Shown here piece by piece: positions 1 to 64,000 of a DNA stretch of 64,000 bases. Positions within the stretch are counted from its first letter, which is position 1. Every line of letters begins with the position of its first letter. A model generated the notes under the pieces. The model saw only the letters and a program-made list of their open reading frames with translations. It did not search any database and had not been told where the DNA came from. The stretch comes from Frigoribacterium sp. CFBP 13712 (GTDB lineage Bacteria; Actinomycetota; Actinomycetes; Actinomycetales; Microbacteriaceae). A program made the translations under genes and the position numbers. Where the stretch lies: NCBI RefSeq assembly GCF_014842255.1, contig NZ_JACYVH010000003.1, positions 1-64,000 on the forward strand, in the 5' to 3' direction.

Positions 1-401
1 GTGTCGACCGCGAGGGCGCTGTAGGTGGTGAACCCGCCGAGAACGCCTGTCCCGATGAACAGACGCAGGTCGCGTCGGCGACCCGCGTCCGGCCCTCGTC
101 GCATCAGCGACTCGAGCAGGAGACCGAGCGCGAACGCACCGACGACGTTGATCAGCAGGATCGTCACGGGGATGCTGCCGGGTGCGGCGGGGAAGCTCAA
201 CGCCAGGGCTTCGCGCAGGCCCGTGCCGATCGTGCCTCCGAGGGCGACGAGTCCGATGAACCGCCACCGCAGGTGCACGGGCCGTTCGGTACCCGTGGAG
301 TCGTCGACATCGAGGTCCGGGTTCTGGCCCAGCCCTTCGAAGTCGTCGCCTCTCCTCGACGGCAGCGGCGGAAACGGTGAGTCAGGTGAGGGGGAGGTCA
401 T
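1..401 (-). CDS. crcB: CrcB-type fluoride ion channel/exporter (3' end outside window)
   Basis: Small membrane protein that exports fluoride as a dual-topology dimer in the family. The visible 133 residues start with a polar N-terminal extension of about 45 residues, then a first membrane segment with GGTIGTGLR at 55-63, a second with INVVGAF at 84-90 (the family's conserved Asn), and GVLGGFTTYSAL at 119-130, the typical CrcB Gly/Thr/Ser signature. The start is the ATG at 401-399, which overlaps a short upstream reading frame (382-504) and so is probably translated by coupling. The C-terminus lies beyond position 1. A structured leader lies upstream; it does not look like the known fluoride riboswitch. 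CrcB genes often occur as adjacent pairs; the partner would be outside the window. Confidence 0.85.
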   Translation of the reverse strand, partial: MTSPSPDSPFPPLPSRRGDDFEGLGQNPDLDVDDSTGTERPVHLRWRFIGLVALGGTIGTGLREALALSFPAAPGSIPVTILLINVVGAFALGLLLESLMRRGPDAGRRRDLRLFIGTGVLGGFTTYSALAVD

Positions 402-504
402 GCATCGTCTTTCGAGCTGAGGCCGGAGGGGAGTCCGGGCAGCGGTTGAGAGGACGACGTCGCCGTCCGGGCATGTGCGCCCACGACGATGTGTCGATGG
501 TCAT
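382..504 (-). CDS. Possible 40-aa leader peptide overlapping crcB
   Basis: This short frame starts at ATG 504-502 with a well placed AGGAG (514-510) five nucleotides upstream, and its stop (384-382) lies 20 bp inside crcB. It starts MTIDTSSWAHMPG and is rich in Arg and Pro, with no recognisable domain. Its good ribosome-binding site, where crcB itself has none, and the overlap suggest a translated leader coupled to crcB. The AGGAG is part of one strand of a predicted helix (519-512 with 550-543), so ribosome access could be switched. It may also be a chance frame. Confidence 0.35.
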   Translation of the reverse strand: MTIDTSSWAHMPGRRRRPLNRCPDSPPASARKTMHDLPLT

Positions 505-700
505 CTGGTCTCCTATCTCGGTTTCCGGGCTCGCCAGCGGTTGAGATAGGGACTGTTGTCGACCTGAGTCGAGGTTGGTGACGGCGAGCCCCACCGCCGT
601 GGCGTTTCCGCCACGCTCAGTGAAGCACTTATCCGATCGGGCTGCACCTCCCCGTGGAGATCCATCCACGGCTGGGGAGATGCTGGAGCAGCATGTCCCC
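505..700 (-). promoter_or_regulatory. Structured leader RNA with pseudoknot-like pairing upstream of crcB
   Basis: Read on the minus strand, this stretch contains: a hairpin 700-674 (GGGGA and ATGCTG arms, 3-nt loop); a GTGGCG/CGCCAC hairpin with a GAAA tetraloop (614-599); helix A GGGCTCGCC (591-583) with GGCGAGCCC (535-527); and helix B CCTATCTC (550-543) with GAGATAGG (519-512). Helices A and B interleave, which is pseudoknot topology. Helix B covers the AGG of the ribosome-binding site before ATG 504. It does not match the fluoride riboswitch or other leaders I recognise. The rest of 402-791 shows no convincing gene. Confidence 0.45.
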
Positions 701-791
701 ATAGGACGTCCCTGGTCATCTCGATCATCGTGATCGGCGTCGACGCCGGCGGTCTCTTGACGTCGTCCCTCCGGCGAGAGACCGTAGAACC

Positions 792-992
792 ATGGATACC
801 GACGGCGGCCAGAGCACGAAGCGGTCTGTGGCCGTGTTCCTGCTGATCGTCGCGTCGCTCGTGGCCATCGCTGCAGTGACACTGCTCGTGATCGATCCCT
901 CTCGCACGAGCATGTACTTCACGCTGGGCGGCGCACTCATCACGATCTATCTCAACGCGCGGATCCTCAAGGGCGATCCGACCGCACGGTAG
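792..992 (+). CDS. Small membrane protein of unknown function
   Basis: A 66-residue protein with two hydrophobic stretches, about residues 12-34 and 41-55, and a polar N-terminus with Lys/Arg before the first segment. I do not recognise the family. It ends 100 bp before the promoter of the GntR operon and is divergent from crcB. The start ATG 792 has only a weak purine stretch upstream. Codon use (GC-rich third positions) is like the neighbours, which supports real coding. Possibly a small stress or transport accessory protein, but nothing in the sequence says so. Confidence 0.5.
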   Translation: MDTDGGQSTKRSVAVFLLIVASLVAIAAVTLLVIDPSRTSMYFTLGGALITIYLNARILKGDPTAR

Positions 993-1038
993 GCGAGTCG
1001 GAGGTCGCCGCCTCGAGGCGGACGAGATCGCCGCCTCC

Positions 1039-1079
1039 TTGACACGATCGCTCCTGGTCAATAGGTTCATCACTGAACC
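1039..1079 (+). promoter_or_regulatory. Sigma-A promoter with overlapping operator for the GntR operon
   Basis: TTGACA (1039-1044), a 17-bp spacer and TAGGTT (1062-1067) form a near-consensus promoter. A perfect inverted repeat GGTTCA-TCAC-TGAACC (1064-1079) overlaps the -10 box, a position suited to repression by the YtrA-like regulator encoded directly downstream. Confidence 0.75.
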
Positions 1080-1103
1080 AACTAACCAATGAGGAGGGTC
1101 GCC

Positions 1104-1463
1104 GTGTTCGATGAGAGCAGCCCGATCTTCCAGCAGCTGGCCGACCGCATCGCGGACGACGTGCTCGCCGGCACCTACGCGGAAGAGCAGCAGGTGGCGT
1201 CGACGAACGAGTTCGCAGCGTTCTACCGCATCAACCCGGCTACGGCGGGCAAGGCGATGAACCTGCTCGTCGACCGCGGGGTGCTCTACAAGCGACGGGG
1301 CATCGGCATGTTCGTGGCCCCCGGCGCCCGTGACCTGCTCGTCGAGCAGCGTCGTGCCCGTTTCGCCGAGCAGTACGTCCGACCGCTCGTCCGCGAGGCC
1401 GCCGCGCTCGGCATCGACGCTGCAGCCCTCACGCGCATGATCAATCAGGAGGATCCGTCATGA
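1104..1463 (+). CDS. GntR-family (YtrA subfamily) transcriptional repressor
   Basis: 119-residue DNA-binding regulator, the short YtrA type with an N-terminal winged helix (about residues 1-75) and a short dimerisation helix instead of a ligand domain. Features are the opening SPIFQQLADRIADDVLAGTY, a recognition-helix region around NPATAGKAMNLLVDRGVL and the wing motif KRRGIGMFV. GTG 1104 is chosen because GAGGAGG (1091-1097) sits six bases before it; ATG 1089 would put the ribosome-binding site inside the gene. Its stop overlaps the ABC gene by four bases, so the regulator and transporter are one operon. The palindrome over the promoter's -10 box is its likely autoregulatory operator. YtrA-type operons respond in other bacteria to cell-wall-active compounds; the inducer here is unknown. 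Confidence 0.85.
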   Translation: MFDESSPIFQQLADRIADDVLAGTYAEEQQVASTNEFAAFYRINPATAGKAMNLLVDRGVLYKRRGIGMFVAPGARDLLVEQRRARFAEQYVRPLVREAAALGIDAAALTRMINQEDPS

Positions 1464-2386
1464 GCACCGCCGTCGAAGTCTCCGGGGTGCACCGCACCTA
1501 CGGGTCGACCACCGCCCTCCGGGGCGTCAGCACGACCGTCCGGGAGGGCGCCATCTGCGGCCTGCTCGGCCGCAACGGGGCGGGGAAGACCACCCTGCTC
1601 TCGATGATCGCCGGGCAGGAGCGTCCGAGTTCGGGCACGGTCCGCACTCTGGGGCACGACCCGGTCGAGAGCGTGGAGGTCCTGTCGCGCACCTCCTTCG
1701 TACGGGACAGCCAGCGCTGGCCCGACGACTTCCGCATCGGTCACGTGCTCTCGGTCGCCCCGGCCTTCCACGCCGGCTGGGACCCGGCACTGGCGCGCGA
1801 CCTCGTGGCCGACCTGCGCGTTCCGACTCGGACACCGATCAAGAAGATGTCGCGGGGTCAGGCCTCGAGCGTCGCGATCGTGCTCGGGCTCGCATCGCGG
1901 GCGCCGCTCACGATCTTCGACGAGCCCTACCTCGGCCTCGATGCCACCGCTCGCCAGATCTTCTACGATCGCCTGCTCGCCGACTACGCCGAACACCCCC
2001 GCACCGTCCTGCTCTCCACCCACCTCGTCGACGAGTCGGAATCCCTGTTGGAGCAGGTCGTCGTGCTCGACGAGGGACGGGTCGTCCTCGACGCCGACGT
2101 CGACACGGCTCGCGCCTCGGCCTGGACGGCGGCAGGAGCCGCAGGTGCGGTCGATCGGGTCGTCGGCTCCCGGCGGGTGCTCGCCCGGCACGCCCTCGGC
2201 GGCCTCGCCAGCGTCACCGTGGCGGGGAGCGTCGACGACGCCCTCCGGCGCGAGGCCCGCGAGGCCGGGGTCGAGCTGGGATCCGTGTCGCTCCAGCACT
2301 TCGTCGCAGCCCTGGGCGCCGGTACGCCGACGCCCGGCGTGGACGACCGTGCCGCATCCGTCACCACTGAAGGAGCCCTGTCGTGA
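1460..2386 (+). CDS. ABC transporter ATP-binding protein (YtrB-like)
   Basis: 308-residue ATPase subunit of an ABC exporter. The Walker A motif GRNGAGKT is at 37-44, the Walker B TIFDEP at 151-156, followed by a D-loop LGLDAT and the switch His in LLSTH near residue 188. The signature motif is degenerate, SRGQ (131-134) in place of SGGQ, as is common in YtrB-like subunits. AGGAGG (1448-1453) precedes ATG 1460. It overlaps the regulator upstream and the permease downstream, both by ATGA/GTGA-type junctions, so the three are translationally coupled. The C-terminal 80 residues are a family-typical extension without clear motifs. Substrate cannot be inferred. Confidence 0.9.
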   Translation: MSTAVEVSGVHRTYGSTTALRGVSTTVREGAICGLLGRNGAGKTTLLSMIAGQERPSSGTVRTLGHDPVESVEVLSRTSFVRDSQRWPDDFRIGHVLSVAPAFHAGWDPALARDLVADLRVPTRTPIKKMSRGQASSVAIVLGLASRAPLTIFDEPYLGLDATARQIFYDRLLADYAEHPRTVLLSTHLVDESESLLEQVVVLDEGRVVLDADVDTARASAWTAAGAAGAVDRVVGSRRVLARHALGGLASVTVAGSVDDALRREAREAGVELGSVSLQHFVAALGAGTPTPGVDDRAASVTTEGALS

Positions 2387-3096
2387 GCCGTGCAACCGCT
2401 GTCGTCCGACTCCAGCTCGTGCGCCGCACGACATGGTTCCTCGTGCCTCTCGGCATTATGCTCGTCGCGGGCGTGGCGACCGTGATCATCCAGCTAGCGA
2501 TCCAGCGCGCCACGGGGATGTCTCCGACCTCACCCGGGTACGCCGACAGCGCCCGGAACAATCCGGCCCTCGCCTGGTCCGTCTGCGGGTACCTCGTGGC
2601 GACGGGGGTCGCCAGCATCTCGTCCGTGTTCCCGGTGGCGTCGTCGCTCGGCACCACACGCCGCGGCTTCGCGGCGGGCACGTTCCTCACTCACGCGCTG
2701 GTGTCCGCCTACCTCGCCGTCGTCGCGGCCGCGATGCTCGGCCTCGAGCTGCTCACCGGCCATTGGTTCGTCGGCATCTACGTCTTCGACACCGCCATCC
2801 TCGGCGCGGGGAACGTCGTCGTACTGCTGCTCGTGATGTTCCTCGGCTCGCTGACGGCGTTCACGGTCGGTGCGGTCTTCGGCGGGGTCTGGCTGCGGTT
2901 CGGCCCGCGCGGCCCTCTCGGAGTGGCCGTCGTCGCGGTCCTCGTGCTCGCAGGCCTCCTGCTGGCGCTCGCCCCGTCGCTGGGCGACATCGCTGCGGCG
3001 TTCGAATTCTGGTGGCTCGCCGTCGTGGGTGTCGCGCTGGTGCTCGTCGCCGCAGGAGGCACGAGCCTGTCGCTGCGCGGAGCGAGCGTCCGATAG
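2383..3096 (+). CDS. ABC transporter permease-like membrane protein
   Basis: 237-residue integral membrane protein with six hydrophobic segments (about residues 18-42, 62-84, 98-120, 130-155, 158-178, 185-225). It starts with GTG 2383 overlapping the stop of the ATPase gene, so it is the transmembrane partner of that subunit. No family-specific motif is seen; the size fits the small permeases of YtrA-regulated operons. Two copies would be needed to form a full exporter with two ATPase subunits, or it may pair with a second permease elsewhere. Confidence 0.8.
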   Translation: MSRATAVVRLQLVRRTTWFLVPLGIMLVAGVATVIIQLAIQRATGMSPTSPGYADSARNNPALAWSVCGYLVATGVASISSVFPVASSLGTTRRGFAAGTFLTHALVSAYLAVVAAAMLGLELLTGHWFVGIYVFDTAILGAGNVVVLLLVMFLGSLTAFTVGAVFGGVWLRFGPRGPLGVAVVAVLVLAGLLLALAPSLGDIAAAFEFWWLAVVGVALVLVAAGGTSLSLRGASVR

Positions 3097-3693
3097 ATGG
3101 AGGGGGAGAGGCGCTCGTCACCCGAGGTCCCGACGGTGACGGGTGTCCGGCCGGTCGGCGATGCTCAGGGCGTGTCGTGGCCCCGGGCCGATGCCCTGCG
3201 AACGGATCGTCTCTCGCTGGAGCCGCTCGCCGTGCGGCACGCGAGCGAGATGACGAGGGCACTGGCGCCCTTGGCGCTCTACCGGTTCACCGGTGGGGAA
3301 CCCCCGACGTACGACGAGCTCGGGGCGCGCTACCGACGTCAGGCACGAGGCCGGTCCGACGACGGACGCGCCGGGTGGTTGAACTGGATCATCCGGCCCA
3401 TCGGCGGCGGGCCGGCCATCGGATTCGTCCAGGCGACGCTCACGCGCAGGGGCGTCGAGCTCGTCGCCGACCTCGCGTGGCTGGTCACCGTGTCGGAGCA
3501 GGGCCGGGGGCTGGCGCGGGAAGCGGGTGCGGCGGTCGTGGCGTGGTTGCCGTCGATCGGCGTCGGACGCCTGCAGGCTCACGTCCATCCGGACCACACG
3601 GCGTCAGCACGTGTGGCCGAGGGGCTCGGGCTCGCGCCGACGACGACTCTCGTCGACGGAGAGATGCTCTGGGAGGCCATGACTGCTCCATGA
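3097..3693 (+). CDS. GNAT-family N-acetyltransferase
   Basis: 198-residue RimJ/RimL-type acetyltransferase. The N-terminal part has the usual LRTDRLSLEPLA opening around residues 36-47, the middle has the beta-strand motif ELVADLAWLVTVSEQGRGLAREA (acetyl-CoA loop around QGRGLA, residues 134-139), and the C-terminus carries the HPDHTASARVAEGLGL pattern typical of GNAT motif B. ATG 3097 directly follows the permease stop; a later GTG near 3172 that gives a protein starting just before LRTDRL is equally possible because the first 30 residues look unlike the family. Substrate unknown. Confidence 0.8.
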   Translation: MEGERRSSPEVPTVTGVRPVGDAQGVSWPRADALRTDRLSLEPLAVRHASEMTRALAPLALYRFTGGEPPTYDELGARYRRQARGRSDDGRAGWLNWIIRPIGGGPAIGFVQATLTRRGVELVADLAWLVTVSEQGRGLAREAGAAVVAWLPSIGVGRLQAHVHPDHTASARVAEGLGLAPTTTLVDGEMLWEAMTAP

Positions 3694-3773
3694 CCCGATG
3701 GTGGGAACATGCCCGCCAGCCCACGGCCGAGCGTCCGGCTACGAGTCGGATGCGAGCACGAGTCCTGAGCTGC

Positions 3774-3779
3774 TAGCTT
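3774..3779 (+). promoter_or_regulatory. -10 box TAGCTT of a leaderless transcript
   Basis: TAGCTT ends six bases before ATG 3786 and no Shine-Dalgarno lies between, so transcription probably begins at the start codon. Confidence 0.55.
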
Positions 3780-3785
3780 CCGGGC

Positions 3786-4199
3786 ATGACCTGGCCCGCC
3801 GTCCACATCTCGCGCTCGCTCGTCCACGATGTCACCACGGTGTCCCGCGTCGCCGGGGACCCTGCGAACCTCCCCGAGTGGGCGGCCGGTCTGAGCACCG
3901 GTATGCGTCAGGAGGGCGGGCGGTGGATCACGGACTCGCCCCTGGGCGTCGTCGAGGTGACCTTCACCGGGCCGGTGGAGTTGGGGATCCTCGACCACGA
4001 CGTGACCCTGCCCGACGGATCGGTGGTGCGGAACCCCTTCCGCATCGTCGCCAACGACGAGGGCAGCGAAGCCGTCTTCACCCTGTTCCGCCGTGAGGGC
4101 ATGTCGGAGGAGGAGTTCCAGGCCGATGCTGACGCGGTCCGCCGAGACCTCGACCAGCTCGCGGTGCTGCTCGCCGAGCGTTTCCCGTCCACCCGTTAG
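3786..4199 (+). CDS. SRPBCC-fold (polyketide cyclase/START-like) protein
   Basis: 137-residue soluble protein of the SRPBCC superfamily: an opening strand ending in SLVHDVTTVSRVAGDPANLPEW, where the Asp/Pro/Trp pattern matches the helix after the first strand; central antiparallel strands; and a long C-terminal helix (about residues 112-137). This fold forms a hydrophobic pocket, but the ligand cannot be read from sequence. A single gene with its own leaderless-type promoter; the downstream neighbour runs the other way. Confidence 0.75.
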   Translation: MTWPAVHISRSLVHDVTTVSRVAGDPANLPEWAAGLSTGMRQEGGRWITDSPLGVVEVTFTGPVELGILDHDVTLPDGSVVRNPFRIVANDEGSEAVFTLFRREGMSEEEFQADADAVRRDLDQLAVLLAERFPSTR

Positions 4200-4298
4200 T
4201 CGAACGCCGGCCGAGTGTCGAGCTCTCATCCGGGTGTGTCGAGGGGGCCGGCTCGACCCGTGGAGTGCGGGTCCGGATCGTGCCGACGGTGCTCTCCC

Positions 4299-4316
4299 TG
4301 ACGAGACGCCTCGTCA
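4299..4316 (-). terminator. Hairpin downstream of the CDF transporter gene
   Basis: TGACGAG-ACGC-CTCGTCA, a 7-bp stem with a 4-nt loop, lies two bases past the stop of the CDF gene. There is no T-run, so it may work as a weak terminator or an RNA 3' end stabiliser. Confidence 0.4.
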
Positions 4317-4318
4317 GA

Positions 4319-4999
4319 TCAGCAGCAGTCGCAGGCCTCGACCCGGCGCTCGCCCGTCAGAGCCGACACGGGCGTCTTGCAGGCGTCGCCCCGCCACGCC
4401 TCGAGTCCTTCCCGCACGGCGAACACGACGATGACGAGCCCCGCCACGGGGTCGGCCCAGGTCCATCCGAACGCGAGATTGAGCACGAGGCCGACGAGGA
4501 CGGCCGCCGACAGGTACGAGCAGACGAGCGTCTGCTTCGAGTCGGCGACCGCGGACGCCGAGCCGAGCTCGGTGCCGGTGCGGCGCTCGATCAGGCTCAG
4601 GAACGGCATGACCGCAAGGCTCACCGCAGCCAGCACGATGCCCACGGGGGAGTGGTCGGGCTCTCGGATGCCGGTGAGGGTCAGAACGGCATCGACGGAC
4701 ACGTAGGCGGCCAGGCCGAAGAACGACACGGCGATGACACGCAGCGCGAGCCGTTCCCGCTTCTCCGGGTCGGGGGCGGCGAACTGCCACGCGATCGCGG
4801 CGGCCGAGAGCACCTCGACGATCGAGTCGAGGCCGAATCCGATCAGGGCGGTCGAGGAGGCGACGGTGCCGGCGGTGATGGCGACGATCGCCTCGATCAC
4901 GTTGTACGTGATCGTGACGGCGACGATGAGTCTGATCCGGCGTTGCAGCAGGAGGCGGCGGGCCGGAACGAGGAGGCGCGGGTCGGCCGTCGTGGTCAT
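4319..4999 (-). CDS. Cation diffusion facilitator (heavy-metal efflux)
   Basis: 226-residue membrane transporter that exchanges divalent metal for protons. Membrane segments begin near residue 22; the metal-site helix GFGLDSIVE is at 54-62 (Asp58, Glu62), and a second acidic site lies in ASAVADSK in the loop before the last two segments. It lacks the long cytoplasmic C-terminal domain of larger CDF proteins but ends in ACDCC, a Cys-rich tail likely to bind soft metals. ATG 4999 overlaps the ArsR-type regulator stop by ATGA, so the two are co-translated. With a CmtR-like sensor the substrates are probably Cd(II)/Pb(II), possibly Zn(II). Confidence 0.85.
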   Translation of the reverse strand: MTTTADPRLLVPARRLLLQRRIRLIVAVTITYNVIEAIVAITAGTVASSTALIGFGLDSIVEVLSAAAIAWQFAAPDPEKRERLALRVIAVSFFGLAAYVSVDAVLTLTGIREPDHSPVGIVLAAVSLAVMPFLSLIERRTGTELGSASAVADSKQTLVCSYLSAAVLVGLVLNLAFGWTWADPVAGLVIVVFAVREGLEAWRGDACKTPVSALTGERRVEACDCC

Positions 5000-5349
5000 G
5001 CGCCCGTCCCGCAGCAGAAAGGGACGTCGCAGGCGTCGTCCGTGCAGGCCTCGCCGTCGTCGACGGCGAGCACGACGTCGACCAGAGCGGTCAGCGACCT
5101 CGTGAGGTGAGGGTCCGCGATCTCGTAGCGGGTGGACCGCCCCTCGGGGACGGCGACAACGATGCCGCAGCCGCGGAGACACGAGAGGTGGTTGGAGACG
5201 TTCGAGCGCGTGAGGCCGAGACGCTCGGCCAACGCGCCGGGGTAGCCGGGCTCGTCGAGGAGGTGGAGCAGGATGCGCGATCGGGTCGGATCGGCCATGG
5301 CGCGCCCGAGGCGGTTCATGACATCGACACGCGACGAAAGGGTCAGCAT
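4996..5349 (-). CDS. cmtR: ArsR/SmtB-family Cd(II)/Pb(II) sensor, CmtR-like
   Basis: 117-residue winged-helix repressor. It follows the mycobacterial CmtR pattern closely: LGLTRSNVSNHLSCLRGCG places Cys57 and Cys61 in the recognition helix, and Cys102 falls in the C-terminal tail, the three thiolate ligands known for CmtR. The tail adds further cysteines (107, 112, 113). When metal binds the recognition-helix cysteines, DNA is released. The -10 box TATAGT (5361-5356) ends six bases before the ATG, so the mRNA is probably leaderless, and GACT-ATAC-AGTC (5355-5366) overlapping it is the likely operator. It is co-translated with the CDF exporter. Confidence 0.9.
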   Translation of the reverse strand: MLTLSSRVDVMNRLGRAMADPTRSRILLHLLDEPGYPGALAERLGLTRSNVSNHLSCLRGCGIVVAVPEGRSTRYEIADPHLTRSLTALVDVVLAVDDGEACTDDACDVPFCCGTGA

Positions 5350-5375
5350 GTGCTGACTATACAGTCGACGCTGAC
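5350..5375 (-). promoter_or_regulatory. Promoter/operator of the metal-efflux operon
   Basis: On the minus strand TATAGT (5361-5356) lies six bases before ATG 5349. The inverted repeat GACT-ATAC-AGTC (5355-5366) covers it, and GCTGAC occurs twice on the plus strand (5352-5357 and 5370-5375) as an 18-bp-spaced direct repeat. Either could be the CmtR-like operator. Confidence 0.6.
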
Positions 5376-5388
5376 TGGACGAGGTCGG

Positions 5389-6588
5389 TCAGCGGGCGCG
5401 GCCCGTGCGCCGGCGGACGTAGTCCGCGAAGCCGGGGACGGAGAACTCGAGCTCGCCGTAGACGGGCGCGTGGATGATGCCCTTGCGGATGATGCGGTCG
5501 CGGGTGGTCGCCACCTGCGTCAGCGACTTGCCCAGCTCGGCCGCCACCGCACCGGACTGGACCCGAGGCGAGACGCTCGGCTGGGGACGGGCGTCGTGCC
5601 CACTGTCGGGCGACGCGTCGGCCACGGCGACCATGGTGTCGACGTACTCGCGTTCGCGCTCGGAGAGCCGGTCGTAGCGCGCGGAGTAGAGGCCCGCGTC
5701 GAGCTGCCGCTGCACGGCCGGGATGGCTTCGTCGACGTGCGTCGACTCGATCCGAGCGGCGCCGGCGGCGCAGGTCCACGACTCGCTCGCGTAGAGCTGG
5801 AGGAAGTAGGGGTACCGATCGGCGAGCTCGAGGACCCGCTCGAGCGCGTCGTCGTCCCAGATGGTGCCGAGGTCGAAGGCGGGATCGGTGACCGCCGCGC
5901 GTGCGTCCGACTCGCCCAACCGGTCGATCAACTCGAAGCGGAACCGCTCGGCGTAGGTGTTCGCCTTCGACAGCTCGGACGCGAGGTAGGGCAGACCGGC
6001 GCCGATGAGCACGATCGGTTCGTCCTTGAGCGCCGACAGGGCCTGGACGAGGACGGCGATGTCCCGTTTACGGAAGACCTGCAGCTCGTCGATCAGAAGG
6101 GCCACGCCGACCCCGTTCTGACTGGCGTCCCGTCCGAGCAGTCGGAGGAACCGGACCAGTTCGGGGAACGGGTCGGAGTCGTCGCGTCGAGGTGAAGCGG
6201 CATCGACGGCGAAGGTGAAGCCGGTCGGCCCCAGCGACAGCTTCATGCCCCCGATCGAGTGCGCCCCCGAGGACAGCGCCTTCCGGAGTCTGCCCTGCGT
6301 GAGGTCGGCGCTGTCCCGGACGATGGACCTCACGGCGACACCCGGTTCGACGTCGCGCCGCACCTCGTAGTAGCCGGCGAGCCATCCTCTGGAGCGCAGC
6401 ACGGCGCCGACCTCCTGGAGGAGCGACGTCTTGCCCACTCCTCGCAGGCCGGTGAACACGACGGGGTTCGACGAGCGGCCCGCTTCGACGAGCTCGGCGA
6501 GAGAGCCGACGACCGCCAGCTGGGACTCCCGACCGATCAGGGTCGGCGGTCGGGTGCCGGCGCCGGGCGTGAAGGGGTTGAGAGTCAC
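5389..6588 (-). CDS. AAA-type ATPase with C-terminal winged helix
   Basis: 399-residue ATP-binding protein of the archaeal-ATPase/ORC-like (AAA_16) type. Walker A GLRGVGKT is at 47-54 and Walker B VALLIDELQ at 162-170, followed by a lid region around residues 215-275. The C-terminal part (about 345-399) reads as a winged helix: AAELGKSLTQVATTRDRIIRKGII then GELEFSVPGF. These proteins bind DNA or partner proteins but often have no known role. GTG 6588 has AGGAGG a few bases upstream. A perfect 17-bp palindrome (6607-6623) overlaps the promoter, so the winged helix may bind its own promoter. No toxin, nuclease or transposase gene is adjacent. Confidence 0.8.
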   Translation of the reverse strand: MTLNPFTPGAGTRPPTLIGRESQLAVVGSLAELVEAGRSSNPVVFTGLRGVGKTSLLQEVGAVLRSRGWLAGYYEVRRDVEPGVAVRSIVRDSADLTQGRLRKALSSGAHSIGGMKLSLGPTGFTFAVDAASPRRDDSDPFPELVRFLRLLGRDASQNGVGVALLIDELQVFRKRDIAVLVQALSALKDEPIVLIGAGLPYLASELSKANTYAERFRFELIDRLGESDARAAVTDPAFDLGTIWDDDALERVLELADRYPYFLQLYASESWTCAAGAARIESTHVDEAIPAVQRQLDAGLYSARYDRLSEREREYVDTMVAVADASPDSGHDARPQPSVSPRVQSGAVAAELGKSLTQVATTRDRIIRKGIIHAPVYGELEFSVPGFADYVRRRTGRAR

Positions 6589-6606
6589 GGGGCCTCCTGA
6601 GCGGAC

Positions 6607-6623
6607 TTGCTATAATATAGCAA
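6607..6623. promoter_or_regulatory. Perfect palindrome TTGCTATAATATAGCAA over AAA-ATPase promoter
   Basis: A perfect 17-bp inverted repeat centred on A6615. It contains a consensus -10 TATAAT on the plus strand and TATATT on the minus strand. It lies about 20 bp before the start of the AAA ATPase and is AT-rich in an otherwise GC-rich window. Probably an operator combined with the -10 region. Confidence 0.7.
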
Positions 6624-6643
6624 ATCTCCGCACTGCTCCCGGG

Positions 6644-7012
6644 TCAGTCGTTCGGGAGGGGGATCGGCGTCGGGTTCTGATCGTCGTTCGTGCAGAACGT
6701 CGTCTCGGTGGGGCTCACGTCGGGGTCGCAGATCCTGACGTCCACGTCCTCGCCGTCGATCTCGAGGGTGATGTGGAAGGCGCCGTACGCCACAGCCTCG
6801 TAATCCTCGCCGGAGAGGTCGGACCCGTAGGCCTCGTACGTCTCGTTCAGGTGCTTCGCCGCCTCCTGCGATTCCGGTTCGGACTGGTCCACCAGGCCGC
6901 ACGACGTGAGCATCGTGACGGTGGCGAGCGCCGCGGCGGCTCCGAGCGCGAGACGGGTCAGGCCTGCGGACCGGCGGGGGAGGGAGGCGGTGGTGGAACC
7001 ATTCTTCGTCAT
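6644..7012 (-). CDS. Secreted lipoprotein of unknown function
   Basis: 122-residue precursor. A basic N-region (RRSAGLTR) and a hydrophobic core (about residues 18-34) end in the lipobox LTSC with Cys38, so Lgt/LspA processing would leave an extracellular lipid-anchored domain of about 85 residues. The mature part is acidic, contains a second Cys pair (CDPD...TFCTND) that could form a disulfide, and matches no family I recognise. No operon partner; a lone cell-surface protein. Confidence 0.75.
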   Translation of the reverse strand: MTKNGSTTASLPRRSAGLTRLALGAAAALATVTMLTSCGLVDQSEPESQEAAKHLNETYEAYGSDLSGEDYEAVAYGAFHITLEIDGEDVDVRICDPDVSPTETTFCTNDDQNPTPIPLPND

Positions 7013-7094
7013 GTCGATGACGCTAGCGCCTTCCAGACCGACAGGTCTGCACCGAGCGCCAGGCGGTCTCCGCCCGATGCACGTCGCATCGCGG

Positions 7095-8327
7095 TCAGCC
7101 GGCGCCTGGCGTCGATGTGAGCCCCGTCAGCAGCACACCGCCCCCGGCGGCGATCATCACGACGGCCCACGCCGGCACCCGCCAGACGACCAGCAGCACG
7201 AAGCAGACCAGGGCCAGGCAGAAGGCGCCGACGTCGGTCACCGCCGTGACGAACACCGGGTCGTAGAGCGCCGCGGCCAGCAGCCCGACGACGGCCGCGT
7301 TCGCCCCGCGGAGGAGCGCGCCGACGAGGCGGCGCCCCCGCACTGCATCCCAGAACGGCAGCACGCCCGCCAACAGCAGCAGCCCCGGCGCGAAGATCGC
7401 GAGGGTGGCCAGCAGGGCGCCGAGCGCGCCTCCCGGCCCGAGATCGGCGACGGCCCCGAGGTACGTCGCGAAGGTGAAGAGCGGACCCGGCACGGCCTGC
7501 GCCACCCCGTAGCCGGTCAGGAAGACGCCGTCGTCGACCCAGCCGGGCTCGACCAGCCCCGCGTGCAGCAGCGGCAGCACGACGTGACCGCCACCGAAGA
7601 CGAGCGCCCCCGCCCGGTAGAAGACGTCGATCAGGGCGATCGTCTCGGACCGCGTCGCGGCGGCCAGCACGGGCAACCCGGCGAGGAGGGCGACGAAGAG
7701 ACCCAGGCAGACCGCACCCGCCCGCCGACCGATCGGGAACGGCGCGGACCCGACCCGCGCCTCCTCGTCGGACCGGCAGAAGAGCAGCCCTCCTGCGAGC
7801 CCGACCGCGATCGCGACCAGCTGCCCGGCCGGACCGGTCAGCACGAGGGCGGCGACCGCGGCGACGACGGCGAGGGAGGCGCGGGTCGGGTCGGGCGCCA
7901 GCGACCGCGCCATCCCCGTCACGGCGTGGGCCACGACCGCCACCGCGCCGATGGTCAGTCCCCTCACGACGGCCGAGCCCACGGGCCCGTCGAGCGCCCC
8001 GAGGCCGAGCGCCACCGCGAACATCAGCAGGGCCGATGGCAGGGTGAACGCGACGAACGCCGCCAGCGCGCCGAGTGGACCGGCCCGCAGCAGGCCCAGC
8101 CCGAAGCCGACCTGGCTCGACGCCGGCCCGGGCAGGAACTGCGCCAGCGCGACCAGCTCGCCGTACCGCCCGTCGGCGAGCCAGCGACGGCGCTCGACCA
8201 GCTCGGAGCGGAAGTACCCGAGGTGCGCGACCGGCCCGCCGAACGACGTCAGCCCGAGCAGAGAGAAGACCCGGGCGACCTCGAGGGGGTTCCCTCGGTC
8301 GCCCGGGTCTGCGCTGTCTCGTCTCAT
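7095..8327 (-). CDS. chrA: Chromate transporter ChrA (bidomain)
   Basis: About 410-residue membrane protein exporting chromate in the CHR family. Two homologous halves are visible: the first begins LGLTSFGGPVAHLGYF and continues with LAQFLPGPASSQVG, and the second has ALVFGGGHVVLPLL and GYGVAQAVPGPLFTFA, the duplicated FGG and PGP signatures of two-domain ChrA. ATG 8327 is preceded directly by GTG 8330, which could equally be used; no clear ribosome-binding site is seen. It stands alone, without a ChrB regulator. The orientation is the same as gldA upstream, with an 11-bp tandem repeat between them. Confidence 0.9.
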   Translation of the reverse strand: MRRDSADPGDRGNPLEVARVFSLLGLTSFGGPVAHLGYFRSELVERRRWLADGRYGELVALAQFLPGPASSQVGFGLGLLRAGPLGALAAFVAFTLPSALLMFAVALGLGALDGPVGSAVVRGLTIGAVAVVAHAVTGMARSLAPDPTRASLAVVAAVAALVLTGPAGQLVAIAVGLAGGLLFCRSDEEARVGSAPFPIGRRAGAVCLGLFVALLAGLPVLAAATRSETIALIDVFYRAGALVFGGGHVVLPLLHAGLVEPGWVDDGVFLTGYGVAQAVPGPLFTFATYLGAVADLGPGGALGALLATLAIFAPGLLLLAGVLPFWDAVRGRRLVGALLRGANAAVVGLLAAALYDPVFVTAVTDVGAFCLALVCFVLLVVWRVPAWAVVMIAAGGGVLLTGLTSTPGAG

Positions 8328-8363
8328 CACGGGGTCATGATGTCAAACCCCGGTGACTCGTCT

Positions 8364-8396
8364 GTGACGCGTCGGTGACGCGTCGGTGCCGCGTCG
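8364..8396. repeat. 11-bp tandem repeat, three copies
   Basis: GTGACGCGTCG occurs at 8364-8374 and 8375-8385, and GTGCCGCGTCG at 8386-8396, in the spacer after the gldA stop codon. Confidence 0.85.
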
Positions 8397-8414
8397 GCCC
8401 GGCGAGGCGTCGAC

Positions 8415-9560
8415 TCAGTGCCCGGCGACGTACAGCTCGGGCTCGGGCAGCCCCTTCGCCGAGCGGATCGACCGCGACAGGCGCTCGATCGACACGAGCG
8501 CGGCGACCACGTCGGCGGACGTCACCGGGAACGGCATGTTGTGGATGGTCTCCGTCTCGACGGTCGCGGCCTCGGCCACGGCGGTCAGCTCGTCGAGGTC
8601 GTCCACCGTCAGGCCGATCTCGGTGAGCGTGTTCGGCAGACCGACGCGGGTGGTGAACTCGACGAAGTCCTCGATCTCGTCGCGGGGCGCCCCCTCGAGC
8701 ACGAGCTGCGTCATCGAGCCGATGTTGACCTTCTGCCCGTGCGTCAGCCCGTGGGTCTGCGGCGCCGCGGTCAGGCCGTTGTGGATGGCGTGCGCGGCGG
8801 CGAGTCCGCCTGACTCGAAGCCCAGACCCGACAGCAGCGTGTTGGCCTCGACGAGGGCCTCGAGGGCGGGGGTGACGACGCCGTCCTCCGCCGCGGCGAG
8901 GGCCGAGAAGGCGTTCTCGTGGATGATCCGCCACGACAGCTCGGCGAGCGCCGTGCCGGCCTGCGTCGGGAGGCCGCCGGCCATCGTGGTCGCATGCGAG
9001 CTGGCCGAGGCGCGGGCCTCGAGCCACGTGGCGAGGGCGTCGCCGATCCCCGCGACGAGGAACTTGACGGGCGCGTTCGCGACGAGCTGCGTGTCGATCA
9101 GCACGAGGTCGGGGTTCCGCGGGAAGAACCGGTACTCGATGAACTCGCCCTCGTCGGTGTAGACGACGGCGAGCGCGGAGGTCGGCGCGTCGGTGGAGGC
9201 GACCGTGGGCACGCTGACCCAGCGGATGCCGGCGAGGTGCCCGGCGGCCTTGGCGGCGTCGATGGCGCTGCCGCCGCCGATCGCGACGACGACGTCGGCG
9301 GACGTCCCTCGGATGGTCTCGACGAGCTCGTCGATCGAGGCGGGTGTCGCGAAGCGACCGAATCCGACGCGCTCGATGCGCAGGTCGGCCGACTCGAAGC
9401 TGGTGGTGACCGACTGCTCGACGAGGCCCCAGACGACGTCGTCCGACACGATCAGCGGCTTCGAGCCGATCGGGGCGACGAACTCGCCGAGCCGGGTGAT
9501 GGCGTCCTTGCCCTGGACGTAGCGGGCGGGGCTCATGACGGTGCGGATGGGAGTGGTCAT
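8415..9560 (-). CDS. gldA: Glycerol dehydrogenase (iron/zinc-type, NAD-dependent)
   Basis: 381-residue metal-dependent alcohol dehydrogenase oxidising glycerol to dihydroxyacetone with NAD. The nucleotide-binding loop VVAIGGGSAIDAAKA is near residues 92-106, SVPTVASTDAPTSALAVVY follows, and the metal ligands lie in GDALATW (Asp), AAAHAIHNGL and HGLTHGQKV (two His), as in GldA. GAGAGGA lies before ATG 9560. A full-length protein with family-typical size. No dihydroxyacetone kinase is adjacent, so it is a stand-alone enzyme that could run in either direction. Confidence 0.92.
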   Translation of the reverse strand: MTTPIRTVMSPARYVQGKDAITRLGEFVAPIGSKPLIVSDDVVWGLVEQSVTTSFESADLRIERVGFGRFATPASIDELVETIRGTSADVVVAIGGGSAIDAAKAAGHLAGIRWVSVPTVASTDAPTSALAVVYTDEGEFIEYRFFPRNPDLVLIDTQLVANAPVKFLVAGIGDALATWLEARASASSHATTMAGGLPTQAGTALAELSWRIIHENAFSALAAAEDGVVTPALEALVEANTLLSGLGFESGGLAAAHAIHNGLTAAPQTHGLTHGQKVNIGSMTQLVLEGAPRDEIEDFVEFTTRVGLPNTLTEIGLTVDDLDELTAVAEAATVETETIHNMPFPVTSADVVAALVSIERLSRSIRSAKGLPEPELYVAGH

Positions 9561-9602
9561 CGTGCGGTCCTCTCTGGTGGTGCGTGTCGTCCCGACGGTA
9601 CG

Positions 9603-9611
9603 CGCGCCTCC
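9603..9611 (-). repeat. Copy of the GGAGGCGCG motif (intergenic)
   Basis: CGCGCCTCC between gldA and the divergent esterase gene; see the finding on the dispersed motif. Confidence 0.8.
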
Positions 9612-9655
9612 TCCGTGGCCCCTCCGTGCTCGCGTCGCGGCGGGGGTGCGCGGGG

Positions 9656-9661
9656 TACGGT
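9656..9661 (+). promoter_or_regulatory. -10 box TACGGT before the esterase gene
   Basis: Ends six bases before ATG 9668; there is no ribosome-binding site, which fits a leaderless mRNA and supports that start over the longer open frame. Confidence 0.5.
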
Positions 9662-9667
9662 CGGCGC

Positions 9668-10624
9668 ATGAGCACCCGCGGCCGTCGCCCAGCCCCCTCG
9701 TCCGACCTCCGTGCGAAGGTGCCGACGGCGGCGAGTCTCGTCGTTCCGCAGTCGATGGTGGTGGGGTTCCTGCGTCTCACGGCGGCGAACCGGACCTTCG
9801 TCAGCGCGGCGGGCGCCCGTCGTCGCATCCGTGCCCGGTCGCTTCGTCCTGCGCCGTTCGGTCCGCCGAGCGCCCTGCGGTCGGACGTCCGCGTCGACGT
9901 CGAGCAGCGCTCCGGCTGGCCGGTGTACCGCGTCTCACGCCGCGACGGAGCGTCCCGCGGCACCGTGGTCTACGCCCACGGCGGCGGCTGGGTCGGCGAG
10001 ATCGTGTCGCAGCACTGGCATCTCGCCGCGCAGATCGCGGCCGAGGCGGGCACCACGGTCGTGCTCCCGATCTACCCCCTCGTCCCGTTCGGGACCGCCG
10101 AGGAGGCGCGGGTCGGCATCATCGACCTCGTCACCACGGCGGATGGTCCCGTGGCTCTCGCGGGGGACTCCGCCGGCGGTCAGATCGTCCTCTCGGCGGC
10201 GTTGTCGCTGCGCGACGAGGGCGTCGTCGTGCCTCGGACGGTGCTGATCGCCCCCGCGCTCGACCTCACCTGGAGCAACCCGCGGATCCCCGTGGTCCAG
10301 CCGAGCGACCCGTGGCTCGGCACCCCCGGCGGGCGGGTGCTGTCCGAGCACTGGCGGGGCGGTCTCGACCTGCGCGACCCCACGGTCAGTCCGCTGTTCG
10401 GCGATCTCGCCGGGCTGGGTGCGCTGACCGTGTTCTCGGGGACGCGCGACGTCCTGAATCCCGACGCGCACCTCCTGCGCGACCGTGCTCGCACCGCGGG
10501 GGTCGACCTCGACTGGCACGAGGGTCGGGGGCGGATCCACGCGTACCCGCTGCTGCCGACACGGGCCGGCAGGGAGGCGCGGGTCGAGATCGTGCGGACG
10601 CTCCGGGAGACCCTCGCCGGGTGA
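9668..10624 (+). CDS. Alpha/beta hydrolase (hormone-sensitive-lipase-type esterase)
   Basis: 318-residue cytoplasmic esterase. The oxyanion-hole motif HGGGW is at 104-108 and the nucleophile elbow GDSAGG at 166-171 (Ser168). Asp in SGTRDVLNPDAH and His in GRIHAYPLLP complete the triad. This is the HGGG (class IV) pattern of short-chain carboxylesterases. ATG 9668 is preferred because of the -10 spacing; the frame is open further upstream. Convergent with cls, nine bases apart. Substrate unknown. Confidence 0.85.
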   Translation: MSTRGRRPAPSSDLRAKVPTAASLVVPQSMVVGFLRLTAANRTFVSAAGARRRIRARSLRPAPFGPPSALRSDVRVDVEQRSGWPVYRVSRRDGASRGTVVYAHGGGWVGEIVSQHWHLAAQIAAEAGTTVVLPIYPLVPFGTAEEARVGIIDLVTTADGPVALAGDSAGGQIVLSAALSLRDEGVVVPRTVLIAPALDLTWSNPRIPVVQPSDPWLGTPGGRVLSEHWRGGLDLRDPTVSPLFGDLAGLGALTVFSGTRDVLNPDAHLLRDRARTAGVDLDWHEGRGRIHAYPLLPTRAGREARVEIVRTLRETLAG

Positions 10625-10632
10625 GCCGCGGG

Positions 10633-12102
10633 CTACTGGACCGCGGCCGTGAGCCGGGCGACGTTGTCGAGCACCTGCAGCCCGGCGGGTCGTGACAGCC
10701 AGGCGGCGAGAGTGAGCTCGTGCGACCGCGAGCGGTAGTCGTCCTCGATGAGACGCACCTCGTCGACGAAGCCCGACCCGCGCACCATCAGCGAGACCTC
10801 GAAGTTCAGGCTGAACGAGCGCATGTCCATGTTGCTCGACCCGATGACGGCCACGTCGTCGTCGACCGTGAAGTGCTTCGAGTGCAGCACGGTCGGCTTC
10901 TCGTAGAGGAAGATGCGGACGCCCGCACGAAGCAGCGTCTCGTAGTACGAGCGCTGCGCGTGGTAGACCATGAACTGGTCGGCCACCTCGCAGGCGAACA
11001 GCTGCACGTCGACGCCCCGCTCGGCCGCCGTGGTGATCGCGTAGAGCATCGACTCGTCGGGCACGAAGTACGGGCTGGCGATGATCAGGCGCTCCTGGGC
11101 GCCGTAGACGAGCGCGTTGAAGAGGCGCAGGTTGTTCTCGCCGTCGAACCCGGGGCCGCTCGGCACGACCTGGCACTCGATGGTGTCCGGGCCCGTGCGC
11201 TGCTCGACGATCGGCTCGGCCTCCGCGTCGGTCGGCAGCTCGTCGGTCTCGCTGTACCAGTCGGTGATGAAGAGGGCGTTGAGGCCGATGGCGGCGGGCC
11301 CGTCGAGTCGCACCATGAGGTCCTTCCACTGCAGGCCCCGGCGCATGTTGCCCCGCTTGTTGTAGCTCGGGTCGATCATGTTCTGCGACCCGGTGAAGGC
11401 CACGTGACCGTCGACCACGACGATCTTGCGGTGGTTGCGGAGGTCGGGACGCCGCCACATGCCCTTCGTCGGGTGGAACGGCAGCATCTCCTCGAAGCGG
11501 ATGCCGGCGTCGCGCAGCCAGCGGCGGGTGACTCGGCCCTGGGGGTTGCGGATGGTCGCCCAGTGGTCGTAGAGCACCCGCACCTTGACCCCGCGGTCGT
11601 GGGCGCGCTTCAGCGCGTCGAAGAAGAGGTAGGTCGTCTCGTCGCGGGTGAGGATGTAGAACTCGACGTGCACGTAGCGCTCGGCGTCGTCGACCGCCGC
11701 GGTCATCGCGGCCACCGAGTCGGCGTAGTCGGGCAGCAGCGTCGCGGTGTTGCCCGGGATGAGCGGCATGGCGCCGAGCGTGCGGTTCAGCTGCACGACG
11801 GTGCCGAACCACGGCGGCTGGGTGACCGTGGGCACCCGCGAGTCGAGACCCTGCGTGTTCTCGAGGATGAGGCTGTTGATCTCGCGCTGCTTGTCGCGGC
11901 GGTCCTGCGGCAGCTTCGTCGAGCCGATCAGCCCGAAGAGGACGCTGCCGGGGATGGGCGCGACGAAGATCGCCATCAGCCACGCCATCGCCGAGCTCGG
12001 GCGCCGATTGCGGGGGACGAGCACCACGGCCACCACGCGGATGACGATGTCGACGACGAGCACGACGGTCGGGAAGGCCTTGAGGACTCTGCGCCAGGTC
12101 AT
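10633..12102 (-). CDS. cls: Cardiolipin synthase (phospholipase D family)
   Basis: 489-residue membrane-bound enzyme condensing two phosphatidylglycerols to cardiolipin. Two N-terminal hydrophobic segments (about residues 10-30 and 38-60, PLDc_N type) anchor it. The two HxK...D catalytic motifs are NHRKIVVVDG (His224, Lys226, Asp231) and LHSKHFTVDD near residue 407, each followed by GSQNM or GSSNMDMRS. ATG 12102 is chosen; the frame stays open upstream only through the operator region. Divergent from the TetR-MFS pair. Confidence 0.9.
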   Translation of the reverse strand: MTWRRVLKAFPTVVLVVDIVIRVVAVVLVPRNRRPSSAMAWLMAIFVAPIPGSVLFGLIGSTKLPQDRRDKQREINSLILENTQGLDSRVPTVTQPPWFGTVVQLNRTLGAMPLIPGNTATLLPDYADSVAAMTAAVDDAERYVHVEFYILTRDETTYLFFDALKRAHDRGVKVRVLYDHWATIRNPQGRVTRRWLRDAGIRFEEMLPFHPTKGMWRRPDLRNHRKIVVVDGHVAFTGSQNMIDPSYNKRGNMRRGLQWKDLMVRLDGPAAIGLNALFITDWYSETDELPTDAEAEPIVEQRTGPDTIECQVVPSGPGFDGENNLRLFNALVYGAQERLIIASPYFVPDESMLYAITTAAERGVDVQLFACEVADQFMVYHAQRSYYETLLRAGVRIFLYEKPTVLHSKHFTVDDDVAVIGSSNMDMRSFSLNFEVSLMVRGSGFVDEVRLIEDDYRSRSHELTLAAWLSRPAGLQVLDNVARLTAAVQ

Positions 12103-12158
12103 GCCTCGATCCTCGCAGGCCGCGAGGCCGGGTGCGTCGGGCTGGCCGACTTCGGCTG

Positions 12159-12190
12159 TTGCACTCTGGGTCTCAGAGTGCAATAGTGCA
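12159..12190. promoter_or_regulatory. Operator-like inverted repeat upstream of tetR
   Basis: TTGCACTCT (12159-12167) and AGAGTGCAA (12175-12183) form a 9-bp inverted repeat with a 7-bp centre, followed by an overlapping TGCA-ATAG-TGCA half-site pair (12179-12190). It sits between cls and the TetR gene, where a TetR dimer pair would bind to repress its own operon. Confidence 0.65.
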
Positions 12191-12255
12191 TCTCGGGCAT
12201 TCCGCCCTCGGCACCGTCGCCGCACCATCGGGACGACGATCGAGCAGGAGGCGCG

Positions 12256-15684
<3,429 letters not shown>

Positions 15685-15687
<3 letters not shown>

Positions 15688-15721
15688 GAGCTGAGCTTAT
15701 GCGCCATCGAGAACATGAGCT
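15685..15721. promoter_or_regulatory. lysG-lysE intergenic region with CATGAGCT direct repeat
   Basis: CATGAGCT occurs at 15685-15692 and 15714-15721, start to start 29 bp, about three helical turns. Together with the minus-strand -10 TAAGCT (15699-15694), it is a candidate LysG-binding region for the divergent promoters. Confidence 0.4.
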
Positions 15722-15756
15722 GGATAGATGCCGAAGGGGCCCGTACCGTCGACGTC

Positions 15757-16416
15757 GTGCACCTAGAGACCAGCCTTCCGATCGCCCTCCTCGGCTTCGG
15801 CACCAGCCTCGCGCTCATCGTCGCCATCGGTGCGCAGAACGCGTACGTGCTGCGGGTCGGTCTGACCGGGGTGACCCGCGTGGTCGTGCCCGTCGTGGTG
15901 GTCTGCGCGGTCAGCGACGCCGTGCTGATCAGCGCCGGAGTGGCCGGTGTCGGCGCCCTCATCACGGCCGTGCCCGAGGTCGTCGTCGTGGTGCGACTCG
16001 TGGGTGCCGGGTTCCTCCTGGTGTACGCGGCGTTCGCGGCGGTCCGCGCGCTGCGGCCGGTGGGTGCGCTGGTCCCCGTCGCCGCCCCGGGCGGTGCTGA
16101 CGGTCGCCAGCCGGTACAGACGGTCCGCGTCTCGACGGCCGTGCTGACGGCCCTCGCCTTCACATGGTTGAACCCGCACACCTATCTCGACACGATCGTC
16201 TTCCTCGGTTCGGTGGCGAATCAGCAGCCGGGGGAGCTCCGCTGGTGGTTCGCGGCGGGTGCGGTGGTGGGCAGTCTCGTCTGGTTCTCGGCCCTGGGAT
16301 TCGGCTCGCGCCTCCTGCGTCCCGTCTTCGCGAGGCCCGGGGCCTGGCGGGTGCTCGACGCCATCATCGCGGTGGTGATGACCGTGCTCGGTCTGCGCCT
16401 CCTCCTCGGCGCCTGA
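15757..16416 (+). CDS. lysE: LysE-family amino-acid exporter
   Basis: 219-residue membrane protein, the size of LysE/ArgO. It has the family's opening GFGTSLALIVAIGAQNAYVLRVG (the GAQN signature near residue 26), six hydrophobic segments, and the conserved FTWLNPHTYLDTIVFLGS stretch near residue 137, where the Asn-Pro-His pattern is typical. GTG 15757 gives a family-sized protein; ATG 15715 would add 14 residues. Divergently arranged with the LysG-type activator; likely exports basic amino acids (Lys, Arg). Confidence 0.92.
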   Translation: MHLETSLPIALLGFGTSLALIVAIGAQNAYVLRVGLTGVTRVVVPVVVVCAVSDAVLISAGVAGVGALITAVPEVVVVVRLVGAGFLLVYAAFAAVRALRPVGALVPVAAPGGADGRQPVQTVRVSTAVLTALAFTWLNPHTYLDTIVFLGSVANQQPGELRWWFAAGAVVGSLVWFSALGFGSRLLRPVFARPGAWRVLDAIIAVVMTVLGLRLLLGA

Positions 16417-16466
16417 CCCCGGACCGCGGCGTGTCCCGACTCGTCGACCAGACCCGGGGGCCCCGA

Positions 16467-16475
16467 GGAGGCGCG
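16467..16475 (+). repeat. Copy of the GGAGGCGCG motif beside a stop codon
   Basis: Part of CGAGGAGGCGCGGGTCGA, seven bases past the stop of the Pr6Pr-family gene in the convergent spacer after lysE. Confidence 0.85.
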
Positions 16476-16482
16476 GGTCGAC

Positions 16483-17115
16483 TCAGCCGCGCCGCGTCGA
16501 CTTCCAGAGACGGCCGGCCAGGCGCCCCACCGCGACGAGGGCGAACGACAGCGCGATGAGGGCGAGCAGCAGCACCCCGACGTAGATCGCCACGCCACCC
16601 GCGCCGCCCTGGGCCGCCGGGTCGTAGAACGGGTACGGGTAGAAGCCGATGAGGGCCCCGCGCACGATCGTGTAGACGCTGTAGACCACCGGGGTCACGA
16701 GGCCGACCAGGGCGGCCGACCAGGGGAGTCGTCGACCGGCCGGCAGCACGAGCCAGTCGATCAGCGCGGCCACGGGCACGAGCATGTGCACGACCACGTT
16801 CACCCACGGGATGACTCCGCCCCCGACGCCGGCGAGCAGCAGGTTGAAGACGAGACCGACGAACACCATGTTGACGACGTTGACGAGTCGAACGGTGTCC
16901 CAGGCGCGACTGCCGGGTCTCCGTCGCAGGGTGCGCACCGCCCCGACGGTGAAGACGACCACGGCGAACAGATTGCTGAGGTTCGTGTAGTACGAGAAGA
17001 AGTTGACGATGCCGTAGTCGTTCGTCAGGGTGACGCCGAACTGCGTGCCGACGGCCGCGAGGCCGAGCACGGCGAGGACGAGTCGGAAGGGGACCATCAG
17101 CCGGGCGCGCGTCAT
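16483..17115 (-). CDS. Pr6Pr-family membrane protein
   Basis: 210-residue polytopic membrane protein with about six hydrophobic segments. FFSYYTNLSNLFAVVVFTVGA (residues 39-59) and the later GFYPYPFYDP (about 164-173) are the marks of the Pr6Pr family, relatives of the FAR-17a/AIG1 proteins. No catalytic role is established for the bacterial members. TAGGCT (17127-17122, minus) lies six bases before the ATG. Single gene convergent with lysE. Confidence 0.75.
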   Translation of the reverse strand: MTRARLMVPFRLVLAVLGLAAVGTQFGVTLTNDYGIVNFFSYYTNLSNLFAVVVFTVGAVRTLRRRPGSRAWDTVRLVNVVNMVFVGLVFNLLLAGVGGGVIPWVNVVVHMLVPVAALIDWLVLPAGRRLPWSAALVGLVTPVVYSVYTIVRGALIGFYPYPFYDPAAQGGAGGVAIYVGVLLLALIALSFALVAVGRLAGRLWKSTRRG

Positions 17116-17121
17116 GGCGAC

Positions 17122-17127
17122 AGCCTA
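17122..17127 (-). promoter_or_regulatory. -10 box TAGGCT before the Pr6Pr gene
   Basis: Six-base spacer (GTCGCC) to ATG 17115. Confidence 0.55.
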
Positions 17128-17179
17128 CTGAGCGGCGCTCCGGTCGCCGCTCCCGACCCGGAGCCGCCGATGCCGTCGA

Positions 17180-17188
17180 GGAGGCGCG
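17180..17188 (+). repeat. Copy of the GGAGGCGCG motif (intergenic)
   Basis: Inside the spacer between the oxidoreductase stop and the Pr6Pr promoter; another copy lies at about 17228, just inside the oxidoreductase 3' end. Confidence 0.8.
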
Positions 17189-17203
17189 CCCCGCCGCTCC
17201 TAA

Positions 17204-18235
17204 TCAGTCGACGTCGACGACGGTCAAGGAGGCGCGGGCCGCCTCGATCGTCGACAGGATCGACCTCGAGTCGGCCAGCGAGTGCAGGGGCGAGTCGCGG
17301 AGCCCGGCGTCGACGAAAGAGGCGAGCGCCGCGGCCTGGTAGGCGAGCCCCTGGCGTCCGGTCGGCACGGACGGGTCATCCCAGATCGCCGTGCCGCTCG
17401 CCGTGGTGAGCTCGAACGAGGTCGGGAAGACGAGGTTCCGCAGGGTGCGGAGCGACCCGCCCGACCCCAGCACGGCTCCGATGCCCGGCGATGTGGCCCG
17501 CAGGCTCGTGGCCGCCGTCGCGAGCACCCCGTCGGCCGTGCGGGTGACGACGGCCGCGTCGAGGTCGACGCCGTCGGCTCGGGTCGATCCGGTGGCGTGC
17601 CGTTCGACGGGGTGGCCGGTGGCGAACTGGGTGAACCAGAACGCGTACACGCCGATGTCGAGCAGCGCCCCGCCGCCGAGGGCGGGGTCGGTCATGCGGC
17701 CGGGCGCCGAGAGGTCGTTCGCCCACGCGACGTCGGCCGTCGCGAGACGCACGTCGCCGATCGCGCCGTCGGCGAGGAGGCGCGCCATCACCGTCGTGTG
17801 GGGCAGGTAGCGCGTCCAGAGCGCCTCCATGGCGAGCACCCCGGCGTCGCTCGCGGCGGCCCCGATGAGGTCGGCCTCCGCCGGAGTCGTCGCGAGCGGC
17901 TTCTCGATCAGCACGTGCTTGCCGGCGGCGATGGCGGTCAGCGCGTCGGGCAGGTGCCGGGTGTGAGGAGTCGCGACGTAGACGACGTCGACGTCGGGGG
18001 AGGCCGCCATCGCCTCCGCGCTGCCGAAGGCGGACCCGACGCCGTGTGCTCGGGCGAACGCCTCGGCCCGCTCGAGGCTGCGCGACGCGGCGGCCACCAC
18101 CCGCTGATCGGTGTGCGCATGCAGGGCGTCGGTGAAGTCGCCGGCGATCTCCCCGGGGCCGATCACCCCCCAGCGCAGAGTCGGCCCACCGCGGAGGGGC
18201 GTGTGCGTCGCAGAGGGGAATGCTGGTGCGGGCAT
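17204..18235 (-). CDS. Gfo/Idh/MocA-family NAD(P)-dependent oxidoreductase
   Basis: 343-residue enzyme. After a 19-residue N-terminal stretch the Rossmann motif WGVIGPGEIAGDF appears (residues 22-34), then the family's catalytic AGKHVLIEKPLATT (Lys in EKP near residue 105), and the C-terminal alpha/beta substrate domain. Members act on sugars, inositols or trans-dihydrodiols; substrate cannot be deduced. GAGGAGC lies just before ATG 18235. No sugar transporter or kinase is adjacent. Confidence 0.87.
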   Translation of the reverse strand: MPAPAFPSATHTPLRGGPTLRWGVIGPGEIAGDFTDALHAHTDQRVVAAASRSLERAEAFARAHGVGSAFGSAEAMAASPDVDVVYVATPHTRHLPDALTAIAAGKHVLIEKPLATTPAEADLIGAAASDAGVLAMEALWTRYLPHTTVMARLLADGAIGDVRLATADVAWANDLSAPGRMTDPALGGGALLDIGVYAFWFTQFATGHPVERHATGSTRADGVDLDAAVVTRTADGVLATAATSLRATSPGIGAVLGSGGSLRTLRNLVFPTSFELTTASGTAIWDDPSVPTGRQGLAYQAAALASFVDAGLRDSPLHSLADSRSILSTIEAARASLTVVDVD

Positions 18236-18312
18236 GGCTGCTCCTCGGGGTCACGTCGTCGTGCGCCCATCATGCCGTGCCCCGCAGTCTCGCCGGCGGA
18301 CGACCCGCCTCC

Positions 18313-19152
18313 TCACCCCGCGAAGCGCTGGCTGCCGATCACCCCGAGCAGTCGCAGCTTCTCGGCGTCCGGCGACCCGGGGCGAGCGGTCAGGACGAGC
18401 AGGGTCTGCGACTGATCCTCCGTGAAGAGCGCCTGGCAGTCGACCTCGATGAGCCCGAGCTCGGGGTGCACGAGGGTCTTGCGGTCGTCGAAGCGCTGGT
18501 GCACCTCGTGCCGCCGCCACAGCGCGGCGAACTCGTCGCTCGCGTCCAGCAGCGCCTCCACGAGCTCGCGCGGTCGGCCGCCCCCGCCCGCCATGCTCAG
18601 GGCGGCACGCAGACCCGACGCCTGCAGCGCGAGCTGGTGCTCGTGGTCGGCGGCGGGGTAGGAGGCGCGCTCGGCCGGATCGGTGAACCACCGGTAGAAC
18701 GCACTGCGGGCCAGCCCCTCGTGCCGACGCTGATCACCGAGCAGGGCCACCGCGAGCGGATTCTGCGCCAACGTCTCGGCGAGGTCGCTCAGCACGAGCG
18801 CCGGGGTGTCGTCGAGCCGGTCGAGCACCCGCAGCAGGGCCGGGCTGACGTGCTCCCCGCCCCTGGTGCGACGCGGCGGATGGTGCCCGGTCAGCCGGTA
18901 GAGGTGGTCGCGCTCGTCCAGACCGAGGCGCAGTCCGCGGGTCAGGGCGATCAGCATCTGCTCGGAGGGCTGGGGCCCGCGCTGCTGCTCCAACCGGGCG
19001 TAGTAGTCGGTCGACATGCCGACCAGCGCGGCGACCTCCTCCCGGCTGAGACCGGCGGTGCGCCGACGCTCTCCGTCGGGCAGACCGACGTCGGAGGGGC
19101 GGAGCGACTCGCGTCGGTGACGCAGGAAGTCGGCGAGCTCGGCACGGTCCAT
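18313..19152 (-). CDS. XRE-type transcriptional regulator with MmyB-like ligand domain
   Basis: 279-residue regulator. The N-terminal helix-turn-helix includes LSREEVAALVGMSTDYYARLEQQRGPQPS (about residues 35-63), the pattern of the MmyB family. The C-terminal domain (about 105-270) carries the PAS-like MmyB fold with the HPELGLIEVDCQALF stretch. These proteins often sit divergent from a short-chain dehydrogenase they control, and that is the case here. CAGCAT lies six bases upstream of ATG 19152. Confidence 0.87.
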   Translation of the reverse strand: MDRAELADFLRHRRESLRPSDVGLPDGERRRTAGLSREEVAALVGMSTDYYARLEQQRGPQPSEQMLIALTRGLRLGLDERDHLYRLTGHHPPRRTRGGEHVSPALLRVLDRLDDTPALVLSDLAETLAQNPLAVALLGDQRRHEGLARSAFYRWFTDPAERASYPAADHEHQLALQASGLRAALSMAGGGGRPRELVEALLDASDEFAALWRRHEVHQRFDDRKTLVHPELGLIEVDCQALFTEDQSQTLLVLTARPGSPDAEKLRLLGVIGSQRFAG

Positions 19153-19225
19153 GCCGCCATGCTGTCAGCCCCGGTGGCGCCCGACCAGGGAGCGTCGATC
19201 CCTGGACAGGCGCGCTCTGCCGCGC

Positions 19226-19234
19226 CGCGCCTCC
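19226..19234 (-). repeat. Copy of the GGAGGCGCG motif (intergenic)
   Basis: CGCGCCTCC in the divergent spacer between the MmyB-type regulator and the SDR gene. Confidence 0.8.
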
Positions 19235-19278
19235 TCGGGCGAGGGTGGTGTCACATCCATTACGAGTAGGAGCACCTC

Positions 19279-20025
19279 ATGAAGATCAGCGGCAACACCG
19301 TGTTCATCCCCGGCGGCACGTCGGGCATCGGTCTGGGGCTGGCGCTCCGGCTGCAGGCGGCGGGCAACACCGTCGTCGTGGCGGGCCGCCGTGCCGCGCT
19401 GCTCGACGAGATCGTGCTCGACCACCCCGGCATCGAGTCGATCGTGCTCGACACCACCGACCCGGAGGCCGTGGTCGCGGTCTCGCGCGAGGCGCAGCGG
19501 CGCTGGCCCGAGACGAACGTCGTCGTCGCGATGGCCGGCATCATGCTGCCGGAGGACGTCACGACCGCCGCGTTCGTCGAGACGGCCGAGGCGACGGTCA
19601 CGACCAATCTGCTCGGGCCCATCCGACTGCTCGCCGCCTGGACCGAGCATCTGCAGGCGCGACCCGCGGCGGCGTTCGTCACGGTGTCGTCGGGGCTCGC
19701 GAGCGTGCCCCTGCCGATGACGCCGACCTACAACGCGACCAAGGCGGCGATCCACTCGCTGAGCGAGGGCATCCGCGTCCAGTTCGCCGACACGTCGGTG
19801 CAGATCGTCGAGCTCGTACCACCGGCGGTGCAGACCACCCTGCTCGGTCAGCAGGACGACCCCTCGGCCATGCCGCTCGACGAGTACCTCGACGAGACGA
19901 TGATGCTGCTCGAGTCGCAGCCCGACGCCCACGAGATCCTCGTCGAGCGGGTCGGGTTCCTCCGTCATGCCGAGGCCGAGGGGCGCTACGCCGATGTGCT
20001 CGCGTTGCTGAGCGGCACGCACTGA
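19279..20025 (+). CDS. Short-chain dehydrogenase/reductase (DltE-like)
   Basis: 248-residue NAD(P)-dependent oxidoreductase. The cofactor loop GGTSGIGLGLA is at residues 12-22, the structural AMAG motif follows, the catalytic Ser lies in VTVSSGLAS, and YNATK supplies Tyr and Lys. The opening MKISGNTVFIPGGTSGIG matches the DltE-like subgroup. AGGAG lies ten bases before ATG 19279. Divergent from an MmyB-type regulator, which likely controls it. Substrate unknown. A 14-bp tandem repeat starts at its stop codon. Confidence 0.88.
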   Translation: MKISGNTVFIPGGTSGIGLGLALRLQAAGNTVVVAGRRAALLDEIVLDHPGIESIVLDTTDPEAVVAVSREAQRRWPETNVVVAMAGIMLPEDVTTAAFVETAEATVTTNLLGPIRLLAAWTEHLQARPAAAFVTVSSGLASVPLPMTPTYNATKAAIHSLSEGIRVQFADTSVQIVELVPPAVQTTLLGQQDDPSAMPLDEYLDETMMLLESQPDAHEILVERVGFLRHAEAEGRYADVLALLSGTH

Positions 20026-20065
20026 GCGGTGTGCGCGGAGCGGTGTGCGCGGAGCGGTGTGCACG
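20024..20065. repeat. 14-bp tandem repeat, three copies, at the SDR stop codon
   Basis: GAGCGGTGTGCGCG at 20024-20037 and 20038-20051, then GAGCGGTGTGCACG at 20052-20065. The first unit overlaps the TGA stop. Confidence 0.9.
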
Positions 20066-20093
20066 GATCGGCACGCCCACCGGGCGGCACCCG

Positions 20094-20099
20094 TAGTCT
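20094..20099 (+). promoter_or_regulatory. -10 box TAGTCT before the PLDc_N gene
   Basis: Six-base spacer to ATG 20106, without a ribosome-binding site. Confidence 0.55.
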
Positions 20100-20105
20100 G
20101 TCGGC

Positions 20106-20339
20106 ATGAGCGGATGGGGCGAATGGGGCACGGTGGTGCTCGCGGTGGTGGCCGTGGCCGTCTACGCGGCGATCGTGCTGAGCATCGTGCGGGCAGTCCG
20201 GCGACGAGCCGACACGACAGCGCTCGAGCAGACCATCTGGACCATCGCCGTCGTGCTGTTCCCGATCGGCGCCGTGGCCGTCTGGCTGCTGCTCGGGCCG
20301 CACCCGCTCGGCCTCCGCGTCGACCGAGAGCTCGACTGA
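20106..20339 (+). CDS. Small PLDc_N-domain membrane protein
   Basis: 77-residue protein with two membrane segments (about residues 8-30 and 44-62). TIWTIAVVLFPIGAVAVWLLLG resembles the N-terminal membrane module found in cardiolipin synthases (PLDc_N), here as a stand-alone protein without the catalytic domain. Function unknown. Its last codons and stop are duplicated downstream in a degenerate tandem repeat. Confidence 0.65.
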   Translation: MSGWGEWGTVVLAVVAVAVYAAIVLSIVRAVRRRADTTALEQTIWTIAVVLFPIGAVAVWLLLGPHPLGLRVDRELD

Positions 20340-20465
20340 CCGCTCGGCCGCGAGCTCCACTGACCGTTCGACCGCGAGCTCGACCGGCAGCTCGACTGAC
20401 GGCTCGGTCGGCAGCTCGACCGGCAGCGCGACCGCGACCGCGACCGCGACCGCGACCGCGATCGA
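20327..20465. repeat. Degenerate tandem repeats after the PLDc_N gene
   Basis: Variants of GAGCTCGACTGACCG, a segment containing the gene's own stop, recur at roughly 22-bp intervals up to about 20415. A run of GCGACC hexamers (about 20427-20462) follows. The stretch 20340-20502 holds no gene. Confidence 0.75.
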
Positions 20466-20502
20466 CGCGCGGCCTCGGCGGCCGACTGTCGGTGGCCCCG
20501 CC

Positions 20503-20508
20503 TATCGT
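20503..20508 (+). promoter_or_regulatory. -10 box TATCGT before the GIY-YIG gene
   Basis: Six-base spacer to ATG 20515. Confidence 0.5.
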
Positions 20509-20514
20509 GCCGAC

Positions 20515-21117
20515 ATGGACACCTCCGAGCTCGGACCCGTCGACACCTGCCGAGGAGGCGCGGGTCGACCCGCCGAAGCACCCTGCGATCACCCCGTGGT
20601 CGCCGGCAGCCCCGTCGCCCTCTGTGAATGCCATCTGGTCGTCGCGACCGAGTGGGCGGCTGCCCGCGCCGCCGTCGTCGACGGCGCGACCGACCTCCTG
20701 CCCTCGCCCTGCGCGGCCTGCGGGTCGCGGCTCGGCGTGCACTGGCCGTCGGGGTGGCTCTGCGCCGTGTGCGAGTGGCGGCAGGGTGACGTGCCCGACC
20801 ATGACCTCGCGCCTCCTCGGGTCGACGTCGTCTACTACATCCGCTTCGACGACCGGATCAAGATCGGCACGACGGCCAACCCTCGGCAGCGTCTCGGGCG
20901 CCTCTGGCATCACGAGGTCCTCGCGTTCGAGCGCGGCGACCGGGGTGTCGAGCAGCGTCGCCACGAGCAGTTCGGGGCCTGGCGGTTCGGACGCACCGAG
21001 TGGTTCGCCGTCAACGAGGTGCTCGACGTGCACGTGGCGACCCTCGCCGCCGGCACGGACGACCCGTGGAGTCGACACGCCCGTTGGACGAGCGAGGCGC
21101 TCGCGCTGCAGGGCTGA
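20515..21117 (+). CDS. GIY-YIG-type (T5orf172/MUG113-like) nuclease-domain protein
   Basis: 200-residue protein. A central zinc-binding segment CAACG...CAVCEW (two CxxC knuckles, about residues 66-88) is followed by the GIY-YIG-like core VDVVYYIRFDDRIKIGTTANPRQRL (about 102-126), where VYYI corresponds to GIY and the Arg in the NPRQRL helix is conserved. Members of the T5orf172 group occur in phage and bacterial proteins of uncertain role. The gene faces a zinc-ribbon/endonuclease-fold gene with 27 bp between stops. A dispersed motif copy lies at 20554-20562, inside the N-terminal coding region. Confidence 0.75.
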   Translation: MDTSELGPVDTCRGGAGRPAEAPCDHPVVAGSPVALCECHLVVATEWAAARAAVVDGATDLLPSPCAACGSRLGVHWPSGWLCAVCEWRQGDVPDHDLAPPRVDVVYYIRFDDRIKIGTTANPRQRLGRLWHHEVLAFERGDRGVEQRRHEQFGAWRFGRTEWFAVNEVLDVHVATLAAGTDDPWSRHARWTSEALALQG

Positions 21118-21144
21118 GGCGCGCAGGGCTGAGACGCGCAGGGG
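21109..21144. repeat. 15-bp tandem repeat at the GIY-YIG stop codon
   Basis: CAGGGCTGAGGCGCG (21109-21123), CAGGGCTGAGACGCG (21124-21138), then a partial third copy. The TGA stop lies in the first unit and is repeated in the second. Confidence 0.85.
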
Positions 21145-22125
21145 TCACCCCCTCAGGTAGGCGTCGACGAACAGCGACCCGCGGATGACCCGCAGCTCGT
21201 CGAGCAGTCTCGGCACCGTCTGGCGGGTGAACCCCGACAGCTGCAGATCGTGGGGGCCGAGCATCGGCAACCTGCCCGTCCTCAGCCGGACGACCTGCCA
21301 GCCCGCCGCCCGCAGCGCCGCGTCCTTGCGGCGGTCGGCGACCTCGCGCCGGCCGACGTGCTCGAGTCCGTGCCGGCCGGTGGAGTCGTACTCGATCGCG
21401 ACCCGCAGCTCGGAGAGGACGATGTCGGGCCACACCTCGACGTGGTCGAAGAACGGCCGACCGACCCGCACGGCGTTCAGGCCGGGTTCGAACTCGAGTC
21501 GGGCGGTCAGCTCGGCCCGCAGCTCGGCCTCGACCGCCGAGGCCGGTCTCGGCGCGCAGACGCTGACGAACGGGGTGCCGGTCGTCACGGCGGGGGTCTT
21601 GTCGCAGATCGGCTGGGAGGCGCGGGTGGGCTTCGCCCGTCGAACCGCGGTCGGGCGCACGGGGGGAGCGGGGCGCACGGGCGCGAGCTCGGCCGGCGGC
21701 GGCCCCGCCGTCTGCGCGACGCGAGGCGATCCGACCACCGGCGCCGCGCCTCCCAGGCTCGCCGCCTGCTCCCGTACGGCGGCTGCCGGTGCCATCGGCG
21801 GTCGCATCGGCAGCGCCCGCGGCTTCGCCTGCTCGCTGCAGTCGGGGCACCACGACGAGCGGCGCCGTTCGCGCCCCGGTCGGTTCCGCTGCTCGTCGGG
21901 AGTGGCCACGAACAGGTGCCCGGCGTCGCACAGCCAGCAGAGGTACACGTCGGCGGCGGGCGGGATCTGACTGAGCACGATGCCGCCGTTGTGCTCGGGT
22001 CGGTACTGCCGCACGAGCACCGGGAACGACGCCCACGCCTCGCGGTACGTTCCCACCGCGTAGGGCACGGCGAGCCCGCGCGACGTCCGCCGTCGCGCCC
22101 ACCAGCTGTCGATCGGCTCAGGCAC
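21145..22125 (-). CDS. Zinc-ribbon protein with VSR/PD-(D/E)XK-like endonuclease domain
   Basis: 326-residue protein. The N-terminal third is a treble-clef/zinc-ribbon module (ADVYLCWLCDAGHLF... then WCPDC, about residues 59-95). A Pro/Ala-rich linker (about 105-165) leads to a C-terminal restriction-endonuclease-like fold: EVWPDIVLSELRVAIEYDSTGRHG with Asp and Glu/Asp in the expected metal-binding spots, then RKDAALRAAGWQVVRLR, typical of VSR and DUF559 proteins. Many actinobacteria carry such stand-alone proteins; the role is unknown. It converges on the GIY-YIG gene, and both combine cysteine zinc modules with nuclease folds. Confidence 0.75.
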   Translation of the reverse strand: MPEPIDSWWARRRTSRGLAVPYAVGTYREAWASFPVLVRQYRPEHNGGIVLSQIPPAADVYLCWLCDAGHLFVATPDEQRNRPGRERRRSSWCPDCSEQAKPRALPMRPPMAPAAAVREQAASLGGAAPVVGSPRVAQTAGPPPAELAPVRPAPPVRPTAVRRAKPTRASQPICDKTPAVTTGTPFVSVCAPRPASAVEAELRAELTARLEFEPGLNAVRVGRPFFDHVEVWPDIVLSELRVAIEYDSTGRHGLEHVGRREVADRRKDAALRAAGWQVVRLRTGRLPMLGPHDLQLSGFTRQTVPRLLDELRVIRGSLFVDAYLRG

Positions 22126-22193
22126 GCTGCCACGCTACGAGCGACCACCGACATCCGAGGCCACGCCGGTGGCCCCCCGCCGCCGTGCACCTC

Positions 22194-22199
22194 TACCAT
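22194..22199 (+). promoter_or_regulatory. -10 box TACCAT before the uvrA-like gene
   Basis: Seven-base spacer to ATG 22207. Confidence 0.5.
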
Positions 22200-22206
22200 C
22201 GACCGG

Positions 22207-24648
22207 ATGCCCGACACCGCGCCTCCCGACCTGCCCCGCTCCGAGATCGACGTGAACGCGCGGGGCTTCGTCAGGGTCCGCGGCGCCCGCGAGAACAACC
22301 TGCGGGCGGTCGACGTCGACGTGCCGCGCGACAGCATCGTGGCCTTCACGGGCGTCTCCGGCTCGGGCAAGTCGTCGCTCGCGTTCGGCACGATCTACGC
22401 CGAGGCGCAGCGCAGGTTCTTCGAGTCCGTCGCCCCTTATGCGCGTCGACTGATCGCGCAGGGCGGGTCGCCCCACGTCGACGAGATCACCGGCCTGCCC
22501 CCGGCCGTCGCCCTGCAGCAGCGCCGCGGCGCCCCGAGCTCGAGGTCGACCGTCGGCACCGTGACCACCCTCTCGAACTCGATGCGCATGCTGTTCTCGC
22601 GGGCGGGCACCTACCCCGCGGGCGCGGCGCGCCTCGAGTCGGACTCGTTCTCGCCCAACACCGCCGCCGGGGCCTGCCCGCGCTGCCACGGGCTGGGCGT
22701 CGCCCACGAGGTCACCGAGGCCTCCGCGGTGCACGATCCCGGTCTGAGCATCCGCGACGGGGCCATCACCGCCTGGCCGGGGGCCTGGCAGGGCAAGAAC
22801 CTCCGCGATGTGACGGCCGGGCTCGGCTACGACATCGACCGCCCGTGGCGCGAGCTGCCGCAGGCCGACCGCGACTGGCTGCTCTACACCGACGAGCAGC
22901 CCGTCGTCGAGGTCGTCCCGCAGCGCGATCGCGTCGCCAAGCCCTACAAGGGCCGGTTCTGGAGCGCACGGGCGTTCGTGCTGCACACCCTCGCCGACTC
23001 GCAGAGCGAGACCCAGCGGACCAAGGTGCTGCGCTTCGTCGAGAGCGGGCCCTGCACGCTCTGCGGCGGCAGCGGTCTCACGCGCGCGGCCCTCGCCGTC
23101 ACGTTCGCCGGTCGCACGATCGCCGATCTGAACGCGCTGCCCCTGGCCGAGCTGGGCGAGGTGCTGCGCCCGACCGCGACCCTGACGTCGGCGACGGCGG
23201 CCGTGTCGAACGCGTCCTCCGGCGAGGTCACCGAGGTCGCGGTGACCCTGGCCGCCGACCTCCTGGCCCGAACGGCCGTCCTCGACGGTCTGGGGCTCGG
23301 TTATCTCAGCCTCGGGCGCGCCACTCCGACGCTCTCGCCCGGCGAGATGCAGCGCCTGCGCATCGCCACGCAGCTCCGCTCCGGTCTCTTCGGCGTGGTC
23401 TACGTGCTCGACGAGCCGAGCGCGGGTCTGCATCCGGCCGACGCCGAACCGCTGGTCGCCGTGCTCGAGGAGCTGCGCGAGAGCGGCAACTCGGTCTTCG
23501 TCGTCGAGCACGACATGAGCATCGTCCGTCGCGCCGACTGGGTCGTCGACGTCGGACCGGGTGCCGGCAGCGAAGGAGGCGCGGTGCTCTACAGCGGCCC
23601 GGTCGCCGGCCTCGCCGGGGTCGACCGCTCGGTGACGCGGAGGTTCCTCGACCCCGCGCCCGATCCCGCGTCCAGGGCGCGCCCGCGGCGTGAGCCCACC
23701 GGGGTCCTGGCGCTGCGAGGCGTGTCGCGGCACAACCTGCAGGGCGTCGACGTCGACGTGCCGCGCGGCGTCCTCACGGCGGTGACCGGCGTGTCCGGCT
23801 CCGGCAAGTCGACGCTGGTCGGCGGCGTCCTCGCCGAGACGGCGGTCGACCACGAGGGCGTCGATCGCGTGGTGCAGGTGGATCAGCGTCCGATCGGTCG
23901 CACGCCGCGCTCGAACCTGGCGACGTACACCGGGCTGTTCGACGCGGTGCGCTCGGTCTTCGCGGCGACCGACGAGGCGCGGGCCCGCGGCTACACGGCG
24001 GGGCGCTTCTCGTTCAACGTGGTGGGCGGCCGGTGCGAGGTCTGCCAGGGCGAGGGGGCCGTCTCGGTCGAGCTGCTCTTCCTCCCGGGCAGCTACGCGC
24101 CGTGCCCCGAGTGCCACGGCGCCCGGTACAACGCGGAGACCCTCGAGGTGGCCTGGAACGGTCGCAGCATCGCCGACGTCCTCGCGATGACCGTCACCGA
24201 GGCCGCCGCGTTCCTCGGCGAGGTGCCGGCCGCCTCCCGCGCCCTCGAGACCCTGCTGCAGGTGGGGCTCGGCTACCTGCGCCTCGGGCAGCCGGCGACC
24301 GAGCTCTCCGGCGGCGAGGCGCAGCGCATAAAGCTGGCGACCGAGCTGCAGCGCGCCCGCACGGGTCACACCCTGTATCTGCTCGACGAGCCGACCACGG
24401 GTCTGCACCCCGCCGACGTCGAGCTGCTCGTGGCGCAGCTGCAGGGGCTGGTCGACGCGGGCAACACGGTGGTGGTCGTCGAGCATCACATGGGCGTCGT
24501 GGCGGCCTCCGATCACGTGGTCGACATGGGTCCGGCGGGCGGCGACGCCGGGGGCCGGGTCGTCGCGGTCGGCACCCCGGAGGAGGTCGCCGCCTCGTCG
24601 GAGAGCCGCACCGCCCCCTACCTCGCCGAGGCGATCGCCGGGCGCTGA
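22207..24648 (+). CDS. UvrA2-like ABC ATPase (excinuclease subunit A paralogue)
   Basis: 813-residue tandem ABC protein, shorter than the about 950-residue housekeeping UvrA. The first Walker A GVSGSGKSSL is at 49-58 and the second GVSGSGKSTL near 530. Zinc modules CPRCHGLG/CTLCGGSG in the first half and CEVCQGEG/CPECHGARY in the second are intact. The first signature is altered to LSPGEMQRL; the second is canonical LSGGEAQRI. The size and apparent lack of the UvrB-binding insertion place it with UvrA2/DrrC-like proteins tied to DNA-damaging-drug tolerance. It stands alone with its own promoter. Confidence 0.85.
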   Translation: MPDTAPPDLPRSEIDVNARGFVRVRGARENNLRAVDVDVPRDSIVAFTGVSGSGKSSLAFGTIYAEAQRRFFESVAPYARRLIAQGGSPHVDEITGLPPAVALQQRRGAPSSRSTVGTVTTLSNSMRMLFSRAGTYPAGAARLESDSFSPNTAAGACPRCHGLGVAHEVTEASAVHDPGLSIRDGAITAWPGAWQGKNLRDVTAGLGYDIDRPWRELPQADRDWLLYTDEQPVVEVVPQRDRVAKPYKGRFWSARAFVLHTLADSQSETQRTKVLRFVESGPCTLCGGSGLTRAALAVTFAGRTIADLNALPLAELGEVLRPTATLTSATAAVSNASSGEVTEVAVTLAADLLARTAVLDGLGLGYLSLGRATPTLSPGEMQRLRIATQLRSGLFGVVYVLDEPSAGLHPADAEPLVAVLEELRESGNSVFVVEHDMSIVRRADWVVDVGPGAGSEGGAVLYSGPVAGLAGVDRSVTRRFLDPAPDPASRARPRREPTGVLALRGVSRHNLQGVDVDVPRGVLTAVTGVSGSGKSTLVGGVLAETAVDHEGVDRVVQVDQRPIGRTPRSNLATYTGLFDAVRSVFAATDEARARGYTAGRFSFNVVGGRCEVCQGEGAVSVELLFLPGSYAPCPECHGARYNAETLEVAWNGRSIADVLAMTVTEAAAFLGEVPAASRALETLLQVGLGYLRLGQPATELSGGEAQRIKLATELQRARTGHTLYLLDEPTTGLHPADVELLVAQLQGLVDAGNTVVVVEHHMGVVAASDHVVDMGPAGGDAGGRVVAVGTPEEVAASSESRTAPYLAEAIAGR

Positions 24649-24746
24649 CCGCCTCGTCGCCCGCGGGGGCCGCGCCGCGCCTTCTGCGGAACGCTTTTGT
24701 CCCGGTCGGCCCGGCGAGCCGCCCGGATATCACGCCCCCGCGGACG

Positions 24747-24752
24747 TACCAT
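24747..24752 (+). promoter_or_regulatory. -10 box TACCAT before the low-complexity membrane protein gene
   Basis: Six-base spacer to ATG 24759. Confidence 0.5.
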
Positions 24753-24758
24753 CCACGC

Positions 24759-26261
24759 ATGACCGAGAATGCGAACCTGCTGTGGACGGCCGCCGACGCG
24801 CCTCCCGAGGGCGATCCGCATCGGTTCCGCTCGTCGTTCGTCGAGCCCACCCCCACCCCGGCGCCGTTCACGACGCCGACCCCGCAGGAGCTCCACCCCG
24901 TGTCCCAGACAGTCCTCCCGGAGGCGCGCGAGAGCATCGCCCCGCGCCCCGCCTCGATCCCCACCCACCGTGCCGACGTGCCCGCGCCGACCGTCGTCGA
25001 GAACGACGTGGCCGACTCCCGTCCGGCCAGCGCGCCCCGGCACTCGGTCGCCACCTCGGCGATCACCATCCCCGTCTTCGCCGTGCCCGTCGGCCCCGAC
25101 CTGCCCCAGCCGCCCGAGCGCGTGACTCTCGACGACGACGTGCTCGCCCGGCTGGTCACCAGGCGGTTCGACGACACCGCCACCGTCGACCTGATGGCCG
25201 TCGTCCAGGCCCAGATGCTCGCGCGACGTGCCGAGGCTGCCCGTTTCGCCCGCTGGGAGAACGAGATCAGCCGAGTCGGGACGGACGAGGCGGCACTCGT
25301 GCTCGAGCGCACCCGTCTCCGGTTCACCGGGGTCATCGACGTCATCGGGGGAGGCGCGGGTGCAGCAGGTGCGCCGGGTGCCGCCGCACCGGTCGCCCCC
25401 GATCTCGACGACAGCGACACCAACCTGATCCCGATCGTCACCCCGGAGGAGGTCGCGGCCGATCTGGCCGCCCGCCAGGAGACCGCCCGCATCGCCGAGC
25501 GCGAGCGGCTGGCCGCCGGGTCGACGGGGGAGGCGGCGGTTGCGGCCGCCTCGACCCCGATCTCGACCGGCTCCGCTCCGGCAGTCGTGCCGTCGCCCTT
25601 CGTCGGCACCTCCGACGTCGCCTCCTCGTCCGAGGTCGCCTCAACGGGTGCCGCCGCCTCCACAGGTGCGGTCGCCTCCACACGTGCGGTCGCCTCCACA
25701 CGTGCGGTCGCCTCCACAGGTGCCGCCGCCTCCACCTCCGATGCGGCCGCCGCCTCCGACACCCCCGCCGTCGCCCCGTCCGCCGCGGGCGAGGGCCGTC
25801 TGGCGACCCTCCGTACGTCGATCACCCGGGCCAACCCCGTGCTGACGATCTCGGCCGGTGCCGTCGTCGTCGTGGTCGCGCTCACCCTCGTGCTCGCTCT
25901 GGTCGCGGGGGAGTCGCTCGGCACGGCCGTCGTCGCCACCCTGGCCGTCCCTCTGATCGGCGCCCTCGCAGCCTTCGTCGGCGTCGTCGCGGTCTCGCGC
26001 CGCGCCGGCGACGCCGGGCTCGTCGACCGCCGCGGCCCCATCGCCGTCGTCGCGGCCGTCGTGATCGCCGCGGTGCTCGGCTTCGGCATCCTGTCGCCCG
26101 TGGCCGCCGCGCTCGGCTGGCAGGGCTACCTCGTCTCCGGCGTCGGCGCATCCGGCCCCGCCGCCGGGGTCGCCGTGGTGCTGGCGCTGCTCGTCGCCGC
26201 AGTGTCGGCGCTCGTGGTCGCCGTGCTGCTCACCGGGGTCCGCCGCTCCGCTCGCGACTAG
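24759..26261 (+). CDS. Low-complexity membrane protein of unknown function
   Basis: 500-residue protein. The first about 340 residues are cytoplasmic, Pro/Ala/Thr-rich and probably disordered, with a possible helical patch (about 120-190, VTLDDDVLARLVTRRF...). A tandem repeat of about six residues (VASTGA/VASTRA) occupies about 293-325. The C-terminus (about 362-495) has four to five hydrophobic segments (TISAGAVVVVVALTLVLALV and others). Architecture resembles actinobacterial proteins annotated only as membrane proteins; no enzyme motif is seen. Its TAG stop is also the start of the next gene's -10 box. Confidence 0.7.
   Translation: MTENANLLWTAADAPPEGDPHRFRSSFVEPTPTPAPFTTPTPQELHPVSQTVLPEARESIAPRPASIPTHRADVPAPTVVENDVADSRPASAPRHSVATSAITIPVFAVPVGPDLPQPPERVTLDDDVLARLVTRRFDDTATVDLMAVVQAQMLARRAEAARFARWENEISRVGTDEAALVLERTRLRFTGVIDVIGGGAGAAGAPGAAAPVAPDLDDSDTNLIPIVTPEEVAADLAARQETARIAERERLAAGSTGEAAVAAASTPISTGSAPAVVPSPFVGTSDVASSSEVASTGAAASTGAVASTRAVASTRAVASTGAAASTSDAAAASDTPAVAPSAAGEGRLATLRTSITRANPVLTISAGAVVVVVALTLVLALVAGESLGTAVVATLAVPLIGALAAFVGVVAVSRRAGDAGLVDRRGPIAVVAAVVIAAVLGFGILSPVAAALGWQGYLVSGVGASGPAAGVAVVLALLVAAVSALVVAVLLTGVRRSARD
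25636..25736 (+). repeat. 18-bp in-frame tandem repeats
   Basis: Variants of GTCGCCTCCACACGTGCG follow each other about five times, coding VASTRA/VASTGA units in the membrane protein gene. Such repeats can change copy number. Confidence 0.8.
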
Positions 26262-26264
26262 GCT
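26259..26264 (+). promoter_or_regulatory. -10 box TAGGCT made from the upstream stop codon
   Basis: The TAG at 26259-26261 ends the membrane protein gene, and TAGGCT lies six bases before GTG 26271. Confidence 0.6.
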
Positions 26265-26270
26265 GACGGG

Positions 26271-27086
26271 GTGTCCACCCTCGCGTCCGTCTCCGCCGTC
26301 ATCGAACGTCTCTGGCCCCTCAGCGGCGCCGAGTCGTGGGACTCCCCGGGTCTCGCCGTCGGCGATCCCGAGCGGCCGGTGACGCACATCCACCTGGCCG
26401 TCGACGCCGTGCTCGACACCGCCGACGAGGCGATCGCCCTGGGCGCGGACCTCCTGCTCGTCCATCACCCGCTGCTCTTCCGAGGTGCGCGCACGGTGTC
26501 CGAAGACACGACGAAGGGCGCGGTGATCGCGCGGCTGATCCGAGCCGACTGCGCTCTGGTCGCCGCCCACACGAACGCCGACGTGGTCGAGACCGGCACC
26601 TCGAGGGTGCTCGCCCACCAGATCGGTCTCCTCGACCAGCGGCCGATCACGGCGGGCGGCAGCGAGACGACCGGGCTCGGCGTCGTCGGCCGGCTGTCCG
26701 AGCCGATCCCGCTGGTGGCCCTCGCGACGCGACTCCGCGACGTGCTGCCGCCGACCGCCTCCGGCATCCGGGTCGCCGGTCATGCCGAGCATCTCGTCCA
26801 GACCGTCGCGCTCTGCGCCGGCGCGGGCGATTCGCTGCTCGACGACCCGGCCGTCCGCGCGGCCGACGTCTTCATCACCAGCGACCTGCGTCACCACCCC
26901 GCCTCCGACGCCCGCGAGCTCATGCTCCTCGGTCGCGGCCCGGCCCTGGTCGACATCTCGCACTGGGCGGCCGAATGGCTGTGGCTCGACACGGCCGCCG
27001 TCCAGCTCCGTGAGGCCCTCGACGACGTCGAGGTCACGCTGAGCGATCTGCGGACCGACCCGTGGGACTTCGCCGTCGTCCAGTGA
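26271..27086 (+). CDS. NIF3-family dinuclear-metal protein (GTP cyclohydrolase I type 2 homologue)
   Basis: 271-residue protein of the NIF3/YbgI family. The metal-site motifs LLVHHPLLF (about residues 62-70) and AAHTNAD (about 99-105) are present, and the C-terminal HWAAEW helix supplies further ligands. It lacks the inserted PII-like domain of longer members. Biochemical role is unsettled. In actinobacteria it typically precedes the coiled-coil zinc-ribbon gene, as here, 79 bp downstream, then rnpB. GTG start supported by the -10 box. Confidence 0.87.
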   Translation: MSTLASVSAVIERLWPLSGAESWDSPGLAVGDPERPVTHIHLAVDAVLDTADEAIALGADLLLVHHPLLFRGARTVSEDTTKGAVIARLIRADCALVAAHTNADVVETGTSRVLAHQIGLLDQRPITAGGSETTGLGVVGRLSEPIPLVALATRLRDVLPPTASGIRVAGHAEHLVQTVALCAGAGDSLLDDPAVRAADVFITSDLRHHPASDARELMLLGRGPALVDISHWAAEWLWLDTAAVQLREALDDVEVTLSDLRTDPWDFAVVQ

Positions 27087-27107
27087 CGCCGACCCGCCCG
27101 CCGGCAC

Positions 27108-27116
27108 CGCGCCTCC
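27108..27116 (-). repeat. Copy of the GGAGGCGCG motif (intergenic)
   Basis: CGCGCCTCC 21 bp after the NIF3-family stop codon. Confidence 0.8.
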
Positions 27117-27165
27117 TCGGCACCTCCATCCCAGACCATCTGCACCGACACGAAGAAGGCCACGC

Positions 27166-27906
27166 ATGCCGTTGACCGCCAGCCCCGACGACCAGGCCCT
27201 GCTGCTCGATCTCCAGAAGCTCGACACGACCCTGCAGCAGCTCGCCCACCGGGCGCGCAACCTCCCCGAGACCGCCGTCCTCGCCACGATCGACGGCGAC
27301 GCCTCGCGACTGCGCAGCCGACTCGCCTCCGAGCAGGGCGCCCTCGAAGACGCCGAGGTCGAGCTGAAGCGCATCGAGTCCGACGTCGCCGTGGTGCAGG
27401 CACGGGTCGCGCGTGACCAGCAGCGTCTCGCGTCGACGTCGTCGGTCAAAGACGTCCAGGCGCTCGAGGGCGAGCTGGCGGCGCTCTCGAAGCGGACCTC
27501 CGACCTCGAAGATCTGCAGATGGACGTCATGGAGCGCGTCGAGAGCCTCGGCGCCGTCGCCCGACTGACCCAGAGCGAGCTCGACCAGATCGACGGTCGG
27601 CGCGACGAGGCGACCACGTCGCGCGACGAGTCGCTGGCCGGTCTCGAGCGCGAGCGCGTTCAGGTGGCCGCCGACCGCGACACCATCGCCGCCCGCGTGC
27701 CCGCCGACCTCCTGGCCCTCTACGAGCGTCAGCGCGAACGCTACGGCGTCGGGGCGTCGCTGCTGCGCGGTGGCGTGTCGAGCGCCAGCGGGGTCACCCT
27801 CACCGGCAGCGACCTCGCCGCCGTGCGGGCCGCCTCGGCCTACGACGTTCTGCTCTGCCCCGACAGCGACGCCGTGCTGGTGCGCACGCAGGAGTCCGGT
27901 ATCTGA
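27166..27906 (+). CDS. Coiled-coil protein of the C4 zinc-ribbon (zf-RING_7/DUF164) family, cysteines lost
   Basis: 246-residue protein. Residues about 10-175 form the long antiparallel coiled coil typical of the family. The C-terminal ribbon normally has two CxxC pairs; here the first is Ser-x-x-Ser (VSSASGVTL) and the second keeps only the first Cys (LLCPDSDAVLVR), so three of four zinc ligands are Ser. The fold elements around them (SDLAAVRAAS) are still recognisable. Located between the NIF3 gene and rnpB, the usual actinobacterial place, so it is the family orthologue and not a paralogue. Function unknown; zinc binding is not expected. Confidence 0.85.
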   Translation: MPLTASPDDQALLLDLQKLDTTLQQLAHRARNLPETAVLATIDGDASRLRSRLASEQGALEDAEVELKRIESDVAVVQARVARDQQRLASTSSVKDVQALEGELAALSKRTSDLEDLQMDVMERVESLGAVARLTQSELDQIDGRRDEATTSRDESLAGLERERVQVAADRDTIAARVPADLLALYERQRERYGVGASLLRGGVSSASGVTLTGSDLAAVRAASAYDVLLCPDSDAVLVRTQESGI

Positions 27907-27936
27907 CCCGAGGGCCACGACGGCCGCGGTCGCCGC

Positions 27937-27942
27937 TAGGCT
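27937..27942 (+). promoter_or_regulatory. -10 box TAGGCT of rnpB
   Basis: Ends six bases before G27949, the first base of the terminal helix of RNase P RNA. Confidence 0.65.
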
Positions 27943-27948
27943 GGGTGC

Positions 27949-28336
27949 GCGAATGGGTCGGCAAGACGGTCGCGTCGGCACGGGTCCGCCCGTGCCGCCG
28001 AGGAACGTCCGGGCTCCACAGAGCAGGGCGGTGGGTAACACCCACCCGGGGTGACCCGCGAGACAGTGCAACAGAGAGCAGACCGCCACGGTCGTCGCCG
28101 CGAGGCGCGACCGGGGTAAGGGTGAAACGGTGGTGTAAGAGACCACCAGCGGTTCGGGTGACCGACCGGCTAGGTAAACCTCGCCCGGAGCAAGGTCAGA
28201 CAGAGGGCGTCGAGGTTGCTCGCCGAGTCCTCGGGTAGACCGCTGGAGGGCTGCGGCAACGTAGTCCCGAGAGAGATGGCCGTCCACGGTGCGAGAGCAT
28301 CGAGACAGAACCCGGCGTAGCAGCCGGCCCATTCGC
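27949..28336 (+). ncRNA. rnpB: RNase P RNA (type A)
   Basis: Catalytic RNA of RNase P, processing tRNA 5' ends. The ends pair: GCGAATGGG (27949-27957) with CCCATTCGC (28328-28336). Conserved core elements are visible: GAGGAACGTCCGGGCTCC near 27999, CAGGGCGGTGGGTAACACCC near 28023, GACAGTGCAACAGAGAGCAG near 28062, GGGTAAGGGTGAAACGGTGG near 28113, TAGGTAAACC near 28171 and AGACAGAACCCGGC near 28304. The variable P12 arm contains GCGAGGCGCGACC, a near copy of the dispersed motif. Length about 388 nt fits actinobacterial type A RNAs. Confidence 0.95.
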
Positions 28337-28346
28337 ACCACGTGAC

Positions 28347-28386
28347 ATGCCCTGCTGCAGGAGGCGCGCCTCCTGCAGCAGGGCAT
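28347..28386. repeat. Perfect 40-bp palindrome centred on the GGAGGCGCG motif
   Basis: Starts ATGCCCTGCTGCAGGAGG and is its own reverse complement over 40 bp. Two overlapping motif copies, GGAGGCGCG (28360-28368) and CGCGCCTCC (28365-28373), form the centre. It begins 10 bp past rnpB and could end rnpB transcripts or act as a protein site; no T-run follows. Confidence 0.9.
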
Positions 28387-28460
28387 CGTCGCGTCCGGCC
28401 CGGCTGCCCGCACCGCCCTGACTGTCGGTGCTGGCCGCGACCCGACGTGTGTGCAGATCG

Positions 28461-28531
28461 CGACCGGTCAGCCGGTGCTTCGTGTGCCGAACCCGACCGC
28501 TCAGCCGGTGCTCCGTGTGCCGAACCCGACC
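28461..28531. repeat. 33-bp tandem duplication downstream of rnpB
   Basis: Units begin CGACCGGTCAGCCGGTGC (28461) and CGACCGCTCAGCCGGTGC (28494) with three differences seen by eye, followed by a 5-bp stub. The stretch 28387-28620 contains no gene. Confidence 0.85.
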
Positions 28532-28620
28532 TGAGGCCCGCGACACGCCGTCTGCACGCGAACGTGAGCGGCGTGCCGACCTCCCCTGGTCGCGAATGGC
28601 ACACCCGGGGAGGGCGGGTC

Positions 28621-28676
28621 GGGAGGCGCCGGCCGGGAGGCGCGCCCCGGGAGGCGCGGGTCGCGAGGCGCGCCCC
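28621..28676. repeat. 14-bp tandem array of the GGAGGCGCG motif, four units
   Basis: Units GGGAGGCGCCGGCC (28621), GGGAGGCGCGCCCC (28635), GGGAGGCGCGGGTC (28649) and GCGAGGCGCGCCCC (28663), exact 14-bp period. The array ends three bases from the ppgK stop codon. Confidence 0.9.
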
Positions 28677-28679
28677 GGC

Positions 28680-29441
28680 TCAGGCCGCGGGGTGGGACGA
28701 CGCGGCGAGGGCCGCGGCGCCCATGATGCCCGCGTTGTTGCGGAGCGTCGCCGGCACGATCTCGGCGCGGAGGTCGAGCAGCGGCAGGAACTCGGCGTGG
28801 TGCTTCGAGACGCCGCCGCCGACGATGATCAGGCGCGGGTAGAGCAGCGCCTCGAGGTGCGAGTAGTACTTCTGCAGGCGCTTCGCCCAGTGCTTCCAGG
28901 TGAGGTCGTCGCGCTCCTTGGCGGCGAACGAGGCCTTCGTCTCGTAGTCCTTGCCGCCGATCTCGAGGTGGCCCAGTTCGGCGTTGACGATCAGGACGCC
29001 GTCGTTGATGAGCGCCGTGCCGATGCCGGTGCCGAGGGTCGTCATGATGACCAGCCCCTTGACGTCGCGGGCCGCACCGAAGCGCGTCTCGGCGTAGCCG
29101 GCGGCGTCGGCGTCGTTGACGAAGTGGATGTCGCGGCCGAGGGTCTCCTCGAAGAGCTTCTCGGCCTCGAAGCCGATCCACCTCTTCGAGACGTTCGCGG
29201 CCGAGAGGGTCGTGCCGTCCATGATCGCGGCGGGGAAGCACACGCCGACGGGCATCGAGTCGTCGTCGACCCCGAGCTCGTCGACGATCTGCTTGACGAC
29301 CGCGACGATGTCGTCGGGCTCGCCGCCCTCGGGGGTCGGCTTCTTGATCCGGTCGGTGAGCAGCTCTCCCGACTCGAGATCGACGATCGCCCCCTTGATG
29401 CCGGTGCCGCCGATGTCGATGCCCACTGCCTTCTGTGCCAC
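28680..29441 (-). CDS. ppgK: Polyphosphate-dependent glucokinase
   Basis: 253-residue ROK-type kinase phosphorylating glucose with inorganic polyphosphate (and often ATP). The phosphate-binding loop GIDIGGTGIKGA is at 7-18, the catalytic Asp lies in FVNDADAAG, and LGTGIGTALI and ELGHLEIGGKDYE follow the PPGK pattern, including the actinobacterial KDYE. GTG 29441 has AGGAAGG nearby. It shares orientation with the map gene upstream (36 bp), so the two may be co-transcribed. The repeat array abuts its 3' end. Confidence 0.93.
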   Translation of the reverse strand: MAQKAVGIDIGGTGIKGAIVDLESGELLTDRIKKPTPEGGEPDDIVAVVKQIVDELGVDDDSMPVGVCFPAAIMDGTTLSAANVSKRWIGFEAEKLFEETLGRDIHFVNDADAAGYAETRFGAARDVKGLVIMTTLGTGIGTALINDGVLIVNAELGHLEIGGKDYETKASFAAKERDDLTWKHWAKRLQKYYSHLEALLYPRLIIVGGGVSKHHAEFLPLLDLRAEIVPATLRNNAGIMGAAALAASSHPAA

Positions 29442-29477
29442 GGGTGGGTCCTTCCTAGAGGGGTCGAGAGGTGAGCG

Positions 29478-30341
29478 TCAGCTCAGGGTGAGGATGTCGG
29501 CACCGCGTTCGGTGACGACCAGGGTGTGCTCGAACTGGGCCGTGAGGCTCTTGTCGCGCGTGGTGACCGTCCAGTCGTCCGACCAGACGTCGGCCTCGAT
29601 GCCGCCGAGGGTGAGCATCGGCTCGATCGTGAAGACCATGCCGACCTCCATGACGTCGTCGAACTGGGGCGCGTCGTAGTGGGGGATGATCAGGCCCGAG
29701 TGGAACGCGCGCCCGACGCCGTGCCCCGTGTAGTCGCGGACGACGCCGTAGCCGAAGCGCTTGGCGTACGACTCGATGGCGCGGCCGATCACATTGACCT
29801 CGCGGCCGGGGGCCACCGCCTTGATGCCCCGGCGGAGGGCCTCGCGGGTGCGCTCGACGAGGTCGACCGTCTCGGGTGCGCCCTCGCCGACGATGAACGT
29901 GCGGTTGAGATCGCCGTGCACCCCGTTCGCGAAGGCGGTGATGTCGATGTTGATCAGATCGCCCTCGACCAGCTCGGTGTCGTCGGGGATGCCGTGGCAG
30001 ACGACCTCGTTCACCGAGGTGCAGACCGACTTGGGGAACCCCCGGTAGCCGAGCGTCGACGGGTAGGCGTCGTGCGAGACGACGAACTCGTGCGCGATGC
30101 GGTCGAGCTCGTCGGTGGTGACGCCGGGGCGGAGGGCCGCCTCGACGGCGTCGATGGCCTGCGACGCGATGCGACCGCTCGCGCGGATCAGCTCGACCGT
30201 CTCGGCGTCGTAGACGTCGCCGCCCGTGTAGGGGGTCGGCCCCTTCTTGCCCACGTACTCGGGGCGGGGGATGGATGCGGGGACCGGACGCTGCGCTGAG
30301 ACCCGGCCCGGAGTCAGGGTTCCGTTGCTGTCCCGGGGCAT
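29478..30341 (-). CDS. map: Type I methionine aminopeptidase with N-terminal extension
   Basis: 287-residue metallopeptidase removing initiator Met. The core holds VCHGIPDD (His), INIDITAFANGVHGDLNRTF (two Asp ligands), GHGVGRAFHSGL (His) and the C-terminal Glu residues in FTIEPMLTLGG and EHTLVV. About 40 extra N-terminal residues with a Pro-rich stretch match the longer actinobacterial MetAP1c form, including an SH3-binding-like proline segment. TAAGCT (30354-30349, minus) is seven bases from ATG 30341. Confidence 0.94.
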   Translation of the reverse strand: MPRDSNGTLTPGRVSAQRPVPASIPRPEYVGKKGPTPYTGGDVYDAETVELIRASGRIASQAIDAVEAALRPGVTTDELDRIAHEFVVSHDAYPSTLGYRGFPKSVCTSVNEVVCHGIPDDTELVEGDLINIDITAFANGVHGDLNRTFIVGEGAPETVDLVERTREALRRGIKAVAPGREVNVIGRAIESYAKRFGYGVVRDYTGHGVGRAFHSGLIIPHYDAPQFDDVMEVGMVFTIEPMLTLGGIEADVWSDDWTVTTRDKSLTAQFEHTLVVTERGADILTLS

Positions 30342-30348
30342 GGGGTCA

Positions 30349-30354
30349 AGCTTA
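30349..30354 (-). promoter_or_regulatory. -10 box TAAGCT before map
   Basis: Seven-base spacer (TGACCCC) to ATG 30341. Confidence 0.55.
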
Positions 30355-30419
30355 GGGGGAGTGTCCGACGACGGGGCGCCTCCTTGCCGTGCCGCGCCCG
30401 ACGCGCGAGAATCGACGGC

Positions 30420-30587
30420 ATGGTCGCCATCGTCATCGCCCTCATGGTCGTGGGCTCACTCGTCATCATCGCCGGCATCCTCGTGATGCTGCTGTCGCCG
30501 GTCGTCTCGGCGCTCCTCGCCCGACGTGCGGGGTCGGCGGCCGGGCCGCGGCCGCAGGTCCGACCGCGGTCGGTCGGCGGGCGGTAG
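30420..30587 (+). CDS. Small single-span membrane protein
   Basis: 55 residues, with a hydrophobic segment at about 2-34 (VAIVIALMVVGSLVIIAG...) and a basic, Pro/Arg-rich tail. No family recognised. GAGAAT lies seven bases before ATG 30420. Its TAG stop (30585-30587) is the start of the next gene's -10 box, as with the NIF3 gene. Small, so less certain. Confidence 0.5.
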   Translation: MVAIVIALMVVGSLVIIAGILVMLLSPVVSALLARRAGSAAGPRPQVRPRSVGGR

Positions 30588-30590
30588 CCT
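30585..30590 (+). promoter_or_regulatory. -10 box TAGCCT overlapping a stop codon
   Basis: TAGCCT begins with the stop codon of the upstream small gene and ends six bases before ATG 30597. Confidence 0.6.
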
Positions 30591-30596
30591 CCACGC

Positions 30597-30767
30597 ATGT
30601 CAGAGTTCTGGTTCAACACGAAGACGCACGAGGTCGAAGAGGGCAAGGTCTCGCCCGCGATCGACCGCGCCGGCCCCTACGCCACCCGCGAGGAGGCGGC
30701 GAAGGCGATCGAGACCATCAAGGCCCGCAACGCCCGACTCGACGCCGAAGAGGCCGCAGACGACTGA
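30597..30767 (+). CDS. Short SPOR-domain-like protein upstream of glnA2
   Basis: 56-residue soluble protein. EFWFNTKTHEVEEGKVSPAI then GPYATREEAAKAIETIKARN matches the short SPOR-like protein often found before glnA2 in Micrococcales; the YATREEAAKA stretch is the SPOR-type helix. Role unknown. It has its own -10 box and lies 73 bp upstream of glnA2, so read-through into the glutamine synthetase gene is plausible. Confidence 0.75.
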   Translation: MSEFWFNTKTHEVEEGKVSPAIDRAGPYATREEAAKAIETIKARNARLDAEEAADD

Positions 30768-30840
30768 TCGCCGTCGGCCCGGCGCCCCTCGCGACACCCG
30801 GCTCGTCCAGTAGCCTGGACGCCGAGCAGAAAGGCCGTGA

Positions 30841-32178
30841 ATGGACAAGCAGAGAGACTTCGTTCTTCGAACGATCGAAGAGCGCGGCATCAAGTTCATC
30901 CGCCTCTGGTTCACCGACGTGATCGGCACCCTCAAGTCGGTGGCCATCGCCCCGGCAGAGGTCGAGGGCGCCTTCGCCGAGGGCATCGGGTTCGACGGCT
31001 CCGCCATCGAGGGTCTCACCCGGTCGTACGAGGCCGACGTGCTCGCGCAGCCCGATCCGACCACGTTCCAGATCCTGCCCTGGCGGGGCGAGATCGACCC
31101 CACGGCGCGGATGTTCTGCGACATCACGACCCCCGACGGCCAGCCCGCCGTCGCCGACCCCCGCAACGTCCTGAAGCGCACGCTGGCCCGCGCAGGAGAC
31201 CGCGGCTTCACGTTCTACACGCACCCCGAGGTCGAGTTCTACCTCCTGAAGAGCGCCCAGATCGGCGAGCAGGGGCCGCAGCCCGTCGACTCGGCCGGCT
31301 ACTTCGACAACGTCCCCGGGGGCACGGCGCACGACTTCAGGCGTCGCTCGGTCCGCATGCTCGAAGACCTCGGCATCTCGGTCGAGTTCAGCCACCACGA
31401 GGCGGGCCCCGGTCAGAACGAGATCGACCTCCGTTACGCCGACGCCCTGACGACGGCGGACAACATCATGACCTTCCGCACGGTCATCAAAGAGGTCGCC
31501 ATCGAGCAGGGCGTCTACGCGACGTTCATGCCGAAGCCCTTCAGCCAGCACCCCGGTTCGGGAATGCACACCCACATGTCGCTCTTCGAGGGCGACTCGA
31601 ACGCCTTCTACGAGGCGGGTGCCGAGTACCAGCTCTCGACCATCGGGCGTCAGTTCATCGCCGGTCTGCTCAAGCACGCTCCCGAGATCACGGCCGTGAC
31701 GAACCAGTTCGTCAACAGCTACAAGCGTCTCTGGGGTGGCGACGAGGCCCCGAGCTTCGTCACCTGGGGGCACAACAACCGCTCCGCTCTGGTGCGCGTC
31801 CCGCTCTACAAGCCCAACAAGGGCAACTCGAGCCGGGTCGAGTACCGTGCGATCGACTCGGCGGCGAATCCGTACCTCGCCTTCTCGCTCATGCTGGCCG
31901 CCGGTCTCAAGGGCATCGAAGAGGGCTACGAGCTGCCCGCCGAGGCGGAGGACAACGTCTGGGGCATGAGCGACGCCGAGCGTCGCGCCCTCGGCTACAA
32001 GCAGCTCCCCGCCAGCCTCGACCACGCGCTGTCGATCATGGAGGACAGCGAGCTCGTCGCCGAGACCCTGGGCGAGCAGGTCTTCAACTACGTCCTGCTC
32101 AACAAGCGTCAGGAGTGGAAGGCCTACCGGGCACAGGTGACGCCGTTCGAGCTCAGCTCGAACCTCGAGATCCTCTGA
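30841..32178 (+). CDS. glnA2: Glutamine synthetase, GlnA2 type
   Basis: 445-residue glutamine synthetase I, alpha-type. It resembles mycobacterial GlnA2: MDKQRDFVLRTIEERGIKFI at the N-terminus, the D-loop GIGFDGSAIEG, active-site HPEVEFYLL and EFSHHEAGPGQNEID, the ATP-site KPFSQHPGSGMHTHMSLFEG and RVPLYKPN. The adenylylation-loop Tyr seen in GlnA1 (NLYELPPEE pattern) is missing; the equivalent region reads GYELPAEAED. So GlnE control is not expected. GlnE starts 12 bp downstream and GlnA1 follows convergently, the conserved actinobacterial arrangement. Confidence 0.95.
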   Translation: MDKQRDFVLRTIEERGIKFIRLWFTDVIGTLKSVAIAPAEVEGAFAEGIGFDGSAIEGLTRSYEADVLAQPDPTTFQILPWRGEIDPTARMFCDITTPDGQPAVADPRNVLKRTLARAGDRGFTFYTHPEVEFYLLKSAQIGEQGPQPVDSAGYFDNVPGGTAHDFRRRSVRMLEDLGISVEFSHHEAGPGQNEIDLRYADALTTADNIMTFRTVIKEVAIEQGVYATFMPKPFSQHPGSGMHTHMSLFEGDSNAFYEAGAEYQLSTIGRQFIAGLLKHAPEITAVTNQFVNSYKRLWGGDEAPSFVTWGHNNRSALVRVPLYKPNKGNSSRVEYRAIDSAANPYLAFSLMLAAGLKGIEEGYELPAEAEDNVWGMSDAERRALGYKQLPASLDHALSIMEDSELVAETLGEQVFNYVLLNKRQEWKAYRAQVTPFELSSNLEIL

Positions 32179-32189
32179 GCCCACGACAG

Positions 32190-35135
32190 ATGCCCCGTCC
32201 CGCCGCAGCTCTCTCCGAGCTGGCCCGACTGGGCTTCGCCGAGCTCGGCGAGGCGCGTGACCGCCTCGCCGAGCTCTCGTCGCGGGTCCCCGCGGTGGCC
32301 GAGCTGCTGCCCGCCTTCGCGAGCAGCGCCGACCCCGACTCCGCCCTGCTGCAGCTCGAACGTCTGGTCGACCGTGACAGGTCGGCGGTCGAGTCGCTGC
32401 TGACCGACGGCTACGGGCCCCGTCTCGTCGTCGTGCTGGGCGCCTCCTCGGGGCTCGGCGACTTCGTCGTGCGTCGCTCCGCCGAGCTCGAGGCGCTCCG
32501 CGATCCGCTCGTGCAGCCGCCGTCGGTGGGCGAGTACACCGCCGACCTGCTCGAGTCCGTCGGCGAGCGGGTCGGCGACGAGGCGCGTGTGGCCCTCAGG
32601 GTCCGCTATCGGCGGCACCTGCTGCGACTCGCGTCGTTCGACCTCGACTCGCCCGACCCGCTGGCGGTCCTGCCGGTCGTCGCCACCGCCCTCGCCGATC
32701 TCGCGGGTGCGGCGCTCGACGCGGGTCTCGCCGTCGCCCGTCGCGAGGTGGCGTTCCCCGCGGAGGACGTCGACCGCACCCGACTGGCCATCATCGGGAT
32801 GGGCAAGGCGGGGGCGCGCGAGCTCAACTACCTGAGCGACGTGGACGTCGTCTACGTGGCCGAAGGCGCCGACGGCCTCGAGAACGGCCGCGCGGTCGAG
32901 ATCGCCACCCGCCTGGCCGTGCACACCGTCCGTGTCGTCTCCGAGCTGTCCCTCGAGACCGAGCTCTGGGAGGTCGACGCGAACCTCCGACCGGAGGGCC
33001 AGGCCGGGGCGCTGGTCCGCACCCTCGAGTCGCACGTCGCCTACTACGAGCGGTGGGCGAAGGGGTGGGAGTTCCAGGCGCTGCTCAAGGCCCGGCCCCT
33101 CGCCGGCGACACCGAGCTGGGCGACCGGTACGTCGAACGCGTCGCGCCCTTCGTCTGGGCCGCCGCGTCGCGGGAGAACTTCGTCGAGTCGGTGCAGCGG
33201 ATGCGCGAGCGCGTGACCGACCTGATCCCCGCCGACGAGGTCGACCGGCAGCTGAAGCTGGGCCCCGGGGGTCTCCGCGACATCGAGTTCACCATCCAGC
33301 TCCTCCAGCTCGTGCACGGTCAGGCCGACGACGGGGTGCGTCAGCGCGCGACTCTCGACGCGCTCGGGGCGCTGGCCCGTCGAGGTTACGTCGGTCGCGC
33401 CGAGGCCGCCGAGTTCGACCGCGACTACCGCCTCCTGCGCCTCCTCGAGCACCGCATCCAGCTGTCCCGGCTGCGGCGCACCCACCTCATGCCGGTCGAC
33501 GAGGGGGCGCTGCGCGTGCTCGCCCGCTCGTCGAGGCTGGGCGCCACGGCGGCCGAGCTGGTGACGACCTGGCACGACGTGCGTCGTCGCGTCCGCACCC
33601 TGCACGAGCGGCTCTTCTACCGGCCGCTGCTCTCGGCCGTCGCGGCGCGTCCCGAAGAGGAGCTCGCGCTCAGCAGCGACCAGGCGGCGGCGCGGCTCGC
33701 GGTGATCGGCTTCGTCGACCCCCGGGGTGCGCTCGGACACATCGCCGCGCTGACCGCGGGGGTGTCGCGACGGGCGAGCATCCAGCGCCACCTGCTGCCG
33801 GCGATGCTGCAGTGGTTCGCCGACGGCACCGACCCCGACCTCGGTCTGCTGGCCTTCCGGCGGTTGAGCGACGGCCTGGGCGAGTCGTACTGGTTCCTCC
33901 GCATGCTCCGCGACTCCTCCGGCGCGGCCCACCGGCTCACCACCGTGCTCTCGAGCTCCCGCTTCGTCGCCGATCTGCTCGACCGGATCCCCGAGGCGGC
34001 GGCCTGGTTCGAGAACGACCACGAGCTGCGGCCCCGACCCCTCGCCAGCCTGCTCGACGAGGCGCGGGCGACCGTCGCCCGGCACTCCTCCGTCGACGCC
34101 GCGGCGGCCGTGCTGCGGCAGTCCCGTCGGCGCGAGATCCTCCGTCTCGCCATGGGCGGCATCCTCGGCCTGCTGAGCATCGACGAGCTCGCTCGCGGAC
34201 TCTCGGCGGTGACGACGGCCGCCATCTCGGGCACGCTCGCCCTCGCTCGCCGCGACGCCGGCGACCTCGAGTTCGCCGTCATCGCGATGGGTCGCTACGG
34301 CGGTGAAGAGCTGGGCTTCGGCTCGGACGCCGATGTCCTCTACGTCTACCGGGCCGAGGGAGACGACGGCACCGCGCACCGGCGTGCCCTGGCCGTGGTC
34401 GCCGAGCTGAACCGTCTGACCTCCGACGCCCTCGTCCCGCTCGACCTCGACACCGGGCTCCGCCCCGAGGGCAAGAACGGCACCGTCGCGCGCTCATTGT
34501 CGTCGTATCGCGCCTACTACGCGCGCTGGTCGCTCACCTGGGAGGCCCAGTCGCTGCTGCGTGCGCGCCCGGTCGCCGGCGACGAGGGTCTGGCGGCCGA
34601 GTTCATGGCCGTCGCCGACGGTGTCCGGTACCCGGAGGCCATATCCGATCAGGAGGTGCGCGAGGTCAAGCGCATCAAGGCCCGTGTCGAGGCGGAGCGG
34701 CTCCCGAAGGGCGCCGAGCCGTCCCGTCATCTCAAGCTCGGGCGCGGATCGCTCAGCGACGTCGAGTGGTACGTGCAGCTCCTCCAGCTGCAGCATGCGC
34801 ACGACACCCCGGGTCTGCGGACGCCGTCGACGCTGGAGGCCCTGGCAGCGGCCGCCGAGGCGGGTCTGCTGTCGAGCGACGACGCTCAGAAGCTGCGGGA
34901 CGCCTGGACCATCGCCTCCCGGGCTCGCTCCGCCGTCGTGCTGTGGACGTCACGGACGTCCGACGTCCTGCCGACCGACCGGCGCCTCCTCGAGGGGGTC
35001 GCCCGGCTCATGGAGTACCCGCCGGGCTCCGCGACCCGGCTCGAAGAGGACTACCTGGCGGCGACCAGGCGGTCGCGGGCCGTCTTCGAACGCGGCTTCT
35101 ACGGTCTCGACGAGACCCCCGAGCCCACCGGCTGA
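32190..35135 (+). CDS. glnE: Bifunctional glutamine-synthetase adenylyltransferase/adenylyl-removing enzyme
   Basis: 981-residue regulator of GlnA1 by attachment and removal of AMP. Two nucleotidyltransferase domains are visible: the N-terminal removing domain with GMGKAGARELNYLSDVDVVYV (about residues 209-229) and the C-terminal transferase domain with AMGRYGGEELGFGSDADVLYVY (about 700-721). Each has the GxGxxGxxE and SDxD pattern. A helical regulatory domain lies between. It follows glnA2 by 12 bp, in one operon, and ends at a strong terminator shared with the convergent glnA1. Confidence 0.95.
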   Translation: MPRPAAALSELARLGFAELGEARDRLAELSSRVPAVAELLPAFASSADPDSALLQLERLVDRDRSAVESLLTDGYGPRLVVVLGASSGLGDFVVRRSAELEALRDPLVQPPSVGEYTADLLESVGERVGDEARVALRVRYRRHLLRLASFDLDSPDPLAVLPVVATALADLAGAALDAGLAVARREVAFPAEDVDRTRLAIIGMGKAGARELNYLSDVDVVYVAEGADGLENGRAVEIATRLAVHTVRVVSELSLETELWEVDANLRPEGQAGALVRTLESHVAYYERWAKGWEFQALLKARPLAGDTELGDRYVERVAPFVWAAASRENFVESVQRMRERVTDLIPADEVDRQLKLGPGGLRDIEFTIQLLQLVHGQADDGVRQRATLDALGALARRGYVGRAEAAEFDRDYRLLRLLEHRIQLSRLRRTHLMPVDEGALRVLARSSRLGATAAELVTTWHDVRRRVRTLHERLFYRPLLSAVAARPEEELALSSDQAAARLAVIGFVDPRGALGHIAALTAGVSRRASIQRHLLPAMLQWFADGTDPDLGLLAFRRLSDGLGESYWFLRMLRDSSGAAHRLTTVLSSSRFVADLLDRIPEAAAWFENDHELRPRPLASLLDEARATVARHSSVDAAAAVLRQSRRREILRLAMGGILGLLSIDELARGLSAVTTAAISGTLALARRDAGDLEFAVIAMGRYGGEELGFGSDADVLYVYRAEGDDGTAHRRALAVVAELNRLTSDALVPLDLDTGLRPEGKNGTVARSLSSYRAYYARWSLTWEAQSLLRARPVAGDEGLAAEFMAVADGVRYPEAISDQEVREVKRIKARVEAERLPKGAEPSRHLKLGRGSLSDVEWYVQLLQLQHAHDTPGLRTPSTLEALAAAAEAGLLSSDDAQKLRDAWTIASRARSAVVLWTSRTSDVLPTDRRLLEGVARLMEYPPGSATRLEEDYLAATRRSRAVFERGFYGLDETPEPTG

Positions 35136-35216
35136 GTCCCGCTCGGCTGTCTGCCCCGCTCGGCCCTGCGCGAGCCCGCTCGAGTGCGCCGTCCTCCGAC
35201 CGGCCCTGAACGGCAG

Positions 35217-35249
35217 GAGGCCCGCACCCCGAGAAGGGGAGCGGGCCTC
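35217..35249. terminator. Bidirectional terminator between glnE and glnA1
   Basis: Stem GAGGCCCGC/GCGGGCCTC (35217-35225 with 35241-35249) and an inner CCCC/GGGG pair with a small loop. It lies 17 bp from the glnA1 stop and about 80 bp from the glnE stop. Confidence 0.8.
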
Positions 35250-35265
35250 GTGCGGTGCTCGGAGG

Positions 35266-36690
35266 TCAGACGCCGAAGTACAGCTCGAACTCGAACGGGT
35301 GGGGACGCTGCGCCATGGGCAGGATCTCCTTCTCGCGCTTGTAGGCGATCCAGGTCTCGATGAGGTCTTCCGTGAAGACGTTGCCCTTGGTGAGGAACTC
35401 GTGGTCGGCCTCGAGCGCGTCGAGCGCACCGTCGAGCGACGCGGGCACCTGGGGGATGCCCTTCGCCTCCTCGGGGGGCAGCTCGTAGAGGTCCTTGTCG
35501 ACCGGCTCGTGCGGCTCGATGCGGTTCTGGATGCCGTCGAGGCCGGCCATCAGCTGAGCCGCGAACGCGAGGTACGGGTTCGAGGCGGCGTCGGGGACGC
35601 GGAACTCGATGCGCTTGGCCTTCGGATTCGTGCCGGTGATCGGGATGCGGATCGCGGCCGAGCGGTTGCCCGCCGAGTACACGAGGTTGACGGGGGCCTC
35701 GAAGCCGGGGATCAGACGGTGGTACGAGTTGATCGACGGGTTCGTGAAGGCCAGGACGGCGGGGGCGTGCTTGAGCAGGCCGCCGATGTACCAGCGGGCG
35801 AGGTCGGAGAGACCGCCGTAGCCGTTCTCGTCGTAGAACAGGGGCTTGCCGTCGCTCCACAGCGACTGGTGCGTGTGCATGCCCGAGCCGTTGTCGCCGA
35901 AGAGGGGCTTGGGCATGAAGGTCGCGACCTTGCCCCACATCTCGGCGGTGTTCTTGACGATGTACTTGAACTTCAGGATGTCGTCGGCCGCGTGGACCAT
36001 CGTGTCGAACTTGTAGTTGATCTCCTGCTGACCGCCGGTGCCCACCTCGTGGTGCGCGCGCTCGAGCTCGAGGCCGGCGTCGATCAGCCGCAGGCTGATG
36101 TCGTCGCGGAGGTCGGCGGTCTTGTCGACCGGGCTGACCGGGAAGTACCCACCCTTGTAGGCCGTCTTGTTGGCGAGGTTGCCGCCTTCTTCGACGCGAC
36201 CGGTGTTCCAGGCGCCCTCTTCGCTGTCGACGCTGTAGAAGCTGGCGTTCTGCTTCACCTCGTAGCGGACGTCGTCGAAGATGTAGAACTCGGCTTCGGG
36301 GGCGAAGAACGCGGTGTCCGCGATGCCCGTCGATGCAAGGTACTTCTCGGCCTTCTTGGCCACCTGACGCGGGTCGCGGCTGTAGAGCTCGCCGTTGCGC
36401 GGGTTGAAGATGTCGAAGACGAGGATGAGCGTGCGCTCGGCACGGAACGGGTCGACGTATCCGGTCGTGACGTCGGGGATGAGCTGCATGTCCGACTCGT
36501 GGATGGAGGCGAAGCCACGGATGGACGATCCGTCGAAGAGCTGCCCGACGGAGAAGAACTCCTCGTCGACCGTGGAGGCGGGGATGTTGAAGTGCTGCTG
36601 GACACCGGGAAGATCGGTGAAGCGGATGTCAAGGAACTTGACGTCGGTGTCCTTGATGAACTTCAGCACCTCGGAAGAATCAGTGAACAT
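35266..36690 (-). CDS. glnA: Glutamine synthetase type I (adenylylation-controlled)
   Basis: 474-residue GSI-beta enzyme: ATP + glutamate + ammonia to glutamine, a dodecamer. D-loop [10 protein letters not shown] (51-60), active-site PEAEFYIFD (131-139), the ATP-binding [18 protein letters not shown] (261-278) and the adenylylation Tyr402 in DLYELPPEE are present, so GlnE encoded on the other side of the terminator can modify it. GGAGAG lies before ATG 36690. No clear -10 box was seen near the start codon, so the gene probably has a longer 5' leader. Confidence 0.96.
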
Positions 36691-36820
36691 ACGAGATGTC
36701 TCTCCAATGGGCTTGACTGGAACGGATCGGCCACGGCTGCAGCCTGTATCGAGGGTATTGAGGGGCCGTTTCGCCGCAGTGTCCCTGATGTTTCCGGCAT
36801 GTTACGGCTGCCCTGATCGG

Positions 36821-36826
36821 TAGGCT
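36821..36826 (+). promoter_or_regulatory. -10 box TAGGCT before the RDD gene
   Basis: Seven-base spacer to ATG 36834, which argues for that start over the ATG at 36828. Confidence 0.55.
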
Positions 36827-36833
36827 CATGGGC

Positions 36834-37280
36834 ATGCCTCAGACCCCTCGAACACCGCCCGGCGGCCCCGACAGGGCAGGAGGCGCGGCGGGCGGACAAC
36901 AGGCCTGGCCCGGTCGTCGACTCGGTCTCCCCGAGAGCGGACCGCGGTCGATCGCGAGACTCGGGCGCCGCGTCGCCGCCATCGCGATCGACTGGGCTCT
37001 CGCCTACATCGTGGCCTTCGCGTTCTTCGGGGGCGAGGGCATCGCCATCACGATCGTCTTCGTCCTCGTGCAGATCGTCTTCCTGATCACGCTCGGCGGC
37101 ACGATCGGTCATCTCGCCCTGCGGATGCGGGTGGTGCCGATGGCCGGCGGGTACCTCGGCCTCTGGCGCCCTGTCGTGCGGACTCTGCTGGTCGCCCTGG
37201 TGATCCCCGCCGTGGTCTTCGACCTCGACCAGCGCGGTCTCCACGACCGGATCGCCGGCACCGTGCTCGTCCGCGTCTGA
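36834..37280 (+). CDS. RDD-family membrane protein
   Basis: 148-residue protein. After a Gly/Pro-rich N-terminus the RDD signature appears (RLGRRVAAIAIDWALAYIVA, Arg and two-Asp pattern), followed by two or three membrane segments (to about residue 125) and the C-terminal FDLDQRGLHDRIAGTVLV, where the second Asp pair is conserved. Role unknown, possibly small-ion transport. It lies between glnA and the DUF4191 gene, the same place as in mycobacteria. It ends at a bidirectional terminator. Confidence 0.85.
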   Translation: MPQTPRTPPGGPDRAGGAAGGQQAWPGRRLGLPESGPRSIARLGRRVAAIAIDWALAYIVAFAFFGGEGIAITIVFVLVQIVFLITLGGTIGHLALRMRVVPMAGGYLGLWRPVVRTLLVALVIPAVVFDLDQRGLHDRIAGTVLVRV

Positions 37281-37293
37281 CCGTCCGGTCACG

Positions 37294-37337
37294 ACGAAGC
37301 CGCCGCCGTTCCCGAGGGGGAGCGGCGGCGGCTTCGT
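37294..37337. terminator. Bidirectional terminator between RDD and DUF4191 genes
   Basis: CGAAGCCGCCGCCG (37295-37308) pairs perfectly with CGGCGGCGGCTTCG (37323-37336), 14 bp, extended by one A-T pair; the 14-nt loop has its own C/G-rich core. Confidence 0.85.
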
Positions 37338-37344
37338 GATCGCA

Positions 37345-37353
37345 GGAGGCGCG
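37345..37353 (+). repeat. Copy of the GGAGGCGCG motif beside a stop codon
   Basis: Part of GCAGGAGGCGCGGGTC, two bases from the DUF4191 stop codon. Confidence 0.85.
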
Positions 37354-37355
37354 GG

Positions 37356-38075
37356 TCAGCGCGGTCGACCGGCGCGGGCCTTGAACGGGTCGACGCCCTT
37401 GGGGATGGGCAGGCCGTTCTGACCGAGCGACTGCAGGCGGTTGCCCACCGCCAGGACCTCGTTGCGGTTGATGGCCTTCTTCAGCTTGTTCATCCGACCG
37501 GCCAGCTTGTGCAGCGGCACGGCGTCCGAGTCGGGGCCCACGTGGAGGACCGTGATCGGGACGTTGGGGAGGACCCGGGCGACCTTGCGACGCTCCTCGT
37601 CGACCAGGCGCTTCGTCTGGCCGGCCGCGCCCTCGGCGATGAGCACGACGCCCGGCTTGCCGACCGCGCGGTAGACCGCGGCCTGGCTCCGGCCCTGGAC
37701 GGCGACGGGCATCTCGTTGGCACGCCAGGCGCGTCGGAGTCCGCTCTTCATGACCGCGCCCACGGCGCCGGGCTGACCCTCGATCTGCGAGTAGGCCGCG
37801 CGCTCCGCACGACGACCGAGCACGAGCAGCAGCAGCAGGATGCCGAGCATGACGCCGACCACGATGTAGAGGACGAGCGCGAGGACGTTCCCCTCGGAGA
37901 GCAGGATGCCCGCGGCCACACCGAGCAGGATCGGGACGATCAGCACCGCCAGCATCAGCGGCAGCGCCGTCTTGTCGATCCGGCGGGTCATCTGGAAGAC
38001 CTGCCACATCTGCTTGAAACGGCCCGGTTCCTTGGGCGGTTTCGGGGTCGTGTTCTCCGGAGACTTACGTGCCAT
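37356..38075 (-). CDS. DUF4191-family membrane protein
   Basis: 239-residue protein conserved in actinobacteria beside lipA and glnA. A basic Pro-rich N-terminus (KSPENTTPKPPKEPGRFKQMWQVFQMTRR) leads to two membrane segments (about residues 40-60 and 65-86), then a cytoplasmic domain with PGVVLIAEG and LPNVPITVLHVGP. Function unknown. The -10 box TATCCT (38087-38082, minus) lies six bases from ATG 38075, which favours that start over GTG 38081. lipA and lipB, its usual neighbours, are missing here. Confidence 0.88.
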   Translation of the reverse strand: MARKSPENTTPKPPKEPGRFKQMWQVFQMTRRIDKTALPLMLAVLIVPILLGVAAGILLSEGNVLALVLYIVVGVMLGILLLLLVLGRRAERAAYSQIEGQPGAVGAVMKSGLRRAWRANEMPVAVQGRSQAAVYRAVGKPGVVLIAEGAAGQTKRLVDEERRKVARVLPNVPITVLHVGPDSDAVPLHKLAGRMNKLKKAINRNEVLAVGNRLQSLGQNGLPIPKGVDPFKARAGRPR

Positions 38076-38081
38076 GCTCAC

Positions 38082-38087
38082 AGGATA
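38082..38087 (-). promoter_or_regulatory. -10 box TATCCT before the DUF4191 gene
   Basis: Six-base spacer (GTGAGC) to ATG 38075. Confidence 0.55.
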
Positions 38088-38196
38088 CGGGTTCGCCCGC
38101 CGTCACGAGTCCTCCCCGAGACCGCCGTCCGCGAACGCGTCCCCAGACGGCCGCCGGCTCCGCCGTCCCCGTGCCGGCGTGCACGACTCTCGAGTC

Positions 38197-39534
38197 ATGT
38201 CGAGCACCCGTGTCGGGCCCTACGAGGCCGAGCCCGTCGACGGGCCTCCGCCGTTCCGGTGGTGGACCTCGACGTGGTCGTCGGGCGAGCCCGTGCTGCT
38301 CCGCGCCTCCCCCTCCTCGACCCGTGAGGCCCTCGTCGAGGCAGCGGCCCTGTGCTGCGCCGACCACCCCCATGTGGTCGAGGTGCTCGACGTCTTCCAC
38401 CTCGACGGCCGACCGGTCGTGGTGACCCGGGGTGTCCCGTCGATCAGACTGGACGCCTGGCTCGCGGGCCGCGGCACGCTCGCGCGCGGCGAGGCCGTCA
38501 CCCTCGTCGTGCCCCTGGCCTCCGCCCTCGGGCACCTGGCCGCTCGGGGCGTGGTCCCCGCGGGGCTGCCGCCTCACGACATCGGCATCGACGATCGCGG
38601 TGCACCGGTCATCATCGGTCTGAGCTCCGGCGACGTCGCGGTCTCGACCGCGCCGCCGGATTCCCTCTCCGGCACGCTCTCGACCGCGGCTCTCGCCGGC
38701 CATCCCGGGGTGGCCGATCTCTGGTCGCTGGTCGTCGACCGCCTCGACGACGACTCGTGCCGGGGCGTGCCGCCGACCACTCCCGACGAGCTGCTCGAGT
38801 GGGCTCATGACCTCGGCGAGCCCCGGCCGTTGCCGACGGTGTTCCTCACCCCATCGGTCGGTGCGGTGGGGGAGCAGTCGACGGCGACCCTGCGGGCGGC
38901 GCCCCGCGAGACACCCGCCTGGCTGGCCGTGCTGCCCGAGAGCGCCCTGATCGACCGGGCCCTCGCGTGGTGGCACGATCGACCGCGGGCTCCGCTGCGG
39001 GATCGACTCCGAGTCGTCCGCCCACGCTTCTGGGTCGTGGCCGGCGTGCTCGTCCTGTCTCTCGTGGGGGCGTCCCTCCTCTCTCCGAGGGAGGATGCCG
39101 CGACGGACGCCGACGGGCTTCCCCGCCCGTCGACGTCCCCGCTGTGGGCGGATGCGTCGGGAGGGCCGCCGCCGGGCATGTCGCCGACCGCCACGCCCTC
39201 CGCCGAGGAGGCCGTGCTGCGAGGTGACGACGCAGCAGCCGCGACGGCCGTCCTGCTGGAGGCACGGGTCGAGTGCCTGAGAGACCCCACCCCCTCCTGC
39301 ATCGCCGCGGTCGACCACCACGGGTCACCCCTCGCCCGGTCGGATTCCGCCCTGGTCGACGACCCCGCCGCCACCGCCCAGGCACTCCTGCCGACCCGCC
39401 TGGGCCCGGAGACCCAGCGTCTCGGCGAGAGCGTGCTGTTCGAAGCTCACACCGCGGACGACGAACCGGCCTCGGTCCTCGTGGTGAGGACCGAGGCCGG
39501 TTGGCGGCTTCGCGAGATCATCGCCCGTCAGTGA
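38197..39534 (+). CDS. Membrane-anchored pseudokinase-like protein
   Basis: 445-residue protein. Residues about 20-215 follow the outline of a Ser/Thr kinase (HPHVVEVLDVFHLDGRPVVV like the N-lobe strands, then a helix LASALGHLAARGVVPAGLPPHDIGIDDRGAPVIIG), but the HRD, catalytic Lys and DFG motifs are absent. A membrane segment lies at 277-296 (FWVVAGVLVLSLVGASLL). The extracellular C-terminal part (about 300-445) has a Cys pair (VECLRDPTPSC) and a small beta-rich end domain. I infer a pseudokinase receptor. It sits where lipA-lipB lie in many relatives. Function unknown. Confidence 0.6.
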   Translation: MSSTRVGPYEAEPVDGPPPFRWWTSTWSSGEPVLLRASPSSTREALVEAAALCCADHPHVVEVLDVFHLDGRPVVVTRGVPSIRLDAWLAGRGTLARGEAVTLVVPLASALGHLAARGVVPAGLPPHDIGIDDRGAPVIIGLSSGDVAVSTAPPDSLSGTLSTAALAGHPGVADLWSLVVDRLDDDSCRGVPPTTPDELLEWAHDLGEPRPLPTVFLTPSVGAVGEQSTATLRAAPRETPAWLAVLPESALIDRALAWWHDRPRAPLRDRLRVVRPRFWVVAGVLVLSLVGASLLSPREDAATDADGLPRPSTSPLWADASGGPPPGMSPTATPSAEEAVLRGDDAAAATAVLLEARVECLRDPTPSCIAAVDHHGSPLARSDSALVDDPAATAQALLPTRLGPETQRLGESVLFEAHTADDEPASVLVVRTEAGWRLREIIARQ

Positions 39535-39545
39535 CGGGCTGCGGA

Positions 39546-41039
39546 TCAGATGCCGAGCTTCGCGGTGAAGTCGCCGGCCTCGAGGCGGTCCTTGACGGCG
39601 ACCAGGAATCGCGCAGCGTCGGCACCGTCGACGATGCGGTGGTCGTACGACAGGGCCAGGTACACCATCGAGCGGACGGCGATCGCCTCGCCACCGTCGG
39701 TCTTGACGACCACGGGGCGCTTGACGACGATGCCTGTACCGAGGATGGCGACCTGAGGCAGGAACACCACCGGCGTGTCGAACAGCGCGCCCCGCGAACC
39801 CGTGTTCGTCACGGTGAAGGTGCCACCGGCCAGCTCGTCGGGCTTCAGCTTGTTGTCGCGGGTCCGCTGCGCGAGATCGGCGATCTGGGCGGCGATGCCG
39901 GCCAGGTCGAGATCGGCGGCGTTCTTGATGACCGGAGTCAGGAGACCCCGTTCGGTGTCGACCGCCATGCTGATGTTCTCGTGGTCGGGGTAGACGATCG
40001 AGTCACCGTCCACCGTCGCGTTGAGCTTCGGGTGAGCCTGGAGGGCCTCCGCCGCCGCGAGGGTGAAGAACGGCAGGAAGGACAGCTTGTTGCCGGTCTT
40101 CTCCAGGAAGGCGGCCTTGTTCGCGTCGCGGAACGACGCCACCTTGGTGACGTCGACCTCGACGACGCTGGTCAGCTGGGCCATGGCCTGCATCGACTGC
40201 ACGGCGCGCTCGGCGACGACCTTGCGGAGTCGCGTCATCGGGACGGTCGTTCCACGGAGGGGCGAGATCTCGAGGGGCGCCGGCGCTGCGCTCGTCGACG
40301 CCGTGCTCGACTCGGCGGTCTTCGCGGACGCGGCCTCAGCGGCTGAGAGGACGTCCTCCTTGCGGATGCGCCCGCCGACACCGCTGCCCGAGAGGGACGA
40401 CAGGTCGACGCCCTTCTCGTTCGCGAGCTTGCGGACCAGAGGCGTGACGTAGCCCGCGGTCGAACCGGAGTCCGACGACGGGGCGGCGGCGGGTGCCGCG
40501 GCAGCGGGAGCAGCAGCGGCCGGCGCGGCTGCGGCCGGCGCGGCGGGAGCCGACGGCGCTGCGGCGGGGACGGCCGGAGCGGCCTGCGGTGCCGCAGCCT
40601 GAGGAGCCGCCGGGGCCGGGTCGACGGCGGGAGCGGGCTCGGGGGCCGAAGCCTCGGCCTCCTCGCCGGGTGCCGGAGCAGCGGACGAGGGCAGCTCGGC
40701 GTCCCCGGCGTCGTCGCCATCTTCGGCGGCGGCTTCGGGCTCGTCGGACTGCTCGGCGTCGTCGCTCGACTCGCCGGCGTCCTCGGCCGGTGCGTCGGAC
40801 GAGCCGTCGCCGATGCGGACGAGTGCCGTGCCGACCTCGACGGTCTCGTCTTCCGGCACGAGGATCTCTTCGATCACACCGGCCACGGGCGACGGGATCT
40901 CGGTGTCGACCTTGTCGGTCGAGACCTCGAGCAGCGGCTCGTCGACCTCGACGCGGTCACCGACATTCTTGAGCCAGCGGGTGACCGTGCCCTCGGTGAC
41001 GCTCTCACCGAGTGCCGGGAGGTTGACGGATTCGCTCAT
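39546..41039 (-). CDS. sucB: Dihydrolipoamide acyltransferase, E2 of 2-oxoacid dehydrogenase complex
   Basis: 497-residue E2 subunit. The lipoyl domain at the N-terminus has [11 protein letters not shown] with Lys43. A long Ala/Pro/Glu-rich linker (about 95-195) and the peripheral-subunit-binding domain [26 protein letters not shown] (about 197-223) follow. The catalytic domain ends with [17 protein letters not shown] (His and Asp). Only one lipoyl domain, fewer than some actinobacterial homologues. In actinobacteria this E2 serves the pyruvate/2-oxoglutarate dehydrogenase complexes. AAAGGAG precedes ATG 41039; lpdA lies upstream in the same operon. Confidence 0.92.
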
Positions 41040-41095
41040 CTGTGGAACTCCTTTGACGACATTGCGTGTCTTTGTGTGTGTAAGTGCGGTGGGTG

Positions 41096-42469
41096 CTACA
41101 TCGCGTGAAGCGGCTTGCCGGCCAGAGCCAGCATCGCCTCACCGAGAGCTTCGTTCTGCGTCGGGTGCGCGTGGATCAGGGGCGCGACGTCCTCGGGGTA
41201 GGCCTCCCAGTTGACGGCCAGCTGAGCCTCGCCGATCAGCTCGCCCACGCGGGCGCCGATCATGTGGACGCCGACCACGGGCCCGTCGACGACGCGGACG
41301 ACCTTGACCGAACCCGCAGTGCCGATGATGTGGCTCTTGCCGTTGCCGGCGAGGTTGTAGTCGTAGCTGGTGATCTTGTCGGAGCCGTGCTTCTCCGAGG
41401 CCTTCGCCTCGGTGAGACCGACTGAGGCGACCTCGGGGTCGGAGTACGTGACCTTGGGGATGTTGACGTCCTCGATCACGACGGGCTTCAGGCCCGCGAT
41501 CTCCTCGGCGACGAAGATGCCGTGCTGGAAGCTCCGGTGCGCGAGCTGGAGTCCGGGGACGATGTCGCCCACGGCGTAGACGCCGGGCACCGAGGTGGCG
41601 AGGCGCTCGTTCGTGATGACGAAGCCGCGGTCGACCGTCACTCCGGCCTCCTCGAAGCCGAGACCAGCAGTCGAGGGGCCGCGACCCACCGCGACCAGCA
41701 GGAGGTCGGCGTCGAACGTCTTGCCGTCCTCCAGCGTCACGACGACACCGTCGTCGTTCTGGGTGACTCCCTGGAATCGCACACCGAGCGAGAATTCGAT
41801 GCCGCGTTTGCGGAACGCGCGCTCGAACTGCTTGCTGATCGATTCCTCCTCGTTGGGGACGAGGTGGGGGAGCGCCTCGATGATGGTCACCTCGGCGCCG
41901 AAGGACTTCCAGACGCTGGCGAACTCGACGCCGATCACGCCGCCGCCCAGGATGGCGACCTTGTTCGGGACGTGGTCGAGGGAGAGAGCCTGCTCGCTCG
42001 TGATGACCTTCCCTCCGATGTCGAGCCCGGGGAGGCTGCGCGAGTACGAACCGGTGGCGAGGACGATGTTCTTCGCCTTCAGGGTCGTGTCGCCGACCTG
42101 GACGGTCGACGGCGACGTGAGTCGACCCTCGCCCTCGACGGTCGTGATCTTGCGCGCCTTCAGCAGACCCTGGAGACCCTTGTACTTGCTGGCGACGACA
42201 CCCTCGCGGTAGGTCGTCACGGCCGGGATGTCGATCCCGTGGAAGTCGGTGTGCACGCCGTACTTGGCCGACTCGCGCGAGACGTCGGCCACCTCGGCCG
42301 AGTGCAGGAGCGCCTTGGTGGGGATGCATCCCCGGTGGAGGCAGGTCCCGCCGACCTTGTCCTTCTCGACCAGCGCGACGCTCAGCCCCAGCTCGGTCGC
42401 CCGCAGCGCCGCGGCGTATCCGCCGCTCCCGCCACCGAGCACCACCAGGTCAAAATTCTGTTCCGACAC
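41096..42469 (-). CDS. lpdA: Dihydrolipoyl dehydrogenase (E3)
   Basis: 457-residue flavoprotein reoxidising dihydrolipoamide with NAD. FAD-binding [14 protein letters not shown] (8-21), the redox disulfide [12 protein letters not shown] (Cys43, Cys48), the NAD motif [17 protein letters not shown] motif GVYAVGDI and the C-terminal [10 protein letters not shown] (catalytic His-Glu) are all present. GTG 42469 (VSEQNFDL) is chosen since the extra residues of a longer frame do not resemble the family. The sucB gene follows after 56 bp. Confidence 0.95.
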
Positions 42470-42534
42470 CCAGCAACTCCCTCGTGCGTTCGGAGGTACC
42501 CCGCGCCGGGTGGGGAGGCGCCGTCGTGGTGACG

Positions 42535-42569
42535 ACGACACGTCGCCCGCTTCGCCTCCGACGTGTCGT
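42535..42569. terminator. Hairpin between pepA and lpdA
   Basis: ACGACACGTCG (42535-42545) pairs with CGACGTGTCGT (42559-42569), an 11-bp perfect stem with a 13-nt loop, no T-run. It may end or stabilise pepA transcripts before lpdA. Confidence 0.55.
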
Positions 42570-42629
42570 GGAGGCGGACCGGCGTTCAGGGACCGTTCTC
42601 GACGGGATTCTCCCGCCTCGTCGACCCTA

Positions 42630-44108
42630 CTACGCGGCCGAAAAGTCGGAGGCCAGCTCTAGCAGGGTTCTCACGGAAACGCCGGTAGAGCCCTTGCCGG
42701 TGTAGCCGTAGCCGCCGGCCTTGTTGTTCGACGGGCCGGCGATGTCGAGGTGGACCCACGGGAGTGCGGTGTCGGCGCCGTCCTTCTTCCCCACGAACTC
42801 GTTCAGGAACACCCCGGCGAGCAGCATCCCCGCGGCGGTGTTGCCGGGGGTCGCATTCACGAGGTCCGCCACGTCGGACGCCAGGCGCGCCTTGAGCTCG
42901 CCGGGCAGGGGCATGCGCCAGAACGTCTCGCCGATCGAGTCCGCCAGCTCGACCACGCGGGAGGCCAGCGCGTCGTTGCCCATGACTCCGACGGTGCGCA
43001 TCCCGAGTGCGACCACCTGGGCGCCGGTCAGGGTCGCCACGTCGACGATCGCGTCCGGCTGCTCCTCGCTGGCCGCGACGAGACCGTCGGCCATGACCAG
43101 GCGGCCCTCCGCGTCGGTGTTCGTCACCTCGACGGTGGTGCCGCCCTTGATGGTCAGGACGTCGTCGGGCCGGATCGCCGTGCCGCTCGGCATGTTCTCG
43201 GCGACGCACAGCCAGGCGGTCAGACGCACGGGCAGCGCCAGCTCGGCGGCCGCGACGGTGACGGCGAGCACGGTGGCCGCACCCGTCATGTCGTCCTTCA
43301 TGCCGAGCATCGAGGCTGCGGGCTTCAGCGAGAGCCCGCCGGTGTCGTACGTGATGCCCTTGCCGACCAGGGCCAGGTGCTTCGTCGCCCCCTCGGGGCG
43401 GTATTCGACCTTGACCAGGCGCGGGCCCCGGCTCGAGCCCTGGCCGACGCCGAGGATGCCTCCGAAGCCGCCCGCCAGCAGTTCGTCCTCGGCGAGCACG
43501 GTGACCTCGAGGGCGGTGCCCTCGGCCAGCGAGACGGCCTTGTCGGCGAGCGCCTGGGGGAACATCTGCTGCGGGGGAGTGTTCGAGAGGTCACGGACCG
43601 TGTGCACGGCGGTCGCGACGATGCGGGCCCGCTCGGCGGTCGCCGGATCGACCGGCACGTCGGTGGCGAGCACGATGTCGTGTGCGTGTCGACGGGAGTC
43701 CGACGCGGTCGTGGAGCGGAACGCGTCGAATTCGTACGAGGCGATGGCGGCTCCCTCCAGCGCGGCCAGCGCCTCCTGGGTGCCGGTCACGGGGAGGGCG
43801 ATCACGACGCGGTCGACGCCCGTCAGCTGACGGACGGCCGATCCGGCCGCGTAGCGCAGCGATTCGGCGTCGACGGTGTCGCCGAGTCCGATCAGTGCGA
43901 TTCCGGAGGCGCGCACGGCCGTGCCGGGCAGCCGGACCAGCTCGTCGCGCGCCCCGGTCACGCCGACGGCGGAGAGGACGTCGGCCAGGCCTTCGACCGG
44001 AGTGGTGAGCTCCGGGCCCGACGAGGTCTTGCGGACGCCGACGACGAGGACGTCCCCCTCGATCTCGGCGGGGGTGGTCGTGCTGGTGGTCAGAGTCGAA
44101 ACGGTCAT
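42630..44108 (-). CDS. pepA: Leucyl aminopeptidase (M17)
   Basis: 492-residue cytoplasmic zinc/manganese aminopeptidase, a hexamer. The catalytic region has VGKGITYDTGGLSLKP (Lys, Asp), MKDDMTGAA (Asp), NTDAEGRLVMAD (the M17 signature, Asp and Glu) and LTGAQVVALG. The N-terminal macro-like domain is present. TACCAT (44120-44115, minus) lies six bases from ATG 44108, which supports this start over the longer frame to 44195. Divergent from the PAC2 gene. Confidence 0.95.
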   Translation of the reverse strand: MTVSTLTTSTTTPAEIEGDVLVVGVRKTSSGPELTTPVEGLADVLSAVGVTGARDELVRLPGTAVRASGIALIGLGDTVDAESLRYAAGSAVRQLTGVDRVVIALPVTGTQEALAALEGAAIASYEFDAFRSTTASDSRRHAHDIVLATDVPVDPATAERARIVATAVHTVRDLSNTPPQQMFPQALADKAVSLAEGTALEVTVLAEDELLAGGFGGILGVGQGSSRGPRLVKVEYRPEGATKHLALVGKGITYDTGGLSLKPAASMLGMKDDMTGAATVLAVTVAAAELALPVRLTAWLCVAENMPSGTAIRPDDVLTIKGGTTVEVTNTDAEGRLVMADGLVAASEEQPDAIVDVATLTGAQVVALGMRTVGVMGNDALASRVVELADSIGETFWRMPLPGELKARLASDVADLVNATPGNTAAGMLLAGVFLNEFVGKKDGADTALPWVHLDIAGPSNNKAGGYGYTGKGSTGVSVRTLLELASDFSAA

Positions 44109-44114
44109 GCCTCG

Positions 44115-44186
44115 ATGGTAGCCACGGCTCTGTTCGCTCTCGGCACGTGGCGACGGCCTGCGGAGCACCTCGCCGGTATCTAGGCT
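44115..44186. promoter_or_regulatory. Divergent promoters of pepA and the PAC2 gene
   Basis: Minus-strand TACCAT (44120-44115) six bases from pepA ATG 44108, and plus-strand TAGGCT (44181-44186) seven bases from ATG 44194. Confidence 0.6.
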
Positions 44187-44193
44187 TGTCGAC

Positions 44194-45111
44194 ATGCACG
44201 ACCCCGCCGGACTCTACGACCTCTCGATCGACGCCCCGAACGTCCCCGACGGGCTGCCCCTCGTCGCGGGCCTGACCGGTTTCGCCGACGCCGGCTCGGC
44301 GGTGAGTCAACTCGCCGAGTACATGATCGACACTCTCGACAGCACGCTGGTCGCGTCGTTCGACACCGACGAGCTCCTCGACTACCGGGCGCGTCGTCCG
44401 GTCTTCACCTTCGACCAGGACCACGTGAGCGAGGTCTCGGTCGCCCGTCTGTCCCTGCACCTGATGAGCGACGACATCGGTCAGCCGTTCCTCCTCCTGT
44501 CGGGCTTCGAGCCCGACTTCCAGTGGAACCGCTTCACGGCGGCCGTCGTCCAGCTCGTGGAGCGCTACCGGGTCTCGACGACGACCTGGGTCCACTCCAT
44601 CCCGATGCCCGTGCCTCACACCAGGCCGATCGGCGTCACGGTCAGCGGCAACCGCGCGGACCTCATCGAGTCGCTCTCGGTGTGGAAGCCCGTCACGCAG
44701 GCGCCGGCCAACGCTCTCCACCTCATCGAGCACCGTCTCGGCCAGGACGGTCACCCCACGGCCGGGTTCGTCCTCCTCGTGCCGCACTACCTCGCCGACA
44801 CGGAGTTCCCCGACGCGGCGGTCGCCGCGCTGTCGAGCATCAGCGCGGCCACCGGGCTCATCTTCCCCACCGACCGTCTCCGCGAGGAGGGGCGCGAGTT
44901 CCTCGTCAAGGTGGAGGAGCAGGTGCACGGCAACACCGAGCTGTCGAGACTCGTCGCGACCCTCGAAGAGCGCCACGACACGTACATGGAGGGCAACCCC
45001 CTGCCGTCGCCGCTCACCGACCAGGACGGCAAGGTGCCGACGGCCGACGCGCTGGCGGCCGAGCTCGAGAAGTTCCTGGCGCGACGGACCGACGGCGACA
45101 CGTCCGCCTGA
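44194..45111 (+). CDS. PAC2-family protein (proteasome-assembly-chaperone-like)
   Basis: 305-residue soluble protein of the actinobacterial PAC2 family. The opening LPLVAGLTGFADAGSAVSQLAEYMID and the conserved DYRARRPVFTFD and EPDFQWNRF are present, together with the middle VHSIPMPVPHTRP stretch. The C-terminal helical region (about 225-300) is typical. Function in bacteria is unsettled; in some it is near proteasome or cell-wall genes, which is not seen here. A dispersed-motif copy lies two bases after the stop. Confidence 0.9.
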   Translation: MHDPAGLYDLSIDAPNVPDGLPLVAGLTGFADAGSAVSQLAEYMIDTLDSTLVASFDTDELLDYRARRPVFTFDQDHVSEVSVARLSLHLMSDDIGQPFLLLSGFEPDFQWNRFTAAVVQLVERYRVSTTTWVHSIPMPVPHTRPIGVTVSGNRADLIESLSVWKPVTQAPANALHLIEHRLGQDGHPTAGFVLLVPHYLADTEFPDAAVAALSSISAATGLIFPTDRLREEGREFLVKVEEQVHGNTELSRLVATLEERHDTYMEGNPLPSPLTDQDGKVPTADALAAELEKFLARRTDGDTSA

Positions 45112-45113
45112 CC

Positions 45114-45122
45114 CGCGCCTCC
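45114..45122 (-). repeat. Copy of the GGAGGCGCG motif beside a stop codon
   Basis: ACCCGCGCCTCCTCGG starts directly after the PAC2 stop codon. Confidence 0.85.
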
Positions 45123-45182
45123 TCGGCCGTCGTCCCGTCCACGGGCACGCGTGGTCGGCGGCGGATGCGCTCGTCGCTCGGG

Positions 45183-45188
45183 TAGATT
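45183..45188 (+). promoter_or_regulatory. -10 box TAGATT before the MFS gene
   Basis: Six-base spacer to GTG 45195. Confidence 0.55.
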
Positions 45189-45194
45189 CGTCGG

Positions 45195-46535
45195 GTGAAC
45201 TCGAAGCGCGCCTGGCTCGTCTGGGGCGCGGCCGTCTTCGCCTACATCGTCGCGGTGATGCAGCGATCGTCCCTCGGGGTGTCGGGCGTCGAGGCCCGCC
45301 AGCTCTTCGACGTCTCCGCATCGACCCTCTCGACCCTGGCCGTCGTCCAGCTGGTGGTCTACGCCGGTCTGCAGATCCCGGTGGGCGTCATGCTCGATCG
45401 GGTCGGACCGAAGGCGCTGATCGTCACCGGAGGGGTGCTGCTCGGCGTCGGACAGCTCGTGGTCGCCGTCTCACCCCCGACGATCGGCTTCGCGATCGTC
45501 GGCCGCATGCTCGTGGGCGCGGGCGACGCGATGACCTTCATCTCGGTGATGCGGTTGCTGCCGTCGTGGTTCCGGGGGCCGATCCTGCCGCAGGTGTCGC
45601 AGTGGACGGGGAACATCGGTCAGTTCGGTCAGATCCTCTCGGCCGTGCCGCTGTCGATCGTGCTGCACGGCGTGGGATGGTCGCCGGCCTTCATCAGCGC
45701 CGCGGCGCTCTCCGTCATCGCGGTCGCCGTCGTGGTCATACTCGTGTCCGAGGCGCCCGAGGGCGTGATCCCGCGCTCTACGACCACGACCTGGCGATCC
45801 GCCGGGCGTCAGCTGGTCGAGAGCGCCCGCCGCCCGGGGACCCGTCTCGGATTCTGGTCGCACTTCGTCACGCAGTCCTCCGGTACGGTCTTCAGCCTGC
45901 TCTGGGGCGTGCCGTTCCTGGTCGGGGGCCTGGGGCTGAGCTCGGGCGAGGCGTCCGGTCTGCTCGCCGTCCTCGTCGCCTCGGGTGTCGTCGCCGGCCC
46001 CATCCTCGGCCTGCTCGTCGCCCGGTTCCCCCTCCGGCGCTCGAACCTCGTGCTCGGCATCGTGTTCGCCATGGCCGCCGTCTGGACCCTCGTGCTGGCC
46101 TGGCCCGGGACCCCGCCTCCCTGGCTCGCCGTCGTGCTCGTCGTCGTCCTGGGCGTGGGCGGACCGGGGTCGATCATCGGCTTCGACTTCGCACGGACCT
46201 TCAACCCCCTGCGCAGTCTCGGCGTCGCCAACGGCATCGTCAACGTCGGAGGTTTCCTGGCGAGCTTCGTCATGATGTTCCTCATCGGCGTGGTGCTCGA
46301 TCAGCTCGACTCCGCCCGCGTCGCCTCCGGGGCCCCGAGCGACATCTTCGCGTTCGAGTCGTTCCGGATCGCGTTCCTCGTCCAGTACCTCGTCGTCGGG
46401 ACGGGCGTCGCCTGCCTCGTCGTCGAGCGACGTCGGACCCGCCGGGGCCTGCGACACGAGGAGGGCATCGAGGTCGCGCCCATCTGGGTCGCGGCTCTCC
46501 GGCGCTGGCGGATGCGGCGCGGGCCACGGGGCTGA
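45195..46535 (+). CDS. MFS transporter (12 TM, sugar-phosphate/nitrate-antiporter-like)
   Basis: 446-residue permease with 12 hydrophobic segments. MQRSSLGVSGVEARQLFDVS follows the first segment, QIPVGVMLDRVGPKALIV carries the motif A (GxxxDRxGxK), and GAGDAMTFISVMRLLPSWF in the fourth segment resembles the organophosphate:phosphate antiporter/NarK group. The C-terminal tail is short and Arg-rich. No linked enzyme suggests a substrate. GTG start supported by the -10 spacing. Confidence 0.85.
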   Translation: MNSKRAWLVWGAAVFAYIVAVMQRSSLGVSGVEARQLFDVSASTLSTLAVVQLVVYAGLQIPVGVMLDRVGPKALIVTGGVLLGVGQLVVAVSPPTIGFAIVGRMLVGAGDAMTFISVMRLLPSWFRGPILPQVSQWTGNIGQFGQILSAVPLSIVLHGVGWSPAFISAAALSVIAVAVVVILVSEAPEGVIPRSTTTTWRSAGRQLVESARRPGTRLGFWSHFVTQSSGTVFSLLWGVPFLVGGLGLSSGEASGLLAVLVASGVVAGPILGLLVARFPLRRSNLVLGIVFAMAAVWTLVLAWPGTPPPWLAVVLVVVLGVGGPGSIIGFDFARTFNPLRSLGVANGIVNVGGFLASFVMMFLIGVVLDQLDSARVASGAPSDIFAFESFRIAFLVQYLVVGTGVACLVVERRRTRRGLRHEEGIEVAPIWVAALRRWRMRRGPRG

Positions 46536-46783
46536 GAGCCGCCTCCGCGGTGTCGGGCCGTGGGCGCGGGGCGTGTAATAATGGATCACGGACCCGTTCG
46601 TTTCTCGTTCACCCCGTCGTCGCTGTCGCGATCGACTTCCGGCACGAGACTTGACATGGGTCCTAGTACTGCCCGAAATCGACCGACGCCATCCGTTTGC
46701 CGGTCGAGGTCCGACGAGCACGGTCCCACCGATCACGCTGGTCGCACCCGGACCCGAGCAATAGAGATGTGAAAGGTGTTCGC
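46536..46783 (+). promoter_or_regulatory. Promoter and long leader of sigA
   Basis: TGTAATAAT (46574-46582) reads as an extended -10 element, giving a leader of about 195 nt before ATG 46784. This differs from the leaderless pattern of most neighbours. A second possible element is TTGACA (46651-46656) without a well spaced -10. GAAAGGTG (46771-46778) is the ribosome-binding site. Confidence 0.5.
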
Positions 46784-47998
46784 ATGGCTACCCGCAGCAA
46801 GGCGACCACGGCCTCAGACGAGTCCGTGACCGACGAGACGAAGGTCGCGGCCGACGTCCCCGCGAAGAAGGCGCCCGCGAAGCGCGCTCCGGCGAAGAAG
46901 GCCGCCCCCAAGGCTGCCAAGGCCGCCGACGAGGCTCCGGCCGACGACGACGCCGAGTCGCAGGAGGCCCCCGCCGAGACGGACGCCGACGCGACCGACA
47001 AGGCCCCCGAGATCCTGCCCAAGGGCGCACTCGTCATCTCTCAAGACGACGACGACGAGATGCCGGTCTACTCGACGACCATCACGGGCGCCACGGCCGA
47101 CCCGGTCAAGGACTACCTGAAGCAGATCGGCAAGGTCGCCCTTCTGAACGCCGCCGAAGAGGTGGAGCTGGCGATGCGGATCGAAGCCGGTCTGTTCGCC
47201 GAAGACAAGCTGGCGGCCAGCTCCGGTTTGAGCAAAGAGCTCGAGCGCGAACTCCGCTGGGTCGCGCGCGACGGACAGCGTGCGAAGAGCCACCTGCTCG
47301 GTGCCAACCTCCGCCTCGTGGTCAGCCTCGCCAAGCGCTACACGGGCCGTGGGATGCAGTTCCTCGACCTGATCCAAGAGGGCAACCTCGGTCTGATCCG
47401 CGCCGTCGAGAAGTTCGACTACACCAAGGGATTCAAGTTCTCGACCTACGCCACCTGGTGGATCCGTCAGGCCATCACCCGGGCCATGGCCGACCAGGCC
47501 CGCACCATCCGCATCCCCGTGCACATGGTCGAGGTCATCAACAAGCTCGCCCGCGTGCAGCGTCAGATGCTGCAGGATCTCGGTCGCGAGCCCACGCCCG
47601 AAGAGCTCTCGCGCGAGCTCGACATGACCCCCGAGAAGGTCGTCGAGGTCCAGAAGTACGGGCGCGAGCCGATCTCGCTGCACACTCCTCTCGGTGAAGA
47701 CGGCGACAGCGAGTTCGGCGACCTCATCGAAGACACGGAGGCTGTCGTCCCGGCCGACGCCGTGGGCTTCACGATGCTGCAGAAGCAGCTCGAGTCGCTG
47801 CTCGACAGCCTCTCCGAGCGTGAGGCGGGCGTCATCCGGATGCGCTTCGGCCTGGGTGACGGCATGCCCAAGACGCTCGATCAGATCGGCGACACCTTCG
47901 GCGTGACGCGCGAGCGCATCCGCCAGATCGAGTCCAAGACGATGGCCAAGCTGCGCCACCCGTCCCGATCGCAGTCGCTCCGCGACTACCTCGAGTAG
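46784..47998 (+). CDS. sigA: Primary RNA polymerase sigma factor (RpoD/SigA)
   Basis: 404-residue housekeeping sigma factor. A Lys/Ala/Pro- and acid-rich N-terminal extension (about 1-85) is typical of actinobacteria. Region 1.2 begins [16 protein letters not shown], region 2 has [32 protein letters not shown] (-10 recognition), region 3 follows, and region 4 has [22 protein letters not shown] (-35 recognition). ATG 46784 is used because it follows the ribosome-binding site; the upstream frame has no family resemblance. murT-like begins four bases downstream, so co-transcription is likely. Confidence 0.97.
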
Positions 47999-48002
47999 AG
48001 AC

Positions 48003-49262
48003 ATGAAGTACGTCGTCCCCGTCCTGGCGGGCCGGATCGTCCGCGCCCTCGCGCGCCTCCGAGGCGGGGGATCCGCCTATCCGGGGCGCACGGTCCTCGC
48101 CCTCGCCCCCGACTTCCTCACCCATGTCTCGTCGCAGTTCGAGCGCGGGGTCGTCTTCGTCCTCGGTTCGAACGGCAAGTCGACGACGACGATGATGCTG
48201 ACCGAGACGCTGCGGGCTCACGGTCTCACGGTGTTCACGAACCCCACCGGCGCCAACCTGCCGCAGGGGATCGCGTCGGCGTTCCTCCGTGAGGTCACGC
48301 CGTTCGGCGACGTGAAGCACGACATCGGCGTGATCGAGGTCGACGAGGCCTTCGCCGTCGAACTGACGAAGTCCCTGAACCCCTCGACCGTGCTCATGCT
48401 GAACGTGCAGGTCGACCAGCTGTACCGCTTCTTCGAGACGGAGCGCGTCGGCACGATGATGACCGACACAGCCGCCCTGGCGACGTCGTCGGTGATCACC
48501 AACCGCGACGACCAGCACCTCGGGCCGTACACGGCCCGTCCCGGTCAGTCGGTCACGCGTTTCGGCGCCGCACCGGCGGTCGTCGCGGCATCGCCCAACG
48601 GGCTCCAGAACGCCAACGACTTCACCAGGCGGGCCGACGACTCGCTCGACGCGCAAGCCGAGGTCCTGACTCTCGACGGCGCGGGTGCGACCATCCGGGT
48701 CGGCGACGTCACGGTCGACGTGCAGCTGCCGGCCCGCGGTCTGCACTACGCCGTCGACGCGGCGGCAGCTCTGCAGACGGCCTCCGTCGTGCTGGGCGGG
48801 CCGGTCGACGCCGTGGCCGTCTCTCGCGCCTTCGACGGCATGAAGCCGGCCTACGGGCGGGGTGAGCGCATGTCGCTCGGCACCGACGAGGCCGAGTTCA
48901 TCATGTTCAAGAACGCAGCGAGTCTGCAGATGAACCTCGACGCGCTTCCGCAGGGGGTCGAGCAGGTGATGCTCGCCATCGACGAGGGCACGCCCGACAT
49001 CTCGTGGATCTACGACATCGACTTCTCCCACCTCGATCACGTCGACGTGCTCGCGGGCGCCAAAGCCTGGCAGCTGGCCCTCCGGCTCGAGCACGAGGGG
49101 ATCCCCGTGCACGTCATCGAGGAGGACATCTCGAAGGCCATCCGCCTCATGCGCGCTCTCCCGTCGCCCGGTGATCGCACCAAGCACTTCGTGACGAACT
49201 ACGAGCAGATGATGCTCGCGCGCCGCATCCTCGGCCACCCCGATCTGGAGAAGAGCGCGTGA
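48003..49262 (+). CDS. MurT-like Mur ligase (DUF1727) without zinc ribbon
   Basis: 419-residue Mur-ligase-family protein. The ATP loop is GSNGKSTT (55-62), followed by FTNPTGANLPQGIAS typical of MurT, and the C-terminal DUF1727 domain has DISWIYDIDFSHLDHV. MurT activates the alpha-carboxyl of D-Glu on lipid II with ATP so that ammonia from GatD yields D-isoglutamine. Canonical MurT has a Cys4 zinc ribbon in the middle; this protein contains no cysteine at all, and the NP(A/V)GxN loop is changed to KNAASLQMN. It overlaps a GatD-like gene by four bases. A modified activity is inferred (see findings). Confidence 0.85.
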   Translation: MKYVVPVLAGRIVRALARLRGGGSAYPGRTVLALAPDFLTHVSSQFERGVVFVLGSNGKSTTTMMLTETLRAHGLTVFTNPTGANLPQGIASAFLREVTPFGDVKHDIGVIEVDEAFAVELTKSLNPSTVLMLNVQVDQLYRFFETERVGTMMTDTAALATSSVITNRDDQHLGPYTARPGQSVTRFGAAPAVVAASPNGLQNANDFTRRADDSLDAQAEVLTLDGAGATIRVGDVTVDVQLPARGLHYAVDAAAALQTASVVLGGPVDAVAVSRAFDGMKPAYGRGERMSLGTDEAEFIMFKNAASLQMNLDALPQGVEQVMLAIDEGTPDISWIYDIDFSHLDHVDVLAGAKAWQLALRLEHEGIPVHVIEEDISKAIRLMRALPSPGDRTKHFVTNYEQMMLARRILGHPDLEKSA

Positions 49263-50014
49263 GCGACGACGTCCTGAGAATCGTCCACGTCTACCCCGAA
49301 GAACTCGGGGTGAGCGGTGATCGTGGCAACGTGACGACCCTGGTCGAACGTGCACGACGCGCCGGGATCGATTCGGAGGTCACCGAGTACCGCATCGGGG
49401 ACGACGTCCCCTCGGTGGCCGACGTGGTCGTGCTGGGCCACGGTCCGCTCTCGGGCGTCCGCTCAGTGAGCGTCGACGCCGTCCGACTCCGCGACGCCTT
49501 CGAGGGCTTCGCCCGGTCGGGGGTCCCGGTCGTCGCCGTCGGCGGCGGCATGGAGCTCCTCACACGAGGCGTCGTCACGGTCGAGGGCGACACCGTCGAA
49601 GGCGTCGGGTTCTTCGATGCGCTCGTCCGTCGCGGCGCACCGCGACGCACGAACTACTTCCAGGTCACCACCCAGTACGGGGGAGACGACCTCACCCTCT
49701 TCGGCTTCGAGGACCACGCCGCCCACCTCGAGCTCGGCGCGGGCTCGCGTCCGTTCGCGACCGTCGTCCACGGCGGCGGCAACGGGTCAGACGGCGCCGA
49801 GGGTGTCGTCCGGGGCACGTCGTTCGGCACGCAGCTGAAGGGCCCCCTGCTTCCCCTCAATCCCGGTCTCACGGACCGGATCCTCCGGACGGCGCTCTCG
49901 CGTCGCGGCATCTCGTACGGTCTCACCCCGGCCCACGAGAAGCTCGATCAGTACGCGGCCGCGTCGCAACGGGTGATCGCCGACAACCTGGAACGGTCGT
50001 TCAAGGCGATGTGA
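49259..50014 (+). CDS. GatD-like class I amidotransferase homologue with lost catalytic residues
   Basis: 251-residue protein aligned by eye with GatD: VSGDRGNV (19-25) matches the SDIGN start, VVAVGGGMELL (91-101) the nucleophile elbow, EGVGFFD the following strand, and GTSFGTQLKGPLLPLNPGLTD (186-206) the His-bearing loop. The nucleophile Cys of CGGYQ is Gly95 and the catalytic His of LHGP is Lys194; no cysteine remains in the protein. So glutamine hydrolysis is not possible by the known mechanism, though the fold and pairing with a MurT-like ligase are kept. ATGA-type overlap with murT-like implies a complex. Confidence 0.85.
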   Translation: MSDDVLRIVHVYPEELGVSGDRGNVTTLVERARRAGIDSEVTEYRIGDDVPSVADVVVLGHGPLSGVRSVSVDAVRLRDAFEGFARSGVPVVAVGGGMELLTRGVVTVEGDTVEGVGFFDALVRRGAPRRTNYFQVTTQYGGDDLTLFGFEDHAAHLELGAGSRPFATVVHGGGNGSDGAEGVVRGTSFGTQLKGPLLPLNPGLTDRILRTALSRRGISYGLTPAHEKLDQYAAASQRVIADNLERSFKAM

Positions 50015-50017
50015 CCG

Positions 50018-50058
50018 CGAAGAAGCCCGCACCCTCTCGGAGGGTGCGGGCTTCTTCG
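50018..50058. terminator. Bidirectional terminator after the gatD-like gene
   Basis: An 18-bp perfect stem (50018-50035 with 50041-50058) and a 5-nt loop, three bases from the gatD-like stop; it starts CGAAGAAGCCCGC and ends GCGGGCTTCTTCG. Confidence 0.92.
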
Positions 50059-50092
50059 TCGAACAGGGCGCCTTGAGGCGCCGAGAGTCCGG

Positions 50093-50320
50093 TCAGTGCT
50101 CGGAGAGCTTGGCGCTCTCGTCGAGCCACTCGATCGCGGTCGGCTCCAGCTTGTCTTTCAGCTTCGCGCCGTGGTGGGCGCAGAAGAAGAGTTGACCGGT
50201 GGCCAGGGTCGCACGGATGTACGCCTGGGCTCCGCAGCTGTCGCAGCGGTCGGCTGCGCTCAACTGGTAGCGGGAGCCGAACTCGTCGACGGCTGTCTGG
50301 TCGGTGGCCATCTGAGTCAT
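50093..50320 (-). CDS. DUF7455-family small zinc-finger-like protein
   Basis: 75-residue protein. RCDSCGAQAYIRATLATGQLFFCAHHG carries a CxxC and a CxHH set that likely bind zinc, followed by a C-terminal helix with EWLDESAKL. The family is common near sigA in actinobacteria; its role is unknown. AGGAGGA precedes ATG 50320 by nine bases; the longer upstream frame has no resemblance to the family. Convergent with the gatD-like gene across the terminator. Confidence 0.85.
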   Translation of the reverse strand: MTQMATDQTAVDEFGSRYQLSAADRCDSCGAQAYIRATLATGQLFFCAHHGAKLKDKLEPTAIEWLDESAKLSEH

Positions 50321-50543
50321 AGGGGTGCTCCTCCTGACGGTGGTGCTGTGGATACGTGTCCTCATCAAAACACGGCTGTGGAGTGATGGTGAGACATTCG
50401 GGGTGATTTCGCTCATCGCGTAGACGCTCGACGACGAGAGAGTGTCGGGGTCTCCGTGTCGGTGGCCCTCGTTACCATGGAACGCGACCACCGCCTCCGG
50501 AATTCCCCGCTCGTGGTCGCCCGCAACGCGTCAGGAGCACCCA

Positions 50544-52640
<2,097 letters not shown>

Positions 52641-52787
52641 GACAGGGGGCGCACGGAGGCCTCAGGCGGCTTGCCGGCCCCCTCGGCACCGCGGCGCATG
52701 ATCGTCGCGTGAGGCGGGCACAGCGCGGCTCGGCGCGGTCAGGCGCGTGAGACGGGCGAGCGGACCACGCGGTCCGCTCGCCCGCCG

Positions 52788-55352
52788 TCACTCTGCGGGG
52801 GCCGACTGGACGGCGCCGGCCGCCGAGTCGTCACCGGCGTCCGCGCCCGCGTCCGCGCCTGCCTCCGCGCCGGTGGCGGAGTCCGCGATGTGCGCGACGG
52901 ACGCCCCGATCGAGCCGATCTCCGCGGCGAGGGGCGTGCCCGACGCATCGCGTCGCGACAGCTCGGCCGGGAGCTCGCGGACTGCGCCGTCCGCACCGAC
53001 GGCACGAGCGGGCGCGGGTCCGACCCAGGCGAGGGTGAGGCCGTCCTCGCCCTTGAGCAGGGCGTGCGACCGGACACCGCCGGTGGCCCTGCCCTTGCCG
53101 GGGTACTCGTCGAACGCGCTGGTCTTGCCGCGCCCCGGGTCCGTGCCGGCGATGGTGGAGGAGCTGGTCGACACCGTCACGACGACCGCCTCGTGCCCGG
53201 CGGGCACGGCGCCGAAGAACAGCACGGTCGACGATTCGGGGAGGTTGATCCCGGCCACGCCACCACCCGCCGGGCCCTGCGGACGGACGGCCGACGCCGG
53301 GAATCTCAACAGCTGCGTCGACGACGAGACGAAGACGAGCTCGTCGTCGTCGCCGCCCTGCGCCACTCCGACGACCGAGTCGCCCTTCTTCAGACCGATG
53401 ACCGGGAAATCGGGGCGGGAGGGGTACTGACCCGGGGCCACGCGCTTCACCACGCCTCGTGCGGTGCCGAGGGCGATGGGCCGGTCGGCCGTCAGGGAGA
53501 CGAGGGCGAGCACCCGTTCGGTGCGATCGGTCAGTCCGATGTAGTCGCGGACGGGCACACCCGCACCGAGCTGCACCGAGGTCGGCGGAACCGACGGGAG
53601 GTCGACCGGGGTGAAGCGGATCAGACGACCATGGGTGGTCACCGCCCCGATCTCGGTCCGACTCGTGGTGTCGATCGACGACAGGACGGCGTCGTGCTTC
53701 GTCCGACGCGGTGGGGGAGTGGGCAGCCCCGAGTCCGGGTCCTGGTGGTCGACGCGGAGGATGCGACCCGTCGTCGAGAGGAAGACCCTCGTGGGGGTGT
53801 CCGCGATCTCGAGCACGGGCGACTTCTTACTGCCTCGACCCACGGTCGCCACACTGGGCGCGGCTTCGGTCAGGAGGGTGCGGCGGGGCGTGCCGAACTG
53901 CTCGGCGATCTCGCCCAGCTCGCTCGAGACGAGGGCGCGCAGGCGGCGCTTGTCGGCGAGCAGCGCCTTGAGGTCGGCGATGGCGGCGAGCAGTTCGTCG
54001 CGCTCGGCCTCGAGCTCGATGCGGCTGAACCTCGTGAGGCGGCGCAGCTGCAGATCGAGGATGTACTCGGCCTGGATCTCGCTCAGGTCGAAGACCTCGC
54101 GCAGACGAGCCCTGGCCGCGGCGGTGTCGTCGCTGCTGCGGATGACCTGGATCACCTCGTCGATGTCGACGATGGCGACGAGCAGCCCCTCGACCAGGTG
54201 GAGGCGGTCCTCCTTCTTCGCGAGCCGGTACCGCGTGCGCCGGGTCACCACGTCGATGCGGTGGGCGACGTAGACCTCGAGCATCTCCTTCAGCCCGAGC
54301 GTGCGCGGCTGCCCCTCGACGAGGGCGACGTTGTTGATGCTGAAGCCGTCTTCGAGCGGCGTGTAGCGGTAGAGCTGCTCGAGCACGGCCTGCGGGCTGA
54401 ACCCGGTCTTGATGCCGATCACGAGTCTCAGGCCGTGCTTGTGGTCGGTCAGATCGGTGACGTCGGTGATGCCGGTCAGCTTCTTGGCCTGCACGCCGTC
54501 CTTGATCTTCTCGATCACCTTCTCGGGCCCGACGAGGTACGGCAGCTCGGTGACGACGAGGCCGTTCTTCCGGGCCGTGATGCTCTCGACCGACACCTTC
54601 GCGCGGGTCTTGAAGCTCCCCCGGCCGGTGGCGTAGGCGTCACGCACACCGGCGAGCCCCGAGATGGTGCCACCCGTCGGCAGATCGGGGCCGGGCACGA
54701 AGGCCATGAGGTCGTCGAGACTCGCGGAGGGGTGGTCGATCAGATGCCGAGCCGCCCCGACGACCTCGATGAGATTGTGCGGGGCCATGTTGGTCGCCAT
54801 GCCGACGGCGATGCCGCTGGCGCCGTTGACGAGGAGGTTCGGGAACGCGGCGGGCAGCACCTCGGGCTGCATCAGCTGGTTGTCGTAGTTGGGCACGAAG
54901 TCGACGACGTCCTCGCCGAGCCCCTGCGTCATCGCCAGCGACGCCTCGGCGAGTCGGGCCTCCGTGTAGCGGGGGGCGGCCGGCCCGTCGTCGAGCGAGC
55001 CGAAGTTGCCGTGCCCGTCGATGAGGGGCACCCGCATGGTGAACGGCTGGGCCTGGCGCACCATGGCGTCGTAGATGGCGGTGTCGCCGTGCGGGTGCAG
55101 CTTGCCCATCACCTCGCCCACCACGCGCGCGCTCTTGACGTGCCCGCGGTCGGGACGCAGCCCCATCTCCGACATCTGGTAGAGGATCCGCCGCTGGACG
55201 GGCTTCAGCCCGTCGCGGGCGTCCGGCAGGGCCCGCGAGTAGATGACCGAGTACGCGTACTCGAGGAACGAGCCCTGCATCTCGAGCGAGACGTCGATGT
55301 CCTCGATGCGTTCGCCGTCGTCGGGAGTGGAGAGGGTGTCGGTCGTCGTCAT
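52788..55352 (-). CDS. parC: DNA topoisomerase IV subunit A (GyrA/ParC type)
   Basis: 854-residue DNA-cleaving subunit. The quinolone-resistance region [19 protein letters not shown] and the catalytic Tyr129 in [11 protein letters not shown] are intact. The breakage-reunion domain ends with the coiled coil around 415-470, and the C-terminal beta-pinwheel follows to about 820, without an obvious GyrA box. The last about 30 residues are Ala/Asp-rich low complexity ([15 protein letters not shown]). Convergent with parE. A copy of the dispersed motif lies 17 bases before its start. Confidence 0.92.
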
Positions 55353-55368
55353 GCACTTCTCGGGGGCA

Positions 55369-55377
55369 GGAGGCGCG
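55369..55377 (+). repeat. Copy of the GGAGGCGCG motif (intergenic)
   Basis: Between the divergent parC and phosphodiesterase genes. Confidence 0.8.
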
Positions 55378-55420
55378 AAGCACCTCGGATGGATGGTTCG
55401 GCTATGGCAGACTGGTGCCG

Positions 55421-56560
55421 ATGACGTCCATCGTACCGGGGCGCCCCCCGCACGCCGTGAGCCTGGCCGACGTGCTCCCCTCTTCGGTCGCCTCGCTCTC
55501 GGGCGCGGCGAACCCGCTCGCTCTTCCCCCCGCGCGGTCCGCCGTGGTCCTCCTCGTCGACGGTCTCGGCAGCTCCTCGCTCGGTGCTCGGAAGGGCCAC
55601 GCCCGCACGCTCGCCTCCGCCCCGGGCGGCAGCATCTGGTCGGGCTTCCCCACGACGACGGCGGCCGCGCTCACCACCTTCGCCACCGGGGTCCTCCCCG
55701 GCGAGCACGGGCTCGTCGGCTACTCGGTGCTCGACCGCGACCGCGATCGCGTCGTGAAGCAGCTCTCGGGCTGGGACGCCGGCATGCGGCCCGACACCTG
55801 GCAGCGCAGCAGCACCGTCTTCGAGCGAGCCGCCGACGAGGGAGTGACGAGCTTCTCGGTCGGCCCGAAGCGCTACGCGACATCCGGGCTGACGGAGGCC
55901 ATCCTCTCCGGCACGACCTATCTGTCGGCGGAGTCGATGGCCGACCGATTCGACGCGGCTCGCGACGCCGCTCAGGCGACCCGCGCCTCCCTGGTGTATC
56001 TGTACGTCCCCGAGCTGGACATGATCGCGCATCGCGCCGGCTGGGAGTCGCCGGAGTGGACGACGGCGCTCGAGCAGGTGGACGCCGAGATCCGCCGCCT
56101 CGACGCCGGGCTCGGGCACGACACCGGGCTGCTCGTCACGGCGGACCACGGGGTGCTCGACATCGGCGAACGCCGTCGCATCGTCTTCGGCGGGAGACCC
56201 GAGCTCGTCGACGGTGTGCGGCACGTGGCGGGCGAGCCGCGCTGCCTGCAGCTGCATTTCGGCGACGAGGTGACGGACGACCGGCGAGCGGCCACACTCG
56301 CGGCCTGGCGCGAGGCGGAGGGCGAACGGGCCTGGGTGATCACGCGCGAGGAGGCCGTCGAGGCGGGCTGGTTCGGACCGGTCGACGCCGAGGTGCTGCC
56401 CCGGATCGGCGACATCCTCGTCGCCGCGCGTCGCGGCGTCGTCTACTACGACGGGCGCGGTACCGGCGGTCTGGCCGGCTCGATGATCGGGCAGCACGGC
56501 AGCTGGTCGACGGACGAGACGCAGGTCCCGCTCAGACGATTCGGCGCCTACGCGCGCTGA
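55421..56560 (+). CDS. Alkaline-phosphatase-superfamily phosphodiesterase/nucleotide pyrophosphatase
   Basis: 379-residue metalloenzyme. The metal/nucleophile motif VVLLVDGLG with the later [15 protein letters not shown] (Thr nucleophile), Asp and His ligands in [14 protein letters not shown] and TADHGVLD are in the order of NPP-type phosphodiesterases. No signal peptide, so cytoplasmic. CAGACT (55408-55413) lies seven bases before ATG 55421, a weak leaderless-type box. Substrate unknown; in relatives it precedes sepH, as here, in convergent arrangement. Confidence 0.85.
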
Positions 56561-56582
56561 CGCCCCCCGGTGGTCGGACCAC

Positions 56583-57749
56583 TCACTTGTCGTCGTCCGA
56601 ACGCGCTCCGAAGACGATGTCGTCCCAGCTCGGCATCGACGCCCGGCCGCGGCCCTTCTTGCCGCTCGACGAGAGCGGCGTGACCACGGGGGGCATCGGG
56701 TTGGCACGGCGGGGTCGGCCGGTGCGGGCTGCGCCCGACAGGGGATGCGCAGCAGCCGACGAGTCGTCGTCGCGGCCCTGCTCGGCGTCGGGTCGGGCGG
56801 CGGTCGTGTCCGTCGAGCCCTCGGGCAGTCCGAAGTCGTCGAGAGGCACGTCGATGACGCGGATGGATCCCGCGGCCGGGTGCTGCGGGGCGTCGTCGTC
56901 TGAGAAGCGCGCGGACTCCCGCTCGCCCCGTCGGCGACGGAGGGCCTCGAGCAGATCGGCCGTCTGGTTGTGCGAGGTGGCCGGGTCGGGCGAGCGGTTC
57001 GTGGCCGCGAGCGAGGCGGCCGAGCGGGCTTCGCTTCGATGACGCTCGGGCTCGACGACCCGGGGGGCCTCGATCTCCACGTCGGCCTCGGGGGTCGTGT
57101 CGACCATGAACGCGCCACTGTCGAAGCGACCCGGGGTCGATCCCGAGTCGCGGTCGACGGCCCGGAGGCGCGGTGCGAGAGGGCCGACGTCCTCGCGATG
57201 CTGAGAGAGGGTGTTGGCGTCTCCGCCGGCGGGGGCGAGGAGGAGCTTCTTGGGGTCGAACCGCCAGGTCGCGTCTCGCGAGACCTCGCGGGTCACGTAC
57301 GAGACGTGGACCAGCCAGCCCTGCTCGACGTCCTTGTAGCTGGTCCACGAGCGGTCCGATGCCTCCGCCGTGTCCAGGCGGGCTTCGATCACCCCTCCGA
57401 AGGTGGACGGGCCCGAGTCGCCGTCGTCGTCGCCGGCCACCGTCACCGGGACGGCCATCGCGGTCTCGAGCACGAACGCGCGCTCGGCGAGGACGGGACC
57501 CTCGAATCGACGGATGTAGTCGAGGTCGGCTCCGGTGACCGCGGAGGTCTGCTCGGACGAGAGGCCGGCGCGGATGTGCGCCTGGATCTCGCGAGGTGGC
57601 GCCTTGCGCTGGGCGGGGGAGCCGTCGGGCGCGGCGGCGCGCAGATGCGTGTGGAGCGAATGCGTGACCGGGAGGCGGTACTCGCTTCCGCCGTCGGTCG
57701 CCACGAGCAGCGCACCGCTCTCGACTCCGATGACCCTCAGATCCTGCAT
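56583..57749 (-). CDS. sepH: SepH, septation protein (DUF3071)
   Basis: 388-residue cell-division protein that stimulates FtsZ assembly in actinobacteria. The N-terminal DUF3071 domain (residues about 1-185) opens MQDLRVIGVESGALLVATDGG and contains REIQAHIRAGLSSEQTSAVTGADLDYIRRFEGPVLAER, a helix-turn-helix-like segment needed for FtsZ binding in Streptomyces SepH, then the WTSYKDVEQGWLV strand. The rest is disordered, Asp/Arg-rich, ending with the conserved SMPSWDDIVFG tail. GAAAGG precedes the ATG. Confidence 0.94.
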   Translation of the reverse strand: MQDLRVIGVESGALLVATDGGSEYRLPVTHSLHTHLRAAAPDGSPAQRKAPPREIQAHIRAGLSSEQTSAVTGADLDYIRRFEGPVLAERAFVLETAMAVPVTVAGDDDGDSGPSTFGGVIEARLDTAEASDRSWTSYKDVEQGWLVHVSYVTREVSRDATWRFDPKKLLLAPAGGDANTLSQHREDVGPLAPRLRAVDRDSGSTPGRFDSGAFMVDTTPEADVEIEAPRVVEPERHRSEARSAASLAATNRSPDPATSHNQTADLLEALRRRRGERESARFSDDDAPQHPAAGSIRVIDVPLDDFGLPEGSTDTTAARPDAEQGRDDDSSAAAHPLSGAARTGRPRRANPMPPVVTPLSSSGKKGRGRASMPSWDDIVFGARSDDDK

Positions 57750-57946
57750 GTAGCACGCCTTTCGCCGTCGTGATTCGCCCGTAAGACTCGCACGTCGAGG
57801 GCCTCCGACCGGGGAATAGAACGGGCGTGCCGCCAGTTCTTTCGAGGCGCCCGGGAGGCCCTGCCGACCGGTTTGCTATTCGGGAACGAGTCATGCAAAC
57901 TGTGCGCGCCGAATTGGGTACACGAACGTAATAGAACTGGATGGGC

Positions 57947-58237
57947 ATGGCAACCGACTACGACGCACCTCGCAAGAACGACGACGACTCGGAGTCGATC
58001 GAGGGGCTCAAAGAGCGGGTCCCCGACAAGATGACCGGTGTCGTCGACGACGACGCCGACAACCCGGGCTCGTTCGAGCTCGCCGGTCAGGATCTCTCCG
58101 ACCTCGATCTCGACGTCGTCGTCCTGCCCCCGCAGCTCGACGAGTTCACCTGCGTCGAGTGCTTCCTGGTCAAGCACCGTTCGCAGCTCGACCACGAGAC
58201 CAAGCTCGGGGCTATCTGCCGGGAGTGCGCCGCCTGA
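57947..58237 (+). CDS. DUF4193-family small protein
   Basis: 96-residue acidic protein conserved in actinobacteria: MATDYDAPRKNDDD at the N-terminus and a C-terminal CVECFLVKHRSQLD...GAICREC, two CxxC pairs for zinc. Role unknown. ATG 57947 gives the conserved N-terminus; ATG 57941 would add two residues. Its 3' end overlaps the convergent DUF3093 gene by 26 bp. Confidence 0.9.
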   Translation: MATDYDAPRKNDDDSESIEGLKERVPDKMTGVVDDDADNPGSFELAGQDLSDLDLDVVVLPPQLDEFTCVECFLVKHRSQLDHETKLGAICRECAA

Positions 58238-58667
58238 CGGCCGTCAGCCGGTCGACGATCTCGTCGGGCCGACGGGTCGAGACCAGCCAGTAGGGAGCCG
58301 GGTCCGACACGTCGGTCAATTCGATCCTGACGACCGGCTTCACCCATCCCCGGAAGAGGGTCCATGCTCGTGCATCGAGCAGGGGCCCTCTTTGTGCTGT
58401 GGCGGCGGCCCCGCGGTAGGCGGTCACGTCTCCGATCTCGTGGGCGTGGAGGCGCGCGCGACCCGCCGAGAACCCCTCGTCGTCGATGGTCAGCACGGGC
58501 GAGCCGAGGAGCAGCGCCAGCACGGCCGCCACGTAGAAGACGATCGCCATGACCACGCCCACCCCGACATTGATGGGCAGGAAGACCAGGAGCGTCGCCG
58601 GCAGCAGGAGCGCCGAGGCCAGGAAGACGGTGACCGGCGGCGACAGCCGCTCGCGGTAGTTGTGCAT
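58212..58667 (-). CDS. DUF3093-family membrane protein
   Basis: 151-residue protein. It starts YRERLSPPVTVFLASALLLPATLLVFLPINVGVGVVMAIVFY, two membrane segments, then a cytoplasmic domain ending in APYWLVSTRRPDEIVDRL, the family's conserved end. It lies opposite dut and beside the DUF4193 gene, the usual order in actinobacteria. Function unknown. Overlaps the 3' end of the DUF4193 gene. Confidence 0.9.
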   Translation of the reverse strand: MHNYRERLSPPVTVFLASALLLPATLLVFLPINVGVGVVMAIVFYVAAVLALLLGSPVLTIDDEGFSAGRARLHAHEIGDVTAYRGAAATAQRGPLLDARAWTLFRGWVKPVVRIELTDVSDPAPYWLVSTRRPDEIVDRLTAVRRRTPGR

Positions 58668-58693
58668 GGGTCCATTCGACCAGACTTCTGGAC

Positions 58694-58699
58694 TACCCT
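58694..58699 (+). promoter_or_regulatory. -10 box TACCCT before dut
   Basis: Six-base spacer to GTG 58706. Confidence 0.55.
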
Positions 58700-58705
58700 C
58701 GACAC

Positions 58706-59182
58706 GTGACTCAGACCCTCGACGTCCAGATCGCGGTCGACGGGGCCCTCGGCTCCGCGTTCGTCCCGCGCTATTCGCACCCCGGCGACGCCGGCGCGGA
58801 CCTCCTGTCCACCGAGGCGATCACCCTCCGGGCCGGTCGCCGGGCTGTCGTCGGAACGGGGGTCCGGATCGCCCTCCCCGACGGCCACGCCGCCTTCGTC
58901 GTCCCGCGCAGCGGCCTCGCGGCCAAGCACGGCATCACGGTGGTGAACAGCCCCGGAACGGTCGACGCCGGCTACCGCGGCGAGATCAAGGTCGCTCTGC
59001 TCAACACGGATCTCGACGCCGATCACGAGATAGCGGTCGGCGACAAGATCGCCCAGCTCGTGATCGTGCCGGTCGTCCGAGCGGACTTCCTCACGGTCGA
59101 GACCCTCCCGGAGAGCGTCAGGGGCGACGGCGGCTTCGGATCCACGGGATACGCACACGAGACAGGAACGGCATCAGCATGA
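58706..59182 (+). CDS. dut: dUTP diphosphatase
   Basis: 158-residue trimeric enzyme hydrolysing dUTP to dUMP and pyrophosphate. Motifs in order: HPGDAGADLLS (1), PRSGLAAKHGI (2), NSPGTVDAGYRGEI with the catalytic Asp (3), GDKIAQLVI (4) and the C-terminal arm RGDGGFGSTG (5). GTG start set by the -10 box; it overlaps the DUF3710 gene by four bases, so the two are co-translated. Confidence 0.95.
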   Translation: MTQTLDVQIAVDGALGSAFVPRYSHPGDAGADLLSTEAITLRAGRRAVVGTGVRIALPDGHAAFVVPRSGLAAKHGITVVNSPGTVDAGYRGEIKVALLNTDLDADHEIAVGDKIAQLVIVPVVRADFLTVETLPESVRGDGGFGSTGYAHETGTASA

Positions 59183-59889
59183 GGAAGTCCAAGCGCGCGC
59201 AGCAGGCCGCCGAGGTCGCCATCGACATCGAGCAGGTCGACGGAGACGACGTCGAGATCGATGTGAGCGGTCTCGACGAGGTCGAGGTCTTCGACGACTC
59301 GAAGTCCGCACCGGCCGATCGCGCCGAAGAGGGTCCGCTCGACGAGACCGAGGCGAATCCGGTCAGGCCCTACGTCGATCTCGGCGGTGTCAAGATCGTG
59401 CCCCGTGAGGGCCTCCACCTCCGCCTCGAGGTCGAGGAGGGCAGCAAGCGGGTCGTGGCCGTCGGGCTCGACTTCGCGAAGTCGACCCTGCAGGTGCAGC
59501 CGTTCGCGGCCCCGCGCAGCGCAGGTCTCTGGAACGAGATCCGCGGTCAGATCTCCGAGCAGATCCAACGCCAAGGAGGCGCGACCACCGAGATCGACGG
59601 ACCCTTCGGTCCCGAGGTGCGCGCCGAGATCCCGGTCATGGGCGGCGACGCCGGGCACACGCGTCTCGCGCGCTTCGTCGGGGTCGACGGCCCCCGCTGG
59701 TTCCTCCGAGGGGTCATCGCCGGCGAAGCGACCGTCGACGACGACGCCGCGGCCAAGATCGAAGAGCTCTTCCGCAGCATCGTCGTGGTGCGCGGCTCGA
59801 ACCCGATGGCGCCCCGCGACCTCATCCCGTTGTCGATGCCCAAGGCCGGGCCGACCGACGCACCGGGCACCACGCCCTCCCAGGTCTGA
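59179..59889 (+). CDS. DUF3710-family protein
   Basis: 236-residue soluble protein found after dut in actinobacteria. A Lys/acid-rich N-terminus (about 1-60), then a conserved domain: RPYVDLGGVKIVPREGLHLRLEV, LQVQPFAAPRSAGLWNEIR and HTRLARFVGVDGPRWFLRGVI. No enzyme motif. ATG 59179 overlaps dut. A dispersed-motif copy lies at about 59573 inside the gene. The OB-fold gene that usually follows in mycobacteria is missing; DUF3159 comes next, seven bases away. Confidence 0.9.
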   Translation: MRKSKRAQQAAEVAIDIEQVDGDDVEIDVSGLDEVEVFDDSKSAPADRAEEGPLDETEANPVRPYVDLGGVKIVPREGLHLRLEVEEGSKRVVAVGLDFAKSTLQVQPFAAPRSAGLWNEIRGQISEQIQRQGGATTEIDGPFGPEVRAEIPVMGGDAGHTRLARFVGVDGPRWFLRGVIAGEATVDDDAAAKIEELFRSIVVVRGSNPMAPRDLIPLSMPKAGPTDAPGTTPSQV

Positions 59890-59896
59890 GGCCGGC

Positions 59897-60649
59897 ATGA
59901 CCGACGACGACCGCACCGGGATCGGCGCGGAGTCCCCGTCCGACGATCCCCGCGTCTCCCTCGCCGCGCAGCTGCGGGCGGCGGCGAGCAAGGCCGGCAT
60001 CGGCCAGGTCGCGCCGGGCGAGGTCCCCACGGCTGGAGCCCTGCTCTCGGCCATCGGAGGCGTCCGCGGGCTCGCCGAGTCGATCCTGCCGGGTCTCGGA
60101 TTCGTGGTCGTCTACACGCTGACGGGGAGCCTCGTACCCTCCGTGCTCATCCCGGTCGGCGTCGCGGTCCTGTTCGTCGTCGCCCGCATCGTGCAGCGCG
60201 GCCCCGTGGCCCAGGCTCTGGCCGGCGTGTTCGGGATCGCGATCTCGGCCGCCATCGCCCTCCTCAGCGGACGGGCCGAGGGCAACTTCATCCCCGGTCT
60301 CGTCGTGAACGTCGTGTCCCTCCTGGCATTGCTGGTGAGCATCGCGGTGCGGTGGCCCGTCATCGGCGTGATCGTCGGGCTGCTGACGAACGAGGGGAGC
60401 GCCTGGCGAGACGACAAGGCCAAGCGCCGGGTCCTGGTGCTGACCACGTGGCTCTGGTGCGGGCTGTTCGCGGCACGACTCGCCGTGCAGCTGCCCCTCT
60501 TCTTCGCCGGGCAGATCACCGCCCTGGCGACGACGAAGCTCGTCATGGGCGTCCCGCTGTACGCGGCGGTCCTCTGGGTCACCTGGCTGCTCGTGCGGAC
60601 GGTCTACCGGGCGCGTCTCGAGGCCGACGCGGCCCCGGGCAGGCTCTGA
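59897..60649 (+). CDS. DUF3159-family membrane protein
   Basis: 250-residue membrane protein with about five to six hydrophobic segments after an N-terminal polar stretch; GGVRGLAESILPGLGFVVVYTLTG and the central RWPVIGVIVGLLTNEG, followed by FAARLAVQLPLFF, are the family's conserved stretches. Belongs to the dut-DUF3710-DUF3159 operon. TrkA-type genes, common next neighbours, are not present here; acnA follows. Function unknown. Confidence 0.9.
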   Translation: MTDDDRTGIGAESPSDDPRVSLAAQLRAAASKAGIGQVAPGEVPTAGALLSAIGGVRGLAESILPGLGFVVVYTLTGSLVPSVLIPVGVAVLFVVARIVQRGPVAQALAGVFGIAISAAIALLSGRAEGNFIPGLVVNVVSLLALLVSIAVRWPVIGVIVGLLTNEGSAWRDDKAKRRVLVLTTWLWCGLFAARLAVQLPLFFAGQITALATTKLVMGVPLYAAVLWVTWLLVRTVYRARLEADAAPGRL

Positions 60650-60679
60650 GCGCCGGCCGCTCAGCTACTCGGTGGTAGC

Positions 60680-60701
60680 TTTATCTTGACATCGAGATAA
60701 A
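60680..60701. promoter_or_regulatory. Operator-like palindrome upstream of acnA
   Basis: TTTATCT (60680-60686) and AGATAAA (60695-60701) form an inverted repeat with an 8-bp centre, AT-rich, 107 bp before the acnA start. A likely -10 TAGGCT at 60736-60741 would give a leader of about 60 nt. The stretch TTAGGCTTGCCT around it loosely resembles an iron-box half. Confidence 0.5.
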
Positions 60702-60807
60702 TCGACGACGTCGGTCATCGGACGGTCCGCGGACTTAGGCTTGCCTCGCTGGTGCGGTATCAGCCCAGCGACCATGATGACGACGGAGTCAGCAAGGGAG
60801 ACGGCAC

Positions 60808-63636
60808 GTGTCTGCAATCAACAGTTTCGGTTCGAAGGATTCACTGAGGGTCGGCGACACCGACTACGAGGTCTACCGCATCGACGCGGTCGACGGGGCC
60901 GACAAGCTCCCGTTCAGCCTCAAGGTCCTTCTCGAGAACCTGCTCCGCACCGAAGACGGTGCCAACGTCACAGGCGACCAGATCCGCGCCCTGGGCTCGT
61001 GGCAGCCCTCGGCCGAGCCCGACACGGAGATCCAGTTCTCACCCGCACGCGTGGTGATGCAGGACTTCACCGGGGTCCCCTGCATCGTCGACCTCGCGAC
61101 CATGCGCGAGGCCGTGTCGGCTCTCGGCGGTGATCCGACCAAGATCAACCCCCTCGCTCCGGCCGAGCTCGTGATCGACCACTCGGTCATCGCCGACCTC
61201 TTCGGCAGCGAGAACGCCCTCGAGCGCAACGTCGAGATCGAGTACGAGCGCAACGGCGAGCGGTACCAGTTCCTCCGCTGGGGGCAGACGGCGTTCGACG
61301 ACTTCAAGGTCGTCCCGCCCGGAACGGGCATCGTCCACCAGGTCAACATCGAGTACCTGGCCCGTGTCACCTACAGCCGCACGGTCTCCACGGCGGACGG
61401 CGGCAGCGTGCTGCAGGCCTACCCCGACACGCTCGTCGGAACCGACTCGCACACCACCATGGTCAACGGCCTCGGCGTGCTCGGCTGGGGCGTCGGTGGC
61501 ATCGAGGCCGAGGCCGCGATGCTGGGTCAGCCGGTGTCGATGCTCATCCCGCGCGTCGTCGGCTTCAAGCTGAGCGGCTCGATCCCCACCGGCGTCACCG
61601 CGACGGACGTCGTCCTCACCATCACGCAGCAGCTGCGGAAGCACGGGGTCGTCGGCAAGTTCGTCGAGTTCTACGGCGAAGGGGTCGCGCAGGTGCCCCT
61701 GGCCAACCGAGCCACGATCGGCAACATGAGCCCCGAGTTCGGCTCGACCGCGGCCATCTTCCCGATCGACGACGTGACGCTCGACTACCTGCGTCTCACC
61801 GGTCGCAGCGAGGAGCAGATCGAACTCGTCGAGAAGTACGCCAAGCTGCAGGGGCTCTGGCACGACCCGTCGACCGAGCCCGTCTTCAGCGAGTACCTCG
61901 AGCTGGATCTCGCGACCGTGGTCCCGTCGATCGCCGGGCCGAAGCGCCCCCAGGACCGCATCGAGCTGACCGAGTCGAAGTCGCAGTTCGAGATCGACCT
62001 GGGCTCGTACGCGACCACCGACCACACGAGCGTCGACGCCGCGGTCGAGGGCACCTTCCCGGCCTCCGACCCGGTCGGTCTCACGGCGGAGGACGACGCG
62101 ACGGAGCCCCCGACGCACATCCACACCTCGCACGCCCCCGCCAAGACCTCGAAGCCCACGCCGGTGACGCTCGAAGACGGTCGCGAGTTCACCCTCGATC
62201 ACGGCGCCGTCGCGATCGCGGCCATCACGTCGTGCACGAACACGTCGAACCCCTCCGTCATGCTGGCCGCGGGTCTCCTGGCACGCAACGCAAGCCAGAA
62301 GGGCCTGAAGGCGAAGCCGTGGGTCAAGACCACCCTCGCACCGGGTTCGAAGGTCGTCACCGACTACTACGAGAAGGCCGGTCTCACGACCTACCTCGAA
62401 GACCTCGGCTTCTACACGGTCGGCTACGGCTGCACGACCTGCATCGGCAACTCGGGCCCCCTGATCGACGAGATCTCGTCGGCCGTGCAAGACAACGACC
62501 TCGCCGTGACGGCGGTCCTGTCGGGCAACCGCAACTTCGAGGGGCGGATCAACCCCGATGTGAAGATGAACTACCTGGCGAGCCCGCCGCTCGTCATCGC
62601 CTACGCGCTGGCCGGGTCGATGAACTTCGACTTCGAGAACGACGCCCTCGGCACCGACGAGGCCGGCGGAGACGTCTTCCTCCGAGACATCTGGCCCGAT
62701 GCCGCCGAGGTCCAGAAGACCATCGACGAGTCGATCGACACCGACATGTTCACCCACGAGTACTCCGGGGTCTTCGACGGGGACGAGCGCTGGCGTTCGC
62801 TTCCGACGCCCACCGGCGCCACGTTCGAGTGGGACGACGAGTCGACCTACGTGCGGAAGCCCCCGTACTTCGACGGCATGACGATCGAGACCACGCCGGT
62901 CACCGACATCGTCGATGCTCGCGTCCTCGCCAAGCTCGGCGACTCGGTCACGACCGATCACATCAGCCCGGCGGGCTCGATCAAGGTCGACAGCCCGGCG
63001 GGTCACTACCTCGCGGAGCACGGCGTCGACCGCAAGGACTTCAACTCCTACGGATCGCGTCGTGGCAACCACGAGGTGATGATCCGCGGCACCTTCGCCA
63101 ACATCCGTCTGAAGAACCAGCTGCTCGACGGCGTCGAGGGCGGGTACACGCGCGACTTCACGCAGCCCGACGCCCCGCAGTCGTTCATCTACGACGCGAG
63201 CGCCCGCTACCAGGATGCCGGCACGCCGCTCGTCATCCTGGGCGGCAAGGAGTACGGCTCGGGTTCGTCGCGCGACTGGGCGGCGAAGGGCACGAGCCTC
63301 CTGGGCGTCAAGGCCGTCATCACCGAGAGCTTCGAGCGCATCCACCGCTCGAACCTGATCGGCATGGGTGTCGTCCCCCTGCAGTTCCCGGCGGGTGAGA
63401 GCTGGGAGTCCCTCGGGCTCGACGGCACGGAGTCGATCAGCATCTCGGGGCTCACCGAGCTCAACGAGGGCACGACGCCCAAGACCGTCCACGTGGTCGC
63501 GACGCCGAGCGACCACTCGCCCGAGGGCAAGTCGGTCGTCGAGTTCGACGCCGTCGTCCGGATCGACACCCCCGGCGAGGCGGACTACTACCGCAACGGC
63601 GGCATCCTGCAGTACGTGCTGCGCAGTCTGGTCTGA
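60808..63636 (+). CDS. acnA: Aconitate hydratase A
   Basis: 942-residue citrate-cycle enzyme interconverting citrate and isocitrate on a 4Fe-4S cluster. Cluster cysteines lie in [12 protein letters not shown] and [13 protein letters not shown]. The substrate-binding [26 protein letters not shown] and the swivelling domain [20 protein letters not shown] are present. An acidic insertion (about 385-445, [19 protein letters not shown]) is typical of actinobacterial enzymes. GTG 60808 has GGGAG upstream. An inverted repeat in the promoter region suggests repressor control. Confidence 0.95.
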
Positions 63637-63650
63637 TCCCTCGCCCCGCG

Positions 63651-63694
63651 AGACCCCCGGGCCGCCGCCGATCCGCGGCGGCCCGGGGGTCTTT
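63651..63694 (+). terminator. Rho-independent terminator after acnA
   Basis: An 18-bp perfect GC-rich stem (63651-63668 with 63675-63692), 6-nt loop, then TTTCC. Fifteen bases from the acnA stop. Confidence 0.92.
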
Positions 63695-63719
63695 CCACGC
63701 TCCGCACACCCCTCGTGCC

Positions 63720-63725
63720 TAGACT
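63720..63725 (+). promoter_or_regulatory. -10 box TAGACT of dxs
   Basis: Ends six bases before A63732, which is an ATG. The dxs start is 31 bases further, so the mRNA would have a short leader that begins with an AUG. Confidence 0.55.
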
Positions 63726-63762
63726 GGACCGATGCCCTCCGGGGCGTGGAAGGGAAGCCGGT

Positions 63763-64000
63763 ATGAGCCTGCTCGAAACGATCAGAGGACCTCGCGACCT
63801 CGACCGCTTGACCGACGACGAGATGATCGAGCTCGCGGGCGAGATCCGCAGATTCCTCGTCGCAGAGGTCTCCAAGACCGGCGGTCATCTCGGCCCCAAC
63901 CTCGGGGTCGTCGAGCTCACGTTGGCTCTGCACCGGGTCTTCCACTCGCCGCATGACGCCATCGTCTTCGACACCGGCCACCAGTCGTACGTGCACAAGC
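63763..64000 (+). CDS. dxs: 1-deoxy-D-xylulose-5-phosphate synthase (3' end outside window)
   Basis: First 79 residues of DXS, the entry enzyme of the MEP isoprenoid pathway (pyruvate + glyceraldehyde 3-phosphate, TDP-dependent). [43 protein letters not shown] and [11 protein letters not shown] are the typical opening, including the His of the TDP-site [15 protein letters not shown] lies seven bases before ATG 63763. The gene continues past the window end. Confidence 0.93.

Follow-up and report, generated by a model that had tools for sequence, protein, structure and literature searches.

The murT- and gatD-like genes that follow sigA in the window (the whole 64,000-nucleotide stretch of Frigoribacterium DNA that was analysed) probably encode a ligase that attaches a D-diamino acid to the alpha-carboxyl of D-Glu and thereby starts the cross-bridge of group B2 peptidoglycan, a dead GatD serving as its partner. 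On balance, we also favour the view that an ammonia amidotransferase became such a B2 bridge starter on two or more occasions, Actinomycetota and Clostridia being the lineages concerned, with the silenced glutaminase kept as an obligatory subunit; in some Clostridia the gene set would also provide the D-ornithine through an arginase and an ornithine racemase. The computed evidence comprises residue losses, their conservation, selection, folds, two origins, the joint change of both subunits, and racemase neighbours. To our knowledge, and among the open-access literature matches listed, no enzyme has been named for attaching the bridge residue to the alpha-carboxyl of D-Glu. Group B walls were classified by Schleifer and Kandler in 1972. 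If the proposal is true, one gene pair would help to predict wall type from a genome, would account for the shift of the cross-link from position 3 to position 2, and would be a case of a glutaminase put to use as an inactive scaffold. Caution would then also be due with the automatic annotation of such genes as isoglutaminyl synthase.

Gene locus and family assignment

The open reading frames agree with the earlier note, which described two overlapping murT- and gatD-like genes adjoining sigA, and a count of cysteines bore out its statement that both proteins are cysteine-free. The features of the locus are as follows.

46697..47998, + strand: sigA (primary sigma factor), directly 5' of the pair; TTG start listed, true start may be further in
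48003..49262, + strand: murT-like gene, 419 aa, 0 Cys (ORF list, alignment, Pfam, AlphaFold2)
48165..48185, + strand: ATP loop GSNGKST, MurT residues 55-61, kept (alignment)
48240..48257, + strand: acceptor loop NPTGAN, MurT residues 80-85, kept (alignment)
48402..48437, + strand: GatD-facing loop NVQVDQLYRFFE, MurT residues 134-145 (alignment)
48981..48998, + strand: DEGTPD in the C-terminal domain, MurT residues 327-332 (alignment)
49259..50014, + strand: gatD-like gene, 251 aa, 0 Cys, glutaminase site lost (ORF list, alignment, Pfam, AlphaFold2)
49313..49315, + strand: Ser19, Tyr in all 70 Cys-bearing rows, aligned to S. aureus Tyr17 and S. pneumoniae Tyr30
49541..49543, + strand: Gly95, replacing the nucleophile Cys (context AVGGGMELL)
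49643..49645, + strand: Arg129, kept, aligned to S. aureus Arg128 (alignment)
49838..49840, + strand: Lys194, replacing the catalytic His (context TQLKGPLL)

A sigA motif was found 5' of the pair in 81 of 96 Microbacteriaceae loci (a set in which some genomes are present twice and window copies are included) versus none of 30 canonical loci from other families, which makes sigA the synteny anchor of this variant pair within the family.

Pfam identified Mur_ligase_M and MurT_C in the MurT-like protein and GATase_3 in the GatD-like protein, and both proteins also aligned with solved MurT and GatD chains, but the NCBIfam equivalog cut-offs were missed by far (97.4 versus 800 bits for MurT and 75.4 versus 400 bits for GatD). 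The AlphaFold2 model of the MurT-like protein (mean pLDDT 92.2) had MurT chains as its best PDB matches, with TM scores of 0.5-0.7 for the single-chain model in Foldseek, and that of the GatD-like protein (mean pLDDT 94.2) matched S. aureus GatD best (6gs2_A, TM 0.87, Foldseek). On these models, the overall MurT and GatD folds are retained.

Loss of the glutaminase site and joint change of both subunits

The replacement of the nucleophile Cys by Gly95 and of the catalytic His by Lys194, as first read from the sequence, is evident in the GatD-like protein. Cys was missing in 82 of 90 Microbacteriaceae rows (the eight Cys-bearing rows being counted in), and position 194 among the 90 was occupied by H in 52, Q in 15, K in 12, G in 8 and other residues in 3; on this alignment Lys194 is special to the clade of the window, unlike the loss of Cys. 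Arg129, aligned with the residue that holds incoming glutamine in S. aureus (Arg128), was retained in Microbacteriaceae. The clostridial rows, 19 of 25 of which have an alignment gap at this position, do not support a conserved Arg that binds the amine universally, and no common amine-site residue is therefore recognised.

In the MurT-like protein, Val137 of the GatD-facing loop replaces the channel-gate Arg of the R-D-Q loop (aligned with S. pneumoniae Arg135), with the Asp and the second Arg of the loop retained. DEGTPD stands where canonical MurTs have xxADGRD (S. aureus DNAAD...D349), its final Asp being retained, and both lineages show a replacement of this motif, which lies beside the GatD site. 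Across 233 MurT/GatD pairs, in which some genomes were counted twice as named and unnamed copies, 144 lacked both Cys and gate Arg, 87 had both and two lacked only Cys, so that the gate Arg tracked the GatD Cys in 231 of 233; the exceptions were the clostridial-type loci L098 and L264, which retain the gate Arg.

The ATP-loop region is kept, as had been noted, and the Mg-binding Glu is also retained (EVDE). Among 42 aligned MurTs, canonical ones included, the ATP-loop Lys, both acceptor-loop Asn residues, the Glu and the Arg were invariant. Asn85 corresponds by residue count to S. pneumoniae Asn85, whose mutation to Ala gave an inactive MurT. Two features singled out in the earlier note did not hold as special: its altered NP(A/V)GxN loop is NPTGAN, which aligns with S. 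pneumoniae NPSGAN, and the missing Cys4 zinc ribbon, true as a count of zero cysteines, is not meaningful because it is likewise missing from canonical MurTs elsewhere in the order (0 of 30, all from other families, with more than one Cys in the region). Two papers also confine the Cys tetrad to a subset of MurTs.

Distribution in Microbacteriaceae

Among the matches listed, all 41 named Microbacteriaceae GatD rows lacked Cys and all 48 named rows outside the family had it, family membership being assigned from record names. These named rows are a sample retrieved with a MurT pattern that demands E-(V/I/M)-D-E and D-Q, comprising at least 119 stretches, of which the 89 reaching the GatD column were counted. 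In addition, no Cys-less GatD occurred in 30 loci from other families of the order. The suggested survey of the variant against wall type, carried out here on sequences by family, thus gave the expected separation.

The pair was absent from many Microbacteriaceae. No GatD match was found in 43 genomes, 40 of which were tested for MurT; eight gave a match within the E-value limit, but the G237 match proved on inspection not to be a MurT, which left MurT present in seven and absent in 33. Twenty of the 40 were tested with the second profile only (E<=1e-15) and had been picked via gaps in handle numbering. In the genus Microbacterium, MurT was found in 37 of 198 genomes, with none in the other 161 at E<=1e-20, and five further Microbacteriaceae genera (g95, g97, g104, g142 and g161) carried a Cys/His pair instead, elsewhere in the genome. 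The pair is therefore not present in every group B bacterium, and the proposal needs a tighter scope than group B, possibly B2, where a D-diamino acid is attached directly to D-Glu, and not B1, where Gly comes first. Accordingly, the earlier proposal of a group B bridge ligase with a dead GatD partner stands in part: the limitation of Cys loss to Microbacteriaceae and a second lineage containing group B members supports it, whereas these absences and the Cys/His genera speak against its full breadth.

A MurT tree was built from 233 rows hand-thinned to 147, with SH-aLRT support only and with long branches, L097 included, flagged. A clean B1/B2 split of MurT subclades was dropped because Microbacterium groups with Frigoribacterium, Agreia and Curtobacterium, and Agromyces with Rathayibacter.

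A second origin in Clostridia

Both Cys and His were also lost in a clostridial clade set apart in the MurT tree, the Clostridia examined being 26 among the weakest-scoring of 212, with strong scorers left out. This clade includes Eubacterium limosum and probably Acetobacterium woodii, both of which we take to have group B peptidoglycan. For the genus Eubacterium, the accessible part of a review table gives B2alpha besides A types, and for Acetobacterium the type itself was not found among the wall literature matches listed. In two clostridial genomes an ornithine racemase lies 3' of murT-gatD, one of them also having an arginase, and these neighbours constitute a route to D-ornithine; the racemase was a neighbour in only two of 20 wide regions, neither of them in Microbacteriaceae. 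In E. limosum and A. woodii, glmM lies two genes downstream of gatD.

Moreover, two genomes (G442 and G401, with MurTs 77% identical) of the Microbacteriaceae genus g141 carried a clostridial-type pair directly 3' of sigA, where it apparently replaced the native pair, as expected if both types share one job. The two main origins nevertheless amount to few independent data points.

Comparison with known systems

Gene order and both folds are like those of the MurT/GatD lipid II isoglutaminyl synthase (S. aureus, S. pneumoniae and S. pyogenes; PDB 6gs2, 6fqb and 9sq9), as are the ATP loop, acceptor Asn, Mg Glu, DxSW Asp and glutamine-sequestering Arg128 (Arg129 here), whereas the nucleophile Cys, the His and the gate Arg are lost, xxADGRD is replaced and the scores fall below the equivalog cut-offs. 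In the S. aureus GatD C94G mutant, which bears the identical Cys-to-Gly change, glutamine-dependent amidation was abolished and ammonia-dependent amidation was kept, so that MurT remains active when the amine is supplied externally, and it still requires GatD (PMC3266927). A dead GatD is thus enough to sustain a MurT whose amine comes from outside. C94G is a laboratory mutant with an otherwise unchanged MurT, whereas the change here is natural, family-wide and coupled to changes in MurT. Archaeal MurT-like proteins are related to MurT but occur with a different sort of wall (pseudomurein), and the archaea that have only MurT-like proteins lack a GatD homolog (PMC11915815), whereas here GatD is retained as a dead partner.

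MurE and MurF belong to the same superfamily as the MurT-like protein by their central and C-terminal domains, MurF chains being among the next-best Foldseek matches. They act on UDP precursors and have an N-terminal UDP-binding domain, but Pfam did not find the N-terminal UDP-MurNAc-binding domain of Mur ligases C-F in the MurT-like protein. The tRNA-dependent FemX and MurM enzymes likewise build interpeptide bridges, but have a different fold and usually add L-amino acids or Gly; the FemAB/FemX domain PF02388 had no match in the pair or elsewhere in its genome.

Proposed function and alternative explanations

From these results we infer which substrate and reaction are involved and at which lipid stage. 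The rebuilt MurT/GatD complex would no longer make ammonia from glutamine; MurT would activate the D-Glu alpha-carboxyl of a lipid-linked precursor as an acyl phosphate, which an amino acid from solution, most likely the bridge D-diamino acid, would attack, so that the 2->4 cross-bridge of the B2 wall is started. The dead GatD would be kept as a structural partner needed by MurT, possibly shaping the new amine site. The bridge D-diamino acid is D-Lys in Frigoribacterium and D-Orn or D-DAB in relatives according to genus-level papers, and where a B2 wall has been published for a carrier genus, the bridge residue sits on the same D-Glu carboxyl, the wall types of most carriers being taken from genus-level literature or general background.

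An amino-acid ligase other than a B2 starter, for example one adding Gly to D-Glu or using another carboxyl or substrate, seems unlikely. It would suit the points that B2 may not hold for some of the carriers (Microbacterium includes type B lysine or ornithine species) and that the C-terminal motif differs among several MurT subclades, but the racemase and arginase neighbours point to a D-diamino acid, and across a few clades the D-Lys or D-Orn genera (Frigoribacterium, Agreia) have the motif FKNAA and the DAB genera (Clavibacter, Subtercola, Cryobacterium) have MKNP or VQNP. Less probable still is a glutaminase-free amidotransferase that forms D-isoglutamine or another amide from free ammonia. 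S. aureus MurT with GatD C94G does amidate lipid II with NH3 at pH 8.5, and the ATP and acceptor sites are retained here, but the S. aureus ammonia use failed at pH 7.5, published B2 carriers bear the bridge residue on that very carboxyl, and the gate Arg and C-terminal motif are lost with Cys in nearly all pairs, a loss that ammonia use does not need.

The linkage to sigA across the family, and a scattered absence suggesting that the pair can be lost, would fit a decayed or regulatory leftover that binds precursor or sigma-linked signals without catalysis. This is very improbable in view of the invariant ATP-loop Lys, acceptor Asn, Glu and Arg, the parallel clostridial origin and the apparent replacement at the sigA site. 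Furthermore, dN/dS was 0.10-0.21 versus close relatives, and the pair is under purifying selection; decay of a lone gene pair was ruled out because of this selection, the confident folds and the family-wide conservation.

Related genes in the same genome

A search for a second, intact murT-gatD pair, which had been suggested as a check, found no other MurT_C match in the genome. Six matches to the Mur middle domain were detected, comprising this murT-like gene, four genes in one cluster, taken for MurC-F, and one more, taken for FolC. Two partial GATase_3 matches were also seen elsewhere in the genome.

The pair and its genome

The two genes that follow sigA lie on the plus strand and overlap by 4 bases:

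48003-49262, plus strand, murT-like gene (419 aa), directly 3' of sigA; Pfam Mur_ligase_M and MurT_C
49259-50014, plus strand, gatD-like gene (251 aa), 4-base overlap with the murT-like gene; Pfam GATase_3

The solved structures closest to the pair are MurT and GatD chains of S. pneumoniae, S. aureus and S. pyogenes. The sequence bears out that the catalytic Cys of GatD is replaced by Gly95 and the catalytic His by Lys194, and that neither protein contains a cysteine. A second, intact pair had been proposed as something to look for, and the only MurT_C match in the whole genome is the window gene. Six Mur-middle-domain matches were found genome-wide, including the murT-like gene; four of them, clustered near 281-290 kb of contig C3, were taken for MurC-F, and one elsewhere for FolC. 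FemAB had no match in the whole genome.

Two traits that the earlier note had counted as special do not distinguish the pair. The acceptor loop, described there as altered, reads NPTGAN, which is a normal form: S. pneumoniae has NPSGAN, and both Asn residues are invariant in 42 aligned MurTs. The structure paper reports Asn85 of S. pneumoniae MurT as essential, and by our count this is the second Asn of NPSGAN. The Cys4 ribbon is likewise missing from 30 aligned canonical MurTs of the same order and, according to published work, occurs only in a subset of the family.

The suggestion that the pair might be decayed is contradicted by its low dN/dS, confident AlphaFold2 models and Foldseek matches. 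In comparisons with four congeners and with two Frigoribacterium strains, dN/dS (NG86) was 0.10-0.15 for murT and 0.17-0.21 for gatD, and against four more distant relatives 0.26-0.48. Mean pLDDT was 94.2 for GatD and 92.2 for MurT, with 6gs2_A (TM 0.87) as the top match of the GatD model and MurT chains (TM 0.5-0.7) as those of the MurT model, the lower values probably reflecting two domains set at a different angle. The pair is thus not decayed.

Distribution in Microbacteriaceae and joint change of the subunits

A GatD relative was present in 156 of 199 Microbacteriaceae genomes. The Cys was missing in 82 of 90 aligned family rows (window included, its copies dropped) and kept in 8, and both Cys and His were kept in 30/30 loci from other families of the order. 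Among the matches listed for named genomes, the Cys was missing in 41/41 Microbacteriaceae GatD rows (Curtobacterium, Agromyces, Microbacterium, Frigoribacterium, Rathayibacter, Clavibacter, Leifsonia, Subtercola, Herbiconiux, Agreia, Planctomonas, Cryobacterium and others) and kept in 48/48 other rows, and each of 18 named Microbacteriaceae genomes had exactly one MurT_C match. The Microbacteriaceae variant, i.e., the pair whose GatD is without the nucleophile Cys, is a sigA-linked ortholog: the sigA motif lay just upstream in 81 of the 96 family loci whose flank was long enough and slightly beyond the cut in two more, and in none of the 11 flanked family loci whose canonical-kind MurT keeps the gate Arg, nor in any of 30 canonical loci from other families. 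Two variants had no sigA motif upstream, namely L102 and L095, the latter a divergent pair in which Ser/His occupy the catalytic positions, in a genome of 927,303 bp (G308). One GatD match (G310:C1:429643-430353, L123) carries an in-frame TAG, indicating a pseudogene or a sequence error, and a Microbacteriaceae-type sigA-linked murT (L167) was found on a contig assigned to an Acidobacteria MAG, where it is probably contamination.

The canonical MurT loop facing GatD reads R-D-Q-(L/M)-D-R, and its first Arg is described in the structure paper as the gate of the ammonia passage. Among 233 pairs, counted as non-independent events, the gate Arg and the GatD Cys were both missing in 144 and both present in 87; only the Cys was missing in two (L098 and L264) and only the Arg in none, the sequences indicating that MurT and GatD change together. 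Of the 77 MurT rows with the gate Arg, 69 carry the GRD form of the canonical xxADGRD motif. At this position the Microbacteriaceae variants mostly have DEGTPD, else GSDVRD and other forms; DEGTPD or a near form, scored by exact EGTPD, occurred in 73 of 129 variant rows, and the canonical motif was missing from the 23 clostridial rows. The counterpart stretch of S. aureus (DNAAD, D349) adjoins the glutaminase site and has been proposed to contact the stem peptide.

Variants in Clostridia

MurT_C was detected in 212 of 392 genomes of the class of a Blautia MAG, from which 26 of the weakest-scoring were sampled. The GatD Cys was missing in 24 of 25 aligned rows of this sample, and the second catalytic position was non-His in 23 of the 24, the remaining one being cut off there. 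In a further clostridial GatD type (L271, L272, L273 and L275) the nucleophile is replaced by Asn (e.g., NNALDI). The Cys-less sample includes E. limosum ATCC 8486 and probably A. woodii; E. limosum (= Butyribacterium rettgeri) and, from its murein, A. woodii are presumably group B. In both, an MnmA-like gene and then glmM follow the pair. The type strain of E. limosum has Lys, Orn and Ser in its wall, and a review table gives B2alpha besides A types for Eubacterium.

In the MurT tree, the variants from Microbacteriaceae fall into a single clade (81 rows, SH-aLRT 100) that adjoins the order's canonical MurTs; those from Clostridia make up a distant clade (21 rows, SH-aLRT 98), a second origin of the Cys-less pair. 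Two Microbacteriaceae rows, L097 and L098, sit inside the clostridial clade and have its motifs. L098 lies directly 3' of sigA; so does L288, which comes from another member of that genus and is 77% identical to L098, and L097 follows sigA with one gene in between. We read these three loci, with caution for L097 as a long branch, as replacement of the native sigA-linked pair by a transferred clostridial-type pair. The intervening gene (L097:3395-4255, genome G398) has a partial F420_ligase (PF01996) match and may encode a further amide ligase alongside the pair. In the Microbacteriaceae genus g97, the MurT of L286 (G300) best matches the clostridial-type L264 (37% identity), and other members carry a canonical pair.

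Candidate function and wall chemistry

Two clostridial genomes, of 20 wide regions searched, carry an ornithine racemase downstream of the pair, on the same strand and with little or no gap:

L338:2517-6677, murT-gatD-ornithine racemase(-arginase) string
L337:4389-7588, murT-gatD-ornithine racemase(-arginase) string

The racemases match NF040742 (E 3.2e-123 and 2.4e-137, both somewhat below the NCBIfam cut-off), and an arginase comes next in one of the two genomes (TIGR01229, E 6e-62, below cut-off). These strings appear to combine D-ornithine supply with a ligase, and the route would run from arginine through ornithine and D-ornithine to the ligase. According to PMC3266927, this Cys-to-Gly change, introduced into S. 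aureus GatD, stopped the use of glutamine but not that of ammonia at pH 8.5, and MurT alone was inactive; a dead GatD can therefore serve a working MurT with an amine from outside.

Reported walls are B2beta with D-Lys in Frigoribacterium, B2gamma with DAB in Subtercola, B2gamma with L-DAB and D-Orn in Agreia and B2beta with DAB in Rhodoluna, and in Clavibacter michiganensis D-Glu and D-Ala are linked by D-DAB. Among genera backed by a paper, the MurT motif FKNAA occurs in D-Lys or D-Orn genera (Frigoribacterium, Agreia) and MKNP or VQNP in DAB genera (Clavibacter, Subtercola, Cryobacterium), a match with the bridge amino acid that spans few clades and is only suggestive. The best reading, held with moderate confidence on these comparative grounds, is that the pair is an amino-acid ligase whose likeliest substrate would be the D-diamino acid of the B2 bridge.

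The pair is missing from many presumed group B genomes and is therefore no general group B ligase. MurT was missing in 33 of 40 tested family genomes without a GatD match, and it was present in just 37 of 198 genomes of the genus of G036, which groups with named Microbacterium in the MurT tree; the literature gives Microbacterium a type B wall with ornithine or lysine. The pair may serve B2 walls only. Such patchy presence inside one genus offers a natural experiment for wall type.

As for the literature, no open-access paper was found on MurT and GatD with Microbacteriaceae, and none among the matches listed names a MurT/GatD role in type B walls or a type B ligase. The S. pneumoniae paper, in its distribution section, calls the MurT/GatD operon universal in Actinobacteria, and the string "Microbacteri" appears nowhere in its text.

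Six Microbacteriaceae loci from five genera carry a Cys/His pair, with no variant found beside it in those genomes. Where the flank allows judgement, the Microbacteriaceae Cys/His copies are not next to sigA, and two cluster with Acidimicrobiia in the MurT tree. Two further genomes, G431 (L044 and L084) and G341 (L052 and L122), have a Cys/His pair alongside the variant and could reveal a division of labour.
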